54,614 nucleotides of DNA from Candidatus Erginobacter occultus (GCA_030765265.1 JAVCCZ010000249.1:1-54614); one strand, 5' to 3'. Shown: positions 1 to 54,614, counted from the stretch's first letter. Numbers and translations: made by a program. The notes: generated from the sequence alone by a model not told the origin.

Positions 1-61
1 AAATCGAGACGGCGGTCTTCCCGACCGCGGTCGGCCCGAGGATAATCAGCGTCTTGACCAA
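1..61 (-). CDS. miaA: tRNA dimethylallyltransferase MiaA, N-terminal fragment
   Basis: Only the first 20 codons are in the window; the gene runs off the left edge. Read on the minus strand from a TTG at 61-59 they give VKTLIILGPTAVGKTAVSI, where GPTAVGKT is the P-loop typical of MiaA, which transfers a dimethylallyl group to A37 of tRNAs reading UNN codons. The next upstream candidate, a GTG, is in another frame, so TTG is the likely start, preceded by a weak GAGGCGAG ribosome site. The gene lies 24 bases after mutL on the same strand, the classic mutL-miaA arrangement. Confidence 0.8.
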   Translation of the reverse strand, partial: MVKTLIILGPTAVGKTAVSI

Positions 62-85
62 GGATCTCGCCTCACCCGGCCGGGC

Positions 86-1798
86 TTACCTTCTCCCGAA
101 CCTCTTCTCCAGTTCTTCCCAGCCTAATGTGATCATCGTCGGCCGGCCGTGAGGGCAGCGGTCCGGTTCCCGGCAGGCCAGCAGTTCCTCGACCAGTCTC
201 CCCAGCTCGACCGTCCCCAGCCGCTGCCGGGCCTTGACCGCCGCCAGGCAGGCCAGCCGGATGATGATCTCCTCCCGGGGGTCGGCGGGCCGCCGGCCTT
301 CCTCCAGCCGGGAGATCAGTTCCAAAACCAGCTCCTCCCGGTTCCAGTCGAAGAGGATGGCCGGAAGGGCGCGGATAATGAAGGAGTCGTTCCCGAAAGG
401 TTCAATCTCGATCCCCAGTTCCCCGAGCCCGGTGATCGCCTCCTCCAGCCGGGCGGCCCGGGAGGGGGTGAGATCGAGGTTAACCGGGGTCAGGAGCGGC
501 TGGACCTCGATCCGGGCGGAGGAAAGCGCCTCCCGGAACCGCTCATAGAGCACCCGCTCGTGGGCGGCGTGCTGGTCGATCAGGGAAACCCCCCGCGGGG
601 ATTCGACCAGGAGATAACGGTTCCCGGCCTGGCCGATCAGGGCGTGGAGCGACCGCCCGGCCGGGACGGTCTCCTCCCCCTCCGGAGCGGCCGGAGAGCG
701 CCCGGCGGGGAAGAGTTCCAGCTCGTCCTGAGGGAGGGAGAGGGTGCCCGCCGTCTCCATTACCCCGCCCGGAGTGGAACGGGCCGCCGGCCGGTAGAAG
801 GGTTCGCCCCCCCGGCGGGTCAAGCCTTCCGCCACCGCCCGGACCGTCAGCCGGCGGATGAGATCGGGACGGGAGAACCGCACCTCCCGCTTGGCCGGAT
901 GGATATTGACGTCGACCTCCCCGGCCCCGACCTCGATCGCGATCACCCCCGCCGGGACGCCCCCCCCGGCCAGGCGATGGCCGTAACCTTCCCGGACCGC
1001 GCCGGCCAGCATCCGGTCGCGGATCGGGCGGTGGTTGACGACCAGGGTCAACCCCTTGCGCACAAGCCCGGCGGCGTCCGGATCCACCACCCAGCCCGCC
1101 AGCCGGGCCCCGGCCTCCGTACCCCGGACCGGGACCAGTTTCCCGGCCGCCTCCCCTCCCCAGAGATCGGCGATCCGTTCCCGGATCCCGGCGACGGCCG
1201 GGAGGGTGAAGACCTTCTCCCCGTCGAGCTGAAAACTGAAGGCTACGGCGGGGTTGGCCAGTCCGTGGGAGATCACCTCTTCGGTGATCCGGGCCGTCTC
1301 GGTCCGAAGGGTCTTCAAGAACTTGCGCCGGGCCGGGGTATTGAAGAAGAGCCGTTTCACCTCGACTTCCGTCCCCGCCGGGGCCCCGGCCTCGGTCACT
1401 TCCCGGATCGCCCCTCCCCGGATCTCGATCCGGGTCGCCGAGAGCGCTTCCGCCGGCCGGGTGGTCACCCGGACCTCGGAGACCCCGGCGATGCTGGGCA
1501 GCGCCTCACCCCGGAACCCCATCGAGGCGATCCGCTCCAGGTCGGAGAACTTTTCCAGCTTGCTGGTCGAGTGCCGGTCGAAAGCCAGGAGCAGGTCGTC
1601 CCGCTCCATCCCGCAGCCGTCGTCAATCACCCGGATCTCCCTCGTCCCCCCGCCCCGGACCGCGACCTCGATCCGGGCCGCCCCGGCGTCGAGCGAGTTC
1701 TCGATCAGTTCCCGGACCACGGAGGCCGGCCGGTCGACCACCTCCCCGGCCGCGATCTTGTTGATCACCTCCTCGGGCAGCAGTTTGATCCTCGGCAT
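86..1798 (-). CDS. mutL: DNA mismatch repair protein MutL (endonuclease type)
   Basis: 570 residues, normal for MutL. The N-terminal GHKL ATPase shows NKIAAGEVV (13-21), RELIENSLDAGA, DDGCGM (59-64), HSTSK and GFRGEAL (94-100). After a proline-rich linker the dimerisation domain has DQHAAHERVLYE near 408-419, the metal-binding DQHA(X)2E(X)4E endonuclease motif, and a late CPHGRPT motif. It should therefore nick DNA itself, as in bacteria without MutH. The start has GGGGAGAAGAT ahead of ATG. miaA follows 24 bases downstream. Confidence 0.97.
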   Translation of the reverse strand: MPRIKLLPEEVINKIAAGEVVDRPASVVRELIENSLDAGAARIEVAVRGGGTREIRVIDDGCGMERDDLLLAFDRHSTSKLEKFSDLERIASMGFRGEALPSIAGVSEVRVTTRPAEALSATRIEIRGGAIREVTEAGAPAGTEVEVKRLFFNTPARRKFLKTLRTETARITEEVISHGLANPAVAFSFQLDGEKVFTLPAVAGIRERIADLWGGEAAGKLVPVRGTEAGARLAGWVVDPDAAGLVRKGLTLVVNHRPIRDRMLAGAVREGYGHRLAGGGVPAGVIAIEVGAGEVDVNIHPAKREVRFSRPDLIRRLTVRAVAEGLTRRGGEPFYRPAARSTPGGVMETAGTLSLPQDELELFPAGRSPAAPEGEETVPAGRSLHALIGQAGNRYLLVESPRGVSLIDQHAAHERVLYERFREALSSARIEVQPLLTPVNLDLTPSRAARLEEAITGLGELGIEIEPFGNDSFIIRALPAILFDWNREELVLELISRLEEGRRPADPREEIIIRLACLAAVKARQRLGTVELGRLVEELLACREPDRCPHGRPTMITLGWEELEKRFGRR

Positions 1799-1828
1799 AT
1801 CTTCTCCCCGCGTCTCCCCGGCATATTA

Positions 1829-1859
1829 GACAATTACGGTATGACTTGAATTGTCAAGT
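1829..1859. promoter_or_regulatory. nested inverted repeats upstream of mutL
   Basis: The 60-base gap upstream of mutL contains GACAATT/AATTGTC arms (1829-1835, 1849-1855) and an overlapping palindrome ACTTGAATTGTCAAGT (1844-1859). On the minus strand this includes a perfect TTGACA (1857-1852), but the nearest -10-like TCTAAT (830-825) is 21 bases away, too far for a standard promoter. It may be an operator, a weak promoter, or the 3' hairpin of the upstream gene. Confidence 0.3.
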
Positions 1860-2431
1860 TAGCGGAGCAGGTTCTCCTTGGTGATCACCGCCCAGATATG
1901 CTTGCAGGCGAAGTTGTGCTTGCTCCCCCGGTAGGTAAAGTCGGGGCAGGTACAGGACGCTCCCGCCAGCGGACCTTCCCGGACCACCGTGACCGTGAAA
2001 CTATCCACCTCGTACTCGTCATCCCCGGCCGTTTTGATTTTCCCGGTGAGCGAACGGCCGTCGTCGTAGCGCTTCCCTTCCCGGGTCATCCCCGGCGCGA
2101 TCTCGACCACCCCATCGGGGAGGGTGAAGATTTTCCTCCCGATCGTATCCGCCGCTTCCTGCCAACCCGCGATCCGGGTTTGGACGGAATCCGGACGCCA
2201 CTGGGGGTCGAGCCGGGCGATCTCCCGGTAAATCCTGACCGCCTCCAGATAGTTCTGATAGGCCTCCATAAGATCTTCCCGGTAGGCGGCCCGCTGGGCG
2301 TCGCGGCTCAGCAGATACGCTTTCCGGTGCAGGGACTCGGGCGTCGCCGCTTCCTCCTCCCCCCGGATCAACCCCGGGCTCAGCGCGGCCAGAACAAAAA
2401 TCACCACTCCGAAAACAACAATCTTCTTCAC
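1859..2431 (-). CDS. exported SWIM zinc-finger protein
   Basis: 190 residues from the GTG at 2431, chosen because AGGAGG (2445-2440) sits 8 bases ahead; the open frame extends upstream but overlaps comM. A Lys-Lys start and a hydrophobic stretch (4-20) form a signal peptide or anchor ending near Arg-Gly-Glu; there is no lipobox. Residues 30-95 are helical and TPR-like. The C-terminus has CTC (160-162) and CKH (176-178), the CxCx(n)CxH pattern of SWIM domains, which usually bind nucleic acid or protein in the cytosol. Placement behind an export signal is odd. It lies directly after comM, 16 bases from its stop. The function is unknown. Confidence 0.75.
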   Translation of the reverse strand: MKKIVVFGVVIFVLAALSPGLIRGEEEAATPESLHRKAYLLSRDAQRAAYREDLMEAYQNYLEAVRIYREIARLDPQWRPDSVQTRIAGWQEAADTIGRKIFTLPDGVVEIAPGMTREGKRYDDGRSLTGKIKTAGDDEYEVDSFTVTVVREGPLAGASCTCPDFTYRGSKHNFACKHIWAVITKENLLR

Positions 2432-2447
2432 CTTCTTCACCTCCTGT

Positions 2448-3980
2448 CTATAACCAGAGTTTGCGGTCGAGGACCCGGTACCCGATCGCCTCCGAAACGT
2501 GCTCCGGCGCCAGGTCCGCCGCCCCCGCCAGGTCGGCAATGGTCCGGGCGACCTTGAGGATCCGGTCCCAGGCCCGGGCCGAGAGCCCCAGTTCCTCCAT
2601 CGCCCGCTCCAGCATCTCCTTCACCGGCCCCGAGAGCGGGCAGTATCTCTTCAGCTGGGCCGGGACCATCGCGGCGTTGCAGTTGACCCCCGAAGTACCG
2701 AACCTCACCCCCTGGATGGTCCGGGCCGCGGTGACCCGTCGGCGGATCGCTTCCGAGGTCTCACCCTCCCCTCCCCCGGAGAGCCGGCGGTAGTCGACCG
2801 GCGCCACCTCGAGATGGATATCGATCCGGTCGAGGAGCGGCCCCGAGATCCGCGACATATAGTTGCGGATCTGCCCGGGGTTGCAGCGGCACTCCCGCCG
2901 GGGATCGGTGTAGTACCCGCAGGGGCAGGGATTCATCGCCGCCACCAGCATAAACCGGGCCGGGAAGGTGAGCGATCCGGTGGCCCGGGAGATGGTCACC
3001 TTCCCGTCCTCGATCGGCTGGCGGAGGACTTCGAGCACCGAGCGGTTGAACTCGGGCAGCTCGTCGAGGAAGAGGACCCCGTTATGGGCCAGGCTCACCT
3101 CCCCCGGCCGGATCTTCGATCCCCCGCCGATCAGCCCGATGTTGGAGATCGTGTGGTGCGGGGAGCGGACCGGGCGCAGCGCCAGCAAGCCTTCACCCCG
3201 AGACAAGAGCCCGACGCTGGAGTGGATCCGGGTCGTCTCCAGCGCCTCGGTGAGCGTCAGCGGAGGCAGGATGGTCGGAATCCGCTTGGCCAGCATACTC
3301 TTCCCCGCCCCCGGCGGCCCGATCATTATCAGGTTGTGCCCCCCGGCCACCGCCACCTCCAGCGCCCGTTTCACGTCCTCCTGCCCCCGGACTTCGGCAA
3401 AGTCAATCGGGTAGCGACCGGCGGTCCGGAAGATCTCCTCCGTCTCCACTTTGACCGGGGGGATCTCAATCTCCCCGGAGAGGAACTTCACCGCCTCGGC
3501 CAGATTCCTCAGCCCCCGGACCTCCAAACCCTCGACCACCGCCGCCTCTCTCACGTTGCCGGCTGGCAGCAGGAGCGACCGCTTCCCCCATTTCTTCGCC
3601 GCCAGGGCGATCGAAAGCGCCCCGTTGACCGGACGGACCGTCCCGTCCAGAGCGAGTTCGCCGACAATCACCTGCCCGGAGAGCCGCTCGGAAGAGAGCT
3701 GGTCGGCGGCGGCTAAAACCCCCAGCGCGATCGGGAGGTCGAAGGACGGCCCTTCCTTCTTCACGTCGGCCGGGGCCAGGTTGATCGTGATCCGGTCGTC
3801 GGGATAGGAGTAGCCGGAGTTGTTGATCGCGGTCCGCACCCGGTCCCGCGACTCTCTCACCGCCGCGTCGGGCAGGCCCACCACCACCTCGGCCGGCAGG
3901 CCGCCGCTGACGTCGACCTCGATCTCGATCGGGTAGGCCTCAATACCCAAAAGCCCCGCCGAATATACCTTGGATAGCAT
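2448..3980 (-). CDS. comM: YifB/ComM family Mg-chelatase-like AAA+ ATPase
   Basis: 510 residues, full length. The N-terminal Lon-protease-like ChlI domain includes VVVGLPDAAVRESRDRV; the AAA+ core has Walker A GPPGAGKSML (221-230) and Walker B LFLDELPEF, then a cysteine cluster CPCGYY...ECRCNPGQ and a C-terminal Mg_chelatase_C domain. ComM is a hexameric helicase that promotes branch migration during natural transformation; the same family is called YifB in E. coli. The start ATG is preceded by AGGAA. The SWIM gene follows at once. A second, decayed piece of a comM-like gene lies about 330 bases upstream on the same strand. Confidence 0.93.
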   Translation of the reverse strand: MLSKVYSAGLLGIEAYPIEIEVDVSGGLPAEVVVGLPDAAVRESRDRVRTAINNSGYSYPDDRITINLAPADVKKEGPSFDLPIALGVLAAADQLSSERLSGQVIVGELALDGTVRPVNGALSIALAAKKWGKRSLLLPAGNVREAAVVEGLEVRGLRNLAEAVKFLSGEIEIPPVKVETEEIFRTAGRYPIDFAEVRGQEDVKRALEVAVAGGHNLIMIGPPGAGKSMLAKRIPTILPPLTLTEALETTRIHSSVGLLSRGEGLLALRPVRSPHHTISNIGLIGGGSKIRPGEVSLAHNGVLFLDELPEFNRSVLEVLRQPIEDGKVTISRATGSLTFPARFMLVAAMNPCPCGYYTDPRRECRCNPGQIRNYMSRISGPLLDRIDIHLEVAPVDYRRLSGGGEGETSEAIRRRVTAARTIQGVRFGTSGVNCNAAMVPAQLKRYCPLSGPVKEMLERAMEELGLSARAWDRILKVARTIADLAGAADLAPEHVSEAIGYRVLDRKLWL

Positions 3981-4132
3981 CTTTCCTAAGGCCTTCTCGT
4001 CTGGTGGTGAATGCTGAAATCACCACAAGTATAAGGGAATATTCCAACCCGGCAAGATTAATCCATATCGGCCCCAATGCATACTGGCCCGAAGCGGAAT
4101 ATTCTCGCCTGAGGATCCCGGTCGATAAAACA

Positions 4133-4164
4133 AGCGCCCCCTCGCGGAGTCGCTTTTTCTTCCT
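4133..4164. terminator. intrinsic terminator, probably bidirectional
   Basis: A hairpin pairs 4133-4141 with 4146-4154 (one mismatch, one G-T) around a TCGC loop. It is followed by TTTTTCTTCC on the plus strand and by TTGTTTTATC on the minus strand. It lies 26 bases after the stop of the decayed minus-strand gene, as expected for that gene's own terminator. Confidence 0.55.
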
Positions 4165-4179
4165 TGATTGGAGGGGGGG

Positions 4180-4397
4180 TTATCTGGTCACCGGAACATC
4201 GCCGACAGTCCCGAAGTAAGCCCTGGTGACCCCCTTGATCGCCCAGAGACCGCTGGTACCCCGGAATATTCCGATGTAGTCCTTTCCGTCGCCTTTGTAT
4301 CCTCCGGGGATCCGGTCTCCACCCGGACCGGCTCCAGTTCGATCTCCCCGCAGAGGTACTTCACCGTCCCGGCCAGAAGATTCTCTCTGTGATATCC
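4180..4397 (-). pseudogene. gene relic: comM-like fragment joined to one six-repeat-module unit
   Basis: Minus-strand bases of about 4395-4320 encode NLLAGTVKYLCGEIELEP followed by VRVET, matching comM's own NLAEAVKFLSGEIEIPP-VKVET (residues 159-180) in most positions. After a frame change near 4310 the next 40 codons read YKGDGKDYIGIFRG, SGLWAIKGVTRAYFG and end GDVPVTR-stop at 4180. That is one complete copy of the C-terminal repeat found in the three large secreted proteins of this window. No single frame joins the two parts and no start is visible, so this is debris of at least two genes. A terminator-like hairpin follows. Confidence 0.7.
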
Positions 4398-4574
4398 GGT
4401 TAATCGCCAGATAATCGCGGGGATTAATTTGCTTACCCGCTTAATAGATGCTATCATCGTCCCTGACGGTTTGGGGCAGGTCGTCGGTTCCACTTTGCCC
4501 GGCTCTGAAGCCCGGTTCGGGCCGGGATCGGCTATCCGGGAAGCAAAGACAACAGAGTCAAGGCAGGTCGGCCA

Positions 4575-6440
4575 ATGAATATAAACTTCTTCGTCAAGGC
4601 GGGACTGGTTCAGGTGCTGGTTGCGTTCCTGGCCGCTCCGGCTCCGGCCGCCGGGCCGGGCTACAACTATACGACGCGTTTTCTCGGGGTCTGTTATTCC
4701 CCCACGCATTACGACGCCGCCGACAATTCCAACCCCCAGACCACCCTCGACGCTTTCGCCAAGGACTTCCCCCTCGTCTCGCGAAAAGGATTTCAAGTCG
4801 TCAGATCCTACTGGCTGAGCAGCGAGGCCCACTACCTCAACTTCGTCGGCCAGGCTTACCGCAACAACCTGAAGGTCATCATCGAGGTCCCGGTCAACCC
4901 CAACTTCCCGGGGAACAACCAGGCGGCCATCGACGGGTTCAACGCGTTTCTCGCCTACGTGAAGGCCACCCCGGAATCGAGAAAAGGCCAGGTGATGGCA
5001 AGCGTGGTTTTCAACAATTACAGCTACCAAAACGTGGTCTACGTGACCCCGTCGATGTTCAAAGCCGCGGTCATCCTGGTCCTGGCCGGAAACGAGAATA
5101 TCCCGGCCGCGGCCCACGAATCCGCCTCGCTGATCTCCCTGAAAGACAGCATCCAGGCGAAATTGACCGACAACGGATTCGGAACCATCGCCGTCTCCTA
5201 CTGCCTGGAAGCGGATGTCTGGGCCGGGGATCCGGCCGTGTACCCGAACCGGAGACCGCTTTTGGAATCCCTCGCCCCCGGCGTCCCTTTCCTGATGACC
5301 TGCTATCCGTTCGAATGGGGGATGCCCGTCAACCAGGCGGTCGAGGGCGGTGCGCATTCTCTAAAATCCTACGTCAACCAGGTTTCCGGCCATTATCCCG
5401 AACTGGTCAAGAGCAACCCGATCATATTCGGAGAGACCGGCTGGGCGACCGCCGGCACCGCCGACGGCAGCTCGCCCGCCAACCCGGCCAACGCGGCGGA
5501 CTACCTCTCCCGGGTCTACGCCTGGCCCGGCCGGAAAACCAAGCCGGTCTCCGGGATCCTCTTCTTCGAGGCCTTCGACGAATCGACCAAGACCGGGCCG
5601 GAATACCAGAAGCATTACGGCCTCTGGAGCGGCGGCACCCCCGCAACGCCGGGTACCTGGAAACCGGGGTTCCCGGCCCCCCCGGTCAATCATTTGACTT
5701 TCCCGGCCCGAGACTACGACGGCGACGGAGCGTCCGAAATCGCCGTCTTCCGCCCCTCCTCCGGCCTCTGGGCGGTCCGGGGGCAGACCCGTCTTTACTC
5801 CGGGGTTGACGCCCATATCCCGATCGGCGGCGATTTCAGCGGCGACGGCACCGCCCAAGCGGCGACGTTCCACCGAACGGAAGCGGCTTCTCTCTGGGTC
5901 GCGCCGGACGGCGCGCGGTTCTATTTCGGAGGGCCCTGGGAAGACCCGGTCCCCGCCGATTACGACGGGGACGGGGACCTTGACGCGGCGGTCTTCGGGG
6001 AAGACTCCGGGGTCTGGAAGGTCAGGGATCTCACCCGGATTTATTTCGGCCGGCCGGGTGACTATGCGGCCCCGGGCGATTACACCGGTGATGGGACCGC
6101 CGATATCGGTATCTTCCGGCCGGGTTCTGGTCTGTGGGCAATCCGGGGGGTAACCAGGGTTTACTTCGGCAGTAAGGCGGATATCCCGGTCCCGGGAGAC
6201 TACTACGGTGACGGGACCCGGGAGCCCGCGATCTTCCGTCCCGCGACCGGGCTCTGGGCGACGCGAGGGGTGACCAGGGTTTACTTCGGGATCGGCCCCG
6301 ACCGGCCGGTTCCGGCAGACTATACCGGCGGGGGAAAAGATGAGATCGGGATCTTCCGGCCCGCTTCGGGTTTGTGGGCGATCCGGGGCTTGACCCGGGC
6401 TTACTTCGGCCGGACCGGTGATCTTCCGGTAACCAGGTAA
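4575..6440 (+). CDS. secreted GH17-like beta-glucanase with six C-terminal repeats
   Basis: 621 residues. A signal peptide (1-26, cut near APAAG) precedes a TIM-barrel catalytic domain of about 30-350. Two motifs fit glycoside hydrolase family 17: AGNEN with Glu174 as likely acid/base and FGETGW with Glu287 as likely nucleophile. GH17 enzymes cleave beta-1,3-glucans. Residues 380-621 are six units of 40-42 residues (consensus DYxGDGxxEIAIFRPxSG, LWAIRGxTRxYFG) ending PVTR-stop. Unlike the other two proteins with this tail it lacks a long Pro/Thr linker. The start has AAGGCAGG upstream. Substrate and exact family are inferred from motifs only. Confidence 0.82.
   Translation: MNINFFVKAGLVQVLVAFLAAPAPAAGPGYNYTTRFLGVCYSPTHYDAADNSNPQTTLDAFAKDFPLVSRKGFQVVRSYWLSSEAHYLNFVGQAYRNNLKVIIEVPVNPNFPGNNQAAIDGFNAFLAYVKATPESRKGQVMASVVFNNYSYQNVVYVTPSMFKAAVILVLAGNENIPAAAHESASLISLKDSIQAKLTDNGFGTIAVSYCLEADVWAGDPAVYPNRRPLLESLAPGVPFLMTCYPFEWGMPVNQAVEGGAHSLKSYVNQVSGHYPELVKSNPIIFGETGWATAGTADGSSPANPANAADYLSRVYAWPGRKTKPVSGILFFEAFDESTKTGPEYQKHYGLWSGGTPATPGTWKPGFPAPPVNHLTFPARDYDGDGASEIAVFRPSSGLWAVRGQTRLYSGVDAHIPIGGDFSGDGTAQAATFHRTEAASLWVAPDGARFYFGGPWEDPVPADYDGDGDLDAAVFGEDSGVWKVRDLTRIYFGRPGDYAAPGDYTGDGTADIGIFRPGSGLWAIRGVTRVYFGSKADIPVPGDYYGDGTREPAIFRPATGLWATRGVTRVYFGIGPDRPVPADYTGGGKDEIGIFRPASGLWAIRGLTRAYFGRTGDLPVTR
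5712..6437 (+). repeat. six-unit FG-GAP-like repeat module of the GH17 protein
   Basis: Six coding repeats of 40, 42, 40, 40, 40 and 40 residues. Each has an Asp-rich turn (DYDGDG, DYTGDG), a Phe-Arg strand, GLWAIRG, a Thr-Arg-x-Tyr-Phe-Gly strand and a Pro-x-Pro-Gly/Ala joint. Unit 2 is the most diverged. The final unit ends PVTR and the stop codon follows at once. Confidence 0.85.
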
Positions 6441-6461
6441 TGAAAAGGTAATAAAAATATT

Positions 6462-7030
6462 ATGAAAACGAAAACCGTAACGGCCGGGATCTTCCTCCTG
6501 GCGGTCCTGACCGCCGGGGCCTACCCGATGGAGCGGGACGGGGTCTCCTTCCCGGAGCGGATAACCGTAAACGGGATCAACCTGACCCTGAACGGCCTGG
6601 GCACCAGGGAAGCCACCATCTTCAAGGTCAACGTCTACGTGGCCGCCTCTATCTCGAGACCCCGGGCCGCGACGGGGAGACCATCGCCCGGGCGGAGGAG
6701 ACCAAGCGCTTAATCCTTCATTTCGTGAGGAAGGTCGGCGAGTCGGACATCACTTCGGCCTGGAGAGAGGGGTTGGAAAAGAACGCCGGGGACGAACTGG
6801 CGGCATATGAAGAGCGGCTCGAAACTCTCAATTCCTGGATGAGCCCGATGGACGAGGGCGAACAAATGACTTTTACCTACATCCCCGGCGGCGGGTTGGA
6901 AGTCGCGGTAAAGGGCGAGGTCAAAGGGACTATCGAAGGGAGCGATTTCGCCGGCGTCTTCTTCTCTATCTGGCTGGGCGATTCCCCTCCCAACCGCGGG
7001 CTCCGCGACGGCCTGCTGGGCCGGGATTAA
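6462..7030 (+). pseudogene. exported chalcone isomerase-like protein, one-base frameshift
   Basis: Two frames together encode one protein of about 189 residues. Frame one (from ATG 6462) gives a signal peptide and VNGINLTLNGLGTREA-TIFKVNVYVAA; the reading then moves, between 6645 and 6648, to the frame giving LYLETPGRDGETIARAEETK and onward to a stop at 7030. Inserting one C in GCCGCCTC restores the frame. The sequence resembles the bacterial exported chalcone-isomerase-fold family (Chalcone_3 type), whose function is mostly unknown. No slippery heptamer is visible, so a mutation or a sequencing error in a C run is more likely than programmed shifting. The gene starts 21 bases after the GH17 gene and may be co-transcribed with it. 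Confidence 0.72.
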
Positions 7031-7121
7031 CACTGTAGTGTTCTCGAAATTACCGTCATTAAACTGTCATCGCTATCCGGCTTTAGACGGAGAACCAATC
7101 TCAATCATCTAAGGTGTAAAA

Positions 7122-7153
7122 GATTGCTTCGTCGCTCCGCTCCTCGCAATGAC
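7122..7153. repeat. dispersed intergenic repeat (GTCATTGCGAGGAGC type)
   Basis: The minus strand reads GTCATTGCGAGGAGCGGAGC and continues GACGAAGCAATC. This is a short intergenic element I recognise as recurrent in many environmental bacterial genomes. Only one copy is in the window, in the 156-base gap between two convergent genes; nothing else is recognisable in that gap. Confidence 0.55.
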
Positions 7154-7186
7154 ATTAGGCATAGTTTTTAATGATGAAACACCACA

Positions 7187-10100
7187 CTATCGGGTAACGG
7201 GAAGGTCGTTGGTATGGCCGAAGTAGATCCGGGTCCCGTCCCGGACCGCCCAGAGGCCGGTGTCGGGACGGAAGACGGCGACCCCGGCGGAGGCCGACCC
7301 GCTGTAATGACCGGGTAGGGGCCGGTCGCCGGACCGGCCGAAGTAATACCGGCTCACCCCCCGGACCGCCCAGAGGCCGGCGGCGGGACGGAAGACGGCC
7401 GGTGACCAACCGCCGATACCGGCATAATCCCCCGGAACCGGAAGATCCCCCCCGGTCCCGAAATAGAACCGGGAGATTCCGCGGATCGCCCAGAGGCCGG
7501 ATTGGGAACGGAAGACGGCCGGGCGGGCGGCGGAACCATTGTAGTAACCGGGGATCGGTTGGTCCTCACCGCCGCCGAAGTAGAAGCGGCTCAGGGCCCG
7601 GATGGCCCAGAGACCGTTAGCCGGCCGGTAGATCGCGATTTCCGCCTTCCCAATACCCCGGTAGTCGGACGGCAGGGGCAGGTCCCCGGATCGGCCGAAG
7701 TAGTACCGGGTCAGACCCCGGACCGCCCACAGCCCCGAGCTTTCCCGGAAGATGGCGGCCTCGGTCGTGCCGTCGCCGGTATAGTCGGCGGGGGCGGGGG
7801 CGTCACCCCGCAGGCCGAAGTAAAACCGGGTGATCCCCCGGATCGCCCAGAGGCCGGTGGCAGGACGGAAGAGGGCGATGTCGCTGGTCCGGTCACCGTC
7901 GTAATCGAGGATCCAGCGGGAGGCGGGGGTCGGAGCCGGGGTGGCGGTGGGCGCGACGGACGGTGAAGCGGTGGCGGTCGGCACCGGGGTGGCGGTGGGC
8001 GCGACGGACGGTGAAGCGGTGGCGGTCGGCGCCGGGGTGGTGGTCGGCGCGACGGACGGTGAAGCGGTGGCGGTCGGCGCCGGGGTCGGGGTGGAGGTCG
8101 CCGTCGGCGGAGGCGTGGGGGAACAGGTGGCAGTGGGGGAGGCGGTCGGGGTCGGCGACGGCGAGGGCGACGGCGACGGGGACGGCTGGTAGACGAACGA
8201 CGAACCGTCAGCCCGGGTCCCGGGAGAGTAGATCCGCTCTTCCGCCCCGGGGACCTGGTCGTGGTGGATCAAGGCCCCGGAGAGTTCCGGGTAACGGTTG
8301 AGGGATCGGTCCTGTCCCCCTTCCTCCCCATAAGTGTGGGTGTCGTAGATGTACTCCCCGTTGTGGAGGGTGACCGTGTCTCCGCCGTTGGTCAGGGAGA
8401 GCCCCCAGGGGACGTCGATCTTCACCACCCTCGCTCCCCCGAAATCCCCGAAGGGGATCCCGGAGCCGAAGACCACCACCGCCTGGCCGGGGGCGAGGTA
8501 AAACGGATGCTCGAAGGTGTAGCGGAGCGCCCAGTCGTCGCTGAGCGAACTCCCCCCCAGGTTGACGGTATGCCCGGTCCAGTTAACCAGTTCGACGAAC
8601 TCGTCTTCCCAGGAACTGCGGAAAGCGTCGTCGTTGGCGTCCCCGGAGATTCCGGGGGGAACGTCGGCCAGTATCTCGTTGATCACCACCGGCCCACGGG
8701 GGAAAGGGGTCGGGCTGGCCGACGGGGAAGGGATGGGGATGGTCGCCGTCGGCGCGGGAGTGGCGGTTGGGAGCGGGGTCTTCCAGCCCGGGGGGGTCGG
8801 GGACCGGGTCGGTCCGCCGGAGGCGGCGGCAGCCTGGTTGGAGTACCGGCTCTCGTAGGCAACCTGGTAGCCGTCCTGGCTCCGGACCTGGAGGGAGGAG
8901 ACCCGGTAGTAGTAGGTCACGCCGGGGGCGGGAACGAAATCGGTATAGCCGGAAAAGGAGACCGGCACGGCGGTGAGCTTCTCGTAGATCCCGGTCGGAT
9001 CGCCGCCGGGGTTGGTGTCGATCCCCGCCCCGGGATCGCCGCCGCTGACGGCGGAACGGAAGACGTCGTAGCCGGAGGCGCCGGGGACCGGGTCCCAGAG
9101 CAGGGAGATGGAGTCATCGCCCCAACCGGTCACCCGGAGGTTCTCCGGCAGCGCGGGCGGGGGATGGATCAGGTCGTTGGAACCCCCGGGAGTGGTCGCC
9201 TCGTCGATATAAGCCCGGGTCCGGGTAATATCGAAATTCCCCTGGCTGTCGCACTTGACCAGGACGGTGCCGTCGAGGTCATTGCGGTAAACCACCCCAC
9301 CGGCCGACCAGATCCGGTCAAGGGCTTCCTTGGTCGGGTGGCTGCGGCCTTCCGGGCCCCGGCCGTAGGCCGTCTGGGAGACCGCGTAAGCCGGGGACAT
9401 CCAGTCGACGAAGTCGGGATAACTGGAGTACTTCGAGCCGTGGTGGTGGACTTTGTAGATATCGGTCTCGGCCAGCTCGGCCCGGGCCCCGGAGTAGCTG
9501 TGGGGGACGGACTCGTTGACCACCCAGTACTCCTGGCCCGAACCGGTGGCGTCGCCGCCGAGAAGGAAAGCGCTCTCGCCGCAGCGGATCTGGATCAGAC
9601 CGGACCAGTGGTTGTCGTTGGCCCCGTGGTAGGGGGTATCGGCGTTGGCACAGAGGACCTTGGCCGAGATAAAGGGATCCCAGCCGGGACCGACCAGGAC
9701 GGCGGGGTTATCCGTCCCGCTCAGCCAGTCGGCGGCGTCGTAGTAGTAAAAATCGGTCCCCGCCTCGGCCAGGGTCGCGACCAGGTCGTCGTAGCCGGAC
9801 TTGTCCCCGGCCGGCCAGGGGACATTCTGGTAGAAAGATATGACATCGAAGTTCTCGGCCACCGACTGGAGTCCGCCGTAGTGATCCTGTCCCGGCGAAG
9901 AGTTCATCATATTCCAGATGATGCCGTCGGTCCCGATCCGCTCCTCGAGAAAGGGGATGAGAACATCGCCGGCAAAAGAATCTCTCCCCCCGTCGATCAG
10001 GAGGTTGCGGTCGTCCTCGGTCCCCAGGATCCCGTCTGCTCCGGGGAACTCGAAGTAAATGCTCTCGCCGTAGGTGCTGGTACTCCCTTCCGGAACGTAC

Positions 10101-10210
10101 TGGAGGAAATAAGCCCGGAGGTAGTGTTCCTGACCGAAGATCATTGGGCAGACGGAGAGAGAGATAATAAAAACAACTATCAGCCAGGCAGTCAGGCGGC
10201 GGAGGATCAT
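7187..10210 (-). CDS. secreted multidomain protein: MBL fold, FN3, lamin-tail, six-repeat tail
   Basis: 1007 residues. Signal peptide 1-26. Residues 30-340 form a metallo-beta-lactamase fold like the ComEC C-terminal domain: LLIDGG (70-75), LLGGDAT (216-222) and VHHHGS (254-259). The usual HxDxDH motif is degenerate here (SSPGQDHYGG, 104-113), so activity is uncertain. A fibronectin-III domain (about 352-460), a Pro/Thr linker, a lamin-tail domain (about 506-670, beginning VVINEILAD) and a long Pro/Thr/Ser linker with 16-residue repeats follow. The six-unit module (769-1007) ends PVTR-stop. Lamin-tail plus MBL combinations occur in secreted nucleases and competence-like proteins. The substrate is unknown. 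Confidence 0.8.
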   Translation of the reverse strand: MILRRLTAWLIVVFIISLSVCPMIFGQEHYLRAYFLQYVPEGSTSTYGESIYFEFPGADGILGTEDDRNLLIDGGRDSFAGDVLIPFLEERIGTDGIIWNMMNSSPGQDHYGGLQSVAENFDVISFYQNVPWPAGDKSGYDDLVATLAEAGTDFYYYDAADWLSGTDNPAVLVGPGWDPFISAKVLCANADTPYHGANDNHWSGLIQIRCGESAFLLGGDATGSGQEYWVVNESVPHSYSGARAELAETDIYKVHHHGSKYSSYPDFVDWMSPAYAVSQTAYGRGPEGRSHPTKEALDRIWSAGGVVYRNDLDGTVLVKCDSQGNFDITRTRAYIDEATTPGGSNDLIHPPPALPENLRVTGWGDDSISLLWDPVPGASGYDVFRSAVSGGDPGAGIDTNPGGDPTGIYEKLTAVPVSFSGYTDFVPAPGVTYYYRVSSLQVRSQDGYQVAYESRYSNQAAAASGGPTRSPTPPGWKTPLPTATPAPTATIPIPSPSASPTPFPRGPVVINEILADVPPGISGDANDDAFRSSWEDEFVELVNWTGHTVNLGGSSLSDDWALRYTFEHPFYLAPGQAVVVFGSGIPFGDFGGARVVKIDVPWGLSLTNGGDTVTLHNGEYIYDTHTYGEEGGQDRSLNRYPELSGALIHHDQVPGAEERIYSPGTRADGSSFVYQPSPSPSPSPSPTPTASPTATCSPTPPPTATSTPTPAPTATASPSVAPTTTPAPTATASPSVAPTATPVPTATASPSVAPTATPAPTPASRWILDYDGDRTSDIALFRPATGLWAIRGITRFYFGLRGDAPAPADYTGDGTTEAAIFRESSGLWAVRGLTRYYFGRSGDLPLPSDYRGIGKAEIAIYRPANGLWAIRALSRFYFGGGEDQPIPGYYNGSAARPAVFRSQSGLWAIRGISRFYFGTGGDLPVPGDYAGIGGWSPAVFRPAAGLWAVRGVSRYYFGRSGDRPLPGHYSGSASAGVAVFRPDTGLWAVRDGTRIYFGHTNDLPVTR
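7190..7906 (-). repeat. six-unit FG-GAP-like repeat module of the MBL-fold protein
   Basis: Six coding units of 40, 40, 40, 39, 40 and 40 residues, 239 in all, the same total as in the papain-like protein. The first two keep an Asp-rich turn (DYDGDRTSD, DYTGDGTTE); later ones lose it but keep GLWAIRG and YYFG or FYFG. The last ends LPVTR before the stop. Confidence 0.85.
7951..8094 (-). repeat. 48-bp tandem repeat encoding the Pro/Thr linker
   Basis: Three 48-base units start at 7951, 7999 and 8047 and are nearly identical for most of their length. On the minus strand each encodes PTATASPSVAPTATPA or a variant. The near-identity at DNA level suggests recent expansion by slippage or unequal exchange, so linker length probably varies between strains. 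Confidence 0.85.
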
Positions 10211-10309
10211 AATATTTATTCCCCAAGTCTTTCAGAAAAAAGGTTGACACCGGGGGATAATCTAACCCTTCCCGGGCCAACCGGCAAGCCAATTCAGGAA
10301 ATTTAATTA

Positions 10310-10337
10310 TTGCGTCCGGGCCCGGTCGACCTATAGT
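10310..10337 (+). promoter_or_regulatory. candidate sigma-70 promoter of the PpiD-like gene
   Basis: TTGCGT (10310-10315), a 16-base spacer and TATAGT (10332-10337) lie 47 bases before the ATG of the foldase gene. The -10 matches five of six consensus bases and the -35 three. Confidence 0.4.
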
Positions 10338-10384
10338 ATTGCTTTTTTCCAGCGAAATTAACCATCCGGAGATAAGGAATAGCT

Positions 10385-11893
10385 ATGCTCAACGGAATGC
10401 GCAAAAGCGCCAAGCATATCCTCTGGCCCCTGATCATCGCCCTGGTAATCACGATGGGCGGGTACGGGGTCTGGTACCTGGTCCGCCCGGAGACCACCCA
10501 GGCCAGCATCGGGGCGATCTGGGGGGAACCGGTCCGGCAGGAGGAATTCATCCAGACCGCCCGCGCGGCCCGGGCCGTCGCCCTGCTCGGGGGACGGGAA
10601 CCGGAACGGAGCGAACTCTATATGGCGGCCTGGCGAAACCTCCTCCTCCAGCGGGAAGCGGAGCGGATGGGAATCTCAGCCTCGCGCCGGGACCTGGCGC
10701 GGTTCCTGGCCCAATGGCCGGTTTTCCAGGTTGACGGCCGTTTCAACCCCGACCGTTATTCCCGGGTCCTGGCCGGCCTCGGCCTGGATTCCGCCACCTT
10801 TGAGAAACAGATCGAAACCCTGCTGGCCAACGAACTGATGGGGACGATCGTCCGGAACCAGGCCCTGGTTTCCCCGGCGGAAGCCGATCGCACCTACCTA
10901 CGGCTGAACGAAGAGATCCGGGTCGAGTACGCCCGGGTCGGAGTGGAGGAATCCTCCCTGTTACAGGATGTCCCGGAAGCGGAGATGGCGGAGTATTACC
11001 GGGAGAACCGGGGACAGTTCCAGGTCCAGACCGAGATCGAGATCGACTATCTCCTGGTGGAAGTTGACGATTTCACCAACCTCACCCCGGAAGAGGAAGC
11101 CCCGGAGACCGGACCGGAAGAATCTCCCCCGGAGGCGGAAACCGGCCGGACCGCGGCCGAGGAGTCCGCCGCCGCGCGGGCCGACGCGATCAGCCGGATG
11201 CTGGATTACGAGGATTCGCTGGCCAAACCGGCGGAGGAGTATGGCCTGGAAATCAGAAACAGCGGGTATTTCTCCCCCGGGGAAGAGCTGCCCGGGGTGG
11301 GGCTGGTCCCGGGGATCGAACGTCTGGCCTGGGCGATGGAGACCGGGGTTATCGCCAGTTATCCGGTTCCGGTCCCGGACGGCTTCCTGATCTTCCAGTT
11401 GACCGGGATCAAAGAAGCCCGGCAAGGGGAATTCGAAGAGGCCCGGGAGGAGATCCGGGTGATCCTGCTCGCGGACAAACAACGCGAGGTGGCCTTCAAC
11501 CTGGCCCGGGAGAAGCTGCTGGAGATCCGCGGGTTGATGGATACCGAGGAGCGGGATTTCGCCGCGGCGGCGGAAGGAGTGGACCTGGAAACCGAAACCA
11601 CCTCCTTCTTTACCCGCCAGGGCGGCGACGACCTCCCCCCCGCCCCGCAGTTCGCGACCGCGGCATTTCTGACTCCGCCCGGTGAAGTCAGCGACCTGAT
11701 CCCCGGGGAAGACGGCTTCTTCTTCCTCAGCGTCCTCGAACGGAAACCCCCTCCCCCGATGCCGGAAGACGAGAATGAAGAGTGGCTGGCGATCGCCCGC
11801 CGGACCCGGGCCGAACTACTCTATGAATCCTGGTTCAGCCACCTGGTCCGCCAGTCCGGATTCTCGATCACCAACGAAGAATTCGCCCCCTGA
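10385..11893 (+). CDS. membrane-anchored SurA/PpiD-like periplasmic foldase
   Basis: 502 residues. One membrane segment (about 13-32) after a basic N-terminus orients the rest to the periplasm, as in PpiD. Residues 40-180 resemble the SurA_N/PpiD chaperone domain (LYMAAWRNLLLQREAERMGI, RFNPDRYSRVLAGLGLD). The following PPIase-like part contains an acidic Pro/Glu-rich insert (about 235-270), and I see no clean parvulin signature, so it may act as a chaperone only. Another ATG lies four codons in. Its stop abuts the stop of glyA, which converges on it. Confidence 0.75.
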   Translation: MLNGMRKSAKHILWPLIIALVITMGGYGVWYLVRPETTQASIGAIWGEPVRQEEFIQTARAARAVALLGGREPERSELYMAAWRNLLLQREAERMGISASRRDLARFLAQWPVFQVDGRFNPDRYSRVLAGLGLDSATFEKQIETLLANELMGTIVRNQALVSPAEADRTYLRLNEEIRVEYARVGVEESSLLQDVPEAEMAEYYRENRGQFQVQTEIEIDYLLVEVDDFTNLTPEEEAPETGPEESPPEAETGRTAAEESAAARADAISRMLDYEDSLAKPAEEYGLEIRNSGYFSPGEELPGVGLVPGIERLAWAMETGVIASYPVPVPDGFLIFQLTGIKEARQGEFEEAREEIRVILLADKQREVAFNLAREKLLEIRGLMDTEERDFAAAAEGVDLETETTSFFTRQGGDDLPPAPQFATAAFLTPPGEVSDLIPGEDGFFFLSVLERKPPPPMPEDENEEWLAIARRTRAELLYESWFSHLVRQSGFSITNEEFAP

Positions 11894-13138
11894 TCAGTTT
11901 TTCCGGTAAACCGGGAACCGGCGGACCAGGTCCCGGGTCTCTTTTTTGACCCGGGCGAGAGTCGGACCGTCACCCGGCCGGGACAGGACCTCGGCGATCC
12001 AGCGGCCGATGGACTCCATCTCCCCCTCCCCCATCCCCCGGGTGGTAACGGCCGGGGTTCCCAGCCTCAGGCCGCTGGTCCGTTTGGCGGGGAGAGGATC
12101 GAAGGGGATCAGGTTCCGGTTGCAGCAGATCCCGGCCCGCTCCAGGGCTTCTTCCGCCTCCCGGCCGTCGATCCCCCGGCCGCGGAGATCGACCAGGAGA
12201 AGATGGTTGTCGCTCCCCCCGGAGACCAGCCGGAAGCCCTCCCCGATCAGGGCGGCGGCCAGCGCCCGGCAATTCTTGATCACCCGCTTTTGATATTCCC
12301 GGAATTCGGGCTGGAGCGCTTCCTGGAAGGCGACCGCCTTGGCGGCGATCTGCTGCATCAGCGGCCCGCCCTGGATCCCCGGGAAGACCGCCCGGTCGAT
12401 CTTCCCGGCGAACTCTTCCCGGCAGAGGACGGCCCCGCCCCGGGGGCCGCGGAGGGTCTTGTGGGTGGTGAAGGTGACGAACTCCGCCGACGGGACCGGG
12501 TCCGGGTGGAGCCCGGTCGCGATCAGGCCGGCGATATGGGCGACGTCGGCCAGGAGGCGGGCGCCGGCCTCGTCGGCGATCCGGCGGAAGCGCGGGAAAT
12601 CGATCGTCCGGGGGTAGGCGCTGGCCCCGGCCACCACCAGCCGGGGCCGGTGCTCGCGGGCCAGCCGGGCGGCGGCTTCGTAATCGATCAGTTCGGTATC
12701 CGGGCAGACCCCGTAGGAGATCACGTTGTAGAGCTGCCCGGAGAAATTTATCTTATGCCCGTGGGAGAGGTGGCCGCCCTGATCGAGGTTCATCGTCAGG
12801 ATGGTATCCCCGGGCTGAAGAAAGCTGAAGTAAACCGCCATATTGGCCTGGCTCCCGGAGTGGGGCTGGAGGTTGGAATGCTCGGCCCCGAAGAGTTTCC
12901 TGACCCGGGTACGGGCCAGTTCCTCCACCCGGTCCATCCAGCGGCAGCCCCGGTAATACCGCCGCCCGGGGTAGCCCTCGGCGTACTTGTTGGTAAAGAC
13001 GCTCCCCGCCGCCGCCAGGACCGCCGGTGAGGCGTAGTTCTCCGAGGCGATCAGGTTGATCTCCTCCTCCTGGCGGGCCAGTTCACCGGCAAAGGCTTCC
13101 GCCATCTCCGGATCAAATCCAAGTTCTCGAATATTCAT
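11894..13138 (-). CDS. glyA: serine hydroxymethyltransferase
   Basis: 414 residues, full length. [41 protein letters not shown] and HLSHG are SHMT signatures, and the PLP-binding lysine lies in [14 protein letters not shown]. The enzyme interconverts serine and glycine with transfer of a C1 unit to tetrahydrofolate, so it links to folD and the acs genes further along the window. It lies 29 bases after tsaC/sua5 and may share its transcript. It ends exactly next to the stop of the convergent foldase gene. Confidence 0.97.
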
Positions 13139-13167
13139 CGTCTTATTCCCGTCGATCCGGCCGGCGT

Positions 13168-13779
13168 TCAGACCACCGCTTGATCCAGGACCCGGAACAG
13201 ATCCGCGCGCTTGACCGGGCCTTCCCGGAGCAGTCGGGGCGGGGAGACGGACAGATCAAGAACGGTGGAGGCCAGGCCGGAAAGCTCGCCGCCGTCGATA
13301 ATCAGTTCCGCCTGGCCGGAAAAGAGCGCGGCCGCCTCTCCGGGAGAGGTAACGACGGGATCCCCGCTCCGGTTGGCCGAGGTGGCGGCCAGCTCCACCC
13401 CGCTTTCCCGGATCAACTCCCGGACCAGGCCGTGGGCCGGCATCCGGAAACCCCGGGTTTTACCCTCCGGGGTTTCCAGGATCACGGTCAGGGGACCGGG
13501 CCAGAATTTCTCCAGCAGCCGGGCCGCACCGGGGGAATGGAGCAGGGGAAGAATCTCCGAGCGGTCGGCGACCAGGCGGACCAGGGGCTTGCCGGCAGGG
13601 CGGCCCTTGATCCGGTAAACTTTCTCCACCGCTTCCCGATTCTTGCCGTCAACGGCCAACCCGTAAACGGTGTCGGTGGGGATAACCACCACCCCGCCCC
13701 GTTTTAGAGTCTCCACCCCCGCTTCAAGCGCCCGCCGCCACCCGTCGGCAGCGGCCAATCCAATAATATCCGTCTCCAT
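13168..13779 (-). CDS. L-threonylcarbamoyladenylate synthase (TsaC/Sua5 short form)
   Basis: 203 residues, a single YrdC domain without the Sua5 C-terminal domain. [31 protein letters not shown] and [10 protein letters not shown] are the family signatures. The enzyme makes threonylcarbamoyl-AMP from threonine, bicarbonate and ATP for t6A37 synthesis in ANN-decoding tRNAs. The start ATG is preceded by a GGGGA stretch just inside a perfect hairpin. The gene is upstream of glyA in the same direction. Confidence 0.93.
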
Positions 13780-13789
13780 ATCCCCAAAT

Positions 13790-13816
13790 AGATAATTCCC
13801 CGCGGGGGAATTATCT
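13790..13816. repeat. perfect 12-bp inverted repeat between two minus-strand genes
   Basis: AGATAATTCCCC (13790-13801) and GGGGAATTATCT (13805-13816) flank a GCG loop. The right arm contains the stop codon of the upstream 98-residue gene and the left arm ends 10 bases before the tsaC/sua5 ATG. There is no T-run, so it may be an mRNA stabilising or translation-control hairpin, or an inserted palindrome. Confidence 0.7.
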
Positions 13817-14107
13817 GGAATAGACCATCACCGGGCCGGTCATCTCCTCCCAAGTGAAGGTGTAGAAGGCGTGAGGGCTGTTGTAATCGAGGACCTGGAG
13901 GTCGTCCTTCTCCTCCAGGTTGTCGGAGACGTAAAAGAACCTGGCGCCGTAACGGGCTCGGCAGAGTTCCACCGGAACCTCGAAGGCCATATACTTGTCG
14001 ATCCCCTTGATCTTCAGTTCCTCCACCAGGCCGGGGGAGTCAAAGGCCGGGTAGGAGATTAAAATCACCAGCGGGCCCGATTGCCCGAATAATAGTCCGG
14101 CTTTCAT
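13811..14107 (-). CDS. small cytosolic protein of unknown function
   Basis: 98 residues, no signal peptide or membrane segment. The start is well supported: AAGGAGG lies 8 bases before the ATG. The chain reads as an alpha/beta fold: a hydrophobic strand LVILISYPAF, a helix ending ELKIKGIDKYMAFEV, then RYGARFFYVSDN and an aromatic C-terminus. I do not recognise a family. It lies between a DUF6485-like gene and tsaC/sua5, all on the minus strand. Confidence 0.7.
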   Translation of the reverse strand: MKAGLLFGQSGPLVILISYPAFDSPGLVEELKIKGIDKYMAFEVPVELCRARYGARFFYVSDNLEEKDDLQVLDYNSPHAFYTFTWEEMTGPVMVYSR

Positions 14108-14166
14108 CGTAATTCCTCCTTGTTTTCAAGTTTTTATTCGTGCTCTGAATTACACTTCCTAATCCC

Positions 14167-14189
14167 CTCCGCGTTCTCCGCGGTGAAAA
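14167..14189. repeat. intergenic micro-repeat (CTCCGCGTTCTCCGCGGTG type)
   Basis: CTCCGCGTTCTCCGCGGTG with a following A run lies just before the stop of the DUF6485-like gene. It has an internal near-repeat (CTCCGCG/CTCCGCGG). I recognise this as a common low-complexity intergenic element in other genomes; there is one copy here. Confidence 0.4.
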
Positions 14190-14197
14190 CCCGCCGG

Positions 14198-14389
14198 TTA
14201 TTGGTAGATCTCGATGAACCGGGCCAGGGACCGGTCCCAGGTCTTTTCGACCTCGTCAGGGAAGAGGCAGGCCGGCAGTTCCTTCATCCTCCAGTGATAC
14301 CGGATACACTCGCAGCAGATCCCCTTCCGCGGGCAGGGCTCGTAGGTGCAGTTGCAGTTCTCCCGGTTGTTTTCCACCCGGCATTCCAT
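14198..14389 (-). CDS. cysteine-rich small protein, DUF6485-like
   Basis: 63 residues with seven cysteines, among them CNCTYEPCPRKGICCEC, followed by YHWRMKELPACLFP. The Cys spacing and the ELPAC(Y/L)FP ending match the DUF6485 family of short anaerobe proteins, probable metal or Fe-S binders of unknown role. The start is supported by GGAGGG 6 bases before ATG. It lies upstream of the 98-residue gene. Confidence 0.75.
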   Translation of the reverse strand: MECRVENNRENCNCTYEPCPRKGICCECIRYHWRMKELPACLFPDEVEKTWDRSLARFIEIYQ

Positions 14390-14442
14390 TTATTTCCCTC
14401 CTCACAATCGAAGTAATTAGTGTCTGCCTCTTCAGATGCACT

Positions 14443-14470
14443 CTCTCTGTGTACTCTGTGTCTCTGTGGT
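14443..14470. repeat. intergenic micro-repeat CTCTGTG family, copy 1
   Basis: A 28-base CTCTGTG-type element just downstream of yggS on its 3' side. It matches 43537-43564 at 25 of 28 positions. Both copies lie directly after the 3' end of a minus-strand gene. Confidence 0.7.
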
Positions 14471-14481
14471 TATATTTCTAT

Positions 14482-15138
14482 TCAGCGGGTCCCGAAGATC
14501 CCGGTCCCGATCCGGACCAGGTTGGCCCCCTCGGAGACCGCCACCCGGTAGGAGTTGGTCATCCCCATCGAGAGGATCTCCATCTCCGCCCCGGGGACCG
14601 GGCTCGCCTTCAGTTTCTCGAAGAGTTCCCGGGTCGCCCGGAAATAGGGCCGGGCCTCCTCGGGGTCGCCGGCCAGGGGACCCATCGTCATCAACCCGCG
14701 GACCGAGAGGTGGGGCAGCCTGGCGATCTCTTCGATCAGCCCGACGGCGGCCTCGGGGAAGACCCCGGCTTTCTGCTCCTCCCGGCCGCTGTTGACTTCG
14801 ATCAAAACTTTCATCACCTTGCCGAGCGGTTCCGCCCGTTTCTCGATTTCTTTCGCCAGCTTCAGGGAATCGACGGTCTCGATCATATCGACCAGACCGA
14901 CAATCTTCTTCACCTTGTTGGTCTGGAGGTGCCCGATGAAGTGCCAGGCCGGGTTGCCCTGAACCCGGTCTCGAACGGCGAGAAGTTCCTGGACGTAATT
15001 CTCCCCGATGATATCGATCCCGGCGGCCACGGCTTGAGAGATCTCCTCCGGGGACCGGGTCTTGGCCGCGGCCTCGATCCTCACCCCGGCCGGAATCTCG
15101 GCCCGCAATTTTTTCACCATCTCCTCGATCATCGTCAT
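14482..15138 (-). CDS. PLP homeostasis protein, YggS/PLPBP family
   Basis: 218 residues from the ATG at 15138. The open frame extends further upstream but that part is antisense-like sequence inside the DUF362 gene; this ATG overlaps the DUF362 stop as ATGA, a coupled arrangement. The PLP lysine is in EAAAKTRSPEEI; IGENYVQEL, WHFIGHLQTNK and LSMGMTNSY...GTGIFG are family signatures. YggS-type proteins bind PLP and buffer vitamin B6 and amino-acid pools rather than catalyse a known reaction. Confidence 0.93.
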   Translation of the reverse strand: MTMIEEMVKKLRAEIPAGVRIEAAAKTRSPEEISQAVAAGIDIIGENYVQELLAVRDRVQGNPAWHFIGHLQTNKVKKIVGLVDMIETVDSLKLAKEIEKRAEPLGKVMKVLIEVNSGREEQKAGVFPEAAVGLIEEIARLPHLSVRGLMTMGPLAGDPEEARPYFRATRELFEKLKASPVPGAEMEILSMGMTNSYRVAVSEGANLVRIGTGIFGTR

Positions 15139-16232
15139 TCTCCCGGGTAAGAAGCGAAGAGCCGCCCCCAGGGGGACTCCTTCAGCCAGTTCTCCACCAC
15201 CTTCTTCCCCTTCCAGGGGTACCAGAAACGGTCGTGATAATACTCGCTGGCAAAGATAAAGATATTGACCAGCGGGGTCCGGAAGCAGAGCTTCTGGAGG
15301 CACTTCAGCGGGGAGCGCCAGAGGAGCATCCCCATCCCCGTCCCCAGGCTGACCCCGACCTTGAACCCCCAGTCCTGCTCGGCCAGTTCCGTGTCCCCGG
15401 CGATTTCGATCTTCCGCGGGTCGCCCATCCCCAACCCCCTCTCGGTGGCCCCGGGATTATTACAAAACAACATCGGGTCGAAGCCCATCATCTTCGCCGC
15501 CACCGCGTCGATCGCCACCTGGTCGGCCGAGGCCAGGATCACGTCCTTGCGGTGCGGGACCAGGGTCCGGGGCCCGGGGCCGGAGCCGGCGGTGGTCCCG
15601 TCCATCGTGGCGAAGATCCCGGGGTGGATCTCCTTCTGGATCGCCAGCAGATCGACGATGGTGTCGTGGATCCAGGTATGGGTATAGTGGCGGTGGACGC
15701 CCAGCAGGCCGCCAAAGGCGTTCTTCAGCGCTCCGGTGGTCACGGTGTAGGAATGGGTCTTGACCGTGGGGAGGTGGACGATGTTCTTGCCGAAGAAGTA
15801 ATCGGGGAGAAAGATCCCCTCCGGGTAGACCTTATCCAGGGCGTCGAGTTTGGCCTTCGGCCGGTAAGGCACCCACTTCATATCCTCTTCCTTGAAATTG
15901 AAGAGAACCGGGATGGAGTACTTCTTCAGGACCGGGCCGAACTTGTTGTAGCGGTCGCCGAGGTCGGCGATGGTGACCACGGTATGGTTGTGGACATCGA
16001 CCAGATCGTTGAACCCGGACTTCTTCAGGGCCAGAATCGTCCCCTCCAGCTGCCAGGGGGTGGTGTTGGCCCCGGGATAGAGGAGGTGCCAGCTGATGTT
16101 ATCCTTGAGGATGGTCGTCGCCGAAGGGTCGAGGCTCGCTTTCAGCCCGGCCAGCTCGCCGAGGCGGACGTAGTCGTCCAGGACCGTCTCCGGGGAGGTC
16201 TTCAATATCGCCACTGTGGATTTATTGCTCAT
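15135..16232 (-). CDS. DUF362 domain protein
   Basis: 365 residues, soluble. It has the DUF362 layout: an early VAILKTSPETV strand, KDNISWH, HLPTVKTHSYTVTTGALKN and a late DQVAIDAVAAKMMGFDP. DUF362 proteins occur with ferredoxins and in anaerobe redox or cofactor loci. No Cys cluster for an Fe-S centre is visible here. The start follows AGGTGA with good spacing. The stop overlaps yggS by 4 bases. The 214-base gap upstream, shared with the divergent protease gene, contains no feature I can support. Confidence 0.85.
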   Translation of the reverse strand: MSNKSTVAILKTSPETVLDDYVRLGELAGLKASLDPSATTILKDNISWHLLYPGANTTPWQLEGTILALKKSGFNDLVDVHNHTVVTIADLGDRYNKFGPVLKKYSIPVLFNFKEEDMKWVPYRPKAKLDALDKVYPEGIFLPDYFFGKNIVHLPTVKTHSYTVTTGALKNAFGGLLGVHRHYTHTWIHDTIVDLLAIQKEIHPGIFATMDGTTAGSGPGPRTLVPHRKDVILASADQVAIDAVAAKMMGFDPMLFCNNPGATERGLGMGDPRKIEIAGDTELAEQDWGFKVGVSLGTGMGMLLWRSPLKCLQKLCFRTPLVNIFIFASEYYHDRFWYPWKGKKVVENWLKESPWGRLFASYPGE

Positions 16233-16446
16233 TTCCGGTCACCTGTTTAACTTTGCTCGCGGCAATCATAACTGGAAACGGGAAGGAAATCAAGATTTTT
16301 CCCGGATGATCACACCGGTGTTTATTCCGACACACAGGGATTCCGAATATAAAATATTTGACAAGTCCGGTTGCCCCTCCGGTCTCCGGATGGTAAGTTT
16401 AAGGTGACTTGTTGCCCGGAACCAACCCACCACGAGGGAACAACTG

Positions 16447-18876
16447 ATGCGCCGCCGAGCGCTTGCCAACGCCTTTATCTTCCTGTCGCTCCTGCTCCCC
16501 CCGGCCTCCGCCGTCGGGGACGATATCCTCCCCTTCGAGCCGGACGACACCCTCGAGGAGATCCGCTACAAGATCGACTACAACGGCTACCTCTTCGAGG
16601 TCGAGGACACCTGGGTCTTCCGGATGGATCCGGAAGAAAAATCCCGGTTCTTGAGCCGCCGCCCGCCCCGGGAACCGAAAGCCCTGACCGCCTCCGACGA
16701 AATCGGACCCCTGGCCAAGCACCTTTCCAAGCGGGCCCTCCCCTCCAGTTTCGACTGGAGAGACTTCGATGGCCGGAGCTACATCGGTCCGGTCCGCAAC
16801 CAGGGGGACTGCGGCTCCTGCTACGCCTTCGGGGCCGCCGCCTCGGCCGAGGGGACCTACAACTACGCGATGAACCTCTACGACGGCAACTGTATCGACC
16901 TCTCCGAAAGCTACATCATCTGGTGCCTGGGACGGCTGCCTCAGTACAATGGCGACTTCTTCGGCTGCGACGGCGCCTCCTACGCCTACGCCGAGCTTGA
17001 CGCCCTGGTCGAGGTCGGGGTGGGCTTCGAAGCCGACTTCCCCTACCAGGAGACCGACCCCGGCTCCTGCACCCACTGGTCCGACCAGACCATCGCCTTC
17101 GAGTCCTGGCACCGGGTCCCCTGCAACAACATCGAGGCCATCAAGACCGCGATTATGACCTACGGGGTGGTGGACGCGGCGGTCTATGTCGGCAGCGCCT
17201 TCCAGGGCTACAGCGGCGGGATTTACGATGACTCCAACACTACTTGTGACGCCAGTCCCTGCTACAACGCGACCACCAACCACGCCATCGCCCTGATCGG
17301 CTGGGACGACAACCCCCCTGAAGGGGGCGACGGGGTCTGGATTTTGAGAAACTCCTGGGGAGTTAGCTGGGGTGAAGGCGGCTATATGCGGATCCGGTAC
17401 ACCGCCGCCCGGGTCTCCTGCGCGGTCTGCTACCTGGTCTACCAGGAACCGGCCACCCCGACCCCGACCCCCTTCGGCTTCCTGACCCCCAGCCCGACCC
17501 CGACCGCCTCGGTTACCCCGGCCGGGTACAAGACCCCCTCCCCCGTCCCCACCGCCACCGCTGCGCCCACCCCTTCCCCGACCCCGCAGGGCTTACAGGT
17601 CTTCCTCGCCGAGGACTTCGAGGGTTCCTGGCCGGGCTGGACCGAGGAGCATATCACCGGGAGCGAGCAGTGGTGGCAGGGTGAGGGCTGCGGCGATCCC
17701 GGCGGCATCCCCCCGGCGGCCTACCAGGGGACCTACAACGCTCTCTTCTACTATGACGACTATGAGACCAGGTCCACCCGCCTGGTCAGCCCCCAGATCC
17801 AGTTCCCGGACGGGGTCGCTAACCCCACCCTGACCTTCTGGCACACCCAGGGCGACTGGGAGGGCGACTGGGACACGATGATTGTTTACTACCGCACCTC
17901 GTCGGGCGGCTCCTGGCAGCAGCTCGCCTCCTACCAGTCCCCGGTCGATGCCTGGACAGAACGGAACCTCACGCTCCCCCAAGCCAGCGATGATTATTAT
18001 ATCAGCTTCGTACCCCGCACCGGCTACGGCTGGGGGGTCTGTATCGACGCCCTCCAGGTGAAGGGGACGGCCGGCGCCACCCCGATTCCTCCGCCAGCCC
18101 CGAGTCCGACCTGCGGGCCTCCCCTCCCCCGGCCGGGATCGCTGATCGCCGGGGGCGACTACGACGGCGACGGCCTATCCGATATCGCGGTCTTCCGGCC
18201 CGCCGCCGGCCTCTGGGCGGTCCGGGGGATCACCCGGGCCTACTTCGGGAGAGCCGGTGACCTTCCCGTCCCCGGGGATTACGCCGGGGGGGGCCGGGAC
18301 GAGATCGCCATCTTCCGGTTTTCCTCCGGTCTCTGGGCGGTCAAGGGGGTGACCCGGGCTTACTTCGGCAAGGCCGGCGACTTTCCGGTCCCGGGCGATT
18401 ACCAGGGCGACGGGATCGACCGGATCGCGATCTTCCGGCCGGGGACCGGCCTCTGGGTGGTCCGGGGGATCACCCGGGCTTACTTCGGCAAGGCGGGCGA
18501 TCTCCCGGTCCCGGCCGCTTACTCCGCCGCCGGCAACTCCGAGATCTCCGTCTTCCGGCCCTCGTCCGGCCTCTGGGCCATCCGGGGGGTTAGCCGGATC
18601 TACTTTGGCGGCGGGGACGATTGGCCGGTCCCCGGGGACTACGGGCTGGGCCTGGCCTCCCCGGCTGTCTTCCGCCCCGCCGCCGGACTCTGGGCGGTCC
18701 GCGGCCTGACCAGGGCTTACTTCGGCGGATCTCTAGACTATCCGGTCCCGGGCGGCTATTCCGGCTCCGGCTTCAGCGGTTGGGGGATCTTTCGGCCGGC
18801 GGCCGGCCTCTGGGCCCTCCGGGGGATAACCCGGGTCTACTTCGGGGACGGCGGCGATATCCCCGCCACCCGCTGA
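16447..18876 (+). CDS. secreted papain-like (C1A) cysteine protease with six-repeat tail
   Basis: 809 residues. A signal peptide (1-23) and a short propeptide lead to a C1A domain of about 98-335: Gln119 and Cys125 in RNQGDCGSCYAF, His279 in TNHAIALIGW and Asn302 in LRNSWGVSWGEGGYMRI, a complete catalytic set. A Pro/Thr linker (about 336-382) is followed by a jelly-roll domain resembling choice-of-anchor J/MAM (385-545, starting EDFEGSWPGW). The 239-residue six-unit module (571-809) ends PATR-stop. It is probably an extracellular or surface protease, and the even number of Cys near the active site suggests disulfides. Its end is 5 bases from the convergent neighbour. Confidence 0.88.
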   Translation: MRRRALANAFIFLSLLLPPASAVGDDILPFEPDDTLEEIRYKIDYNGYLFEVEDTWVFRMDPEEKSRFLSRRPPREPKALTASDEIGPLAKHLSKRALPSSFDWRDFDGRSYIGPVRNQGDCGSCYAFGAAASAEGTYNYAMNLYDGNCIDLSESYIIWCLGRLPQYNGDFFGCDGASYAYAELDALVEVGVGFEADFPYQETDPGSCTHWSDQTIAFESWHRVPCNNIEAIKTAIMTYGVVDAAVYVGSAFQGYSGGIYDDSNTTCDASPCYNATTNHAIALIGWDDNPPEGGDGVWILRNSWGVSWGEGGYMRIRYTAARVSCAVCYLVYQEPATPTPTPFGFLTPSPTPTASVTPAGYKTPSPVPTATAAPTPSPTPQGLQVFLAEDFEGSWPGWTEEHITGSEQWWQGEGCGDPGGIPPAAYQGTYNALFYYDDYETRSTRLVSPQIQFPDGVANPTLTFWHTQGDWEGDWDTMIVYYRTSSGGSWQQLASYQSPVDAWTERNLTLPQASDDYYISFVPRTGYGWGVCIDALQVKGTAGATPIPPPAPSPTCGPPLPRPGSLIAGGDYDGDGLSDIAVFRPAAGLWAVRGITRAYFGRAGDLPVPGDYAGGGRDEIAIFRFSSGLWAVKGVTRAYFGKAGDFPVPGDYQGDGIDRIAIFRPGTGLWVVRGITRAYFGKAGDLPVPAAYSAAGNSEISVFRPSSGLWAIRGVSRIYFGGGDDWPVPGDYGLGLASPAVFRPAAGLWAVRGLTRAYFGGSLDYPVPGGYSGSGFSGWGIFRPAAGLWALRGITRVYFGDGGDIPATR
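18157..18873 (+). repeat. six-unit FG-GAP-like repeat module of the papain-like protein
   Basis: Six units of 40, 40, 40, 40, 39 and 40 residues. Unit 1 starts DYDGDGLSDIAVFRP; all have GLWAVRG or GLWAIRG-like cores and AYFG, IYFG or VYFG. The last unit ends DIPATR before the stop. The total of 239 residues equals that of the MBL-fold protein, and unit 5 here, like unit 4 there, is one residue short. Confidence 0.85.
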
Positions 18877-18881
18877 TCGGC

Positions 18882-19283
18882 TTATTCGGGGGCGGGGCGG
18901 ATTACTTCTACCGGGCGGCCGGATTTAAAGACAAATTCCCGGAAGAGTTCCCCGTCGCGGTAGACGGTCCACCGGCCGTGCCTCTTGTCCTTTCGGTACT
19001 CCCCCTCGGCCCGCCAGGTCCCGGAGAAAGGATCGGTGTGGGTCTCGATCCATTTGCCGTGGCGGACCATCCGGGTTTCGTCGTACTGGTAACCCTCGCC
19101 GGATTCGGTCCATTCCCAGTCCTCCTCCCCGAAAGCGCCGACCAGTTCCCGGTTGCCCTTCACGGTCGTGGTGTGAAACATCCGCATCGCTTTCCCCGGC
19201 CAGATATCCAGGGCGGCCAGGACGGCCACGATCATCAAAGGGATGAGGATGGTCCATAATTTCAGCCGGTTTTCCTTGCTCAT
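18882..19283 (-). CDS. membrane-anchored MORN-like protein
   Basis: 133 residues: a short basic N-terminus, one membrane segment (about 9-27), then a polar domain with two MORN/YwqK-like repeats (RHGKWIETHTD, GEYRKDKRHGRWTVYRDGEL). Such repeats are widespread and give no firm function. No Shine-Dalgarno sequence precedes the ATG; instead a strong promoter ends 6 bases before it, so the mRNA is probably leaderless. The gene converges on the protease gene with a 5-base gap. Confidence 0.75.
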   Translation of the reverse strand: MSKENRLKLWTILIPLMIVAVLAALDIWPGKAMRMFHTTTVKGNRELVGAFGEEDWEWTESGEGYQYDETRMVRHGKWIETHTDPFSGTWRAEGEYRKDKRHGRWTVYRDGELFREFVFKSGRPVEVIRPAPE

Positions 19284-19289
19284 ATACCT

Positions 19290-19317
19290 ATTATAATCGG
19301 CTTTCCCGTCCGGTCAA
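19290..19317 (-). promoter_or_regulatory. strong sigma-70 promoter placing transcription start at an ATG
   Basis: On the minus strand TTGACC (19317-19312), a 16-base spacer and a perfect TATAAT (19295-19290) are followed by AGGTAT and then ATG at 19283. A start 7 bases after the -10 falls on the A of the ATG, predicting a leaderless mRNA. Confidence 0.65.
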
Positions 19318-19353
19318 GCCGGTTTCGGTCTTGATCCCGAACCCGATTTACCT

Positions 19354-19382
19354 TTGTCGGGAGAGAATAAATATGGTCTAAT
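19354..19382 (+). promoter_or_regulatory. candidate promoter of the acs operon
   Basis: TTGTCG (19354-19359), a 17-base spacer and TCTAAT (19377-19382) lie upstream of acsB. Predicted initiation near 19389 gives a leader of about 29 bases, too short for a riboswitch. GGAG at 19405 serves the acsB ATG. Confidence 0.5.
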
Positions 19383-19417
19383 ATCCCGGTTTTTCAACTG
19401 TAACGGAGTGATTCCCT

Positions 19418-21583
19418 ATGAGCGATGCCATTGCCGGCCTGGCCCGGGACGGGGCGGAAAAAATTTATCGACTGGTCGAAGAGCGGCTGGAACGAACGGT
19501 CGCCGAGCAGGGGGGGGATGCCGAGGTCCGTTTCCCGGGCACCAACTACTTCTTCCCCCTCGCCTTCGCGCTGCTGGGGTCCGAGGTCCGGACCCTGGGA
19601 GACCTCCCGGAGATCCTGGCTGCCGGCCGGGAAATCCTCGCCTCCGGCGAAGGGACCGACCCGGTAACGGCGATCGGCCGGGCCGGGGAAGCGGTGCTGA
19701 TGGCCGGGGAGATCGAGCTCGGCCTCCGTTACCTGGCCGGGGAAGAGCCGCAGAAAGACTGCCCGGGGTTCTTCAGCGACGACATCCTCCGCACCCTGGG
19801 CATCCAGCTGGTGGACGGCCGGATGGCCGGCTTCGCCTGCCTCCTCGGGGCGGCCCCGGATAGCGAAACCGCCGTCCGGATCGCCCGGGGTTTCCAGCAG
19901 AAGAACGTCCTGGTCTTCGCCGGCGGAGAGAGCGGCGGGGTCAGCGTCATCGATCAGCTGATCGAGCAAAAGGTGGCGACGGGCTGGGAGAGCTATCTGG
20001 TCCCCTACGGCCGGGATACCTTCTCCGCCCTCTTTGTCCTCAACTGGGCGATCCGCGCGCCTTTGACCTACGGCGGTTTGAAGAAGGGGGAGAAGGAGAA
20101 GATCCTCGACTACTGCCGCCACCGGGTCCCCGCCCTGGTGGTGGTCCTCGGGGAGATCGACGAGTTCAAGGTGGCGGCGGGGGCGGCGGCGCTCCGCCTC
20201 GGCGTGCCTTTGATCGTCGATTCCCCGGTCCCCGAGATCCTCGAGCCGGGACTCTGTCTCCACGAGTCGCTGGTCTCGGAGCCCGACCACAAAAGGATCG
20301 TCCCCCGGGCGATCGAGGTCCGGGGAATCAAGATCCGGGTCGAGGAGATCCCGGTCCCGGTCCCTTACGCCGCCGCCTTCGAGGGGGAGCGGGTGAGAAA
20401 GGAGAACCTCCAGGTCCAGTTCGGGGGAAAGTTTTCCCCGGCCTTCGAGTACCTGAAGGTCGGCCCGACGGCCGCGGTGGAGGACGGAAAGATCGAGGTG
20501 ATCGGGCCCGGGGAGGAATCGGTGGCCGCGGGCGAAAGCCTGCCCCTGGGGATCACGGTCACCGTCGCCGGGCGCAAATGCGAGAAGGACTACGCCTCGA
20601 TCCTCGAGCGGCAGATCCATACCTTCATCAACGGGGCGATGGGGGTGATGCACGTCGGCCAGCGCGACATCCTCTGGCTGCGGATCAGCCGGGAGGCCTA
20701 CGAATCCGGTTTCCGCCTCCGCCATCTCGGCGAGATTATCGTCGCCCGGCTCCATAACGACTTCGGGGCGATCGTCGACAAGGTCGAGGTCCGGATCGAC
20801 ACCACCCGGGAAGAAGTGGAACGGGGTTTGAAGGAGGCCCGCCGGGCCTACGACGAACGCGATGAACGGATGGCCGGGATGACCGACGAGGCGGTCGACA
20901 CCTTCTACAGCTGCACCCTCTGCCAGAGTTTCGCCCCCAATCACGTCTGCGTGATCAGCCCCGAGCGGTTGGGGCTCTGCGGAGCCTACAGCTGGCTGGA
21001 TGGGAAAGCGGCTTACGAGATCACCCCGACCGGCCCCAACCAGCCGGTCGAAAAGGGAAAACTGCTCGATGAGAAGATCGGCCAGTGGGAGGGGATCAAC
21101 AGTTTCGTTTACGGGGCCTCCCACCGGGCCCTGGAGAAGTTCAGCGTCTACTCGATGATGATCGACCCGATGACCTCCTGCGGCTGCTTCGAGTGCATCC
21201 TGGCGGTAATCCCGGAGACCGGGGGGGTGATGGCGGTCAACCGGGAGTTTACCGGGATGACCCCTTCGGGGATGGACTTCATCACCCTGGCCGGGATGGT
21301 CGGCGGCGGGGTCCAGACCCCGGGCTTTCTCGGGGTGGGGAAACTCTATCTGGTCAGCCCGAAATTCATCTCCGGCGACGGGGGGCTGGCGCGGTTGGTC
21401 TGGCTGCCGAAAGAGCTGAAAGAGGCCCTCCGGGACCGGCTGATCCGGCGGGGCGAGGAGATCGGTATCCCCGACTTTATTGAATTGCTGGCCGACGAGA
21501 CGATCGCCGAAAACTCGGCCGATCTTCTGGAATTTCTCCAGATGAAGAATCACCCGGCTTTGAAGATGGAACCGATGTTTTAA
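19418..21583 (+). CDS. acsB: acetyl-CoA synthase catalytic subunit (AcsB/CdhC)
   Basis: 721 residues, bacterial type with the long N-terminal domain that docks CO dehydrogenase, which archaeal CdhC lacks. It condenses CO, a methyl group from the corrinoid protein and CoA into acetyl-CoA. The A-cluster ligands are complete: Cys499, Cys502, Cys511 and Cys521 for the 4Fe-4S cluster (SCTLCQSFAPNHVC, GLCG) and the Cys588-Gly589-Cys590 nickel site (TSCGCFECIL). Their spacing is the same as in the Moorella enzyme, with numbers shifted by seven. First gene of a six-gene cluster; acsC follows 16 bases later. The CO dehydrogenase gene acsA is not in the window. Confidence 0.96.
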   Translation: MSDAIAGLARDGAEKIYRLVEERLERTVAEQGGDAEVRFPGTNYFFPLAFALLGSEVRTLGDLPEILAAGREILASGEGTDPVTAIGRAGEAVLMAGEIELGLRYLAGEEPQKDCPGFFSDDILRTLGIQLVDGRMAGFACLLGAAPDSETAVRIARGFQQKNVLVFAGGESGGVSVIDQLIEQKVATGWESYLVPYGRDTFSALFVLNWAIRAPLTYGGLKKGEKEKILDYCRHRVPALVVVLGEIDEFKVAAGAAALRLGVPLIVDSPVPEILEPGLCLHESLVSEPDHKRIVPRAIEVRGIKIRVEEIPVPVPYAAAFEGERVRKENLQVQFGGKFSPAFEYLKVGPTAAVEDGKIEVIGPGEESVAAGESLPLGITVTVAGRKCEKDYASILERQIHTFINGAMGVMHVGQRDILWLRISREAYESGFRLRHLGEIIVARLHNDFGAIVDKVEVRIDTTREEVERGLKEARRAYDERDERMAGMTDEAVDTFYSCTLCQSFAPNHVCVISPERLGLCGAYSWLDGKAAYEITPTGPNQPVEKGKLLDEKIGQWEGINSFVYGASHRALEKFSVYSMMIDPMTSCGCFECILAVIPETGGVMAVNREFTGMTPSGMDFITLAGMVGGGVQTPGFLGVGKLYLVSPKFISGDGGLARLVWLPKELKEALRDRLIRRGEEIGIPDFIELLADETIAENSADLLEFLQMKNHPALKMEPMF

Positions 21584-21599
21584 AGAGGCGGAGTTAAAT

Positions 21600-22958
21600 A
21601 TGGCTTTGACCGGACTGGACATTTATAAACTTCTTCCCAAGACCAACTGCGGGGACTGCGGGTCGCCGACCTGCCTGGCCTTCGCGATGAAACTGGCCTC
21701 GAAGCAGGCCGAGCTTCAGAGCTGTCCCCACGCCTCCGAAGAGGCAACGGCAGCTCTGGGGGCCGCTTCCCAACCCCCGATCCGGCTGGTCACGATCGGA
21801 GCGGGGGATAACCGGGTCGAAATCGGCAACGAGACCGTCCTCTTCCGCCACCAGGAGACCTTTTACCACCAGACCGCCCTCGCCGTCCGGGTCCGGGAAG
21901 ACGACCCGGAGCGGGAAGCGCGGCTGGAAAAGATCGCCGGCCTCCGCTTCACCCGAGTCGGGGAAGAGATCGCCGTCGATCTGGCCGCCCTGGAAGAGGA
22001 ATCGGGAGACCCGGAGAAGTTCGCCGCCTTCGCCCTCCGGGCCGGGGAACTGTCCGGTCTCCCCGCCGTTCTGATCAGTTCCTCCCTCCCCTGCCTGGGG
22101 GCCGCCCTGGAGAAGATCGGGAAGTCCCGCCCCCTGATCTGCCCGCGGAGTCCGGAGAAAATCGAGGATTTCGCCGCCCTGGCCAGGGAACATTCCTGCC
22201 CCCTGGCGGTGGACGGCGGTTCGGTGGAAAAGACCGCCGAACTCTCCCTCCGGGCCCGGGAGGCGGGGGCCGAGGACCTGGTCCTCCTGGCCGGTTCCGG
22301 AAGCCTGAAGGAAAAGCTGGCCGACCTGACCGTGATCCGGCGCCAGGCCCTGAGAAAGCAGTTCCGCCCGCTCGGCTACCCGACGATCGCCTTCACCAAC
22401 CCGGACGCCGACCCTGAAGCCCAGGCCCTGGAGGCGGCGGTGCTGATCGCCAAGTACGCCGGGGTGGTGGTCACCGACTTGATCCGGCCGGAGTATATCC
22501 TCCCCCTCCTGACCGTCCGGCAGAACATCTACACCGACCCCCAGAAACCGATCCAGGTCGAGCCGAAACTCTACCCGGTGGGGACCCCGGACCGGAACTC
22601 GCCGCTGCTGGTGACCACCAACTTCTCGCTCACCTACTTCACCGTGGAAGGGGAGATCGAGGCCAGCCGGATCGGCGCTTACCTGCTGGTGGTGGATACC
22701 GAGGGGACCTCGGTCCTGACCGCCTGGGCGGCGGACAAGTTCAACGCCGCCTCGATTTCCCGGGCCCTCAACGACTCGGGGGCGGCCGACCTCCTCGACC
22801 ACCGGAATCTCATCCTCCCCGGCTACGTGGCCGTCCTCTCCGGCAAGGTGGAGGAGGAGTCGGGCTGGACGGTCGAGGTCGGACCCCGGGAAGCTTCCGG
22901 GATCCCGAAATTTCTCAAGACCGCCTACCGGGGCGGAACCGGAAAAGATCAGTCCTGA
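21600..22958 (+). CDS. acsC: corrinoid iron-sulfur protein large subunit (AcsC/CdhE)
   Basis: 452 residues. The N-terminal 4Fe-4S domain has Cys17, Cys20, Cys25 and Cys42 (NCGDCGSPTCLAFAMKLA ... QSC), the CX2CX4CX16C pattern of this family, followed by a TIM barrel and a C-terminal cobalamin-binding domain. With AcsD it carries the methyl group between AcsE and AcsB. It starts 16 bases after acsB with GAGGCGGAG in between, and its TGA overlaps the acsV ATG by one base (TGATG), so translation is coupled. Confidence 0.95.
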   Translation: MALTGLDIYKLLPKTNCGDCGSPTCLAFAMKLASKQAELQSCPHASEEATAALGAASQPPIRLVTIGAGDNRVEIGNETVLFRHQETFYHQTALAVRVREDDPEREARLEKIAGLRFTRVGEEIAVDLAALEEESGDPEKFAAFALRAGELSGLPAVLISSSLPCLGAALEKIGKSRPLICPRSPEKIEDFAALAREHSCPLAVDGGSVEKTAELSLRAREAGAEDLVLLAGSGSLKEKLADLTVIRRQALRKQFRPLGYPTIAFTNPDADPEAQALEAAVLIAKYAGVVVTDLIRPEYILPLLTVRQNIYTDPQKPIQVEPKLYPVGTPDRNSPLLVTTNFSLTYFTVEGEIEASRIGAYLLVVDTEGTSVLTAWAADKFNAASISRALNDSGAADLLDHRNLILPGYVAVLSGKVEEESGWTVEVGPREASGIPKFLKTAYRGGTGKDQS

Positions 22959-24856
22959 TGAAGAAATACGCCGTAAATTTTCTCCCCTCCGGCGTCACCG
23001 TCGCCGTGGAAGAGGGTACCACCATCCTGAAAGCCGCCGAGCGGGCCGGGATCTATCTCAACTCGGTCTGCGGCGGCGAGGGGACCTGCGGGAAGTGCCG
23101 GGTGAAAATCGTTTTCGGCGAAACCCGGCAGCCCCCCACCGAACTGCTCAGCGCCGAGGAACTGGCGGAGGGGGTCCGGCTGGCCTGCCGGAGTTCCGTC
23201 CACTCCTACCTCACCGTGGAGGTCCCCAAGGAGACCGCCGACCTGGAAACCGCCCGGGGCCAGGCCGAGGCTTGCCGGAGATTCCGGGACCACGGGGAGA
23301 GCGATTTCAACGGGGTCGGCCGCGAATTCGACCCCCCGGTGACCATCCTCCCCCTCTCGCTCCCGCCCCCGACCCTGGAAGACAACCGGGACGACCTCGA
23401 CCGCCTGGCCCGCGCGGTGCGCCGCCAGACCGGGATCGGCGAGATAACCGTTGCCCCCACGCTCCTGCCCCGGATTCCCCTGATCCTCCGGGAGGCCGGA
23501 TGGGAGGTCTCGGCCGCCGTCGACCGGGGGGAGAACCGGGGCGAGGTGATCGCGCTCCGGCCAATTAAAAACGCCCCGCCGGCCGGCGGGGTGGCGGTGG
23601 ACATCGGGACCACCACCGTGGCCGTCCACCTGGTCGATCTCGCCTCGGGGAAAACTCTGGCCTCGGCGGCCACCTATAATTCCCAGATCGCCCGCGGCGA
23701 GGACGTGATCAAGCGGATCATCAGCTCGGAAGAGGAAGGGGTGGAACCGCTGGCCGAGGCCGTCCGCGGCGACATCAACAACCTGATTATCAAGCTCTCC
23801 CGGGAAGCCGGGATCGCCGCCGAAGATATCCTGGCCGTAACCGCGGCCGGGAACTCGACGATGATCGCCCTCTTCCTCGGAATCACCCCCCGGCAGATCC
23901 GCCGGGAACCCTACGTCGCCCCCCTGGCCGCCCCCCCGACCCTGCGGGCCGCCGGGGCCGGTTTGCGGGTCAACGAAAACGCCGTCCTCGACTGCGTCCC
24001 CGGGATCGCCGGCTGGGTGGGGGGAGACATCACCGCCGGGATCCTCGCCTCCGGCCTCAACCGTTCCGGGGAGCTGTCGCTCTTGATCGATATCGGGACC
24101 AACGGCGAGATCGTGGTCGGCAACCGCGACTGGATGCTGGCCTGTTCCTGTTCCGCCGGACCGGCCTTCGAGGGCAGCGGGATCACGTCCGGGACCCGGG
24201 CGGTGGCCGGGGCGATCGAAAGGTTCAGCCTCGGCGACGGCGGGGATCCCCTCTGGGAGACGATCGGACACGAACCGCCGATCGGGATCTGCGGTTCCGG
24301 GCTGCTCGACGCCGTGGCCGAACTCTTCCGGGCCGGGATCCTCGGCCGGGACGGCCGCTTCAACCCCGATCACCCCACCAACCGCCTCGCCTTCGAAGAC
24401 GGGCGGGGAATCTTCACCGTCGTGGGGGCCGGGGAGAGCGGAAACCGCCGCCCGATCGTGATCGCCCAGGCGGACATCGACAACCTGGTCCGGGCCAAGG
24501 CGGCGATTTACGCCGGGGTCTCGGTCCTGTTAAAAGCGGTCGATCTCGATCCCGGCCGGCTGGAGCGGGTCTTTATCAGCGGTGGGTTCGGAAGATATCT
24601 CGATATCGAGCGGGCCCGCCGGATCGGCCTCCTCCCCGCCGTCGCCCCGGAGAAGATCTCCTTTATCGGCAACGGTTCGTTAAGGGGGGCGAAACTCTTC
24701 CTCCTCTCCCGGCAGGCCCGGGCCGAGGCCGCCCGGATTGCCGGGAGCGCCACTTACCTGGAATTAAGCGCCAATCACAACTTTATGGAAGAATACGGCC
24801 GGGCGATGTTTCTTCCCCATACCGACGTGGAGAAGTTCGATGGAAACAGTAATTGA
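22958..24856 (+). CDS. acsV: corrinoid protein reductive activator (AcsV/RACo type)
   Basis: 632 residues. The N-terminal 2Fe-2S ferredoxin has Cys38, Cys44, Cys47 and Cys77 (VCGGEGTCGKC, LACRSS). After a linker domain, residues from about 207 form an ASKHA ATPase (VAVDIGTTTVAVHLVDL, LLIDIGTNGEIVVG, SGGFGRYLDI). It uses ATP to drive reduction of oxidised Co(II) corrinoid back to Co(I). It overlaps acsC by one base at the start and acsD by 17 bases at the end. Confidence 0.94.
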   Translation: MKKYAVNFLPSGVTVAVEEGTTILKAAERAGIYLNSVCGGEGTCGKCRVKIVFGETRQPPTELLSAEELAEGVRLACRSSVHSYLTVEVPKETADLETARGQAEACRRFRDHGESDFNGVGREFDPPVTILPLSLPPPTLEDNRDDLDRLARAVRRQTGIGEITVAPTLLPRIPLILREAGWEVSAAVDRGENRGEVIALRPIKNAPPAGGVAVDIGTTTVAVHLVDLASGKTLASAATYNSQIARGEDVIKRIISSEEEGVEPLAEAVRGDINNLIIKLSREAGIAAEDILAVTAAGNSTMIALFLGITPRQIRREPYVAPLAAPPTLRAAGAGLRVNENAVLDCVPGIAGWVGGDITAGILASGLNRSGELSLLIDIGTNGEIVVGNRDWMLACSCSAGPAFEGSGITSGTRAVAGAIERFSLGDGGDPLWETIGHEPPIGICGSGLLDAVAELFRAGILGRDGRFNPDHPTNRLAFEDGRGIFTVVGAGESGNRRPIVIAQADIDNLVRAKAAIYAGVSVLLKAVDLDPGRLERVFISGGFGRYLDIERARRIGLLPAVAPEKISFIGNGSLRGAKLFLLSRQARAEAARIAGSATYLELSANHNFMEEYGRAMFLPHTDVEKFDGNSN

Positions 24857-25802
24857 GAAATGGCCGGCGGCGATCAACACGGTCACCATCGGCGCCAGGG
24901 AAGACGGGGGGGGGACCAGGTCCTCGACGGTCACCATCGGGGGGGAGACCACCCTGCCCTTTCTCGCCTTCGAGGGAGCCCCGCCCCACCGCCCGGCCCT
25001 GGCCCTGGATATCCTGGATTATTCCCCGGACGACTGGCCGGAAACGCTCCGGGAACCCTTCCGGGAAGCGCTGGGAGACCCGGCGGAATGGGCCGGGCTC
25101 TGCCAGGAGAAATACCGGCCCGACCTGATCTGCCTCCGCCTCCAGAGCCTCCATCCCGACTGGGGGGACACGGACCCGGAGAGAGCCGCCGAGACCGTCC
25201 GGGCGGTCCTCGCCGCCACCTCGCTCCCCCTGATCATCTGCGGTTGCGACCACCCGGAGAAGGATAATCTCGCCTTTCCCTTATGCGCCGCCGCCGCCGC
25301 CGGGGAGAACTGCCTGATCGGTTTCGCCACCGAGGAGAACTACAAGACCCTGACCGCCGCCTGCCTGGCCGACAACCACGCGATCTGGGCCCAGTCCCCG
25401 ATCGACATCAACATCGCCAAACAGGTCAATATCCTGATCTCGGAGATGGGCTTCGATCCGAAGCGGATCGTGATCGACCCCAACACCGGGGCGCTCGGCT
25501 ACGGGATCGAGTACACCTACTCGATTATGGAACGGATCCGCCTGGCCGCCCTCGACGGCGACAAGATGCTGGCGATGCCCCTGCTCGGCGACGTCGGGGC
25601 CGACGCCTGGCGGGCCAAGGAGGCCAAGGCCGCCGAGAAGGATTTCCCGGAATGGGGCGAGGAAAACCTGCGGGGTCCGCTCTGGGAAGCGGCGACCGCC
25701 GCCCTCCTCCTCCAGGCCGGGGCCGACCTGCTCATCTTTCGCCACCCGGAAGCGCTGAGAAAAATCCGGGATCATCTCGATAATTTACTGGATATCGCAT
25801 AA
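24840..25802 (+). CDS. acsD: corrinoid iron-sulfur protein small subunit (AcsD/CdhD)
   Basis: 320 residues, TIM-barrel subunit that pairs with AcsC. Signatures include VTIGGETTLPFLAFEG, DLICLRLQSLHPDWGD, LIICGCDHPEKD and IDPNTGALGYGIEYTYS. The ATG at 24840 lies inside the end of acsV with GGAG 7 bases ahead, so the two are translationally coupled. It is the last of four tightly packed genes; acsE follows after a 118-base gap filled by an inverted repeat. Confidence 0.94.
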   Translation: METVIEKWPAAINTVTIGAREDGGGTRSSTVTIGGETTLPFLAFEGAPPHRPALALDILDYSPDDWPETLREPFREALGDPAEWAGLCQEKYRPDLICLRLQSLHPDWGDTDPERAAETVRAVLAATSLPLIICGCDHPEKDNLAFPLCAAAAAGENCLIGFATEENYKTLTAACLADNHAIWAQSPIDINIAKQVNILISEMGFDPKRIVIDPNTGALGYGIEYTYSIMERIRLAALDGDKMLAMPLLGDVGADAWRAKEAKAAEKDFPEWGEENLRGPLWEAATAALLLQAGADLLIFRHPEALRKIRDHLDNLLDIA

Positions 25803-25813
25803 TCTATAAAACA

Positions 25814-25895
25814 ATCGCTATCGGGATCGCTATCGAAACCCGGGCAGGCAACCCGCAAGACAAGGCTCGATCCCGATAGCGATCCCGATAGCGAT
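25814..25895. repeat. long inverted repeat built from GATAGC hexamers, between acsD and acsE
   Basis: Arms 25814-25835 and 25874-25895 are a perfect 22-base inverted repeat (ATCGCTATCGGGATCGCTATCG and its complement) around a 38-base loop. Each arm is built from CGCTAT/GATAGC hexamers, and the right arm has one extra hexamer after it. It fills most of the only sizeable gap in the operon and has no T-run. It may attenuate or stabilise the transcript, or be a mobile palindrome. Confidence 0.75.
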
Positions 25896-25920
25896 AGCGA
25901 TTCAGCATAAGGACAGCACA

Positions 25921-26715
25921 ATGTTTTTGATCAGCGAAAGAATCAACGGGATGTTCACCGCCGTGAAAAAGGCGATCGCGGCCCGGGATGCCGCCGCGAT
26001 CGGGGAGATCGCCCTCCGCCAGCTGGCCGCCGGGGCGGACGCCCTCGACCTCAACGTCGGCACCGCCGCCGCCGAACCGGCGGAGGCAATGGTCTGGCTG
26101 GTGGAGTCGGTCCGGGCGGTCAGCGCCGCCACCCTCTGCCTCGACCACCCCAATATCGAAGTGATCCGGGCCGGGGCCGAAGCCGCCGGGGATAATTTCA
26201 TCATCAACAGCACCACGGCCCGGGAGGAGGACCTGGCGAAATTCCTCCCCCTGGCGGCTCAGACCGGGGCCGGTCTGATCGCCCTCACCCTGGACGAGAA
26301 GGGGGTCCCCAACACGGTTGATGGCCGGGTGGAGATCGCCGCCCGGATCCTGATCGCGGCCGAGGGCGCCGGGCTCCCCCCCGACCGGCTCTTCATCGAC
26401 CCGGTCACCCTCCCGATCAATGTCGCCCAGGATCAGCCGAAAAAGCTGCTCGAGGCCGTCTCCCAGTTCAAGCTCCTCTCCGACCCCCCGCCCCGGGCGG
26501 TGATCGGTCTGAGCAACCTCGCCTCGGGCTCGTCGGAGAAATCCCTTTTGACCGGGGCCTTCCTGGCAATGGCGATGGGGGCCGGTCTCGACGCGGTTAT
26601 CCTCGACCCGGAAGACCGGCTGCTGATCGACCTTCTGATCACCGGCGAGGTCCTGCTCAACCGGACCATCTACAACCGCGACTATCTAAAAGCCTGGCGG
26701 GCGGGGAAAACCTGA
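25921..26715 (+). CDS. acsE: methyltetrahydrofolate:corrinoid protein methyltransferase (AcsE)
   Basis: 264 residues, a pterin-binding TIM barrel of the dihydropteroate synthase superfamily: FLISERINGMF at the start, ADALDLNVGTAAAEP, LDHPNIEVIRAG, FIINSTTAREED, LFIDPVTLP and VIGLSNLASGSSEK. It moves the methyl group of methyl-tetrahydrofolate to the cobalt of AcsCD. The length matches the Moorella enzyme. It precedes folD by 17 bases. Confidence 0.94.
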   Translation: MFLISERINGMFTAVKKAIAARDAAAIGEIALRQLAAGADALDLNVGTAAAEPAEAMVWLVESVRAVSAATLCLDHPNIEVIRAGAEAAGDNFIINSTTAREEDLAKFLPLAAQTGAGLIALTLDEKGVPNTVDGRVEIAARILIAAEGAGLPPDRLFIDPVTLPINVAQDQPKKLLEAVSQFKLLSDPPPRAVIGLSNLASGSSEKSLLTGAFLAMAMGAGLDAVILDPEDRLLIDLLITGEVLLNRTIYNRDYLKAWRAGKT

Positions 26716-26732
26716 TCACCGGGGAGAAGCCG

Positions 26733-27620
26733 ATGGCGGAGATCATCGACGGGAAAAAAATCGCGCGCGAGATCCGCGGGGAGATCCGGGCAGAAACAGC
26801 CCGGCTCCGGGACCAGACCGGGGCGGTCCCCGGGCTGGCGGTGATTTTAGCCGGCGACGACCCGGCCTCCGGGGTCTACGTCCGGATGAAGGAGAAGGCC
26901 TGCCGGGAGGCGGGGTTTGCCTCCTTCACCCACCGCCTGGAGGACGAGACGGACGAGGCGGAACTGCTCTCCCTGATCGACCGCCTCAACGGCGATCCGG
27001 AGGTGGACGGAATTCTGGTTCAGCTCCCGCTCCCCGCCCGCTTCAACGAGCGGAAGGTAATCGAGGCGGTCTCCCCGCTCAAGGACGTCGACGGTTTCCA
27101 TCCGCTCAACCTGGGCCGGCTGCTCCGCGGCGAGGAGGGATTTCTCCCCTGCACCCCGCTGGGGATCGTCGAACTGCTCCGGCGGTCGGGCTACCCGCCC
27201 GACGGGAAACACGTGGTGGTGGTCGGCCGTTCCACCATCGTCGGCAAGCCCCTGGCCCTGATGCTGGCCCGGAAGGCCGAAGGGGCCAACGCCACCGTCA
27301 CCCTCTGCCATACCGGGACCGCCGACCTGGGCGCTGTCACCCGCCGGGCCGAGATCCTGATCGTCGCCGCCGGGAGACCAAACACCATTACCGCTCCGAT
27401 GGTCGGGGAGGGAACGGTGGTGATCGACGTCGGGGTGAACGTGGTCGGGCAAACCGCGGAGGGGAAGAGAATCCTGGCCGGGGACGTCGATTTCCCCGCC
27501 GTCGCTGAGAAGGCGGCGGCGATCACCCCGGTCCCCGGGGGGGTGGGGCCGATGACGATCGCGATGCTCCTGAGAAATACCCTCTCCGCCTTCCGCCGCC
27601 GGGTCAACTTTCCCGCGTAA
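26733..27620 (+). CDS. folD: methylene-tetrahydrofolate dehydrogenase/cyclohydrolase FolD
   Basis: 295 residues, bifunctional FolD. The catalytic YxxxK is in VYVRMKEKACREAGF; VDGILVQLPLP, PLKDVDGFHPLNLGRL, GRSTIVGKPLALML and TPVPGGVGPMTIAMLL are the family signatures. It interconverts methylene-, methenyl- and formyl-tetrahydrofolate, a methyl-branch step of the Wood-Ljungdahl pathway. GGGGAG precedes the ATG. Its last 17 bases overlap the 3' end of the convergent histidine kinase gene. Confidence 0.96.
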   Translation: MAEIIDGKKIAREIRGEIRAETARLRDQTGAVPGLAVILAGDDPASGVYVRMKEKACREAGFASFTHRLEDETDEAELLSLIDRLNGDPEVDGILVQLPLPARFNERKVIEAVSPLKDVDGFHPLNLGRLLRGEEGFLPCTPLGIVELLRRSGYPPDGKHVVVVGRSTIVGKPLALMLARKAEGANATVTLCHTGTADLGAVTRRAEILIVAAGRPNTITAPMVGEGTVVIDVGVNVVGQTAEGKRILAGDVDFPAVAEKAAAITPVPGGVGPMTIAMLLRNTLSAFRRRVNFPA

Positions 27621-29514
27621 GCCGGCTCAACCGCTCTCCCAGCTGGAGCAGTTCGAGCGGCTTGCGGAGAAAATCGTCAACCACCCCCCCCAGTTCCGCG
27701 GCGAGATCTTCCGGGAGCCGCTTCCCGGAGATGACCACGATCCGGGCCCGGGGAGCGACCGAACGGAGTTTCCGGATCAGGGCGGTCCCCGATAACCCCG
27801 GCATAACGTAATCGACCAGGAAGATATCGAACTCTCCCCGCCGGGCGTGACGGAGCCCTTCTTCACCGTTATCCGCCGTGGTCACCTCCAGCCCGTGACC
27901 CGCCAGGTACTTGCTGAAGATAACCAGGAGATCCTCCTCGTCGTCGATCACCAGGATCTTCTTCCCCTTCAGGACCCGGAACCGGGTATCCGCGGCCGGC
28001 CCGGCTTCCGCCTCCGATTGCGGCGTCCGGGAAATCCGGGGGAGGGTCAGGGTGAAGGCGGTTCCCCCTTCCGGCCGCCGCGCGGCCTCGATCCGGCCGC
28101 CGTGATCCTCGACGATCTGGCGGGAAACCCAGAGGCCGAGGCCGAGGCCGGGGAGCCCCTCCTCTCTTTCCTCCGTCTTGGTGGTAAAGAAGGGCTCGAA
28201 GATCCGCGGCAGCTGCTCCTTGGGGATCCCGATCCCGTCATCGGAAATCCTGATCTCCACTTCACGATTCTTTTCCCCCACCTCGACCGAGATTGATCCT
28301 TTCCCCGCCGGGAGGAGGGCGTGGTAAGCGTTCAGGATCAAATTGACGAAGACCTGCTCGAGCTGGGAAGCGTCGGCCGCCACCCGGACCGATCGCGGAT
28401 ATGACTTTTCCACCGTGATGTTGGCCAGCTTCAGATCCCGCTCGTGGAGGGCGAGGGCCTCGTCGATGACCGCGGTCACCTCGGTCGGCCGCGGGTTGAT
28501 CTTCTCCCGGCGGCCGAAAGTGCCCAGCCGCTGGATCATAGTTCCCGCCCTCCGGGTCAGCCGGAGGATGGTGGAGAGGGCTTTTTTCACCAGCGGGCTG
28601 TCGCCGGGCTCGCCGGCGGCCAGTTCGGCGTTCCCGCTGATTCCCATCAGGATATTGTTGAACTCGTGGGCGATCGAAAGGGAGAGGGTCCCCACCGTCT
28701 CCAGCTTGGCGGCCTGGCGGAGAAGGCTCTCCGAGTTCTTGCTCTTGGTGATGTCCCGCCCCAGAACCACCAGGGCCTTCCGGGAGCCGTCCGGGAAGAA
28801 AAGCGGGACCTTGATCACGTCCAGCACCACCGGCGGACCGTCCGGCCGGGGCACCGTCTCCTCCTCCCGGAAGAGCGAACCCTTCTCCCAGGCTTTCCGG
28901 TCGGACTCGAGGCAGGTCAGGAAGACCTCCCGGTAAAATCCGCTGGCCTCGGCCAGTTCACGGTCGGTCTGGCCCCGGTAATCGTCTCCGTCCAGTTCGA
29001 AGAGAGCGAGCGCCGCCCGGTTGGCGACCAGCCATCTCCCTCCGGCATCCTTGAAGAAGATACAGTCCGGGGTGGCGTCGATCAGGGTCCGCAGCCGCTC
29101 CTCGCTCTCCTGGAGGGCGGCATAGGCCAGCTTGCTCTCGGTGACTTCGATGAAATTTCCGAAGAGGGCGGGCGAACCTTCATAGGTGATCAGGGCCGAG
29201 TTGCCTTCCAGCCAGCCGACCGAACCGTCCTTCCGGATCCCCCGGCACGACCAATTCCGGGGCGCCGGCAGCCCGGCCGCCTTCCGGGAGGACTGCTCGA
29301 TTATCCTTTCCCGGTCATCGGGGTGGACCAACTGGAAGATATTCCGGCCCTCCAGCTCGGTCGGAGAGTAGCCGGAGATTTCGGCCAACCGCCGGTTGGC
29401 GTAAAGGATCTCCCCCGCTGGATTGACAACATAAATTCCGGCCAGCGAGTGCTCGGTCAGGAGCCGAAACTTCTCCTCCAGGTCGGCCAGATATTTTCCG
29501 GCGGAATTGCTCAT
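27604..29514 (-). CDS. hybrid sensor histidine kinase (PAS-PAS-HisKA-HATPase-REC)
   Basis: 636 residues, no membrane segment, so probably cytosolic. PAS 1 at about 12-125, PAS 2 at about 137-255, HisKA with phospho-accepting His283 (SIAHEFNNILMG), HATPase with an N box near Asn395 (NLILNAYHAL), DDGIGI and GLGLGLW, then a receiver domain (about 518-630) with DDEED, Asp568 (FLVDYVMPG) and RKP. The HEFNN form is typical of hybrid kinases that phosphorylate their own receiver. It starts 10 bases after the solute-binding protein gene. The stop overlaps folD tail to tail. Confidence 0.92.
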   Translation of the reverse strand: MSNSAGKYLADLEEKFRLLTEHSLAGIYVVNPAGEILYANRRLAEISGYSPTELEGRNIFQLVHPDDRERIIEQSSRKAAGLPAPRNWSCRGIRKDGSVGWLEGNSALITYEGSPALFGNFIEVTESKLAYAALQESEERLRTLIDATPDCIFFKDAGGRWLVANRAALALFELDGDDYRGQTDRELAEASGFYREVFLTCLESDRKAWEKGSLFREEETVPRPDGPPVVLDVIKVPLFFPDGSRKALVVLGRDITKSKNSESLLRQAAKLETVGTLSLSIAHEFNNILMGISGNAELAAGEPGDSPLVKKALSTILRLTRRAGTMIQRLGTFGRREKINPRPTEVTAVIDEALALHERDLKLANITVEKSYPRSVRVAADASQLEQVFVNLILNAYHALLPAGKGSISVEVGEKNREVEIRISDDGIGIPKEQLPRIFEPFFTTKTEEREEGLPGLGLGLWVSRQIVEDHGGRIEAARRPEGGTAFTLTLPRISRTPQSEAEAGPAADTRFRVLKGKKILVIDDEEDLLVIFSKYLAGHGLEVTTADNGEEGLRHARRGEFDIFLVDYVMPGLSGTALIRKLRSVAPRARIVVISGKRLPEDLAAELGGVVDDFLRKPLELLQLGERLSRLTRES

Positions 29515-29524
29515 CTCTCCCGGC

Positions 29525-30340
29525 CTATTTCCCGATCTCCGGCAGGCGCCCGGTGGCGTCGTACCATTTCCGGTAGATCTCCTGGTAAACCCCGTCCTTT
29601 TCCAGTTTTCTCAAGGCCCGGTTCAGTTCTTCAACCAACTCCGGGTGGGAAAGACTGACCGCGATCGCGTAAACCTGAGAGTCGATCCCCTCCTCCACCA
29701 CCTTGAACTTGTAATGGCGCTTGGCCAGTTCCCAGCGGAGGATCGGCTCGTCGACCAGGATCAGCCCCACCTCGCGGTTGTCGAGCGCCCGGGCCAGGCG
29801 GGCGGGGGAATCGAAGGTCACCCGGGTCGCCTGCAGGTGCCGCTGGGCCCACTCTTCGGCGGTGGTCCGGCGCAGGACCCCGACCCGGACCGCCCGGCTG
29901 AGTCCGTTGCGGAAGGCGGTCGGTTCCCAGTCCACGTCCCGGTGGGTGGCAACCGCCAGGCTGGTCAGGTAATAGGGGATGGTAAAGAGAAAATACTGCT
30001 CCCGGCCTTCGGTGGCGGTCAGGGCGGCGAGGACGGCGTCGGCCCGGCCGGCCCTCAGTTCCGAGGCCAGGGAGGGGATGTTGAAGGGCCGCTGGATCCA
30101 TTCCACCGGCCGGCCCAGCGCCGCCCCGATCGCCTCCCCGAGGTCGACCTCGAACCCGACTTTTCTCCCCGCCTCGGTATAGACAAACGGGGGGGCGTCG
30201 AAACTGCTGATAAACCGCAGCAGCTTCGCCGCCGCCGGCTCCGCCGGAGTTCCGGTCACCGTCTCTTCCGCTATCCCCGCCGAAACGGAGAAGACCAGCA
30301 TCAGCAAACTCAAGATTATCATCCAACCCCGATTATTCAT
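29525..30340 (-). CDS. periplasmic solute-binding protein, family 3
   Basis: 271 residues from the ATG at 30340, chosen over the GTG one codon upstream because AAGGAG lies 6 bases before it. Signal peptide (1-24). The fold is the amino-acid-binding type: RFISSFDAPPFVYTEAG, VGFEVDLGEAIGAAL, RAGRADAVLAALTATEGREQ, VGVLRRTTAEEW and YQEIYRKWYD. No permease or ATPase is adjacent; the next gene is a hybrid kinase, so it could serve sensing rather than transport. Confidence 0.87.
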   Translation of the reverse strand: MNNRGWMIILSLLMLVFSVSAGIAEETVTGTPAEPAAAKLLRFISSFDAPPFVYTEAGRKVGFEVDLGEAIGAALGRPVEWIQRPFNIPSLASELRAGRADAVLAALTATEGREQYFLFTIPYYLTSLAVATHRDVDWEPTAFRNGLSRAVRVGVLRRTTAEEWAQRHLQATRVTFDSPARLARALDNREVGLILVDEPILRWELAKRHYKFKVVEEGIDSQVYAIAVSLSHPELVEELNRALRKLEKDGVYQEIYRKWYDATGRLPEIGK

Positions 30341-30380
30341 CACTATCTCCTTGTGCTGCTCACTGCTTACCGCTCACTGC

Positions 30381-31184
30381 TCACCGATCACCGATTACCG
30401 ATTCCCGATTACCACCCCCCATCCCCCAACATATCTCCTGGAACTCGCAGTATCGGCAGAAAGCCCGGTTCTCCCGGAGGGGGAAGTGCTCCTCGGCCCG
30501 GGGGACGTTATTCTCCTCGTCCTCAAGGCAGGCGGCCATCGCCGCCATCTCGCCCCGGATAACCGTCTCGACTTTTTCCCGTTCCGGCCGGCCGATCGGG
30601 AACCGGGTTTCCTGCCCGGTCTCGGAATAGAAGAGCAGTCCTTCGATCGCTTGATCCCCGGCCCCCAGCTTCTGAACCGCCCAGACGGCGGCCGCCTCCA
30701 TCTGCTTCCGGTCGGCCTCGTTCTCCTTTCCGGTCTTCCAGTCCACGATCACCACCCGCTCCCCCTCCCGGATCACCAGGTCGGGGGCGGAGATTGCCTG
30801 GTAGGGGGGGATATCGAAGATGATCTCTTGGGAAAAGCCCTCCCCGACCGGGTCGACCCAGGGCAGATCGGAGGGAGTCAGGGACCTGATCCGGGAATAG
30901 AGCAAAGAATTTTTCACCGTCGTCACCGCCCGGCGGGCCTTCTCGGCGTATCCCCGGAGGCGCTCGCCGTCGGGGATCCGGTCGTAATATATCTCGAATA
31001 GCGGGGGATACTTCTTCGGGTTCTCCCTCCAGAGTTCCTTTTTCGCGTTCATCCAGGCGGTCCGCATCAGGTCCACCGCCCGCTCCGGATCCGCCTCCCG
31101 GGCCGTCCCGAATTTCCGGGAGCGGAAGTCCCGGGCCAGGACCTCGTGGACAGCCGATCCGACCAGGAGCGCCATCGAGGTCAT
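30381..31184 (-). CDS. RecB-family PD-(D/E)XK nuclease, true start unclear
   Basis: From the first canonical ATG (31184) 267 residues are read. LLVGSAVHEVLARDF, APDLVIREGERVVIVDWKTG (Asp and DWK of the PD-(D/E)XK site) and a C-terminal Cys cluster (FCRYCEFQEICWG) match RecB/AddB-type single-strand nucleases with a 4Fe-4S clasp; its first Cys lies in the upstream extension (SDCRRKYYLRYY). Homologous sequence continues in frame for at least 65 codons before this ATG, with no ATG, GTG or TTG. The last codons come from an intergenic micro-repeat. Confidence 0.78.
   Translation of the reverse strand: MTSMALLVGSAVHEVLARDFRSRKFGTAREADPERAVDLMRTAWMNAKKELWRENPKKYPPLFEIYYDRIPDGERLRGYAEKARRAVTTVKNSLLYSRIRSLTPSDLPWVDPVGEGFSQEIIFDIPPYQAISAPDLVIREGERVVIVDWKTGKENEADRKQMEAAAVWAVQKLGAGDQAIEGLLFYSETGQETRFPIGRPEREKVETVIRGEMAAMAACLEDEENNVPRAEEHFPLRENRAFCRYCEFQEICWGMGGGNRESVIGDR
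30386..30411. repeat. intergenic micro-repeat GATTACCGATT family, copy 1
   Basis: A 26-base element made of CCGATTA units, matching the complement of 33434-33459 at 24 of 26 positions. It overlaps the 3' end of the nuclease gene and supplies its final residues (NRESVIGDR). Confidence 0.7.
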
Positions 31185-31406
31185 CTTGCCCAGCCGATAG
31201 GCCAGCCGGGAGAGATCGTCCGCCTCCGGTTCCCAACCGCCCCAGTGCCGGTAATATCTCAGGTAATACTTGCGCCGGCAGTCGCTGAAGACCGCGGCCC
31301 GGCTCTTCGACCAGCGAAATTGGTTGCTGATTTTTGTGATTTGCTCTACCGGTTTGCCGGCCGTCAGAACGGCTGACTTTTTCTTGACAGTTAAAACCCG
31401 CCTGTA
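31185..31406 (-). other. in-frame N-terminal extension of the RecB-type nuclease without a usual start codon
   Basis: The frame is open back to a TAG at 31409-31407. It encodes NQFRWSKSRAAVFSDCRRKY and then YLRYYRHWGGWEPEADDLS, the standard N-terminal part of RecB-like nucleases. Every codon from the TAG to the ATG at 31184 is something other than ATG, GTG or TTG. Either translation starts at a rare codon such as CTG or ATC, or a frameshift separates it from a start upstream; a TTG at 31431 in another frame has GGGAGG beside it. Confidence 0.6.
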
Positions 31407-31468
31407 CTAATCTGTTTGCCCTCCCGGCCAAAGGGGCCGGAGAGCGGGGAACGGGGAATACCGCCTCT

Positions 31469-31497
31469 TTCCAAGCTTAGCATATACACGGTATAAC
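31469..31497 (+). promoter_or_regulatory. weak candidate promoter of the FadL-type gene
   Basis: TATAAC (31492-31497) lies 24 bases before the ATG with a poor -35 (TTCCAA, 31469-31474) 17 bases further up. AAGGAG (31507-31512) is the ribosome site. Confidence 0.33.
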
Positions 31498-31520
31498 CGT
31501 AGAGTCAAGGAGAAATCTTG

Positions 31521-32852
31521 ATGACGGCAAAATGCGTTCGTTGTTGTGGCATCTTTTTCCTGGCGGTCCTGATCACCCTCGGCGGGAGCCGGGCGGGGGC
31601 GTCCGGCTTCGCCCTGGTCGAACAGAGCGGGAAGGGACTGGGCGAGTCCTTCGCCGGCGGTCCCACCGATACCGAGGACCCCTCCAGCCTCTTCTATAAC
31701 CCGGCGGCGAGCGCTTTTTCCGCCCAAAACGCGCTCGGGCTCTCCTTCTCGGCGATCGATATCTCGGTCAAGTACAAGGACAGCGGCTCGACCGACGTGA
31801 TCGGCCAACCCCTGACCGGGGGAGACGGCGGCGACGGGGGCACGGTCGGATTGGTCCCCAACCTTTACTACGTCCAGCAGGTCGCCGACGGGGTGGTTTT
31901 CGGCTTTACCGTCAACGCCCCCTTCGGCCTGGCCACCAAGTATCCCAAAGACTGGAAAGGCCGCTACCACGGGGTGGAGTCCGACCTGGCGGTGATCGGG
32001 ATCAGCCCCTCGGCCGCCCTCCAGATCATCCCCGATGTCCTCTCGCTCGGCGCCGCCCTCAACGTCCAGTACGCCGACGCCAAGCTGACCAACGCGATCG
32101 ACTTCGGCACCATCCTGATGGCGGGCGCGGGGACCACGCCCCAGACCCTCGACGGTTTCGCCGATCTCACCGGCGACGACTGGGCTCTCGGCTACTCCCT
32201 GGGTCTGCTTTACAATCCGACGCCGACCACCCGACTCGGGCTCAGCTACCGCTCCAAGGTCGACCATAAGCTCTCCGGGAACGTTAAGTTTGACGTTCCC
32301 CTGATGGCCCGGGGAATTCTCAACGCCGCCGGAATGTCCGATTTCTTCGTCAATACCGGCGGACGGGCCCGGGTCACCCTCCCCGAAATCATCACCGCCG
32401 GGGTTTACCAGGAACTGGGCGATGACTTCGCGGTAATGGCTTCCGTCGCCTGGACGAAATGGAGCCGGTTCAAGGAACTGGTGGTCAAGTTCGACTCCGC
32501 CCAGCCCGACTCCCCCACCGAGGAGAACTGGGAGGACACCCTTGCTTACCGCCTCGGGGTCAATTACTTTATCGACGAGCGCTGGACGCTGCGGGCCGGG
32601 ACCGCTTACGACGAGGGGGCGGTCAAATCCGCCTACCGGACCCCGCGGATCCCGGATAACGACCGGGTCTGGGTCTCCCTGGGGGCGGGATATCAGGTCA
32701 ACGACGACCTCCGGGTGGACTTGAGTTACGCCCACCTCTTTATCCGGGACGGGAAGAGCGAGCTGACCAACAAGCCGGAAGCCGGTTTCCTGGTCGGGGA
32801 ATACGAGTCCTCGATCAATATCTTCGCCCTCGAAGGTGTCTTCACCTTCTGA
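31521..32852 (+). CDS. outer-membrane transporter, OmpP1/FadL family
   Basis: 443 residues from the ATG at 31521, 8 bases after AAGGAG; a TTG one codon earlier is less well spaced. Signal peptide (about 1-27, cut near AGA-SGF), then the FadL N-terminal hatch SGFALVEQSGKGLGESFAGG and SSLFYNPAASAF, followed by alternating amphipathic strands and a terminal Phe (GVFTF) as in barrel proteins inserted by BamA. FadL proteins let long-chain fatty acids or other hydrophobic compounds cross the outer membrane. Its presence shows the cell is diderm. Confidence 0.93.
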   Translation: MTAKCVRCCGIFFLAVLITLGGSRAGASGFALVEQSGKGLGESFAGGPTDTEDPSSLFYNPAASAFSAQNALGLSFSAIDISVKYKDSGSTDVIGQPLTGGDGGDGGTVGLVPNLYYVQQVADGVVFGFTVNAPFGLATKYPKDWKGRYHGVESDLAVIGISPSAALQIIPDVLSLGAALNVQYADAKLTNAIDFGTILMAGAGTTPQTLDGFADLTGDDWALGYSLGLLYNPTPTTRLGLSYRSKVDHKLSGNVKFDVPLMARGILNAAGMSDFFVNTGGRARVTLPEIITAGVYQELGDDFAVMASVAWTKWSRFKELVVKFDSAQPDSPTEENWEDTLAYRLGVNYFIDERWTLRAGTAYDEGAVKSAYRTPRIPDNDRVWVSLGAGYQVNDDLRVDLSYAHLFIRDGKSELTNKPEAGFLVGEYESSINIFALEGVFTF

Positions 32853-32863
32853 ACCGGAGACAA

Positions 32864-32939
32864 TTAACCGCGGATTAAGCGGATTTGGCGGATTGTTTTT
32901 TTGAGATTAATCCGCTTCATCCGCTTAATCCGCGGTTAA
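32864..32939. repeat. long palindromic element downstream of the FadL-type gene
   Basis: Perfect 21-base arms, TTAACCGCGGATTAAGCGGAT at 32864-32884 and its complement at 32919-32939, extend inwards with mismatches to a loop containing GTTTTTTTGAG. Each arm contains ATTAAGCGGAT/GGCGGAT sub-repeats. It lies between convergent genes and could act as a terminator, but its internal structure suits a dispersed palindrome. Confidence 0.75.
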
Positions 32940-32972
32940 ATTTTTCGGGAGAGGAATAAGGTCCCGGCGGGA

Positions 32973-33431
32973 TCAGGGGCGGTATTTCTTTTCCAGGCGG
33001 GTGATCTTTCCCACCCTCCGCCCGTGCCTTCCCCCGGCAAATTCGCTCTCCAGCCAGGCCTTGACAATCGGGGCGATCTTTTTCCGGGAAAAGGGCCGGC
33101 CGGGGAGGACCAGGATATTGGCGTTGTTGTGTTCGACCGCCAGCCGGGCGGTCCGGGGGTCCTGGACCAGGGCGGCCCGGACACCGGGGATCTTGTTGGC
33201 GGCGATTGAGATCCCGACCCCGGTCCCGCAGCTGAGAATCCCCTTCCGGTTCCGGGAGCCGGCCACCGCCCGGCCCACCTTCTCGGCGTAGTCGGGGTAA
33301 TCGACGCTGTCGCGGGAATCGGTCCCCAGGTCCTCGACCGGGTAATCCAACTCCTCCAGCAGTTCCCTGAGGTATTCCTTGAGGCCGAAGCCGGCGTGGT
33401 CGGAGCCGATGACGATGGTGGGCTTTTTCAT
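32973..33431 (-). CDS. rpiB: ribose-5-phosphate isomerase B
   Basis: 152 residues from the ATG at 33431 (MKKPTIVIGSDHAGFGLKEY); codons upstream come from a micro-repeat. SDHAGF, VEDLGTDS, YPDYA, GILSCGTGVGISIAANKI and AVEHNNANILVLPGR are RpiB signatures, with the catalytic Cys in SCGTG. It interconverts ribose-5-P and ribulose-5-P. It lies 26 bases after rpe on the same strand, so two neighbouring pentose-phosphate steps are linked. Confidence 0.95.
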   Translation of the reverse strand: MKKPTIVIGSDHAGFGLKEYLRELLEELDYPVEDLGTDSRDSVDYPDYAEKVGRAVAGSRNRKGILSCGTGVGISIAANKIPGVRAALVQDPRTARLAVEHNNANILVLPGRPFSRKKIAPIVKAWLESEFAGGRHGRRVGKITRLEKKYRP

Positions 33432-33433
33432 AG

Positions 33434-33459
33434 TAATCGGTATTCGGTAATCGGTGATC
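33434..33459. repeat. intergenic micro-repeat GATTACCGATT family, copy 2
   Basis: Inverse copy of the element at 30386-30411 (24 of 26 bases). It fills the rpe-rpiB gap, and the rpe stop codon lies at its edge. Confidence 0.7.
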
Positions 33460-34138
33460 AGCAATCGGTGACGGCGGCGCGGAGAGCGTCGATGTTCCGC
33501 TGGATATCTCCCTTGAAGACCGCGGAGCCGGCGATCAGTTCACGGGCCCCGGCCGCCGCCGCCTGGGGTGCGGTCTCAATGGTGATCCCCCCGTCGACGG
33601 CGACGGTAATCTCCCGGCCGGTCTCGTCGGCCAGCCGCCGGGTCTCGGCGATCCGCTCGACGCTGCCGGGGAGAAAGGCCTGGCCGCCGAAACCGGGCTC
33701 GACCGACATCACCAGGATAAGGTCGACCAGGGGCAGGGCCGGGACGATCTTTTCCACCGCCGTTCCCGGCCGGGTCGAGACCCCGGCCCGCAGGCCCAGC
33801 CGCTTGATCTCACGGATCACGGCCACGAAGTCGCCGGCGATCTCCTGGTGGATCGTGATCTCGTCCACCCCGGCTTCGGCAAAAGCGGAAAGGTAACGTT
33901 CCGGCTCTTCGATCATCAGGTGGGCGCCGAGCCGCAGCGAGGTCACCCGCCGGATAGCGGCGGCCACCACCGGACCGATGGTCAGGTTGGGGACGAAGTG
34001 CCCGTCCATCACGTCGAGGTGAAGGACCCGGCAGCCGGCCGCTTCCACCCGTCCGATATCGTCCGCCAGCCGGGCGAAGTCCGCCGACAGCAGCGACGGC
34101 GCGATCTCGATATTTTCAATTCTCCGCTCTCTCATCAT
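33458..34138 (-). CDS. rpe: ribulose-phosphate 3-epimerase
   Basis: 226 residues. IAPSLLSADFARL, LHLDVMDGHFVPNLTIGP, HLMIEEPERY, VMSVEPGFGGQAF and VAVDGGITIETAP are the family motifs, including the metal-binding His and Asp residues. It interconverts ribulose-5-P and xylulose-5-P. Two adjacent ATG codons follow GGGAGATAA; either could be used. It is followed by rpiB. Confidence 0.96.
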   Translation of the reverse strand: MMRERRIENIEIAPSLLSADFARLADDIGRVEAAGCRVLHLDVMDGHFVPNLTIGPVVAAAIRRVTSLRLGAHLMIEEPERYLSAFAEAGVDEITIHQEIAGDFVAVIREIKRLGLRAGVSTRPGTAVEKIVPALPLVDLILVMSVEPGFGGQAFLPGSVERIAETRRLADETGREITVAVDGGITIETAPQAAAAGARELIAGSAVFKGDIQRNIDALRAAVTDC

Positions 34139-34284
34139 TTATCTCCCAAACCGGAGAAGAGGATTATACATAAACCCTCGCCGGGAAGAATAAAAAAAGT
34201 TCAAACCGGATTCGGGCGGGGGGCGGATGGTAATATTCCCCGCCCCGGGAGAAGACCCGTTCCCGGCCGCCGGGGATAAATCGT

Positions 34285-34314
34285 TTGGCGGAGGGGGGGC
34301 GGGGCTGGTATATT
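34285..34314 (+). promoter_or_regulatory. candidate promoter of the nucleoside kinase operon
   Basis: TTGGCG (34285-34290), an 18-base G-rich spacer and TATATT (34309-34314). The predicted start near 34321 lies after the ATG at 34315, so it argues for the downstream start of the kinase at 34408. Confidence 0.4.
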
Positions 34315-34326
34315 ATGGACGTCATC

Positions 34327-34364
34327 AGCCCCGGGAGTTGGGAGTCGGGGCTTTTCGTGTTTTT
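34327..34364 (+). terminator. terminator-like hairpin in the leader of the nucleoside kinase gene
   Basis: AGCCCCG pairs with CGGGGCT (34327-34333, 34346-34352) around a G-rich loop and is followed by TTTTCGTGTTTTT. It lies between the candidate promoter and the start codon, the position of an attenuator. Confidence 0.45.
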
Positions 34365-34407
34365 CCCGGAATTTTTTTACCCCAACGGGGAGGGTTTCAT
34401 TTACCAG

Positions 34408-36063
34408 ATGGAAAAGATCACTGTCACCATCGCGGGCGAAGAACGGACCTTCCCGGCGGGGATCTCGGTGGAGGAAGTTTTGCGGCGCCACCCGGGAGAG
34501 GCGCCGTTTCTCACCCTGGGGGCGGTCCTCCACAACCACCTGCTCGACTCCGAATACCTCCTGGACCACGACTGCGAGCTGCGGCTGCTCACCTACCGGG
34601 ACCGGGAGGGCTTCGCCATCTACCGGCGGACCGCCACGTTGATCCTGATCGAGGCCGTCCGCCGGGTCTTCCCCGGCCGCCGGCTGCTGATCGGGCAGTC
34701 GCTGGAGGACGGCTATTACTTCGACCTCGATCCTTCCGGGCCGGACCGGGAGGAGGAGATCGCCTCGATCCGCGAGGCCTTTTTCGGGATCGTCCGGGAA
34801 AATCTCCCCTTCGTGAAGCGTTACCTCTCCTACCAGGAAGCCCGAGAACACTTCCGGAGTCGGGGCCTGGAAGATAAAGTCAGCCTGCTCGAGTTCTACC
34901 GTTCCCCGGAAGTCTGCCTGATCGGCTGCGGAAAAGCTCTGGAATTCTACCAGGGGCCGCTCGCCCCCCGGACCGGACGGGTGACCACCATCGCCCTCGA
35001 ACCTTACCAGCACGGCCTGATCCTTCGTTTCCCCACCTGGGAGAAACCGGAGGCGATCCTCCCGTTGCGCCGGGAGGAAAAACTCTTCGCCGTCTTCCAG
35101 GAGACCCAGGGCTGGAACCGGATCCTCTCGGTGGGAAACGTCGGCCAGCTGAACAAGCTCTGCGTCACCGGGAAGATCCGCGACCTGATCATCATCGCCG
35201 AGTCCCTCCACGCCAAGAAGATCGCCGCCCTCGCCGACGAGATCACCCGCCGGCGGGATCAGGTCAAGCTGGTCCTGATCTCCGGGCCCTCGGGGGCGGG
35301 GAAGACCACCTTCGCCAAGCGGCTCAGTATCGAGCTGAGGGTCAACGGCCTCGACCCGGCCATCCTCTCGATGGACAATTACTTCAAGGACCGCGCGGCC
35401 ACCCCCCGGGACTCCAACGGCGACCCCGACTTCGAGTCCCTGGAGGCGATCGATCTCGCTCTCTTCAACCTGCACCTGGAAAACCTGGTCGGGGGGGAGA
35501 CGATCGAAACCCCCCGGTTCAACTTCAAGAAAGGCGTCCGGGTTGAGAAGACCTTCCCGATCCGGCTGACCGAGGGCCGCCTCCTCCTGATCGAAGGGAT
35601 CCATTGCCTGAACAACCGGGTGACCGAACGGATCGCGGCCGTGAACAAGTACCTGATCTACATCAACGCCCTGACCCAGCTGAGGGTCGACAACCATACC
35701 CGGATCTTCACCTCCGACACCCGGCTGCTGCGGAGGATCGTCCGCGACCGGATCTTCCGGGGCTGGTCGGCGCTCGATACCATCCGCCGCTGGCCCTCGG
35801 TGAGACACGGGGAGCGGCTGAACATCTTCCCCTACCAGGAAAACGCCGACGCCATCTTCAATTCGGCCCTGGTTTACGAGCACGCGGTGCTGAAGAACTA
35901 CGCCGAACTGGCCCTGCTGGATATGACCCCCGACCAGCCGGAGTACGTCGAGGTGGAACGGCTGCTCTCCTTCCTCTCCTGGTTCGCCCCGATCTCCGAG
36001 CGGGACGTCCCCTACACCTCGATCCTCCGCGAGTTCATCGGGGAGAGCTTCTTTAATTATTAG
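34408..36063 (+). CDS. nucleoside kinase with TGS/ThrRS-like N-terminus (uridine kinase-like)
   Basis: 551 residues from ATG 34408, where family similarity begins (MEKITVTIAGEERTFPAG). The open frame reaches back to 34285, but that part lies in the leader. A TGS-like domain (1-60) and a threonyl-tRNA synthetase second-domain-like region (about 65-230) precede a P-loop kinase domain with GPSGAGKTTFAKR at 293-305, LSMDNYFKDR, and IEGIHCLN. These large proteins are annotated as uridine kinase-like; which substrate they phosphorylate is unclear. GGGGAGG lies 14 bases before the ATG, rather far; an in-frame ATT would be better spaced. A sugar kinase and a nuclease follow. Confidence 0.85.
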   Translation: MEKITVTIAGEERTFPAGISVEEVLRRHPGEAPFLTLGAVLHNHLLDSEYLLDHDCELRLLTYRDREGFAIYRRTATLILIEAVRRVFPGRRLLIGQSLEDGYYFDLDPSGPDREEEIASIREAFFGIVRENLPFVKRYLSYQEAREHFRSRGLEDKVSLLEFYRSPEVCLIGCGKALEFYQGPLAPRTGRVTTIALEPYQHGLILRFPTWEKPEAILPLRREEKLFAVFQETQGWNRILSVGNVGQLNKLCVTGKIRDLIIIAESLHAKKIAALADEITRRRDQVKLVLISGPSGAGKTTFAKRLSIELRVNGLDPAILSMDNYFKDRAATPRDSNGDPDFESLEAIDLALFNLHLENLVGGETIETPRFNFKKGVRVEKTFPIRLTEGRLLLIEGIHCLNNRVTERIAAVNKYLIYINALTQLRVDNHTRIFTSDTRLLRRIVRDRIFRGWSALDTIRRWPSVRHGERLNIFPYQENADAIFNSALVYEHAVLKNYAELALLDMTPDQPEYVEVERLLSFLSWFAPISERDVPYTSILREFIGESFFNY

Positions 36064-36098
36064 AACTGGGGAATGGGGAATAGGATACGAAAGCGCGA

Positions 36099-37280
36099 TT
36101 GACAACTGATCTTTCCAGTTTACAGCTGGATCTCTCCGATTTGGAGGAGATCCGCCGGGCGATGGCGGAGAGGATCCGGGAAGGGCTATCCTCCGGGGAC
36201 GGGGAGATCGCTGCCCTCCCCACTTTTCTCCCTCCCCCCCGGGTGGAAGAGTCCGGCCGGGCCCTGGTGATCGATATCGGGGGGACCAACATCCGGGCGG
36301 CGGTGGTCGAAACCGCCGCCGGCGGCGAGGTCCGGCTCGACGGGGAGCCGCGGATCCGGCCGCTGGGCCGGGACTGGGACTCGGCCCGGGAGTTCTTCGA
36401 TTGCCAGGCCGACCTGGCCCTCTCGCTGAACCCTCCGGCCGGCCTCCCTCTCGGGTACTGCTTCTCCTATCCTTCCCGGGCCCTCCCCGACGGCGACGCC
36501 GTCCACCTGCAGTGGAACAAGGAACTGCGAGTCCCCGGGGTAATCGGCAACCGGGTGGGGAAACTCCTCCGGGAGGCATTGGAGAGAAAAGGCTACTCCG
36601 TTCCCCGGGTCCGGGTCCTCAACGACACCGTGGCCGCGCTGCTGGGCGGAGATCTGCTCTTCCGCCGGAGGATGGAGTTGGAAACCTTTATCGGGCTGAT
36701 CGTCGGGACCGGGACCAACCTGGCCGCCTACTTCCCGGCTGCCCGCCTGGGAGAGAGAATCCCCCCCGAGAGCCGGGGGATGGGCCCGATGGCGGTCAAC
36801 CTGGAGTCGGGGAACTTCCATCCCCCCCGCCTCTCTCCTTTCGACGACCGGCTCGACGCCGGGCGGGAGGACGCCGGGCAACAGCGGCTGGAGAAGGCGG
36901 TCTCGGGGCGGTTCCTTCCCCAGCTCTTCAGTTACATCTTCTCCGGCCGGACCGGACCGCCCTACCCCGATACCCGGGAGATATTCGAGCGGGCCGGGGC
37001 CCCGGAGGCGGAAGGGAGCGAGACCGCCCGCCTGATCGTCAACCGCTCGGCCGACCTGGTCGCCGCCGCCCTGGCCGGGCTGATCGACACCCTGGAGACC
37101 GAAACAAAGATCGGCATCCTGGGAGAGGGCGGGGTAATCAATAAAAACCCCGAATACCGGGACAGAATCCAAAAACGACTGGCCGAACTGCTGGAAGACG
37201 ACCCCGGCCGGCCGGACCGTTTTCAACTCCTTCACCGGGAGAATGTCAACCTGTTCGGAGCCGCCGCCGCGGTCGGATAA
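36099..37280 (+). CDS. hexokinase-family sugar kinase
   Basis: 393 residues. Actin-like ATPase fold of the eukaryotic-type hexokinase family: VIDIGGTNIRAAVV (58-71), CFSYPSRALPDG (121-132), HLQWNKELRVPG, RVLNDTVAALLGG and LIVGTGTNLAAYF. Hexokinases of this type are uncommon in bacteria, where ROK or Glk kinases dominate. The start is a TTG without a clear ribosome site; the next candidate is the ATG of AMAERIREGL. The gene lies 35 bases after the nucleoside kinase and 2 bases before the nuclease gene, so all three are probably co-transcribed. Confidence 0.85.
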   Translation: MTTDLSSLQLDLSDLEEIRRAMAERIREGLSSGDGEIAALPTFLPPPRVEESGRALVIDIGGTNIRAAVVETAAGGEVRLDGEPRIRPLGRDWDSAREFFDCQADLALSLNPPAGLPLGYCFSYPSRALPDGDAVHLQWNKELRVPGVIGNRVGKLLREALERKGYSVPRVRVLNDTVAALLGGDLLFRRRMELETFIGLIVGTGTNLAAYFPAARLGERIPPESRGMGPMAVNLESGNFHPPRLSPFDDRLDAGREDAGQQRLEKAVSGRFLPQLFSYIFSGRTGPPYPDTREIFERAGAPEAEGSETARLIVNRSADLVAAALAGLIDTLETETKIGILGEGGVINKNPEYRDRIQKRLAELLEDDPGRPDRFQLLHRENVNLFGAAAAVG

Positions 37281-37282
37281 AA

Positions 37283-38206
37283 ATGAAAAAACCTGGAATT
37301 CAAGCGCTCTTCCTGTTTCTCTTTCTCGCCCTGTTTGCCGCCCCCCGCGGACTCGCCTGGAAGGTCTGGCATCACCAGGTGATCGCCGAGATCGCCGAAG
37401 AAAACCTCCGGCCGGAAACCCTCCGGGAGGTCAAGTATCTCCTTGGCCAGAGATACCGGCTGGCCGACGAGGCCGGCTGGGCCGATTACATCCGGGGCTA
37501 CTGGTGGTGGACCGCCCCCTGGCATTACATCAACTGGCCGCTGGAGCTCGAAGAGCCGGACTATGACGTCCTGGCCACCCGGCGGGGGAATGTCGTCTCC
37601 GCGATCGAGGAACAGCTGGCCATCTACCGGGACCGGAAGAAAAGCCGCCAGGAGCGGCTGGACGCCTTGAAATTCGTCATTCATTTCGTCGGCGACGCCC
37701 ACCAGCCCCTCCACTGCGGAAAAGGGGAGGACCGGGGGGGGAACGATGTCCCGGTCCGGTTCCGGGGCAAGCTGACCAACCTCCACGCCTCCTGGGACGG
37801 ATCGATCTACGAGGACGGCGGGGAGACGCCCGCCGCCCACGCCGCCGGGCTCCTCAAGGGGCTGAAGCCGGAGGATCGCGAGCGGATAATGGCGGGACGG
37901 CCCTATGACTGGGCGGGGGAATCCCACCGGATCGCCCGTGAATTCGTCTATCCCCGCCTGGAGGACCTGGCCGTCCGGGAAGAGGGCGGCCTCCCCCCGG
38001 AACTCTCCGGCCCTTACGCCGCGGCGGCCCAGGAGATTATGCGCCGCCGCCTTCTCGAAGGCGGTCTCCGCCTCGCCTACCTCCTGAACGGGGCCGGGAA
38101 GGCCGAACCGGTCCCCCCGGGGGAAAAAGAAACCGTCCCGGAACCAGAGCCGTTGCCGGAGGCCGCTAAGAGCGGACCGGCCGGACCGGACGCTGAAGAC
38201 GGCTGA
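37283..38206 (+). CDS. exported S1/P1-family zinc nuclease
   Basis: 307 residues. After the signal peptide the mature protein should start at Trp26 (GLA/WKVWHH); in P1 nuclease the N-terminal Trp and the His five residues later bind zinc, and His31 is in place. FVIHFVGDAHQPLHCG, GGNDVPV and NLHASWDGSIYE provide the other zinc ligands. Such enzymes cut single-stranded DNA and RNA to 5'-mononucleotides. With the upstream nucleoside kinase this suggests scavenging of external nucleic acids. The Pro/Glu-rich C-terminal tail is dispensable-looking. Confidence 0.92.
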   Translation: MKKPGIQALFLFLFLALFAAPRGLAWKVWHHQVIAEIAEENLRPETLREVKYLLGQRYRLADEAGWADYIRGYWWWTAPWHYINWPLELEEPDYDVLATRRGNVVSAIEEQLAIYRDRKKSRQERLDALKFVIHFVGDAHQPLHCGKGEDRGGNDVPVRFRGKLTNLHASWDGSIYEDGGETPAAHAAGLLKGLKPEDRERIMAGRPYDWAGESHRIAREFVYPRLEDLAVREEGGLPPELSGPYAAAAQEIMRRRLLEGGLRLAYLLNGAGKAEPVPPGEKETVPEPEPLPEAAKSGPAGPDAEDG

Positions 38207-38218
38207 CCCCGGACGGGT

Positions 38219-39130
38219 TCAATTCCAACGTTTATAGACCCAGTTCCACTGGTCGGGGTAGAGCCGGATCACCTTCTCCAGGCTGGAGTTCATCTCGACC
38301 ATAATCCTCTTCAGATCGGCCTCCAGGTCCCCGGTTCGGCGGGGATGGATGGTCCGCTCGATGAGGAAACGATGACGCCCGTCGGGTTGGCGGATAAAAT
38401 AAAGACAGAGGATCGGGGCCCCGGTCCGCAGCCCGAAGAAAGCCGGGCCCTTGTAGGTCGAGGCCGGGCGGCCGAAGAAGGGGATCTCGATCCCCCGCGA
38501 ACGGGCGTTCTCGTCGAAGAGGAGGCTGATCCCCTCGCCCGCCTTCAGCCGGGCGGTGACCGGGGAGAGGCTCGCGGTGATGTCGATCAGGCGGTTGCGG
38601 CCGCGCAGCTCGGTCCAGAGCCGGTTGAAGTAAGGGTTGGTCGAGGGCTTGTAGAGTACCGACATCTTTATGCCCAGCCGGGCCCCGAAGTCGGCCAGCA
38701 TCTCCCAGTTCCCCATATGGGCGCTGGCGAAGATGGCGCCGCGGCCCTCACTCATCAGCTCCCGCAGGTAGTCGATATCCTCTTTTCGGAAGTCGACGTT
38801 TTGGAAAAACTCCCGGTCGGAGATGTAAGGCAGCCGGGGAAACTCGAGGGCGGTCACCCCCAGGTTCTCGTAAACTCTTTCGGCCACGGCCTCGATCTCC
38901 CCCTCCTCCATCTCTCCCCCGAAGACCCGGGTCAGGTTATCCAGGGTCAGCTTTCTCGCGTAACCGACCCGGCGGAAGGCGAAACGGCCCAGCGCCCGGC
39001 CCCAGCGGATCGCCCGGTCCCGGGAGATCCGGGGGGCGAGGCGGAAATAGGCCAGGGCGACCAGGTAGGCCAGGTAGCGGCGCAGCCTGGTCACCGGGGG
39101 GCTTTTCTTGATTCGCTTGAGCAATCCCAT
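38219..39130 (-). CDS. LpxL/HtrB-type lysophospholipid acyltransferase
   Basis: 303 residues. Basic N-terminus with a hydrophobic segment (about 17-33); the catalytic HX4E motif is HMGNWE in IFASAHMGNWEMLADFG, followed by VLYKPSTNPYFN, LLFDENARSRGIEIPFFG and a late YPDQWNWVYKRW. These are the marks of the family that adds secondary acyl chains to lipid A. It starts 5 bases after the AsmA-like gene, so the two form an envelope operon. Confidence 0.9.
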   Translation of the reverse strand: MGLLKRIKKSPPVTRLRRYLAYLVALAYFRLAPRISRDRAIRWGRALGRFAFRRVGYARKLTLDNLTRVFGGEMEEGEIEAVAERVYENLGVTALEFPRLPYISDREFFQNVDFRKEDIDYLRELMSEGRGAIFASAHMGNWEMLADFGARLGIKMSVLYKPSTNPYFNRLWTELRGRNRLIDITASLSPVTARLKAGEGISLLFDENARSRGIEIPFFGRPASTYKGPAFFGLRTGAPILCLYFIRQPDGRHRFLIERTIHPRRTGDLEADLKRIMVEMNSSLEKVIRLYPDQWNWVYKRWN

Positions 39131-39135
39131 CGACT

Positions 39136-40656
39136 TCAGTTCCCGAAAAGTTCGAAGATCTTCCCCACCCCTTCCTCGATCGCCCCTTCCCGCTTCTCCC
39201 GCTTCTCCCGGCGCCGGGTTCTCTCCTCCTCGCTCAACTCCGGGTCTTCTTCCCGGGCCCGATCCTTTTTCAGCAGTTCCTCTTTCAGGATCGAGACCGC
39301 CCCCCTCTGGACCAGCCGCTCGGCGAAATCGTTTTTCAGGTTGTCGGGGGGCCCCCAGACCTTGAAGTCAAAGACCCGGTAGCCGGGAAAGTCCTCGGAC
39401 GGCCGGAAGGAATCCCGCAATTCCCGGACCTTGATATCCCCGACCAGGTCGTCGTGGAAATTTATCCCCACCACCAGGTCGGTCCGGGAATCCCGGGCGA
39501 AATCGACCGTGCCCGCGGCGGTGAAGATCATCTTCCGGGAGTGAACGATCAGCCGGTCCAAAGTCGCCAGCCGGCCGGCGACCGTAAAATCGGCTTCGGC
39601 TTCTTCGAAGTCGATCGTTTTCAGTTTCTCGTCCTCCAGCAGCCCGGCGATCAGATTCTGGATCTGGTTTCCGGAGATCGTTCCCTCCCGGATCTCGACT
39701 TTCCCCGAGGCCTTGAGGGACTCGGGATCGCCGGCCTCGCCCCGGGCCTCGACCCGGCCGAAGATCCCCCCGGTCACCTCCATCCCCGCCTCCGGAGCGA
39801 AGATGCCGAGGAGCCGGTCGATCTCCACTCCTTCCAGGTTCAAACCGGTTCGGCAGGGTATTTTCTCCCGGTCGCGGAGGTCGGCCGTCAACTCGCCGGT
39901 CACCTTCCCACCCGCCAACCCGGATCTTAACTTCCCGCTCAGCGATTCCCTCCCCTTCAACACCAGGTCGGCTTGCCATCCCTCCACCAGCCGCTCGCCG
40001 CCGAGATCGACCCCCGCGATCTTTAACCGGGCCTCGATCTCGCTCAGTTCTCCCGCCCCCAGGAAGCGCCCGGCCAGGTCGAGCCCGCTGACCGTCACCG
40101 GGTCGTAATCCTCGCCGGTGAAGAGTTCGGCCGACCCGTCGCTGACGTGGAAACTATCGACCGCGATCTTCCATTCGGAAGTCTCTTCCGGGGGGGACGG
40201 TTCCCGCTTCTTCCCGGGGCCGGCGGGGGCCGGCTTGTCTTCCGCCGCCGGACCGGCCGGGAGAATCCAATTCCCCTCCGGGTCTTTCCGGAGCCGGACC
40301 CGGGGCGAAACGATCGCGATCCGGTCCACCGTTACCTTCCGGGCGAGGAGGTCGGCGAGGTTGTATTTCAGGACGATCTCAGCCGCCGAGAACAGCGCCG
40401 GATCTTCCTGGGCCGGCGAGGCCACCGTTACTTCCCGGACCGTGAATCCCTTGAAGATCGAAGCCGAAAGATCCCCGATCTCCAGTTCGACCCCGGCTTT
40501 TTCCCGGATCTCCCCCTCCAGCCGTCCGCGGAATCCCTCGGTGTTGAGATAATGCTTGAGATAAATAATTCCCGCCGCCGCCGACCCGATCACAACCAGG
40601 ACCAGGACCGACGCCGCGATCACCAGCTTTTTCCCCAAAGACCTTTTCTTCCCCAT
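39136..40656 (-). CDS. AsmA-like envelope protein
   Basis: 506 residues. One N-terminal membrane segment (about 10-32) after KKRSLGKK, then YLKHYLNTEGFRGRLEGEI and VELEIGDLSASIFKGFTVRE, the typical start of AsmA-type proteins, and long beta-rich repeats to a Glu/Arg-rich, coiled C-terminus. AsmA-family proteins bridge the periplasm and are linked to lipid transport to the outer membrane. GGAGG precedes the ATG. The LpxL-like gene follows at once. Confidence 0.85.
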   Translation of the reverse strand: MGKKRSLGKKLVIAASVLVLVVIGSAAAGIIYLKHYLNTEGFRGRLEGEIREKAGVELEIGDLSASIFKGFTVREVTVASPAQEDPALFSAAEIVLKYNLADLLARKVTVDRIAIVSPRVRLRKDPEGNWILPAGPAAEDKPAPAGPGKKREPSPPEETSEWKIAVDSFHVSDGSAELFTGEDYDPVTVSGLDLAGRFLGAGELSEIEARLKIAGVDLGGERLVEGWQADLVLKGRESLSGKLRSGLAGGKVTGELTADLRDREKIPCRTGLNLEGVEIDRLLGIFAPEAGMEVTGGIFGRVEARGEAGDPESLKASGKVEIREGTISGNQIQNLIAGLLEDEKLKTIDFEEAEADFTVAGRLATLDRLIVHSRKMIFTAAGTVDFARDSRTDLVVGINFHDDLVGDIKVRELRDSFRPSEDFPGYRVFDFKVWGPPDNLKNDFAERLVQRGAVSILKEELLKKDRAREEDPELSEEERTRRREKREKREGAIEEGVGKIFELFGN

Positions 40657-40692
40657 CTCTATCCTCCGATCGGCGATTAATTTATTTTTCCC

Positions 40693-40722
40693 TTGATCCT
40701 GCCCTACCCAAAGAATTACATT
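40693..40722 (+). promoter_or_regulatory. candidate promoter almost touching the start codon of the EIIA fusion gene
   Basis: TTGATC (40693-40698), an 18-base spacer and TACATT (40717-40722). The ATG is at 40733, leaving a leader of only about 4 bases, and no Shine-Dalgarno sequence precedes it. Confidence 0.4.
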
Positions 40723-40732
40723 ACACTAAGCT

Positions 40733-41569
40733 ATGAAAGAACTCCACAACCGACTGATCCAGCTCCAGGAACTCTACTTCGCCCGGGACGAACAACTGGT
40801 CCTGGGCGACGGGAGAAACCTCTCCGATCTGGATAAATCCATCTCCGCCCTGCTGAAAAAACTCCATCCCGATACCGCGGACTTCTTCCAGGAACTCCAG
40901 GAACGCACCCCCCCGGCCATCGCCCCGGTGGTCAATGAAACCTGTTACGGCTGCGGGATCGATCTTCCGACCTCGCTCTGCGCCGAACTGCAGCGAGGGG
41001 AGGAGATCCTCCACTGCCCCAACTGCGCCCGCTACATCTACCCCTACCGGGGCGAACGGCTGGATATCCACGACGATTCGCTCCGCAAGAGCCTTCCCCG
41101 ATTGGGGATCGAACGCTTTTCCTCGGAGAGACTGATGATCCCCCGGCTCCAGTCTTCGGACCCCGAGGGGGTGATCGGGGAACTGGCCCGCCGGATGACC
41201 GATCAGCTGTATTTCAGCGACCCCCAGGTATTGATCGACAAGGCCCTGGCCCGGGAAGCGATCGCCAGCACCGCGGTCGAACATTCCCTGGCCTTCCCCC
41301 ACGTCCGGGGGGTCGATACCGGCTCCCTGACTTTCGCCCTCGGTTTGAGCAAAAAGGGGATCAAGTTCGGCGCCCCCAAGAACCGCCTGAGCCGGATCTT
41401 TTTCTTCATCGTGATCCCGATCGCTTCCAGCGCCTTCTACCTGACCCTCCTGGCCGGCCTGATCGAGTCGCTGATCAAGGCCGACGCCCGGAAGAAACTC
41501 TTAGCCTGTTCCGAGCAGGAAGAAGTCTGGAAGACGCTGAAGAAGCTGACCAAGTCCCATATTCTTTAA
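40733..41569 (+). CDS. zinc-ribbon / PTS EIIA-like fusion protein
   Basis: 278 residues. A helical N-terminus (1-60) leads to a C4 zinc ribbon with CYGC (71-74) and CPNC (95-98), similar to the zf-RING_7 ribbon that follows coiled coils in bacterial proteins. Residues 130-275 resemble a fructose/nitrogen-type EIIA domain: the phospho-accepting His is His190 in EHSLAFPHVRG, followed by FALGLSKKGIKFGAP and FFFIVIPIASSAFYLTLLAGL. No other PTS gene is in the window, so a regulatory role is more likely than sugar uptake. It starts almost at its promoter and ends one base from lepA, which converges on it. Confidence 0.82.
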   Translation: MKELHNRLIQLQELYFARDEQLVLGDGRNLSDLDKSISALLKKLHPDTADFFQELQERTPPAIAPVVNETCYGCGIDLPTSLCAELQRGEEILHCPNCARYIYPYRGERLDIHDDSLRKSLPRLGIERFSSERLMIPRLQSSDPEGVIGELARRMTDQLYFSDPQVLIDKALAREAIASTAVEHSLAFPHVRGVDTGSLTFALGLSKKGIKFGAPKNRLSRIFFFIVIPIASSAFYLTLLAGLIESLIKADARKKLLACSEQEEVWKTLKKLTKSHIL

Positions 41570-41570
41570 T

Positions 41571-43379
41571 TTACCCCAGCTTCAGGACCTCGATGAAGGC
41601 GGACTGGGGGACCTGGATCTGGCCGACCATCTTCATCTTCTTCTTCCCCGCCTTCTGCTTTTTCAACAGCTTGTCCTTTCTCGTCCGGTCCCCCCCGTAG
41701 AGCTTGGCGGTGACGTCCTTGCGGAAGGGCTTGATCGTCTCCCGGGCGATCACCTTCCCGTCGGCGGAAGCCTGGACGGCGATCTTGAAGAGGTGGCGGG
41801 GGATCACTTCCTTCAGGCGCTCGACCATCTTCAGCCCCCGGGCCCGGGCCTTCTCCCGGTGGACCAGGGAGGAGAAGGCGTCGACCGGCTCCCCGTTGAG
41901 GAGGATCTCCAGCCGGACCAGGCTGCCCGGCCGGTAGCCGGTGTACTCGTAATCCAGCGAACCGTAACCGTGGGTCACCGACTTGATCAGGTCGTAAAAG
42001 TCGATCACCACCTCGTTGAGGGGGAGGTCGAAGGTCAGGATCACGCTCCTCTCCCCCAGGCTTTCGGTGGCGATACACTCCCCCCTCCGGTCCTGGGAGA
42101 TCTGCATAATCGCCCCGATATGGTCGTTGGGGGTGATGATCCAGGCCCGGATGAACGGCTCCCGGATCTCCCGGATGCTGTTACTCTCCGGGAGCAGGAC
42201 CGGGTTGTCGATGGACAGTTCCTCGCCGTCGGTGGTGGTCACCCGGTAAACCACCGAGGGGGTGGTCGCCACCAGGCCGAGATCGTACTCCCGCCGGAGC
42301 CGCTCGTTGATGATATCCATATGGAGGAGACCGAGGAACCCGCAGCGGTAGCCGAAGCCGAGGGCCTGGGAACTCTCCGGCTGGTAGACAAAGGAGGGGT
42401 CGTTGAGGTGGAGCTTCTCCAGGGCGGCCTTGAGATCCTGGTAATCGGCGCTGTTGACCGGGTAGAGTCCGCTGAAGACCAGGGGCTGGAGTTCCTTGAA
42501 ACCGGGAAGCGGGTCCCGACAGGGCCGGAGGGCGGAAGTCAGGGTATCCCCGATCAGAACCTCCGAGGGGTCCTTGATGTTGGCGATGATATACCCGACC
42601 TCGCCCGCGACCAACCGGTCCCGCTTCTCCATCGCCGGGCGGAAGACCCCCACCTCCTGGACCTCGTACTCCCGGTCGCCGTTCATCAGCAGGACCTTCT
42701 CCCCGGCGATCAGCTGCCCGTCGAAGATCCGGACATAGACGATCACCCCCCGGAAGGGGTTATAGATCGAATCGAAGATCAGGGACCGCAGTTCTCCGTC
42801 CCGGTTCCCTTCCGGCGGGGGGACTCTCCTGATCACCTCCTCCAGGAGGACGGCCGCCCCGCTCCCGTCCTTGGCGCTGATCTGGAAGACCTCGTCCTCG
42901 GTGAAGCCGGCCAGGGCCTGGAGCTGGCCCAGGCAACGGGCGGTGTCGGCGTTGGGGAGGTCGATCTTGTTTAATACCGGGATAATCTCCAGCCCCTGTT
43001 CCAGGGCCAGGTAGAAGTTGGCCACGGTCTGGGCCTGGATCCCCTGGGCGGCGTCCACCAGGAGGATCGCCCCCTCGCAGGCGGAGAGGGAGCGGGAGAC
43101 CTCGTAGGAGAAATCGACGTGGCCGGGGGTATCGATCAGGTGGAGCAGACACTCCTGCCCCGACCGGGTCCGGTAGCACATCTGGACCGGGTGGGACTTG
43201 ATGGTGATCCCCCGTTCCCGTTCCAGGTCCATATCGTCGAGAACCTGGTCACGGAAATCCCTTGGCTCGATGGTCCCGGTGATCTCCAGGAAGCGGTCGG
43301 CCAGGGTCGACTTCCCGTGATCGATGTGGGCGACGATACAGAAATTTCTGATGATCGGAGATTTATTTCCTGATTCCAT
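41571..43379 (-). CDS. lepA: elongation factor 4 (LepA)
   Basis: 602 residues, standard length. G1 AHIDHGKSTLADRF, G2 ERGITIKS, G3 DTPGHVDFSYEVSRSL, G4 NKIDLPNAD, then the EF-G-like domains and the LepA-specific C-terminal domain (DRTRKDKLLKKQKAGKK-MKMVG). It is a ribosomal GTPase proposed to help remodel stalled or misassembled ribosomes. The upstream gap has a small palindrome near a TATATA sequence. Its 3' end is one base from the convergent EIIA fusion gene. Confidence 0.97.
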   Translation of the reverse strand: MESGNKSPIIRNFCIVAHIDHGKSTLADRFLEITGTIEPRDFRDQVLDDMDLERERGITIKSHPVQMCYRTRSGQECLLHLIDTPGHVDFSYEVSRSLSACEGAILLVDAAQGIQAQTVANFYLALEQGLEIIPVLNKIDLPNADTARCLGQLQALAGFTEDEVFQISAKDGSGAAVLLEEVIRRVPPPEGNRDGELRSLIFDSIYNPFRGVIVYVRIFDGQLIAGEKVLLMNGDREYEVQEVGVFRPAMEKRDRLVAGEVGYIIANIKDPSEVLIGDTLTSALRPCRDPLPGFKELQPLVFSGLYPVNSADYQDLKAALEKLHLNDPSFVYQPESSQALGFGYRCGFLGLLHMDIINERLRREYDLGLVATTPSVVYRVTTTDGEELSIDNPVLLPESNSIREIREPFIRAWIITPNDHIGAIMQISQDRRGECIATESLGERSVILTFDLPLNEVVIDFYDLIKSVTHGYGSLDYEYTGYRPGSLVRLEILLNGEPVDAFSSLVHREKARARGLKMVERLKEVIPRHLFKIAVQASADGKVIARETIKPFRKDVTAKLYGGDRTRKDKLLKKQKAGKKKMKMVGQIQVPQSAFIEVLKLG

Positions 43380-43427
43380 AATCTTGAGTCAATCCTAACC
43401 GGAAAAATTTGCCAATGCCTGATATAT

Positions 43428-43441
43428 ACTGTAAAGACAGT
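43428..43441. promoter_or_regulatory. palindrome in the lepA upstream region
   Basis: ACTGTAAAGACAGT (5-base arms, 4-base centre) overlaps TATATA, a possible -10 on the minus strand with TTGTAG 18 bases upstream. It may be an operator; the evidence is weak. The rest of the 202-base gap holds only the repeat at 43537-43564. Confidence 0.3.
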
Positions 43442-43536
43442 TCCGCCTACAAGCCTTAAAGGGGGAACCCCGGGAGTAATTCAGGAGGAGAAGGCGGCGG
43501 CCGGCCCGGTTCCAGATCACAACCGATAGCCTTTAA

Positions 43537-43564
43537 CTCTCTGTGCCCTCTGTGTCTCTGGGGT
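43537..43564. repeat. intergenic micro-repeat CTCTGTG family, copy 2
   Basis: Matches 14443-14470 at 25 of 28 positions in the same orientation and also lies just after the 3' end of a minus-strand gene (cysE). Confidence 0.7.
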
Positions 43565-43581
43565 AAAAAAATCCAAAGTTG

Positions 43582-44508
43582 TCAGGTCCGGATGGCCAGG
43601 GCCGGGGGCTCGCCGAAGACCTTCTTCCCGGGGGCGACCGAGCGGGTGATCCAGACGTTCCCCCCGATGGTCGCCCCCTTGCCGATCACGGTCTTGCCTC
43701 CCAGGATCGTGGCCCCGGCGTAGATCGTCACCCGGTCCGCGATCGTCGGGTGCCGCTTGGTGGCCCGGAAGGCCCCGGCGTCGGCGGGCACGGTCAGGGC
43801 GCCCAGGGTCACCCCCTGGTAGATCCGGACGTGGTCGCCGATGACCGTGGTCTCCCCGATCACCACCCCGGTCCCGTGGTCGATCATAAAGTGGTTCCCG
43901 ATTCGGGCCCCGGGGTGGATGTCGATCCCGGTCCGGGTATGGGCGTACTCGGACATAATCCGGGGCAGCAGCGGGACCTCTTTCCGCCAGAGGAAGTGGG
44001 CGATCCGGTAAACCGAGATCGCCATCATCCCCGGGTAAGCGATGATGATCTCGTCGAGGCTCTTGGCCGCCGGGTCGCCGGCGAAGTGGGCCTGGACATC
44101 CTGGAAGAGAACCCGTCGCAGCGCGGGGAGTTCCCGGAACAGGGCCCGGCAGATCTTCCGGGCCCGGACCAGGCAGGCCTCCCGTCCCTCGATCCGGCAG
44201 TCTTCGCTGTCGGAGCGGCAGTTTTTCCACTCCCGGCAGAAATAGCGGAAGCTCTTGTTGACCTGGTCCTCGAGCCGGGGGTAGAGCCGGGCGCACTCCG
44301 CCCCGACCCAGAAGCGGACGCTGTCGCGGTCGATCTCCTCCCGGTTGAAGAACCCGGGGAAGATGATGGTGATCAGGGCCTCCAGGGTCTCGATGATCTC
44401 CCCCCGGGAGGGGAGGTTCGGCCCCTTGATGTGGTTGATCCCCCCGTAGCGGTCGTAGGACTCGATGATCCGGTCGACCGTGTTCTCCAGTTTCTCGCGT
44501 TTTCTCAT
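43582..44508 (-). CDS. cysE: serine O-acetyltransferase
   Basis: 308 residues. A helical N-terminal domain (about 1-165) is followed by a left-handed beta-helix of hexapeptide repeats with the SAT signature [19 protein letters not shown] and [13 protein letters not shown]. The enzyme makes O-acetylserine from serine and acetyl-CoA for cysteine synthesis. The long N-terminus and DIHPGA site fit the EpsC-like SATs found in anaerobes and cyanobacteria. It starts 4 bases after the ferritin-like gene. Confidence 0.93.
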
Positions 44509-44512
44509 CGGG

Positions 44513-44992
44513 TTATTCCAGGTAACTCTTCCGCAGCTCCAGCAGGTAAACCAGGTGGTCCTTCTCCTCCCCGACCAGCCGCTCGATTATCTCTCTGCGA
44601 TCCGGGGAGAGAAAAAGGCCCAGGGAACGGAAAAAGAGGATGGCGTCCTTCTCGAACTCGATCCCCCGGGTAATCGCCGCCCGGGCGCTGGTCGCCTCGG
44701 CCGCGATCTTTTCCGCCGTGGTATCGCGGTAGAGCTGGTCGGCGACCAGGGCCTGGATATATTTCACCTCCTCCCCCGGGTAGGATTCCGGCGGCTCCTT
44801 CTCGTCGAGCTCGGCCCGGATCTCCTCGAACTTGCGGACGTGATCCTCTTCCCAGCCGGCCAGTTTCCGGAACAGTTCCTTCGCCTCTCCCTCCGGGGAG
44901 GCTTCGGCCGCGGCGCGGTAAAAATCCCGCCGGGCCTTCTCTTTCTCGATCCCGATATCCACCACCTCGGCCATATTGAAGATTGTCGACAT
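44513..44992 (-). CDS. ferritin-like (rubrerythrin-type) diiron protein
   Basis: 159 residues, four-helix bundle. Glu/His iron ligands are in [38 protein letters not shown] and [13 protein letters not shown], the ExxH-type pairs of rubrerythrins. No rubredoxin domain follows, so it is the short form. In anaerobes such proteins reduce peroxide or store iron. It is co-oriented with cysE (4-base gap). Confidence 0.87.
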
Positions 44993-45064
44993 TAGCTTTT
45001 CTCCCGAATTAAGTTATTTCCAACCGCGCGGCAGCACAGGCATTCCTGCCTCTGTCGCCCCGGC

Positions 45065-45102
45065 AACTTTAGGCACTTTAAACTTTAGGCACTTCAAACT
45101 TT
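45065..45102. repeat. 16-bp tandem micro-repeat AACTTTAGGCACTT
   Basis: Two 16-base units (45065-45080, 45081-45096) differing at one position, plus a 6-base partial third unit, just downstream of the beta-barrel gene. Confidence 0.75.
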
Positions 45103-45106
45103 CTTG

Positions 45107-45751
45107 TTACATCCACTTGCCGAAATCAAAAGCCAGACCGGCGGTGGGGCCGCCCACCTCCTTGCCCTTCCCGTAGAGAAAAGTATAACCTCCCTGGAGC
45201 CGGATGACAAGGATATCCAGGACCTGGAAATCGAGACTGAGCAGCGGTTCCCAGTAGAAGAGGCCGACCGTGCGCCGCTCGTAAAGTTCCCAGTCATCGT
45301 CGAGTTCCGCCCGCTTGATCTCGGTGTCGATCGCCGCCCCGCCGAGGCTGAGGTCGAGGCTGAGCCCGAACTTCCCCGGCCGCCAGCTTAAGCCCGACGT
45401 CAGCCCGGCGGTGACCAAACCCAGGTTCAATTCATTGATATCGTCTTCCCCTTTTCCGGCCGCGCCGATGGTCCCCCCGAACCGCCAGCGGAGCGGAGAC
45501 CCCTCCCGCAGGGGGCCGGAGACCACTACCCGGGCGCCGTAGTAGAAGAGATCCTCCCGGTCCATTCTCCGGCCGAGGGAATCGGTCCAGTGATTCAGGT
45601 TCAGCCGCAGGTAGCGCCCCCAAACCCCGCCGCCAATGTAAGGGCCGGATTGGGGCGGCGCGGGGAGAGCTTGTTCCGCCGCCGCGTCCTCGGCCCGAAG
45701 CGCCGGAACCAGCAGACAGCAGCAGATAAACAGGATACCAGCGTATTTCAT
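45107..45751 (-). CDS. small outer-membrane beta-barrel protein, unknown function
   Basis: 214 residues from the ATG at 45751, 7 bases after AAAGGAGG. Signal peptide (about 1-19, cut at LRA-ED). The mature chain alternates polar and hydrophobic residues in strands (GGGVWGRYLRLNLNHW, LFYYGARVVVSG, LGLVTAGLTSGLSW, FGLSLDLSLGG, DILVIRLQGGYTFLYG) and ends in AGLAFDFGKWM, consistent with an eight- to ten-stranded barrel. No family is recognised. It is the last of three co-oriented unknown genes. Confidence 0.7.
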   Translation of the reverse strand: MKYAGILFICCCLLVPALRAEDAAAEQALPAPPQSGPYIGGGVWGRYLRLNLNHWTDSLGRRMDREDLFYYGARVVVSGPLREGSPLRWRFGGTIGAAGKGEDDINELNLGLVTAGLTSGLSWRPGKFGLSLDLSLGGAAIDTEIKRAELDDDWELYERRTVGLFYWEPLLSLDFQVLDILVIRLQGGYTFLYGKGKEVGGPTAGLAFDFGKWM

Positions 45752-45799
45752 CTCCCGTCCTCCTTTCTTTGTCATCACCTGAATTGAGGCAACTCCGGT

Positions 45800-47605
45800 T
45801 TACCGCCCGATCTCCACCACCGACCGTGACTGGATATACCCGTCCCGGTAAAGACTGATCCCCGCCCGGAAGCGAAAGATCTTGAACTCTTCCAGGACCC
45901 GGGTGAAATCGTTGAGCAGGTCGATCACCTGCCCGGAGTCGGGACCGGCGGGTTCGCCCTCCGCGGCCTCGGCGGACGGCGGGGGGAGGAACAGACCCAG
46001 CATCGCGGACGAAGAGCGGATGGTGGCGATCAGGGCTTCGATCTGGTCCTCGAGACGGCTGAAATATATCGCCGTCCCTTCGGAGCCCAGTTCCGCTTCC
46101 AGCCTCTGGAAATCGGGGTTTTGCCGGATACCCGGCTGTTGCCCGGAATAAGTATCGACAATTTCGGTAAAGACATCCCGCCGGCTGGCCAGGACCAGGA
46201 AATCGCCCACCCGCCCCGCGGTCGGGGCGGCCGGGAGGAGCGGGATGGGAAGGTAAAGGACGTGAAAGACGGCCCCGCCGTACTCTTCCTCGACCACGTT
46301 AAGCTCCGCTGCCCGCGACCGGAGGAGGTCGAGGAACCGGTCAGCTTCACCGGCCGATCCGACCCGGAGCAAGAGGGCCCAGCTGCCGGGATCGAAGAAC
46401 GAACTGCCCAGCGAGATGGTGGCAAAGGCGTACTCGTCCCCCAGCCAGGAGAGGATATCCTCCTCAACCCGGATCCCCGCCGCCTCCTGTTTTTCCGCCC
46501 AGAGTTCGGTCATCTCCCTCCCCTCGCGAGAACCAACGGCGAGGAAGCCGGCCAGGAGACGGTAAACCTTTCCCGGATCGAGGAACCCGGCCGAGAAACC
46601 GGCCGACCCGGCCGGGATGTAATCGAGGACTTCCCAGCTCCGGGGCGCCCTCTTCACCAGGTCGAGAACCGCCCGGCTCCCGGCATCTTCATCCAGGTAG
46701 AGACGGAACTCGTCCCGGTACCCCCGGGGGTCGAAGTCGAAGGTCCCGGCGATCCTCTCCACCGTCTCGACGGCGCGGCGGAGCCTCCGCAGGTAGTAGC
46801 CGGCCTTCGTCCGCGCCGGGAGGAAGACCCCGGCGGGCGGCCGTTCCGGGTATTCCTCCCGGAGCAGCGCGGCGAGCCGGGCGGCCAGCGGGCGGACCCG
46901 GAGATAGAAGACCCCCCGTCCGGACGGGTCCATCCCCCGGAAACTTTCCCGGAACCGGGGATCTTCGGCCAACGAAGGGCCGGTTCCCCGGCCGAGGAGG
47001 CGGGCATTGATCTTCTCCACCCGTTCCTTCCCGGCGGCGGCGACCAGGATATCGCCGGTCCGGCTCCAGGTTATCCGGCTCCCCTCGCCCTCGATCTCTT
47101 CCCCGGCGGCCAGTGAGAGTTCGGCCAGCCGGCGGAAATAATCGGCGTAGAGATCGGCCTTCTCTTCGGGGAGGCGGAAGATCAGGGCCGGAACCGGCGG
47201 CCGGCCCGGCTCTCCGGGGAAGACGGCCAGGGCGAATTCCCCGCCCAGGAGTTCCCGGAGGCTGACTTTCTCCCGCAGTTCGGCCAGCTTCCGCAACCGC
47301 CGTTCGGCGTCTCCGCGCCGCGGAAAATCGGGGAGACCCTGATCGCCGATCTCCTTGAGCCGCTCGACGATCCGGAGACGCCGGGCGGTTTGGATAAAGT
47401 CGAAGATCTCCAGGTCCTTCCACCCCCGCAGCCCCAGGTAGAAGAGGGCGTCGGCGTCCACCAGATCGAGGAAAGGCTGGACCGCTCCGGCACACGGGGA
47501 TGGCGCCGGGGGCGAAGGCGGCTCGGCTTCCCGGCAGGAAGCGATCGCCCCCGCCGCCAAAACGGCGGAGACAAGTATCCCCGCCCAGCGGCGGCACTTT
47601 TTCAT
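45800..47605 (-). CDS. DUF3352-like lipoprotein
   Basis: 601 residues from the ATG at 47605 (GGGGAG 7 bases before); a GTG one codon upstream is also open. A signal peptide with lipobox LAAGAIASC makes Cys24 the probable lipidated residue. The rest resembles the DUF3352 family: LVDADALFYLGLRGWKDL near the start, alternating alpha/beta repeats, EEDILSWLGDEYAFATISLG, and VGDFLVLASRRDVF. The function of the family is unknown. It lies 24 bases after the giant DHH gene, and a barrel protein gene follows 48 bases later. Confidence 0.75.
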   Translation of the reverse strand: MKKCRRWAGILVSAVLAAGAIASCREAEPPSPPAPSPCAGAVQPFLDLVDADALFYLGLRGWKDLEIFDFIQTARRLRIVERLKEIGDQGLPDFPRRGDAERRLRKLAELREKVSLRELLGGEFALAVFPGEPGRPPVPALIFRLPEEKADLYADYFRRLAELSLAAGEEIEGEGSRITWSRTGDILVAAAGKERVEKINARLLGRGTGPSLAEDPRFRESFRGMDPSGRGVFYLRVRPLAARLAALLREEYPERPPAGVFLPARTKAGYYLRRLRRAVETVERIAGTFDFDPRGYRDEFRLYLDEDAGSRAVLDLVKRAPRSWEVLDYIPAGSAGFSAGFLDPGKVYRLLAGFLAVGSREGREMTELWAEKQEAAGIRVEEDILSWLGDEYAFATISLGSSFFDPGSWALLLRVGSAGEADRFLDLLRSRAAELNVVEEEYGGAVFHVLYLPIPLLPAAPTAGRVGDFLVLASRRDVFTEIVDTYSGQQPGIRQNPDFQRLEAELGSEGTAIYFSRLEDQIEALIATIRSSSAMLGLFLPPPSAEAAEGEPAGPDSGQVIDLLNDFTRVLEEFKIFRFRAGISLYRDGYIQSRSVVEIGR

Positions 47606-47629
47606 CACTGACTCCCCGGCTGAAGTATT

Positions 47630-50600
47630 TTAGAGTTCATTCACCGGGCGGAAACTCTCCACCCGGTACCCGGCGGCGGCGGCCATCCGGGGGACGATAA
47701 ACTCCAGGTACTCCCGGTAGTTGTTGGGGGCCAGCGTGCTCACCGGGGAACCCTTGAGAAAGGCGGGCATACACTCGGCCACCGTCTCGTTGCCGAGAAA
47801 GAGCTTCCCGGCCACCGCTGCCATCGCCTCCGAACAGTCCAGGGAGGCGGTGGGGTCGTCGATCCGCATCAGGGCCGTGATCTGCTTGTCCCGGGGAAAG
47901 CTCAGGATATGTTCCCCGTAAACCAGGTAGTTCGGCTTCAGGCCGCGGAAATGGGCCGCCGCCAGGGGGAGTGAGGGCTCGAACTCGCCCTTGAACTTAT
48001 CGAACGGAGGAGAAAGGGCGGCGACGATCCGCAGCTTCTCCGCCTTGCCCTCCCCGCCTTCCGAAACCAGGTCGATCGCGTAGCTGTTGGCGTCCATCCG
48101 CCCGCCGACCTCGGCGGCGCGTTCCTCGACCCCGTCGAAGAAGACCGGGTTTACCTCCGCCGCCCGGTATGAACTGCCTTCCTCGATGAAGCCGGCCAGG
48201 ATCGAGGCCAGCTGGACCAGGTGGGGCGGGAGGAGTTTCCGCAGCCGTTTCTTCACCTTCGGGTTCTTCTTGATGTCGGCCACCGCCGAGACGTCGCCCC
48301 CGTCGTCCTCCGACCAGCCGATCGTCCGGGCCAGAGCGGGGAGGTCGAGGCGCTGTTTCGGGTCGTTGTTATTGACCAGGATCACCCGGTACATCATCCC
48401 CTGGGAGAAGAGCAGGTAATCGAAATCCTGGTGCCGGTTCAAGTAATTGAGGATCTGGAGGAATGAGGGCTTCTGCTCCCCGGCCTTTTTGTTCACCTTC
48501 GGCGCCCGGGTAAAGAGGACCCGGATGGCGTCTCCGGGATTCTCCTTCCCTTCCAGCTTGATCTCGAAGGTGTTCTCGGCCACGTGCTTGAGCGCCTTCT
48601 CGACCGGTTCGGTATATTCCGGGACCGTGACCGGGGCCACCCCCTGGTAAACCAGACCGGAGAAACCGGAGATCAGCTTCCCCAGGTACTCGATATATTC
48701 GAGGAAGTTGGTATCCCGGACCTTGTCCAGCCGCTCGACGGGAAAGACGGGGTTGGAGACCGGCTTGCAGGTGGCGGCGCCGGAGTGGCCGCCGTCGGCC
48801 TTGGTCCCCATCGCCTGGCAGACGGTGGAGAGGTTGAGCGAGGTCTCCTCCTCGTTGGGCTTCCGGGTGGTCATCAGGTGGGAGCCGTAGCAGTAGAAGA
48901 TGTAGTCGGTCGAGTAGCCTTTCTTCCCCATCCAGTAACCGATCGCCGAGGCGACGTTGATCTGGACTTCCCCCTTCTTGGCGTCGCAGAAGGGCGAGAT
49001 CCCGGCCATAATCCTCACGGCTGCTTCCGGATTGTCGGGCTTGGTAAAGTCAATCCTCCCCAGGACCTCCTCGGTCCGGGGGAGGACCTTATCCAGCCCC
49101 GCCTCGTAGGCCTTAACCTTCTCGTCCCAGCCGGTGATCCCCATAATCCCCCGCATACTCTCGTAGTCCTTGATCTTTTCCGCCAGCCCGGTGGCGATCT
49201 CCACCTTGCTGAACTTGGAGCCGATCAGCTTGGAGAGTTCCAACGCCAGCGGCTCCATCTCGACGTGAAGGTCCTGGAGCAGGGCGATCCTCTTCAGCTC
49301 GGCGAAGCCGGGGTTGTCCCAGGGTTTCCCCTCGATCCGGTCCTTGTAGACCAGGGCCGAGCCGCAGGTCTGCTTTTCGATCGGCAGCTCCTGCCCCCGG
49401 GGAAGGGCGACAACCTGGATATGCTTGATGACCCCCTCGCTCTCCAGCTTTTTTAAGAGGTTGATAATCTCCGGGGTGTAGGGGTGGTGGTCGTCGATAC
49501 TCTCGAAGTTTACGTCCTGTTCGTGGAGTTCCCGGAACTGCCGCTCGATCATCTGCAGCGTCACCCGCATCGCCCGGTCGACCCCGGCCGGCTTGTTTTC
49601 CTCCTTCTCCTCGAACTCCTCCTCCACCATCTCCGACCCGATCTCCTCGAAGGTCTCGGCCAGGGCGGCGTCGGGGGGCGGAACGTCGGAGGGGAGGAAG
49701 ATCTCCTGGAGATCGTCGAAGGTGATCGAGAAGCGGTAGCGCTCGTCGGGAGAGACCGGAATATACTTCAACTGGACCGAACCCCGCTCGTCGGTGGGGA
49801 GGGCGACCTCGTCCGAATCAGCCTCGGACCCGTCGGGGAGGATAAACTTCCCCGCCCCCTCCAACCGCTTGACCACGATCTCGATCCCGGGAACGGCCTT
49901 GCCGGTGGCGTCCTCGGTCAGCATAACCCGGATGGTGTAATCCTTCTCCTTCTCCTCTTTCGGCGGGGTATAATCCTTGATCCCCTCGACGATCTTCCCC
50001 AGTTCTCCCAGGGCGGAGTCGATATCGGCGACGATCCCCTGAAGTTCCCCGGAAGCGTCCCCGGGGATGGGGCCGGAGAGCGCGGTCATCACCCGCAGGT
50101 GCCGTTTCAGGTCGTCCCCGATCCCCTGGAGGCTCCGGGAGTAGGTCTCTTTGAGCTTCTCGTCCCAGGGGAGGTCGCGGAGCTGCTTCAAACCCCGGAT
50201 CAGGTAGGCGGTCATCTCCACTAAAACGATGATCAGTTCGTCGGTGTAGTTGACCCGGCCGTTGGTCGACATATCCCGCTTGATCGCCGCGTCAAAGGCG
50301 ATGATATTCTCCCGTTGATTCTCCCGCTTGATCAGGAGATCGACCATCTTCTCCTTCGAGGAGTCTCTGAGCTGGCCGAGGAGCGACTTCTTCAGGTCTT
50401 TGAGCTTGTTCCCGGCCAGGTTGGCGACCATCCCCTTGCGGTAGCCGGCCAGGAAGGCGGAACAGGATCCTCCCCCCTCCCCCATACACTGAACCTCGAG
50501 CTCGGTCAGACCCCGGATCAACTTCAAGACGTTGAGTGCCGTCAGCAGCGCCGCCCGTTCCTGGTGCTCCAGGACCTTGGGGATCTGCTTGAAGGTGGTG

Positions 50601-51007
50601 TTGAAGATATCCTTCACCTCCTGGCTGACCTGGTCGGCGTGCTCGATGATCCAGAGCTTGAACTCATCCATCTCCGAGGTGAAACGGTTGATCAGGTTGA
50701 TCGACTCGTCCTCTTCCATCACCAGCATCTTCATCCGGGTGGTCAGGGCGTCGATCGGGAAGTCGGGGAGGTAGATGTCGCAGCCGGAGTGGACGGCCAG
50801 GTGCCTCACCCCCTCGGAGTAATTCATAAAGTCAAACTCGTAATCCTCGCCGTAAACCGGGTCCCGGCCCAGTTCCTCTTTCAGGGAGTTCTGGGCCCAG
50901 GCCATATAAAAGGCGTTGGAGGAGACGGTGTCGAGATCGCCTCCCCCCTCTTTCCCGATCCCCCGGTTGACGCCCTTACCGTGGATAATAAAGATCTTCT
51001 TTCTCAT
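47630..51007 (-). CDS. giant DHH-superfamily protein with a large insertion and three DHHA1-like modules
   Basis: 1125 residues, cytosolic, no signal peptide. DHH phosphoesterase motifs appear in order but far apart: motif I GGDLDTVSS (22-30), motif II CDIYLPD (Asp82), motif III IDDHH (504-508) and a motif-IV-like TCGSALVY (547-554). Motifs II and III are usually a few dozen residues apart; here an insertion of about 420 residues holds a helical region (100-345), a beta domain like carboxypeptidase-regulatory or Cna-B folds (355-432) and an acidic stretch. Three related C-terminal modules (about 663-780, 826-930, 991-1106) resemble DHHA1; only the first keeps GGHSGAA (739-745). DHH proteins hydrolyse nucleic acid ends, small nucleotides or pyrophosphate. 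The start has GGGAGG 8 bases ahead. Confidence 0.7.
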   Translation of the reverse strand: MRKKIFIIHGKGVNRGIGKEGGGDLDTVSSNAFYMAWAQNSLKEELGRDPVYGEDYEFDFMNYSEGVRHLAVHSGCDIYLPDFPIDALTTRMKMLVMEEDESINLINRFTSEMDEFKLWIIEHADQVSQEVKDIFNTTFKQIPKVLEHQERAALLTALNVLKLIRGLTELEVQCMGEGGGSCSAFLAGYRKGMVANLAGNKLKDLKKSLLGQLRDSSKEKMVDLLIKRENQRENIIAFDAAIKRDMSTNGRVNYTDELIIVLVEMTAYLIRGLKQLRDLPWDEKLKETYSRSLQGIGDDLKRHLRVMTALSGPIPGDASGELQGIVADIDSALGELGKIVEGIKDYTPPKEEKEKDYTIRVMLTEDATGKAVPGIEIVVKRLEGAGKFILPDGSEADSDEVALPTDERGSVQLKYIPVSPDERYRFSITFDDLQEIFLPSDVPPPDAALAETFEEIGSEMVEEEFEEKEENKPAGVDRAMRVTLQMIERQFRELHEQDVNFESIDDHHPYTPEIINLLKKLESEGVIKHIQVVALPRGQELPIEKQTCGSALVYKDRIEGKPWDNPGFAELKRIALLQDLHVEMEPLALELSKLIGSKFSKVEIATGLAEKIKDYESMRGIMGITGWDEKVKAYEAGLDKVLPRTEEVLGRIDFTKPDNPEAAVRIMAGISPFCDAKKGEVQINVASAIGYWMGKKGYSTDYIFYCYGSHLMTTRKPNEEETSLNLSTVCQAMGTKADGGHSGAATCKPVSNPVFPVERLDKVRDTNFLEYIEYLGKLISGFSGLVYQGVAPVTVPEYTEPVEKALKHVAENTFEIKLEGKENPGDAIRVLFTRAPKVNKKAGEQKPSFLQILNYLNRHQDFDYLLFSQGMMYRVILVNNNDPKQRLDLPALARTIGWSEDDGGDVSAVADIKKNPKVKKRLRKLLPPHLVQLASILAGFIEEGSSYRAAEVNPVFFDGVEERAAEVGGRMDANSYAIDLVSEGGEGKAEKLRIVAALSPPFDKFKGEFEPSLPLAAAHFRGLKPNYLVYGEHILSFPRDKQITALMRIDDPTASLDCSEAMAAVAGKLFLGNETVAECMPAFLKGSPVSTLAPNNYREYLEFIVPRMAAAAGYRVESFRPVNEL

Positions 51008-51052
51008 TTGCCTCGCCTCCCGTCGGCGAACCGGCCGCCGCGCCCGAAATAA

Positions 51053-51089
51053 TTTATATACTGTATTTCCATTCTCTTAATCGTTAAGA
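51053..51089 (-). promoter_or_regulatory. candidate promoter with overlapping palindrome, giant DHH gene
   Basis: TTAAGA (51080-51075), a 16-base spacer and TATAAA (51058-51053), about 46 bases before the ATG. The palindrome TCTTAATCGTTAAGA (51075-51089) covers the -35 and is a possible operator. It is one of the few AT-rich stretches in this part of the window. Confidence 0.45.
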
Positions 51090-51132
51090 TTATCGGCTCG
51101 GGAAAGGACTGTCAAGGGTTGAAGGGAAAAAG

Positions 51133-51924
51133 ATGGTTGGCAACCGGACGGGGGAAATCGAACGGGAAAAATCGGTCCAGGGACGGGCCTGGGACTCCGT
51201 CCATTTCGGCTACTTCTCCGACCCGGAGACGGCGGCCGTCCTGGTCGATACGGTCGTCCGCCAATCCGCGAAATCCCGCCCTCAGACCATCGTCGATCTC
51301 GGCGGGGGGACGGGATTTATCTTGAGCGAGCTGGCCCGAAAGGGGCTCGACCCGGGGATCAACCTGGTCAACCTCGATCTCTCCCCGGCCCAGCTGGCCG
51401 CCGTCCGCCTCCCCGGGGTGCGGAGGGTCGAGGGCGCGATCGGGAATTTCCGACGGGAAGATCTCGCGGCGGGAACCGGAGCGATCCTCTTCGTGATGCG
51501 GTCGGTGCTTCACTACCCGGGGCCGGAAGGGCTGGGGCCGGCGCTGAGGCATATCCGTTCTCAGATGAGGCGTGGAGAGTACTTCATCCACCAGACCGCC
51601 TGTTTCGACAACAAACCGGCGGCGGAATGTTTGAACGCGATCTATGCCGCGCTGAAAACCGGGAAGCGCTACCCGGCGACCGCGACCCTGCTCGGGCGGA
51701 TGGAGGAGGCGGGCTTCGCCGTCGACGGACAACTGACGGCTCCGGCCCTCGCCCTGACGGCGGCGGCGCTGGGTGAACGCTACGACCGAAGCCCGGCCGG
51801 AATGGAGAAGATCGGACGAAAGGTAATCGAAAAGTACGGCGGCCGTCCCGGCGTCTTCAAAACCGGGGAGAGCGGCTGGACCGCCTATCTCCATTACCGG
51901 GTCTTTCTCACCCGGGCGGATTGA
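51133..51924 (+). CDS. class I SAM-dependent methyltransferase
   Basis: 263 residues. SAM motif I is TIVDLGGGTGFI (about 52-63), followed by VNLDLSPAQLAAV and a beta-sheet region ILFVMRSVLHYPG. The N-terminus contains AWDSVHFGYFSDPETA, and the C-terminus WTAYLHYRVFLTRAD is consistent with a small-molecule methyltransferase. The substrate cannot be read from the sequence. It diverges from the giant DHH gene. A GAAGGG ribosome site precedes the ATG. Confidence 0.82.
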   Translation: MVGNRTGEIEREKSVQGRAWDSVHFGYFSDPETAAVLVDTVVRQSAKSRPQTIVDLGGGTGFILSELARKGLDPGINLVNLDLSPAQLAAVRLPGVRRVEGAIGNFRREDLAAGTGAILFVMRSVLHYPGPEGLGPALRHIRSQMRRGEYFIHQTACFDNKPAAECLNAIYAALKTGKRYPATATLLGRMEEAGFAVDGQLTAPALALTAAALGERYDRSPAGMEKIGRKVIEKYGGRPGVFKTGESGWTAYLHYRVFLTRAD

Positions 51925-52030
51925 GATCCGTCACAACCATTTAATTGACAGGAAAAAGACGACAATGAACGCCATCGAACCGGCGGCTCGGCCCGGCGCT
52001 GATCAGGCAATAATTCTGGGAGGTGAAGAT

Positions 52031-52408
52031 ATGAAGAGAGAGTTTATCGGGATTATGGGTAAGCTGAACTGCGAACTGGGGGAAGAGGCGGGGGTGGTGA
52101 CGGTCACCCTCGAGGGCCAGGCCGACGTCCATACCTCGGAAGAGGTGAAACGGATCCTGCAGACCTATCTCGCCCGGGGGCAATCCCGGATCCTGCTCGA
52201 TCTGACGAAACTCGACTACTGCGACAGCTCCACCCTCCGGGTGCTGCTCACCCTCCAGAAGCAGGCGAAGACGGCGGGGGGCGCGATCAAACTCCTGAAG
52301 CTCGGCGGGGAGCCTCGCCGCGTCTTCGAGGTCAGCGGCTTCCTCGACCTCTTCGAGACCTTCAACGACCGGGAAGAAGCCCTCCGATCCTTCGGTGGAT
52401 TGGAATAA
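52031..52408 (+). CDS. STAS-domain anti-sigma factor antagonist
   Basis: 125 residues from the ATG at 52031, chosen for GGGAGGTGAAGAT directly ahead; an earlier ATG at 51965 has no ribosome site. VVTVTLEGQADVHTSEEVKR, ILLDLTKLDYCDSSTLRVLL and EVSGFLDLFETF match SpoIIAA/RsbV-type STAS domains; the phosphorylatable Ser is in CDSSTL. It probably binds an anti-sigma kinase, but no such kinase is in the window. Confidence 0.9.
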   Translation: MKREFIGIMGKLNCELGEEAGVVTVTLEGQADVHTSEEVKRILQTYLARGQSRILLDLTKLDYCDSSTLRVLLTLQKQAKTAGGAIKLLKLGGEPRRVFEVSGFLDLFETFNDREEALRSFGGLE

Positions 52409-52432
52409 ATGTCGCTGATCCAGGTTTATTTA

Positions 52433-52462
52433 TTGAATCTCCTCCGTCCGCCGTGTAAGAAT
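52433..52462 (+). promoter_or_regulatory. weak candidate promoter for tRNA-Leu
   Basis: TTGAAT (52433-52438) and AAGAAT (52457-52462), 18-base spacer. Initiation would fall just before the hairpin that abuts the tRNA. There is no room for a promoter between hairpin and tRNA. Confidence 0.33.
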
Positions 52463-52470
52463 GTCTACCC

Positions 52471-52515
52471 TTATTTTAATTTCCCCTCCTGGACAAGGAG
52501 GGGAAATTAAAATAA
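52471..52515. repeat. perfect 20-bp hairpin abutting the 5' end of tRNA-Leu
   Basis: TTATTTTAATTTCCCCTCCT (52471-52490) pairs with its exact complement at 52496-52515 around a GGACA loop. The last base of the hairpin is immediately followed by the first base of the tRNA. Confidence 0.85.
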
Positions 52516-52599
52516 GCCGGAGTGGTGAAACTGGCAGACACGCGGGACTCAAAATCCCGTTCTCGCAAGAGAGTGAGGGTTCGAATCCCTCCTCCGGCA
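52516..52599 (+). tRNA. tRNA-Leu (anticodon CAA)
   Basis: 84 bases. Acceptor stem GCCGGAG/CTCCGGC closes with discriminator A at 52599; D arm with TGGTGAAACTGGCAGACAC; anticodon loop CTCAAAA gives CAA; a long class II variable arm (TTCTCGCAAGAGAGT); T arm GAGGGTTCGAATCCCTC. The 3' CCA is not encoded (ACTA follows the stem), so CCA must be added by tRNA nucleotidyltransferase. Confidence 0.96.
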
Positions 52600-52638
52600 C
52601 TATCTGAAAGGGTTCTCAGGCCGCCCTCCCCCAAGACC

Positions 52639-52659
52639 CCTGCCGGTTTACCCGGCAGG
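52639..52659 (+). terminator. weak hairpin downstream of tRNA-Leu
   Basis: CCTGCCGG and CCGGCAGG pair around TTTAC. No T-run follows, so termination here is uncertain. Confidence 0.3.
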
Positions 52660-52688
52660 TGAATCAGTTCCCAGGCTTACCCCTACAC

Positions 52689-53033
52689 CTAATCGAGAGG
52701 CTTCTCCTTTTCTAACATAGAACAAATATGATCTTTCAGATCAGGAAGTTCGACTTCAATAACTCGCCAGACAATATCCAGGTCAATCCCGAAGTAATCG
52801 TGGACGAGGATATTTCTCATCCCCCTGATCTTTTTCCACGGCACTTCCGGATATAAGATCTTTAATTCGTCGGATAGTTTGCCGATGGCTTCGCCAATGA
52901 TTTGCAGGTGGTAAACTACCCAGGTCTGAATTAATTCCTCATCGTTAAAGGCGTCTCTCCCTTGAGTCGCGTATTTTTCTATCCGTTCAATCGCTTCCTG
53001 AATATCTAACAGTCTCTGATAGTCACGATTCAT
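52689..53033 (-). CDS. hepT: HepT-like toxin (HEPN ribonuclease, DUF86)
   Basis: 114 residues, all-helical HEPN fold. The RX4HXY catalytic motif is RNILVHDY. HepT is the toxin partner of the MntA nucleotidyltransferase, which inactivates it by adding AMP to the tyrosine of this motif. The start overlaps the mntA stop by 4 bases. The base composition is visibly more AT-rich than the neighbouring genes, pointing to acquisition by transfer. Confidence 0.9.
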   Translation of the reverse strand: MNRDYQRLLDIQEAIERIEKYATQGRDAFNDEELIQTWVVYHLQIIGEAIGKLSDELKILYPEVPWKKIRGMRNILVHDYFGIDLDIVWRVIEVELPDLKDHICSMLEKEKPLD

Positions 53034-53314
53034 AGCGGAAGCGCCTCCTGTAAAACTTCTTCGCGGAACCGTTCCCGAAGCCCGTTTTTTGTCACGACGT
53101 CAACCTTGCACCCAAGCGCTTCCTCCAGATCTACCTGAAACCCACCCAGATCGAATAAACTCCGCCCCGGTTCCATCTCCACCAAAAAATCAAGATCACT
53201 GCCCGGACCGTCGTCGCCGCGTGCGGTCGAACCAAACAATCTAATCGATGTAATGCCGTATCGACGAGCGAGCGAAATAATCGTGTCGCGGTGTTCTTTT
53301 ACTCTGTCAATCAT
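53030..53314 (-). CDS. mntA: MntA-like antitoxin (minimal nucleotidyltransferase)
   Basis: 94 residues. The nucleotidyltransferase motif GS(X)10DXD is GSTARGDDGPGSDLDFLVE, preceded by ITSIRLFG. MntA-type antitoxins AMPylate the HepT toxin. It is the first gene of the pair, as usual for this class, and its stop overlaps hepT by 4 bases. An extended -10 promoter lies 39 bases upstream of the ATG. Confidence 0.9.
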   Translation of the reverse strand: MIDRVKEHRDTIISLARRYGITSIRLFGSTARGDDGPGSDLDFLVEMEPGRSLFDLGGFQVDLEEALGCKVDVVTKNGLRERFREEVLQEALPL

Positions 53315-53352
53315 TACAAATCACCCGGTAATTTATTCTCAATGATGGCAAT

Positions 53353-53361
53353 ATTGTACCA
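53353..53361 (-). promoter_or_regulatory. extended -10 promoter of the mntA-hepT pair
   Basis: The minus strand reads TGGTACAAT (53361-53353), an extended -10 (TGN plus five of six TATAAT bases), in an AT-rich gap. The -35 (TTAGCG) is poor, as usual for extended -10 promoters. Confidence 0.45.
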
Positions 53362-53402
53362 TATTTCAACCTCACCGCTAAAGAAAATTCAGCGCGCCCG
53401 AT

Positions 53403-54389
53403 TCAGCGTGGCCGGGCCTCCATCCCCTTAAACCACTCCACGGCCCCTCGGAGGGCGTGGGCGGTCGAGACCTCCGGGGTATAGCCAAGCACCCTCTTCG
53501 CCTTCTCGACGCTGAAGCTGTAGTCGTTGGCGACCTGGGCAATCCGGTAGGAAGTGATCGGGGGAGGCCGGGGGGAGCGGCGGGCGCGGTAGATCTTCTC
53601 CAGGAGGGCCGCCGCCAGCTTCAGCGGTCCGACCGGCAGCGAAAATCGCGGCGGCTTCACCCCCAGTTCCCCGGCGGCCATCCGGAGAAATTCCCGCCAG
53701 GGAAGATCGGCCCCGTCACTGACGTTGAAGGCCTCCCCGGAAGGGTAGTCCGCCTCCAGCGCCCGCTCGACCGCGGCGGCCAGGTTATCCACCGCGCAGG
53801 GCGAGGTCAGCCTCCGCCCCCCGGCCGGGAAGGCGGGCATCCCTTTTTCCAGGGCTGTAAAGAGGGGGTAGGTGAAGCTCTGATCCCCGGGGCCGTAAAC
53901 GTTGGCGGGGCGGAGGATGGTCAGGTGGAACCGGCTCCGGAAAGGCAGCAGTTCGGCCTCGGCCCGGGCCTTGGTCCGGCAGTAAGGATGGTCGAAGGGC
54001 CGGAGCGGGGCCGACTCGGCGGTCTGCCGGTGGCCGGAGAATCCGTAAACCACGGTCGAGCTCAGGTGGATCAGCCGCTTCACCCCGGCCGCGGCGCAGG
54101 CCTGGGCCAGGTTGACCGCTCCTTCGACGTTGGCCCGGTAAAATTCTCTCTCCGGCCCCCAGTCGCTGGAGCGGGCCGCGGTATGGATAACCGCGTCGCA
54201 CCCGGCCACCGCCTCCTCCAGCGGTTCCTCCAAACACCCCCGGCAGAGATCATACCCGCCGCCGGAGAGCCGGCAGAGGTCGGAGGTCTCCCGGCCCAGC
54301 CCCCGGACCTCACCTCTCCCCCCGGCGGCCAGTCGGCGCATCAGGTGAGACCCGATGAACCCGTTGGCCCCGGTGATCAGTATCTTCAT
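53403..54389 (-). CDS. NAD-dependent epimerase/dehydratase (extended SDR)
   Basis: 328 residues. The Rossmann motif GANGFIGSHL is at 8-17, LIHLSSTVVYG and the catalytic pair in PYCRTK (YxxxK) follow, then LRPANVYGPGDQ and a C-terminal substrate domain ending EWFKGMEARPR. The layout is like 3-beta-hydroxysteroid dehydrogenase/isomerase and nucleotide-sugar epimerase relatives; the substrate is not readable. It lies between two toxin-antitoxin loci on the same strand. Confidence 0.87.
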   Translation of the reverse strand: MKILITGANGFIGSHLMRRLAAGGRGEVRGLGRETSDLCRLSGGGYDLCRGCLEEPLEEAVAGCDAVIHTAARSSDWGPEREFYRANVEGAVNLAQACAAAGVKRLIHLSSTVVYGFSGHRQTAESAPLRPFDHPYCRTKARAEAELLPFRSRFHLTILRPANVYGPGDQSFTYPLFTALEKGMPAFPAGGRRLTSPCAVDNLAAAVERALEADYPSGEAFNVSDGADLPWREFLRMAAGELGVKPPRFSLPVGPLKLAAALLEKIYRARRSPRPPPITSYRIAQVANDYSFSVEKAKRVLGYTPEVSTAHALRGAVEWFKGMEARPR

Positions 54390-54423
54390 CTACGCAAGCG
54401 GCTCCGGCGGACTTAAGGACGGC

Positions 54424-54614
54424 CTAAGATGCCCACTTAAGTTCCAGCTTCTTCCGGTTCTGGGCGCAATCCCGGAGATAGAGATTAATCAGGCTCTGGT
54501 AGGGTATGCCGAGTTCAGACGCCAGAGACTTGAAGTAGGCGATGGTGGCCTTGTCCAGCCGCATAGTCACGGGCTGCTTTAATTGCTTGATGTAGGGATT
54601 CTTCTCTCCCTTCA
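54424..54614 (-). CDS. BrnA-type antitoxin, C-terminal part (gene runs off the window)
   Basis: 62 codons are visible, ending at a TAG at 54426-54424; the N-terminus lies beyond the right edge. KNPYIKQLKQPVTMRLDKAT, SLASELGIPYQSLINLYLRD and KLELKW match BrnA antitoxins, ribbon-helix-helix repressors of the BrnT ribonuclease toxin. brnT would be expected just outside the window. Confidence 0.82.
   Translation of the reverse strand, partial: KGEKNPYIKQLKQPVTMRLDKATIAYFKSLASELGIPYQSLINLYLRDCAQNRKKLELKWAS

Follow-up and report, generated by a model that had tools for sequence, protein, structure and literature searches.

Gene organization of the locus

The window, by which we mean the whole 54,614-nucleotide stretch of Candidatus Erginobacter occultus DNA analysed here (GCA_030765265.1 JAVCCZ010000249.1:1-54614), carries a giant gene on the minus strand at positions 47630..51007. 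The ORF starts with ATG at 51007, eight bases downstream of a ribosome-binding-site-like GGAGG recognized by eye (51016..51020, minus strand), and encodes a protein of 1125 residues (P0001) that has homologues in other genomes. Searches of Pfam, NCBIfam and PADLOC gave no usable match (best Pfam E 0.08), and neither did a sequence search against PDB chains. Searched directly, P0001 showed no match to PF01368 (Pfam DHH) at E<=1 or to PF02272 (Pfam DHHA1). Current Pfam and NCBIfam models do not detect the family, and its members can be expected to be annotated as hypothetical proteins. The analyses described below place P0001 in a DHH-DHHA1 phosphoesterase family that has not been described. Hydrolysis of nucleotides and nucleic acids is the general task of DHH enzymes, which are usually compact.

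The giant gene heads a run of three genes, which the initial annotation had described as unknown; the run stands, but the description holds only in part. The second gene (45800..47608, minus strand), located about 21 bp after the DHH gene and probably in the same operon, encodes a DUF3352 protein (PF11832, E 4.1e-11) with a lipoprotein-like signal identified by eye. The third (45107..45778, minus strand) encodes a 223-aa protein with a Sec-like signal, also identified by eye, and belongs to no family in Pfam or NCBIfam. This gene order, including the third gene, recurs in L010 and L011, both close relatives, and is absent from L008; in L007, the DUF3352 gene follows the DHH gene after a spacer. 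Among the lineages compared, no neighbour was common to the DHH gene across phyla. The operon partners, being conserved in close relatives only and not in L008 or other lineages, were rejected as a clue to function.

Upstream, a methyltransferase gene (51133-51921) is divergent from the giant DHH gene and is absent at that position in L011. Further on, a HepT-like HEPN and nucleotidyltransferase pair (52692-53314; MntA-HepT type toxin-antitoxin, Pfam) lies between a STAS gene and an epimerase gene. The latter two are adjacent in L011, which suggests that the pair was inserted in this lineage only.

A DHH domain split between motifs II and III

Residues 1-95 (50723..51007, minus strand as for all parts of P0001 below) make up the first DHH half and contain beta1 (IFIIHG), with which the protein starts, motif I (GGDLDT, residues 22-27; 50927..50944), in which D24 and D26 are invariant in the core alignment, and motif II (PD, with D82 at 50762..50764), invariant in all family members that carry it. 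The second half with a helical linker (residues 478-646; 49070..49576), recognized from an AlphaFold2 model, the alignment and Foldseek, contains motif III (DHHP, residues 506-509; 49481..49492), invariant family-wide, and a candidate motif IV (D579 in QDL; 49271..49273), which is invariant and located 71-73 residues past DHHP in nearly all relatives measured. The order of motifs I-IV is kept, and D24, D26, D82, D506-H507-H508 and D579 are invariant in the family. In the core alignment of 16 relatives, IHG, GGDLDT, the PD of motif II, DHHP, CG, QDL, R715 and DGGH were among the invariant elements. NrnA-type proteins have a His ahead of the Asp pair of motif I; in P0001 this His is not at its usual spacing.

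D82 and D506 are separated by 424 residues. The distance from motif I to DHHP is 484 residues in P0001 versus 78 in an uninterrupted paralogue, which gives a net insertion of about 400 residues. A full-length profile search of three Lindowbacteria-type genomes identified, in each, the split protein and a second gene. In G059 and G060, this second gene matched profile positions 2-88 and, after a gap of only about 10 bp, positions 485-790; in G061 the two profile parts lie on separate contigs. Because uninterrupted paralogues, in which the motifs have the spacing of ordinary DHH proteins, match residues 2-88 and then directly 485-790, there is strong evidence, at the level of sequence, that residues 1-95 and 478-646 form one DHH core with about 400 residues inserted between motifs II and III. 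The initial annotation had reported the four motifs in order, with motifs II and III about 420 residues apart, and had placed residues 20-90 and 500-560 in one DHH core; the paralogues and the alignment bear this out.

In the full-length AlphaFold2 model of P0001 (pLDDT 79, pTM 0.69), a helical region and a beta-domain lie between motifs II and III, as had been proposed. The helical part (residues 96-350; 49958..50722) is the most variable large segment of the protein. The beta-domain (residues 351-440; 49688..49957) is probably the part responsible for weak Foldseek matches to the small beta-domains of 4lba and intimin D00-D0. It is followed by an acidic, probably disordered linker (residues 441-477; 49577..49687), in which 14 of the 37 residues are D or E and pLDDT is low over 441-474. 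The helical insert also matched CDK5RAP3 weakly by sequence (E 0.005), but searching with the family profile gave E 1.1, and the match was discarded as a chance effect of helical composition.

Over the first DHH half, relatives are 69-91% identical to P0001. For the second half together with the first DHHA1 module the range is 43-81%, and across the helical insertion it is 17-65%. As judged from these alignments, constraint is concentrated on the predicted catalytic parts of the protein.

Three DHHA1 modules at the C-terminus

The C-terminal part of P0001 is composed of three modules. Module 1 (residues 647-794; 48626..49069), identified by alignment, hhalign and Foldseek, has intact R715 (48863..48865), which aligns with the Arg of the SIR/SLR segment in ordinary DHHA1 domains, and an intact DGGHSGAA, whose DGGH (residues 738-741; 48785..48796) is an invariant GGGH-type motif. 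Module 2 (residues 808-956; 48140..48586; hhalign E 1.4e-25 versus module 1) has GGD in place of GGH, in DGGDVSAV at residue 902. Module 3 (residues 972-1123; 47639..48094; E 2.3e-12 versus module 1 and 8.5e-13 versus module 2) has lost both motifs. Pairwise hhalign scores of the three modules were 150, 76 and 79, whereas the decoy maximum was 24 and 0 of 100 decoys reached the score in each comparison; the modules also share a common order of predicted secondary structure in the AlphaFold2 model. By profile comparison, homology among all three modules is far beyond chance. The initial annotation had already recognized three related modules with GGHSGAA kept only in the first, GGDVSAV in the second and a more worn third; the module boundaries given here are wider.

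In the relative L031, the second module still has DGGHPRAAS, which marks module 2 as a genuine DHHA1 copy whose decay took place in the lineage of the window. The worn module 3 is confined to some lineages. Three modules are found in the window lineage and L032/L033, two in Lindowbacteria and L030/L031, and one in uninterrupted relatives. Wherever both features can be read, insertion and duplication occur together: all relatives carrying the insertion have two or more modules, and all those lacking it have a single one.

Relationship to DHH-DHHA1 proteins

We compared the core profile with sets of NrnA-like and RecJ-like proteins from the same genomes using hhalign. The scores were 35.3, 27.5 and 27.8, each above 100 of 100 column-permuted decoys, with modest absolute significance. 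In these registers, motifs I-III aligned with RecJ (with the profile of the N-terminal half of DHH) and the Arg/GGH region with NrnA.

An AlphaFold2 model of residues 478-801 (pLDDT 76) was searched against PDB with Foldseek. The matches were, in order, PggH (8.9e-5) and the Helicobacter pylori DHH-type protein 6mtz (2.6e-4), then archaeal RecJ-Cdc45, PPX1 (rank 6), DhhP, RecJ and AlaRS domains. In BFVD, the named top matches of the same model include phage NrnB and DHH phosphohydrolases. With the full-length model, the DHH matches were weak (E 0.07-0.3) and comprised PPX1 and family II pyrophosphatases, a result that points the same way without being decisive. The modelled structure supports a DHHA1-like fold for the region of module 1, and with the homology among the modules this agrees with the earlier assignment of the C-terminus to DHHA1 rather than to an unrelated fold.

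P0004 of G128 is a distant, uninterrupted relative that serves as a bridge: it carries TDFDAVAS, FLDHHP and a canonical GGGGH, is recovered with the family profile at 9.8e-15 and reaches Pfam DHHA1 at E 0.012. A protein of G269:C92, 45% identical to P0004, scores 28.6 bits with Pfam DHHA1, above the cut-off, and 23 bits with PF01368, under the cut-off of 28.1.

Distant DHH-DHHA1 proteins with canonical GGGGH are encoded at L103:961-2139 (minus strand) and L123:2803-3894; the L103 protein falls under the Pfam cut-off. Such proteins connect the giant family to ordinary DHHA1 proteins.

The initial annotation knew of no described family with this layout, and none turned up in Pfam, NCBIfam, PADLOC, PDB sequences or such open-access papers as we searched. 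The family is an architectural variant of the DHH-DHHA1 superfamily without a name in these libraries and papers.

Distribution and uninterrupted relatives

Homologues with the same insertion, which the initial annotation had suggested looking for, were found in Auribacterota, Lindowbacteria and further lineages. Within the phylum, close homologues at 56-87% identity were found in genomes from the genus, family and order of the window genome, as well as in one further lineage. Those in named records belong to Candidatus Euphemobacter and Candidatus Tritonobacter, which we take, from a taxonomy lookup and general knowledge, to be members of Auribacterota. Homologues in Candidatus Lindowbacteria show about 40% identity. 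The gene was present in 15 of 384 genomes sampled around the window genome, and domain-wide genome samples revealed further lineages with homologues. The phyla of G079/G226 and of G128/G269 are represented by two genomes each in the sample, and both members carry the gene. Because homologues recur across genera, phyla and genome samples, the giant DHH gene is a patchily distributed chromosomal gene and no assembly artefact. No relative of the giant protein was found in viral contigs, and none of the compact paralogue or the bridge protein in phages and plasmids. Matches to alphaproteobacterial L015 and L016 in the genome scan were rejected; we read these proteins as LpxK-like, with FDDHHPYT occurring by chance.

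The compact paralogue P0002 (387 aa) shows the uninterrupted order VFVIHGRG...EEGGDLDTVSSN...ADLYIPDLPLD...HFLDHHPW...QQDL...TTRK...DGGHPEAAS. Such paralogues of 387-393 aa are encoded in Lindowbacteria at L018:9680-10858 and L019:6097-7257 (minus strand; the 387-aa form); they are conserved, yet have no Pfam or NCBIfam name. A different arrangement was seen in L027-L029: motifs II and III are not separated by an insertion, and about 170-190 residues are instead added after beta1 (IFIIHG), ahead of motif I. Two of these proteins, L028 and L029, begin with a GYF_2 domain.

The bridge proteins were unusable as a root, their branch being too long, and we used only the split between uninterrupted and inserted forms in an unrooted tree. 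The two forms separated with mixed support (SH-aLRT 99, ultrafast bootstrap 69). The uninterrupted relatives, present in genomes that also have a split form, show how the giant protein was built.

Predicted function of P0001

Among known systems, P0001 most resembles the stand-alone phosphodiesterases NrnA, NrnB and PggH, with which it shares motif order, motif spacing once the insertion is subtracted, the DHHA1 GGH and Arg, and the best Foldseek matches. It differs from them in the insertion of about 400 residues, two more DHHA1 modules and DGGH instead of GGGH, and it is beyond the reach of Pfam. NrnA is a stand-alone DHH-DHHA1 protein of about 320-350 aa, compared with 1125 aa for P0001. 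Module 1 has TTRKPN with a single invariant Arg and lacks the RxRxR motif of the NrnA DHHA1 domain (PMC9757072).

Catalysis in the DHH superfamily is metal-dependent. Since the motif residues and the Arg and GGH of module 1 are all invariant, P0001 is most likely catalytically active. We consider it probable, with some reserve, that P0001 is a cytoplasmic, probably Mn2+-dependent DHH-DHHA1 phosphodiesterase acting on a small 5'-phosphorylated substrate, with triplicated DHHA1 and a lid, sensor or docking insertion between motifs II and III. Residues 1-95 and 478-646 would fold together and hold the metal ions by D24, D26, D82, H507/H508 and D579, while module 1 (R715 and GGH 739-741) would close over the cleft and bind the phosphate end of the substrate, as in NrnA, PggH and RecJ. 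In NrnA, the GGGH and Arg residues of DHHA1 are the proposed substrate-recognition elements (PMC9757072), which makes small nucleotides or short oligonucleotides with a 5'-phosphate the likeliest substrate class. Modules 2 and 3, with their recognition residues lost, probably serve as a scaffold or secondary grip, and the insertion of about 400 residues may be a lid, a sensor or a docking platform. The window genome also contains several ordinary DHH/DHHA1 genes, NrnA-like and RecJ-like, and the giant protein is therefore an additional enzyme.

The specificity of PggH, the best PDB match, for pGpG raises the possibility, which we judge unlikely, of a phosphodiesterase in a c-di-AMP or c-di-GMP pathway that cleaves the cyclic dinucleotide or pNpN and uses the helical-beta insertion as a sensor in a GdpP-like function. 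GdpP, a c-di-AMP phosphodiesterase, is likewise a multidomain DHH-DHHA1 enzyme with a putative sensory part, but its TM, PAS and GGDEF regions lie ahead of DHH, whereas the extra part of P0001 lies inside DHH and is combined with tandem DHHA1; a Pfam search of P0001 detected none of the GdpP domains, PAS and GGDEF included. Each of the 14 carrier genomes tested encodes a single diadenylate cyclase (PF02457), but 11 of 14 control genomes had the enzyme as well, and ordinary DHH-DHHA1 proteins of the carrier genomes could do the job.

The helical insertion with its acidic stretch fits a feature of Cdc45, although it is much larger. Cdc45 is, by analogy, a precedent for a helical insertion with an acidic disordered part inside a DHH domain (PMC4873980); that insertion is of about 80 residues and is accompanied by one DHHA1, whereas P0001 has about 400 residues with a beta-domain, and intact catalytic residues, which Cdc45 has lost. 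A non-catalytic, Cdc45-like scaffold with a DHH-DHHA1 fold, in which the helical acidic insertion makes protein-protein contacts, would accommodate the degeneration of modules 2 and 3. Invariance of the motif I-IV residues, R715 and GGH in all relatives, over several lineages, is unexpected of a dead scaffold, and we find this explanation distinctly unlikely.

P0001 shares with RecJ and archaeal RecJ-Cdc45 the DHH-DHHA1 fold, the alignment of motifs I-III and Foldseek matches of the 478-801 model, which would suit a RecJ-like single-strand exonuclease whose extra DHHA1 modules lengthen the nucleic-acid channel. P0001 departs from these proteins in that no OB-fold was recognized, the insertion lies inside the DHH domain and extra DHHA1 copies are present. 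An exonuclease activity of this kind appears very unlikely: the Arg and His are missing from modules 2 and 3, the gene has no conserved repair neighbours, and RecJ-like DHH proteins are already present in carrier genomes. An exopolyphosphatase or pyrophosphatase like PPX1 or family II PPases is highly improbable, for in spite of the matches to these enzymes and a motif I, DLDT, that presumably resembles DLDS of PPX1, the C-terminal domain carries GGH and Arg as DHHA1 domains do, and the closest Foldseek matches are DHHA1 enzymes.

A further reading, which we offer tentatively and regard as doubtful, is a new kind of split-platform DHH enzyme: a large sensory or docking unit would be inserted at the active-site lip, and DHHA1 copies in tandem would bind extended segments of one substrate or several regulatory nucleotides. 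Its pathway, in little-known bacterial phyla, would be one of nucleotide signalling or RNA-end processing.

The family provides a natural series across several candidate phyla, consisting of uninterrupted forms, forms with an insertion before motif I, and forms in which the split falls between motifs II and III and DHHA1 is present two or three times. Split and uninterrupted forms share Lindowbacteria genomes, which makes both the tolerance of a 400-residue insertion and the purpose of duplicated substrate-binding domains directly testable.
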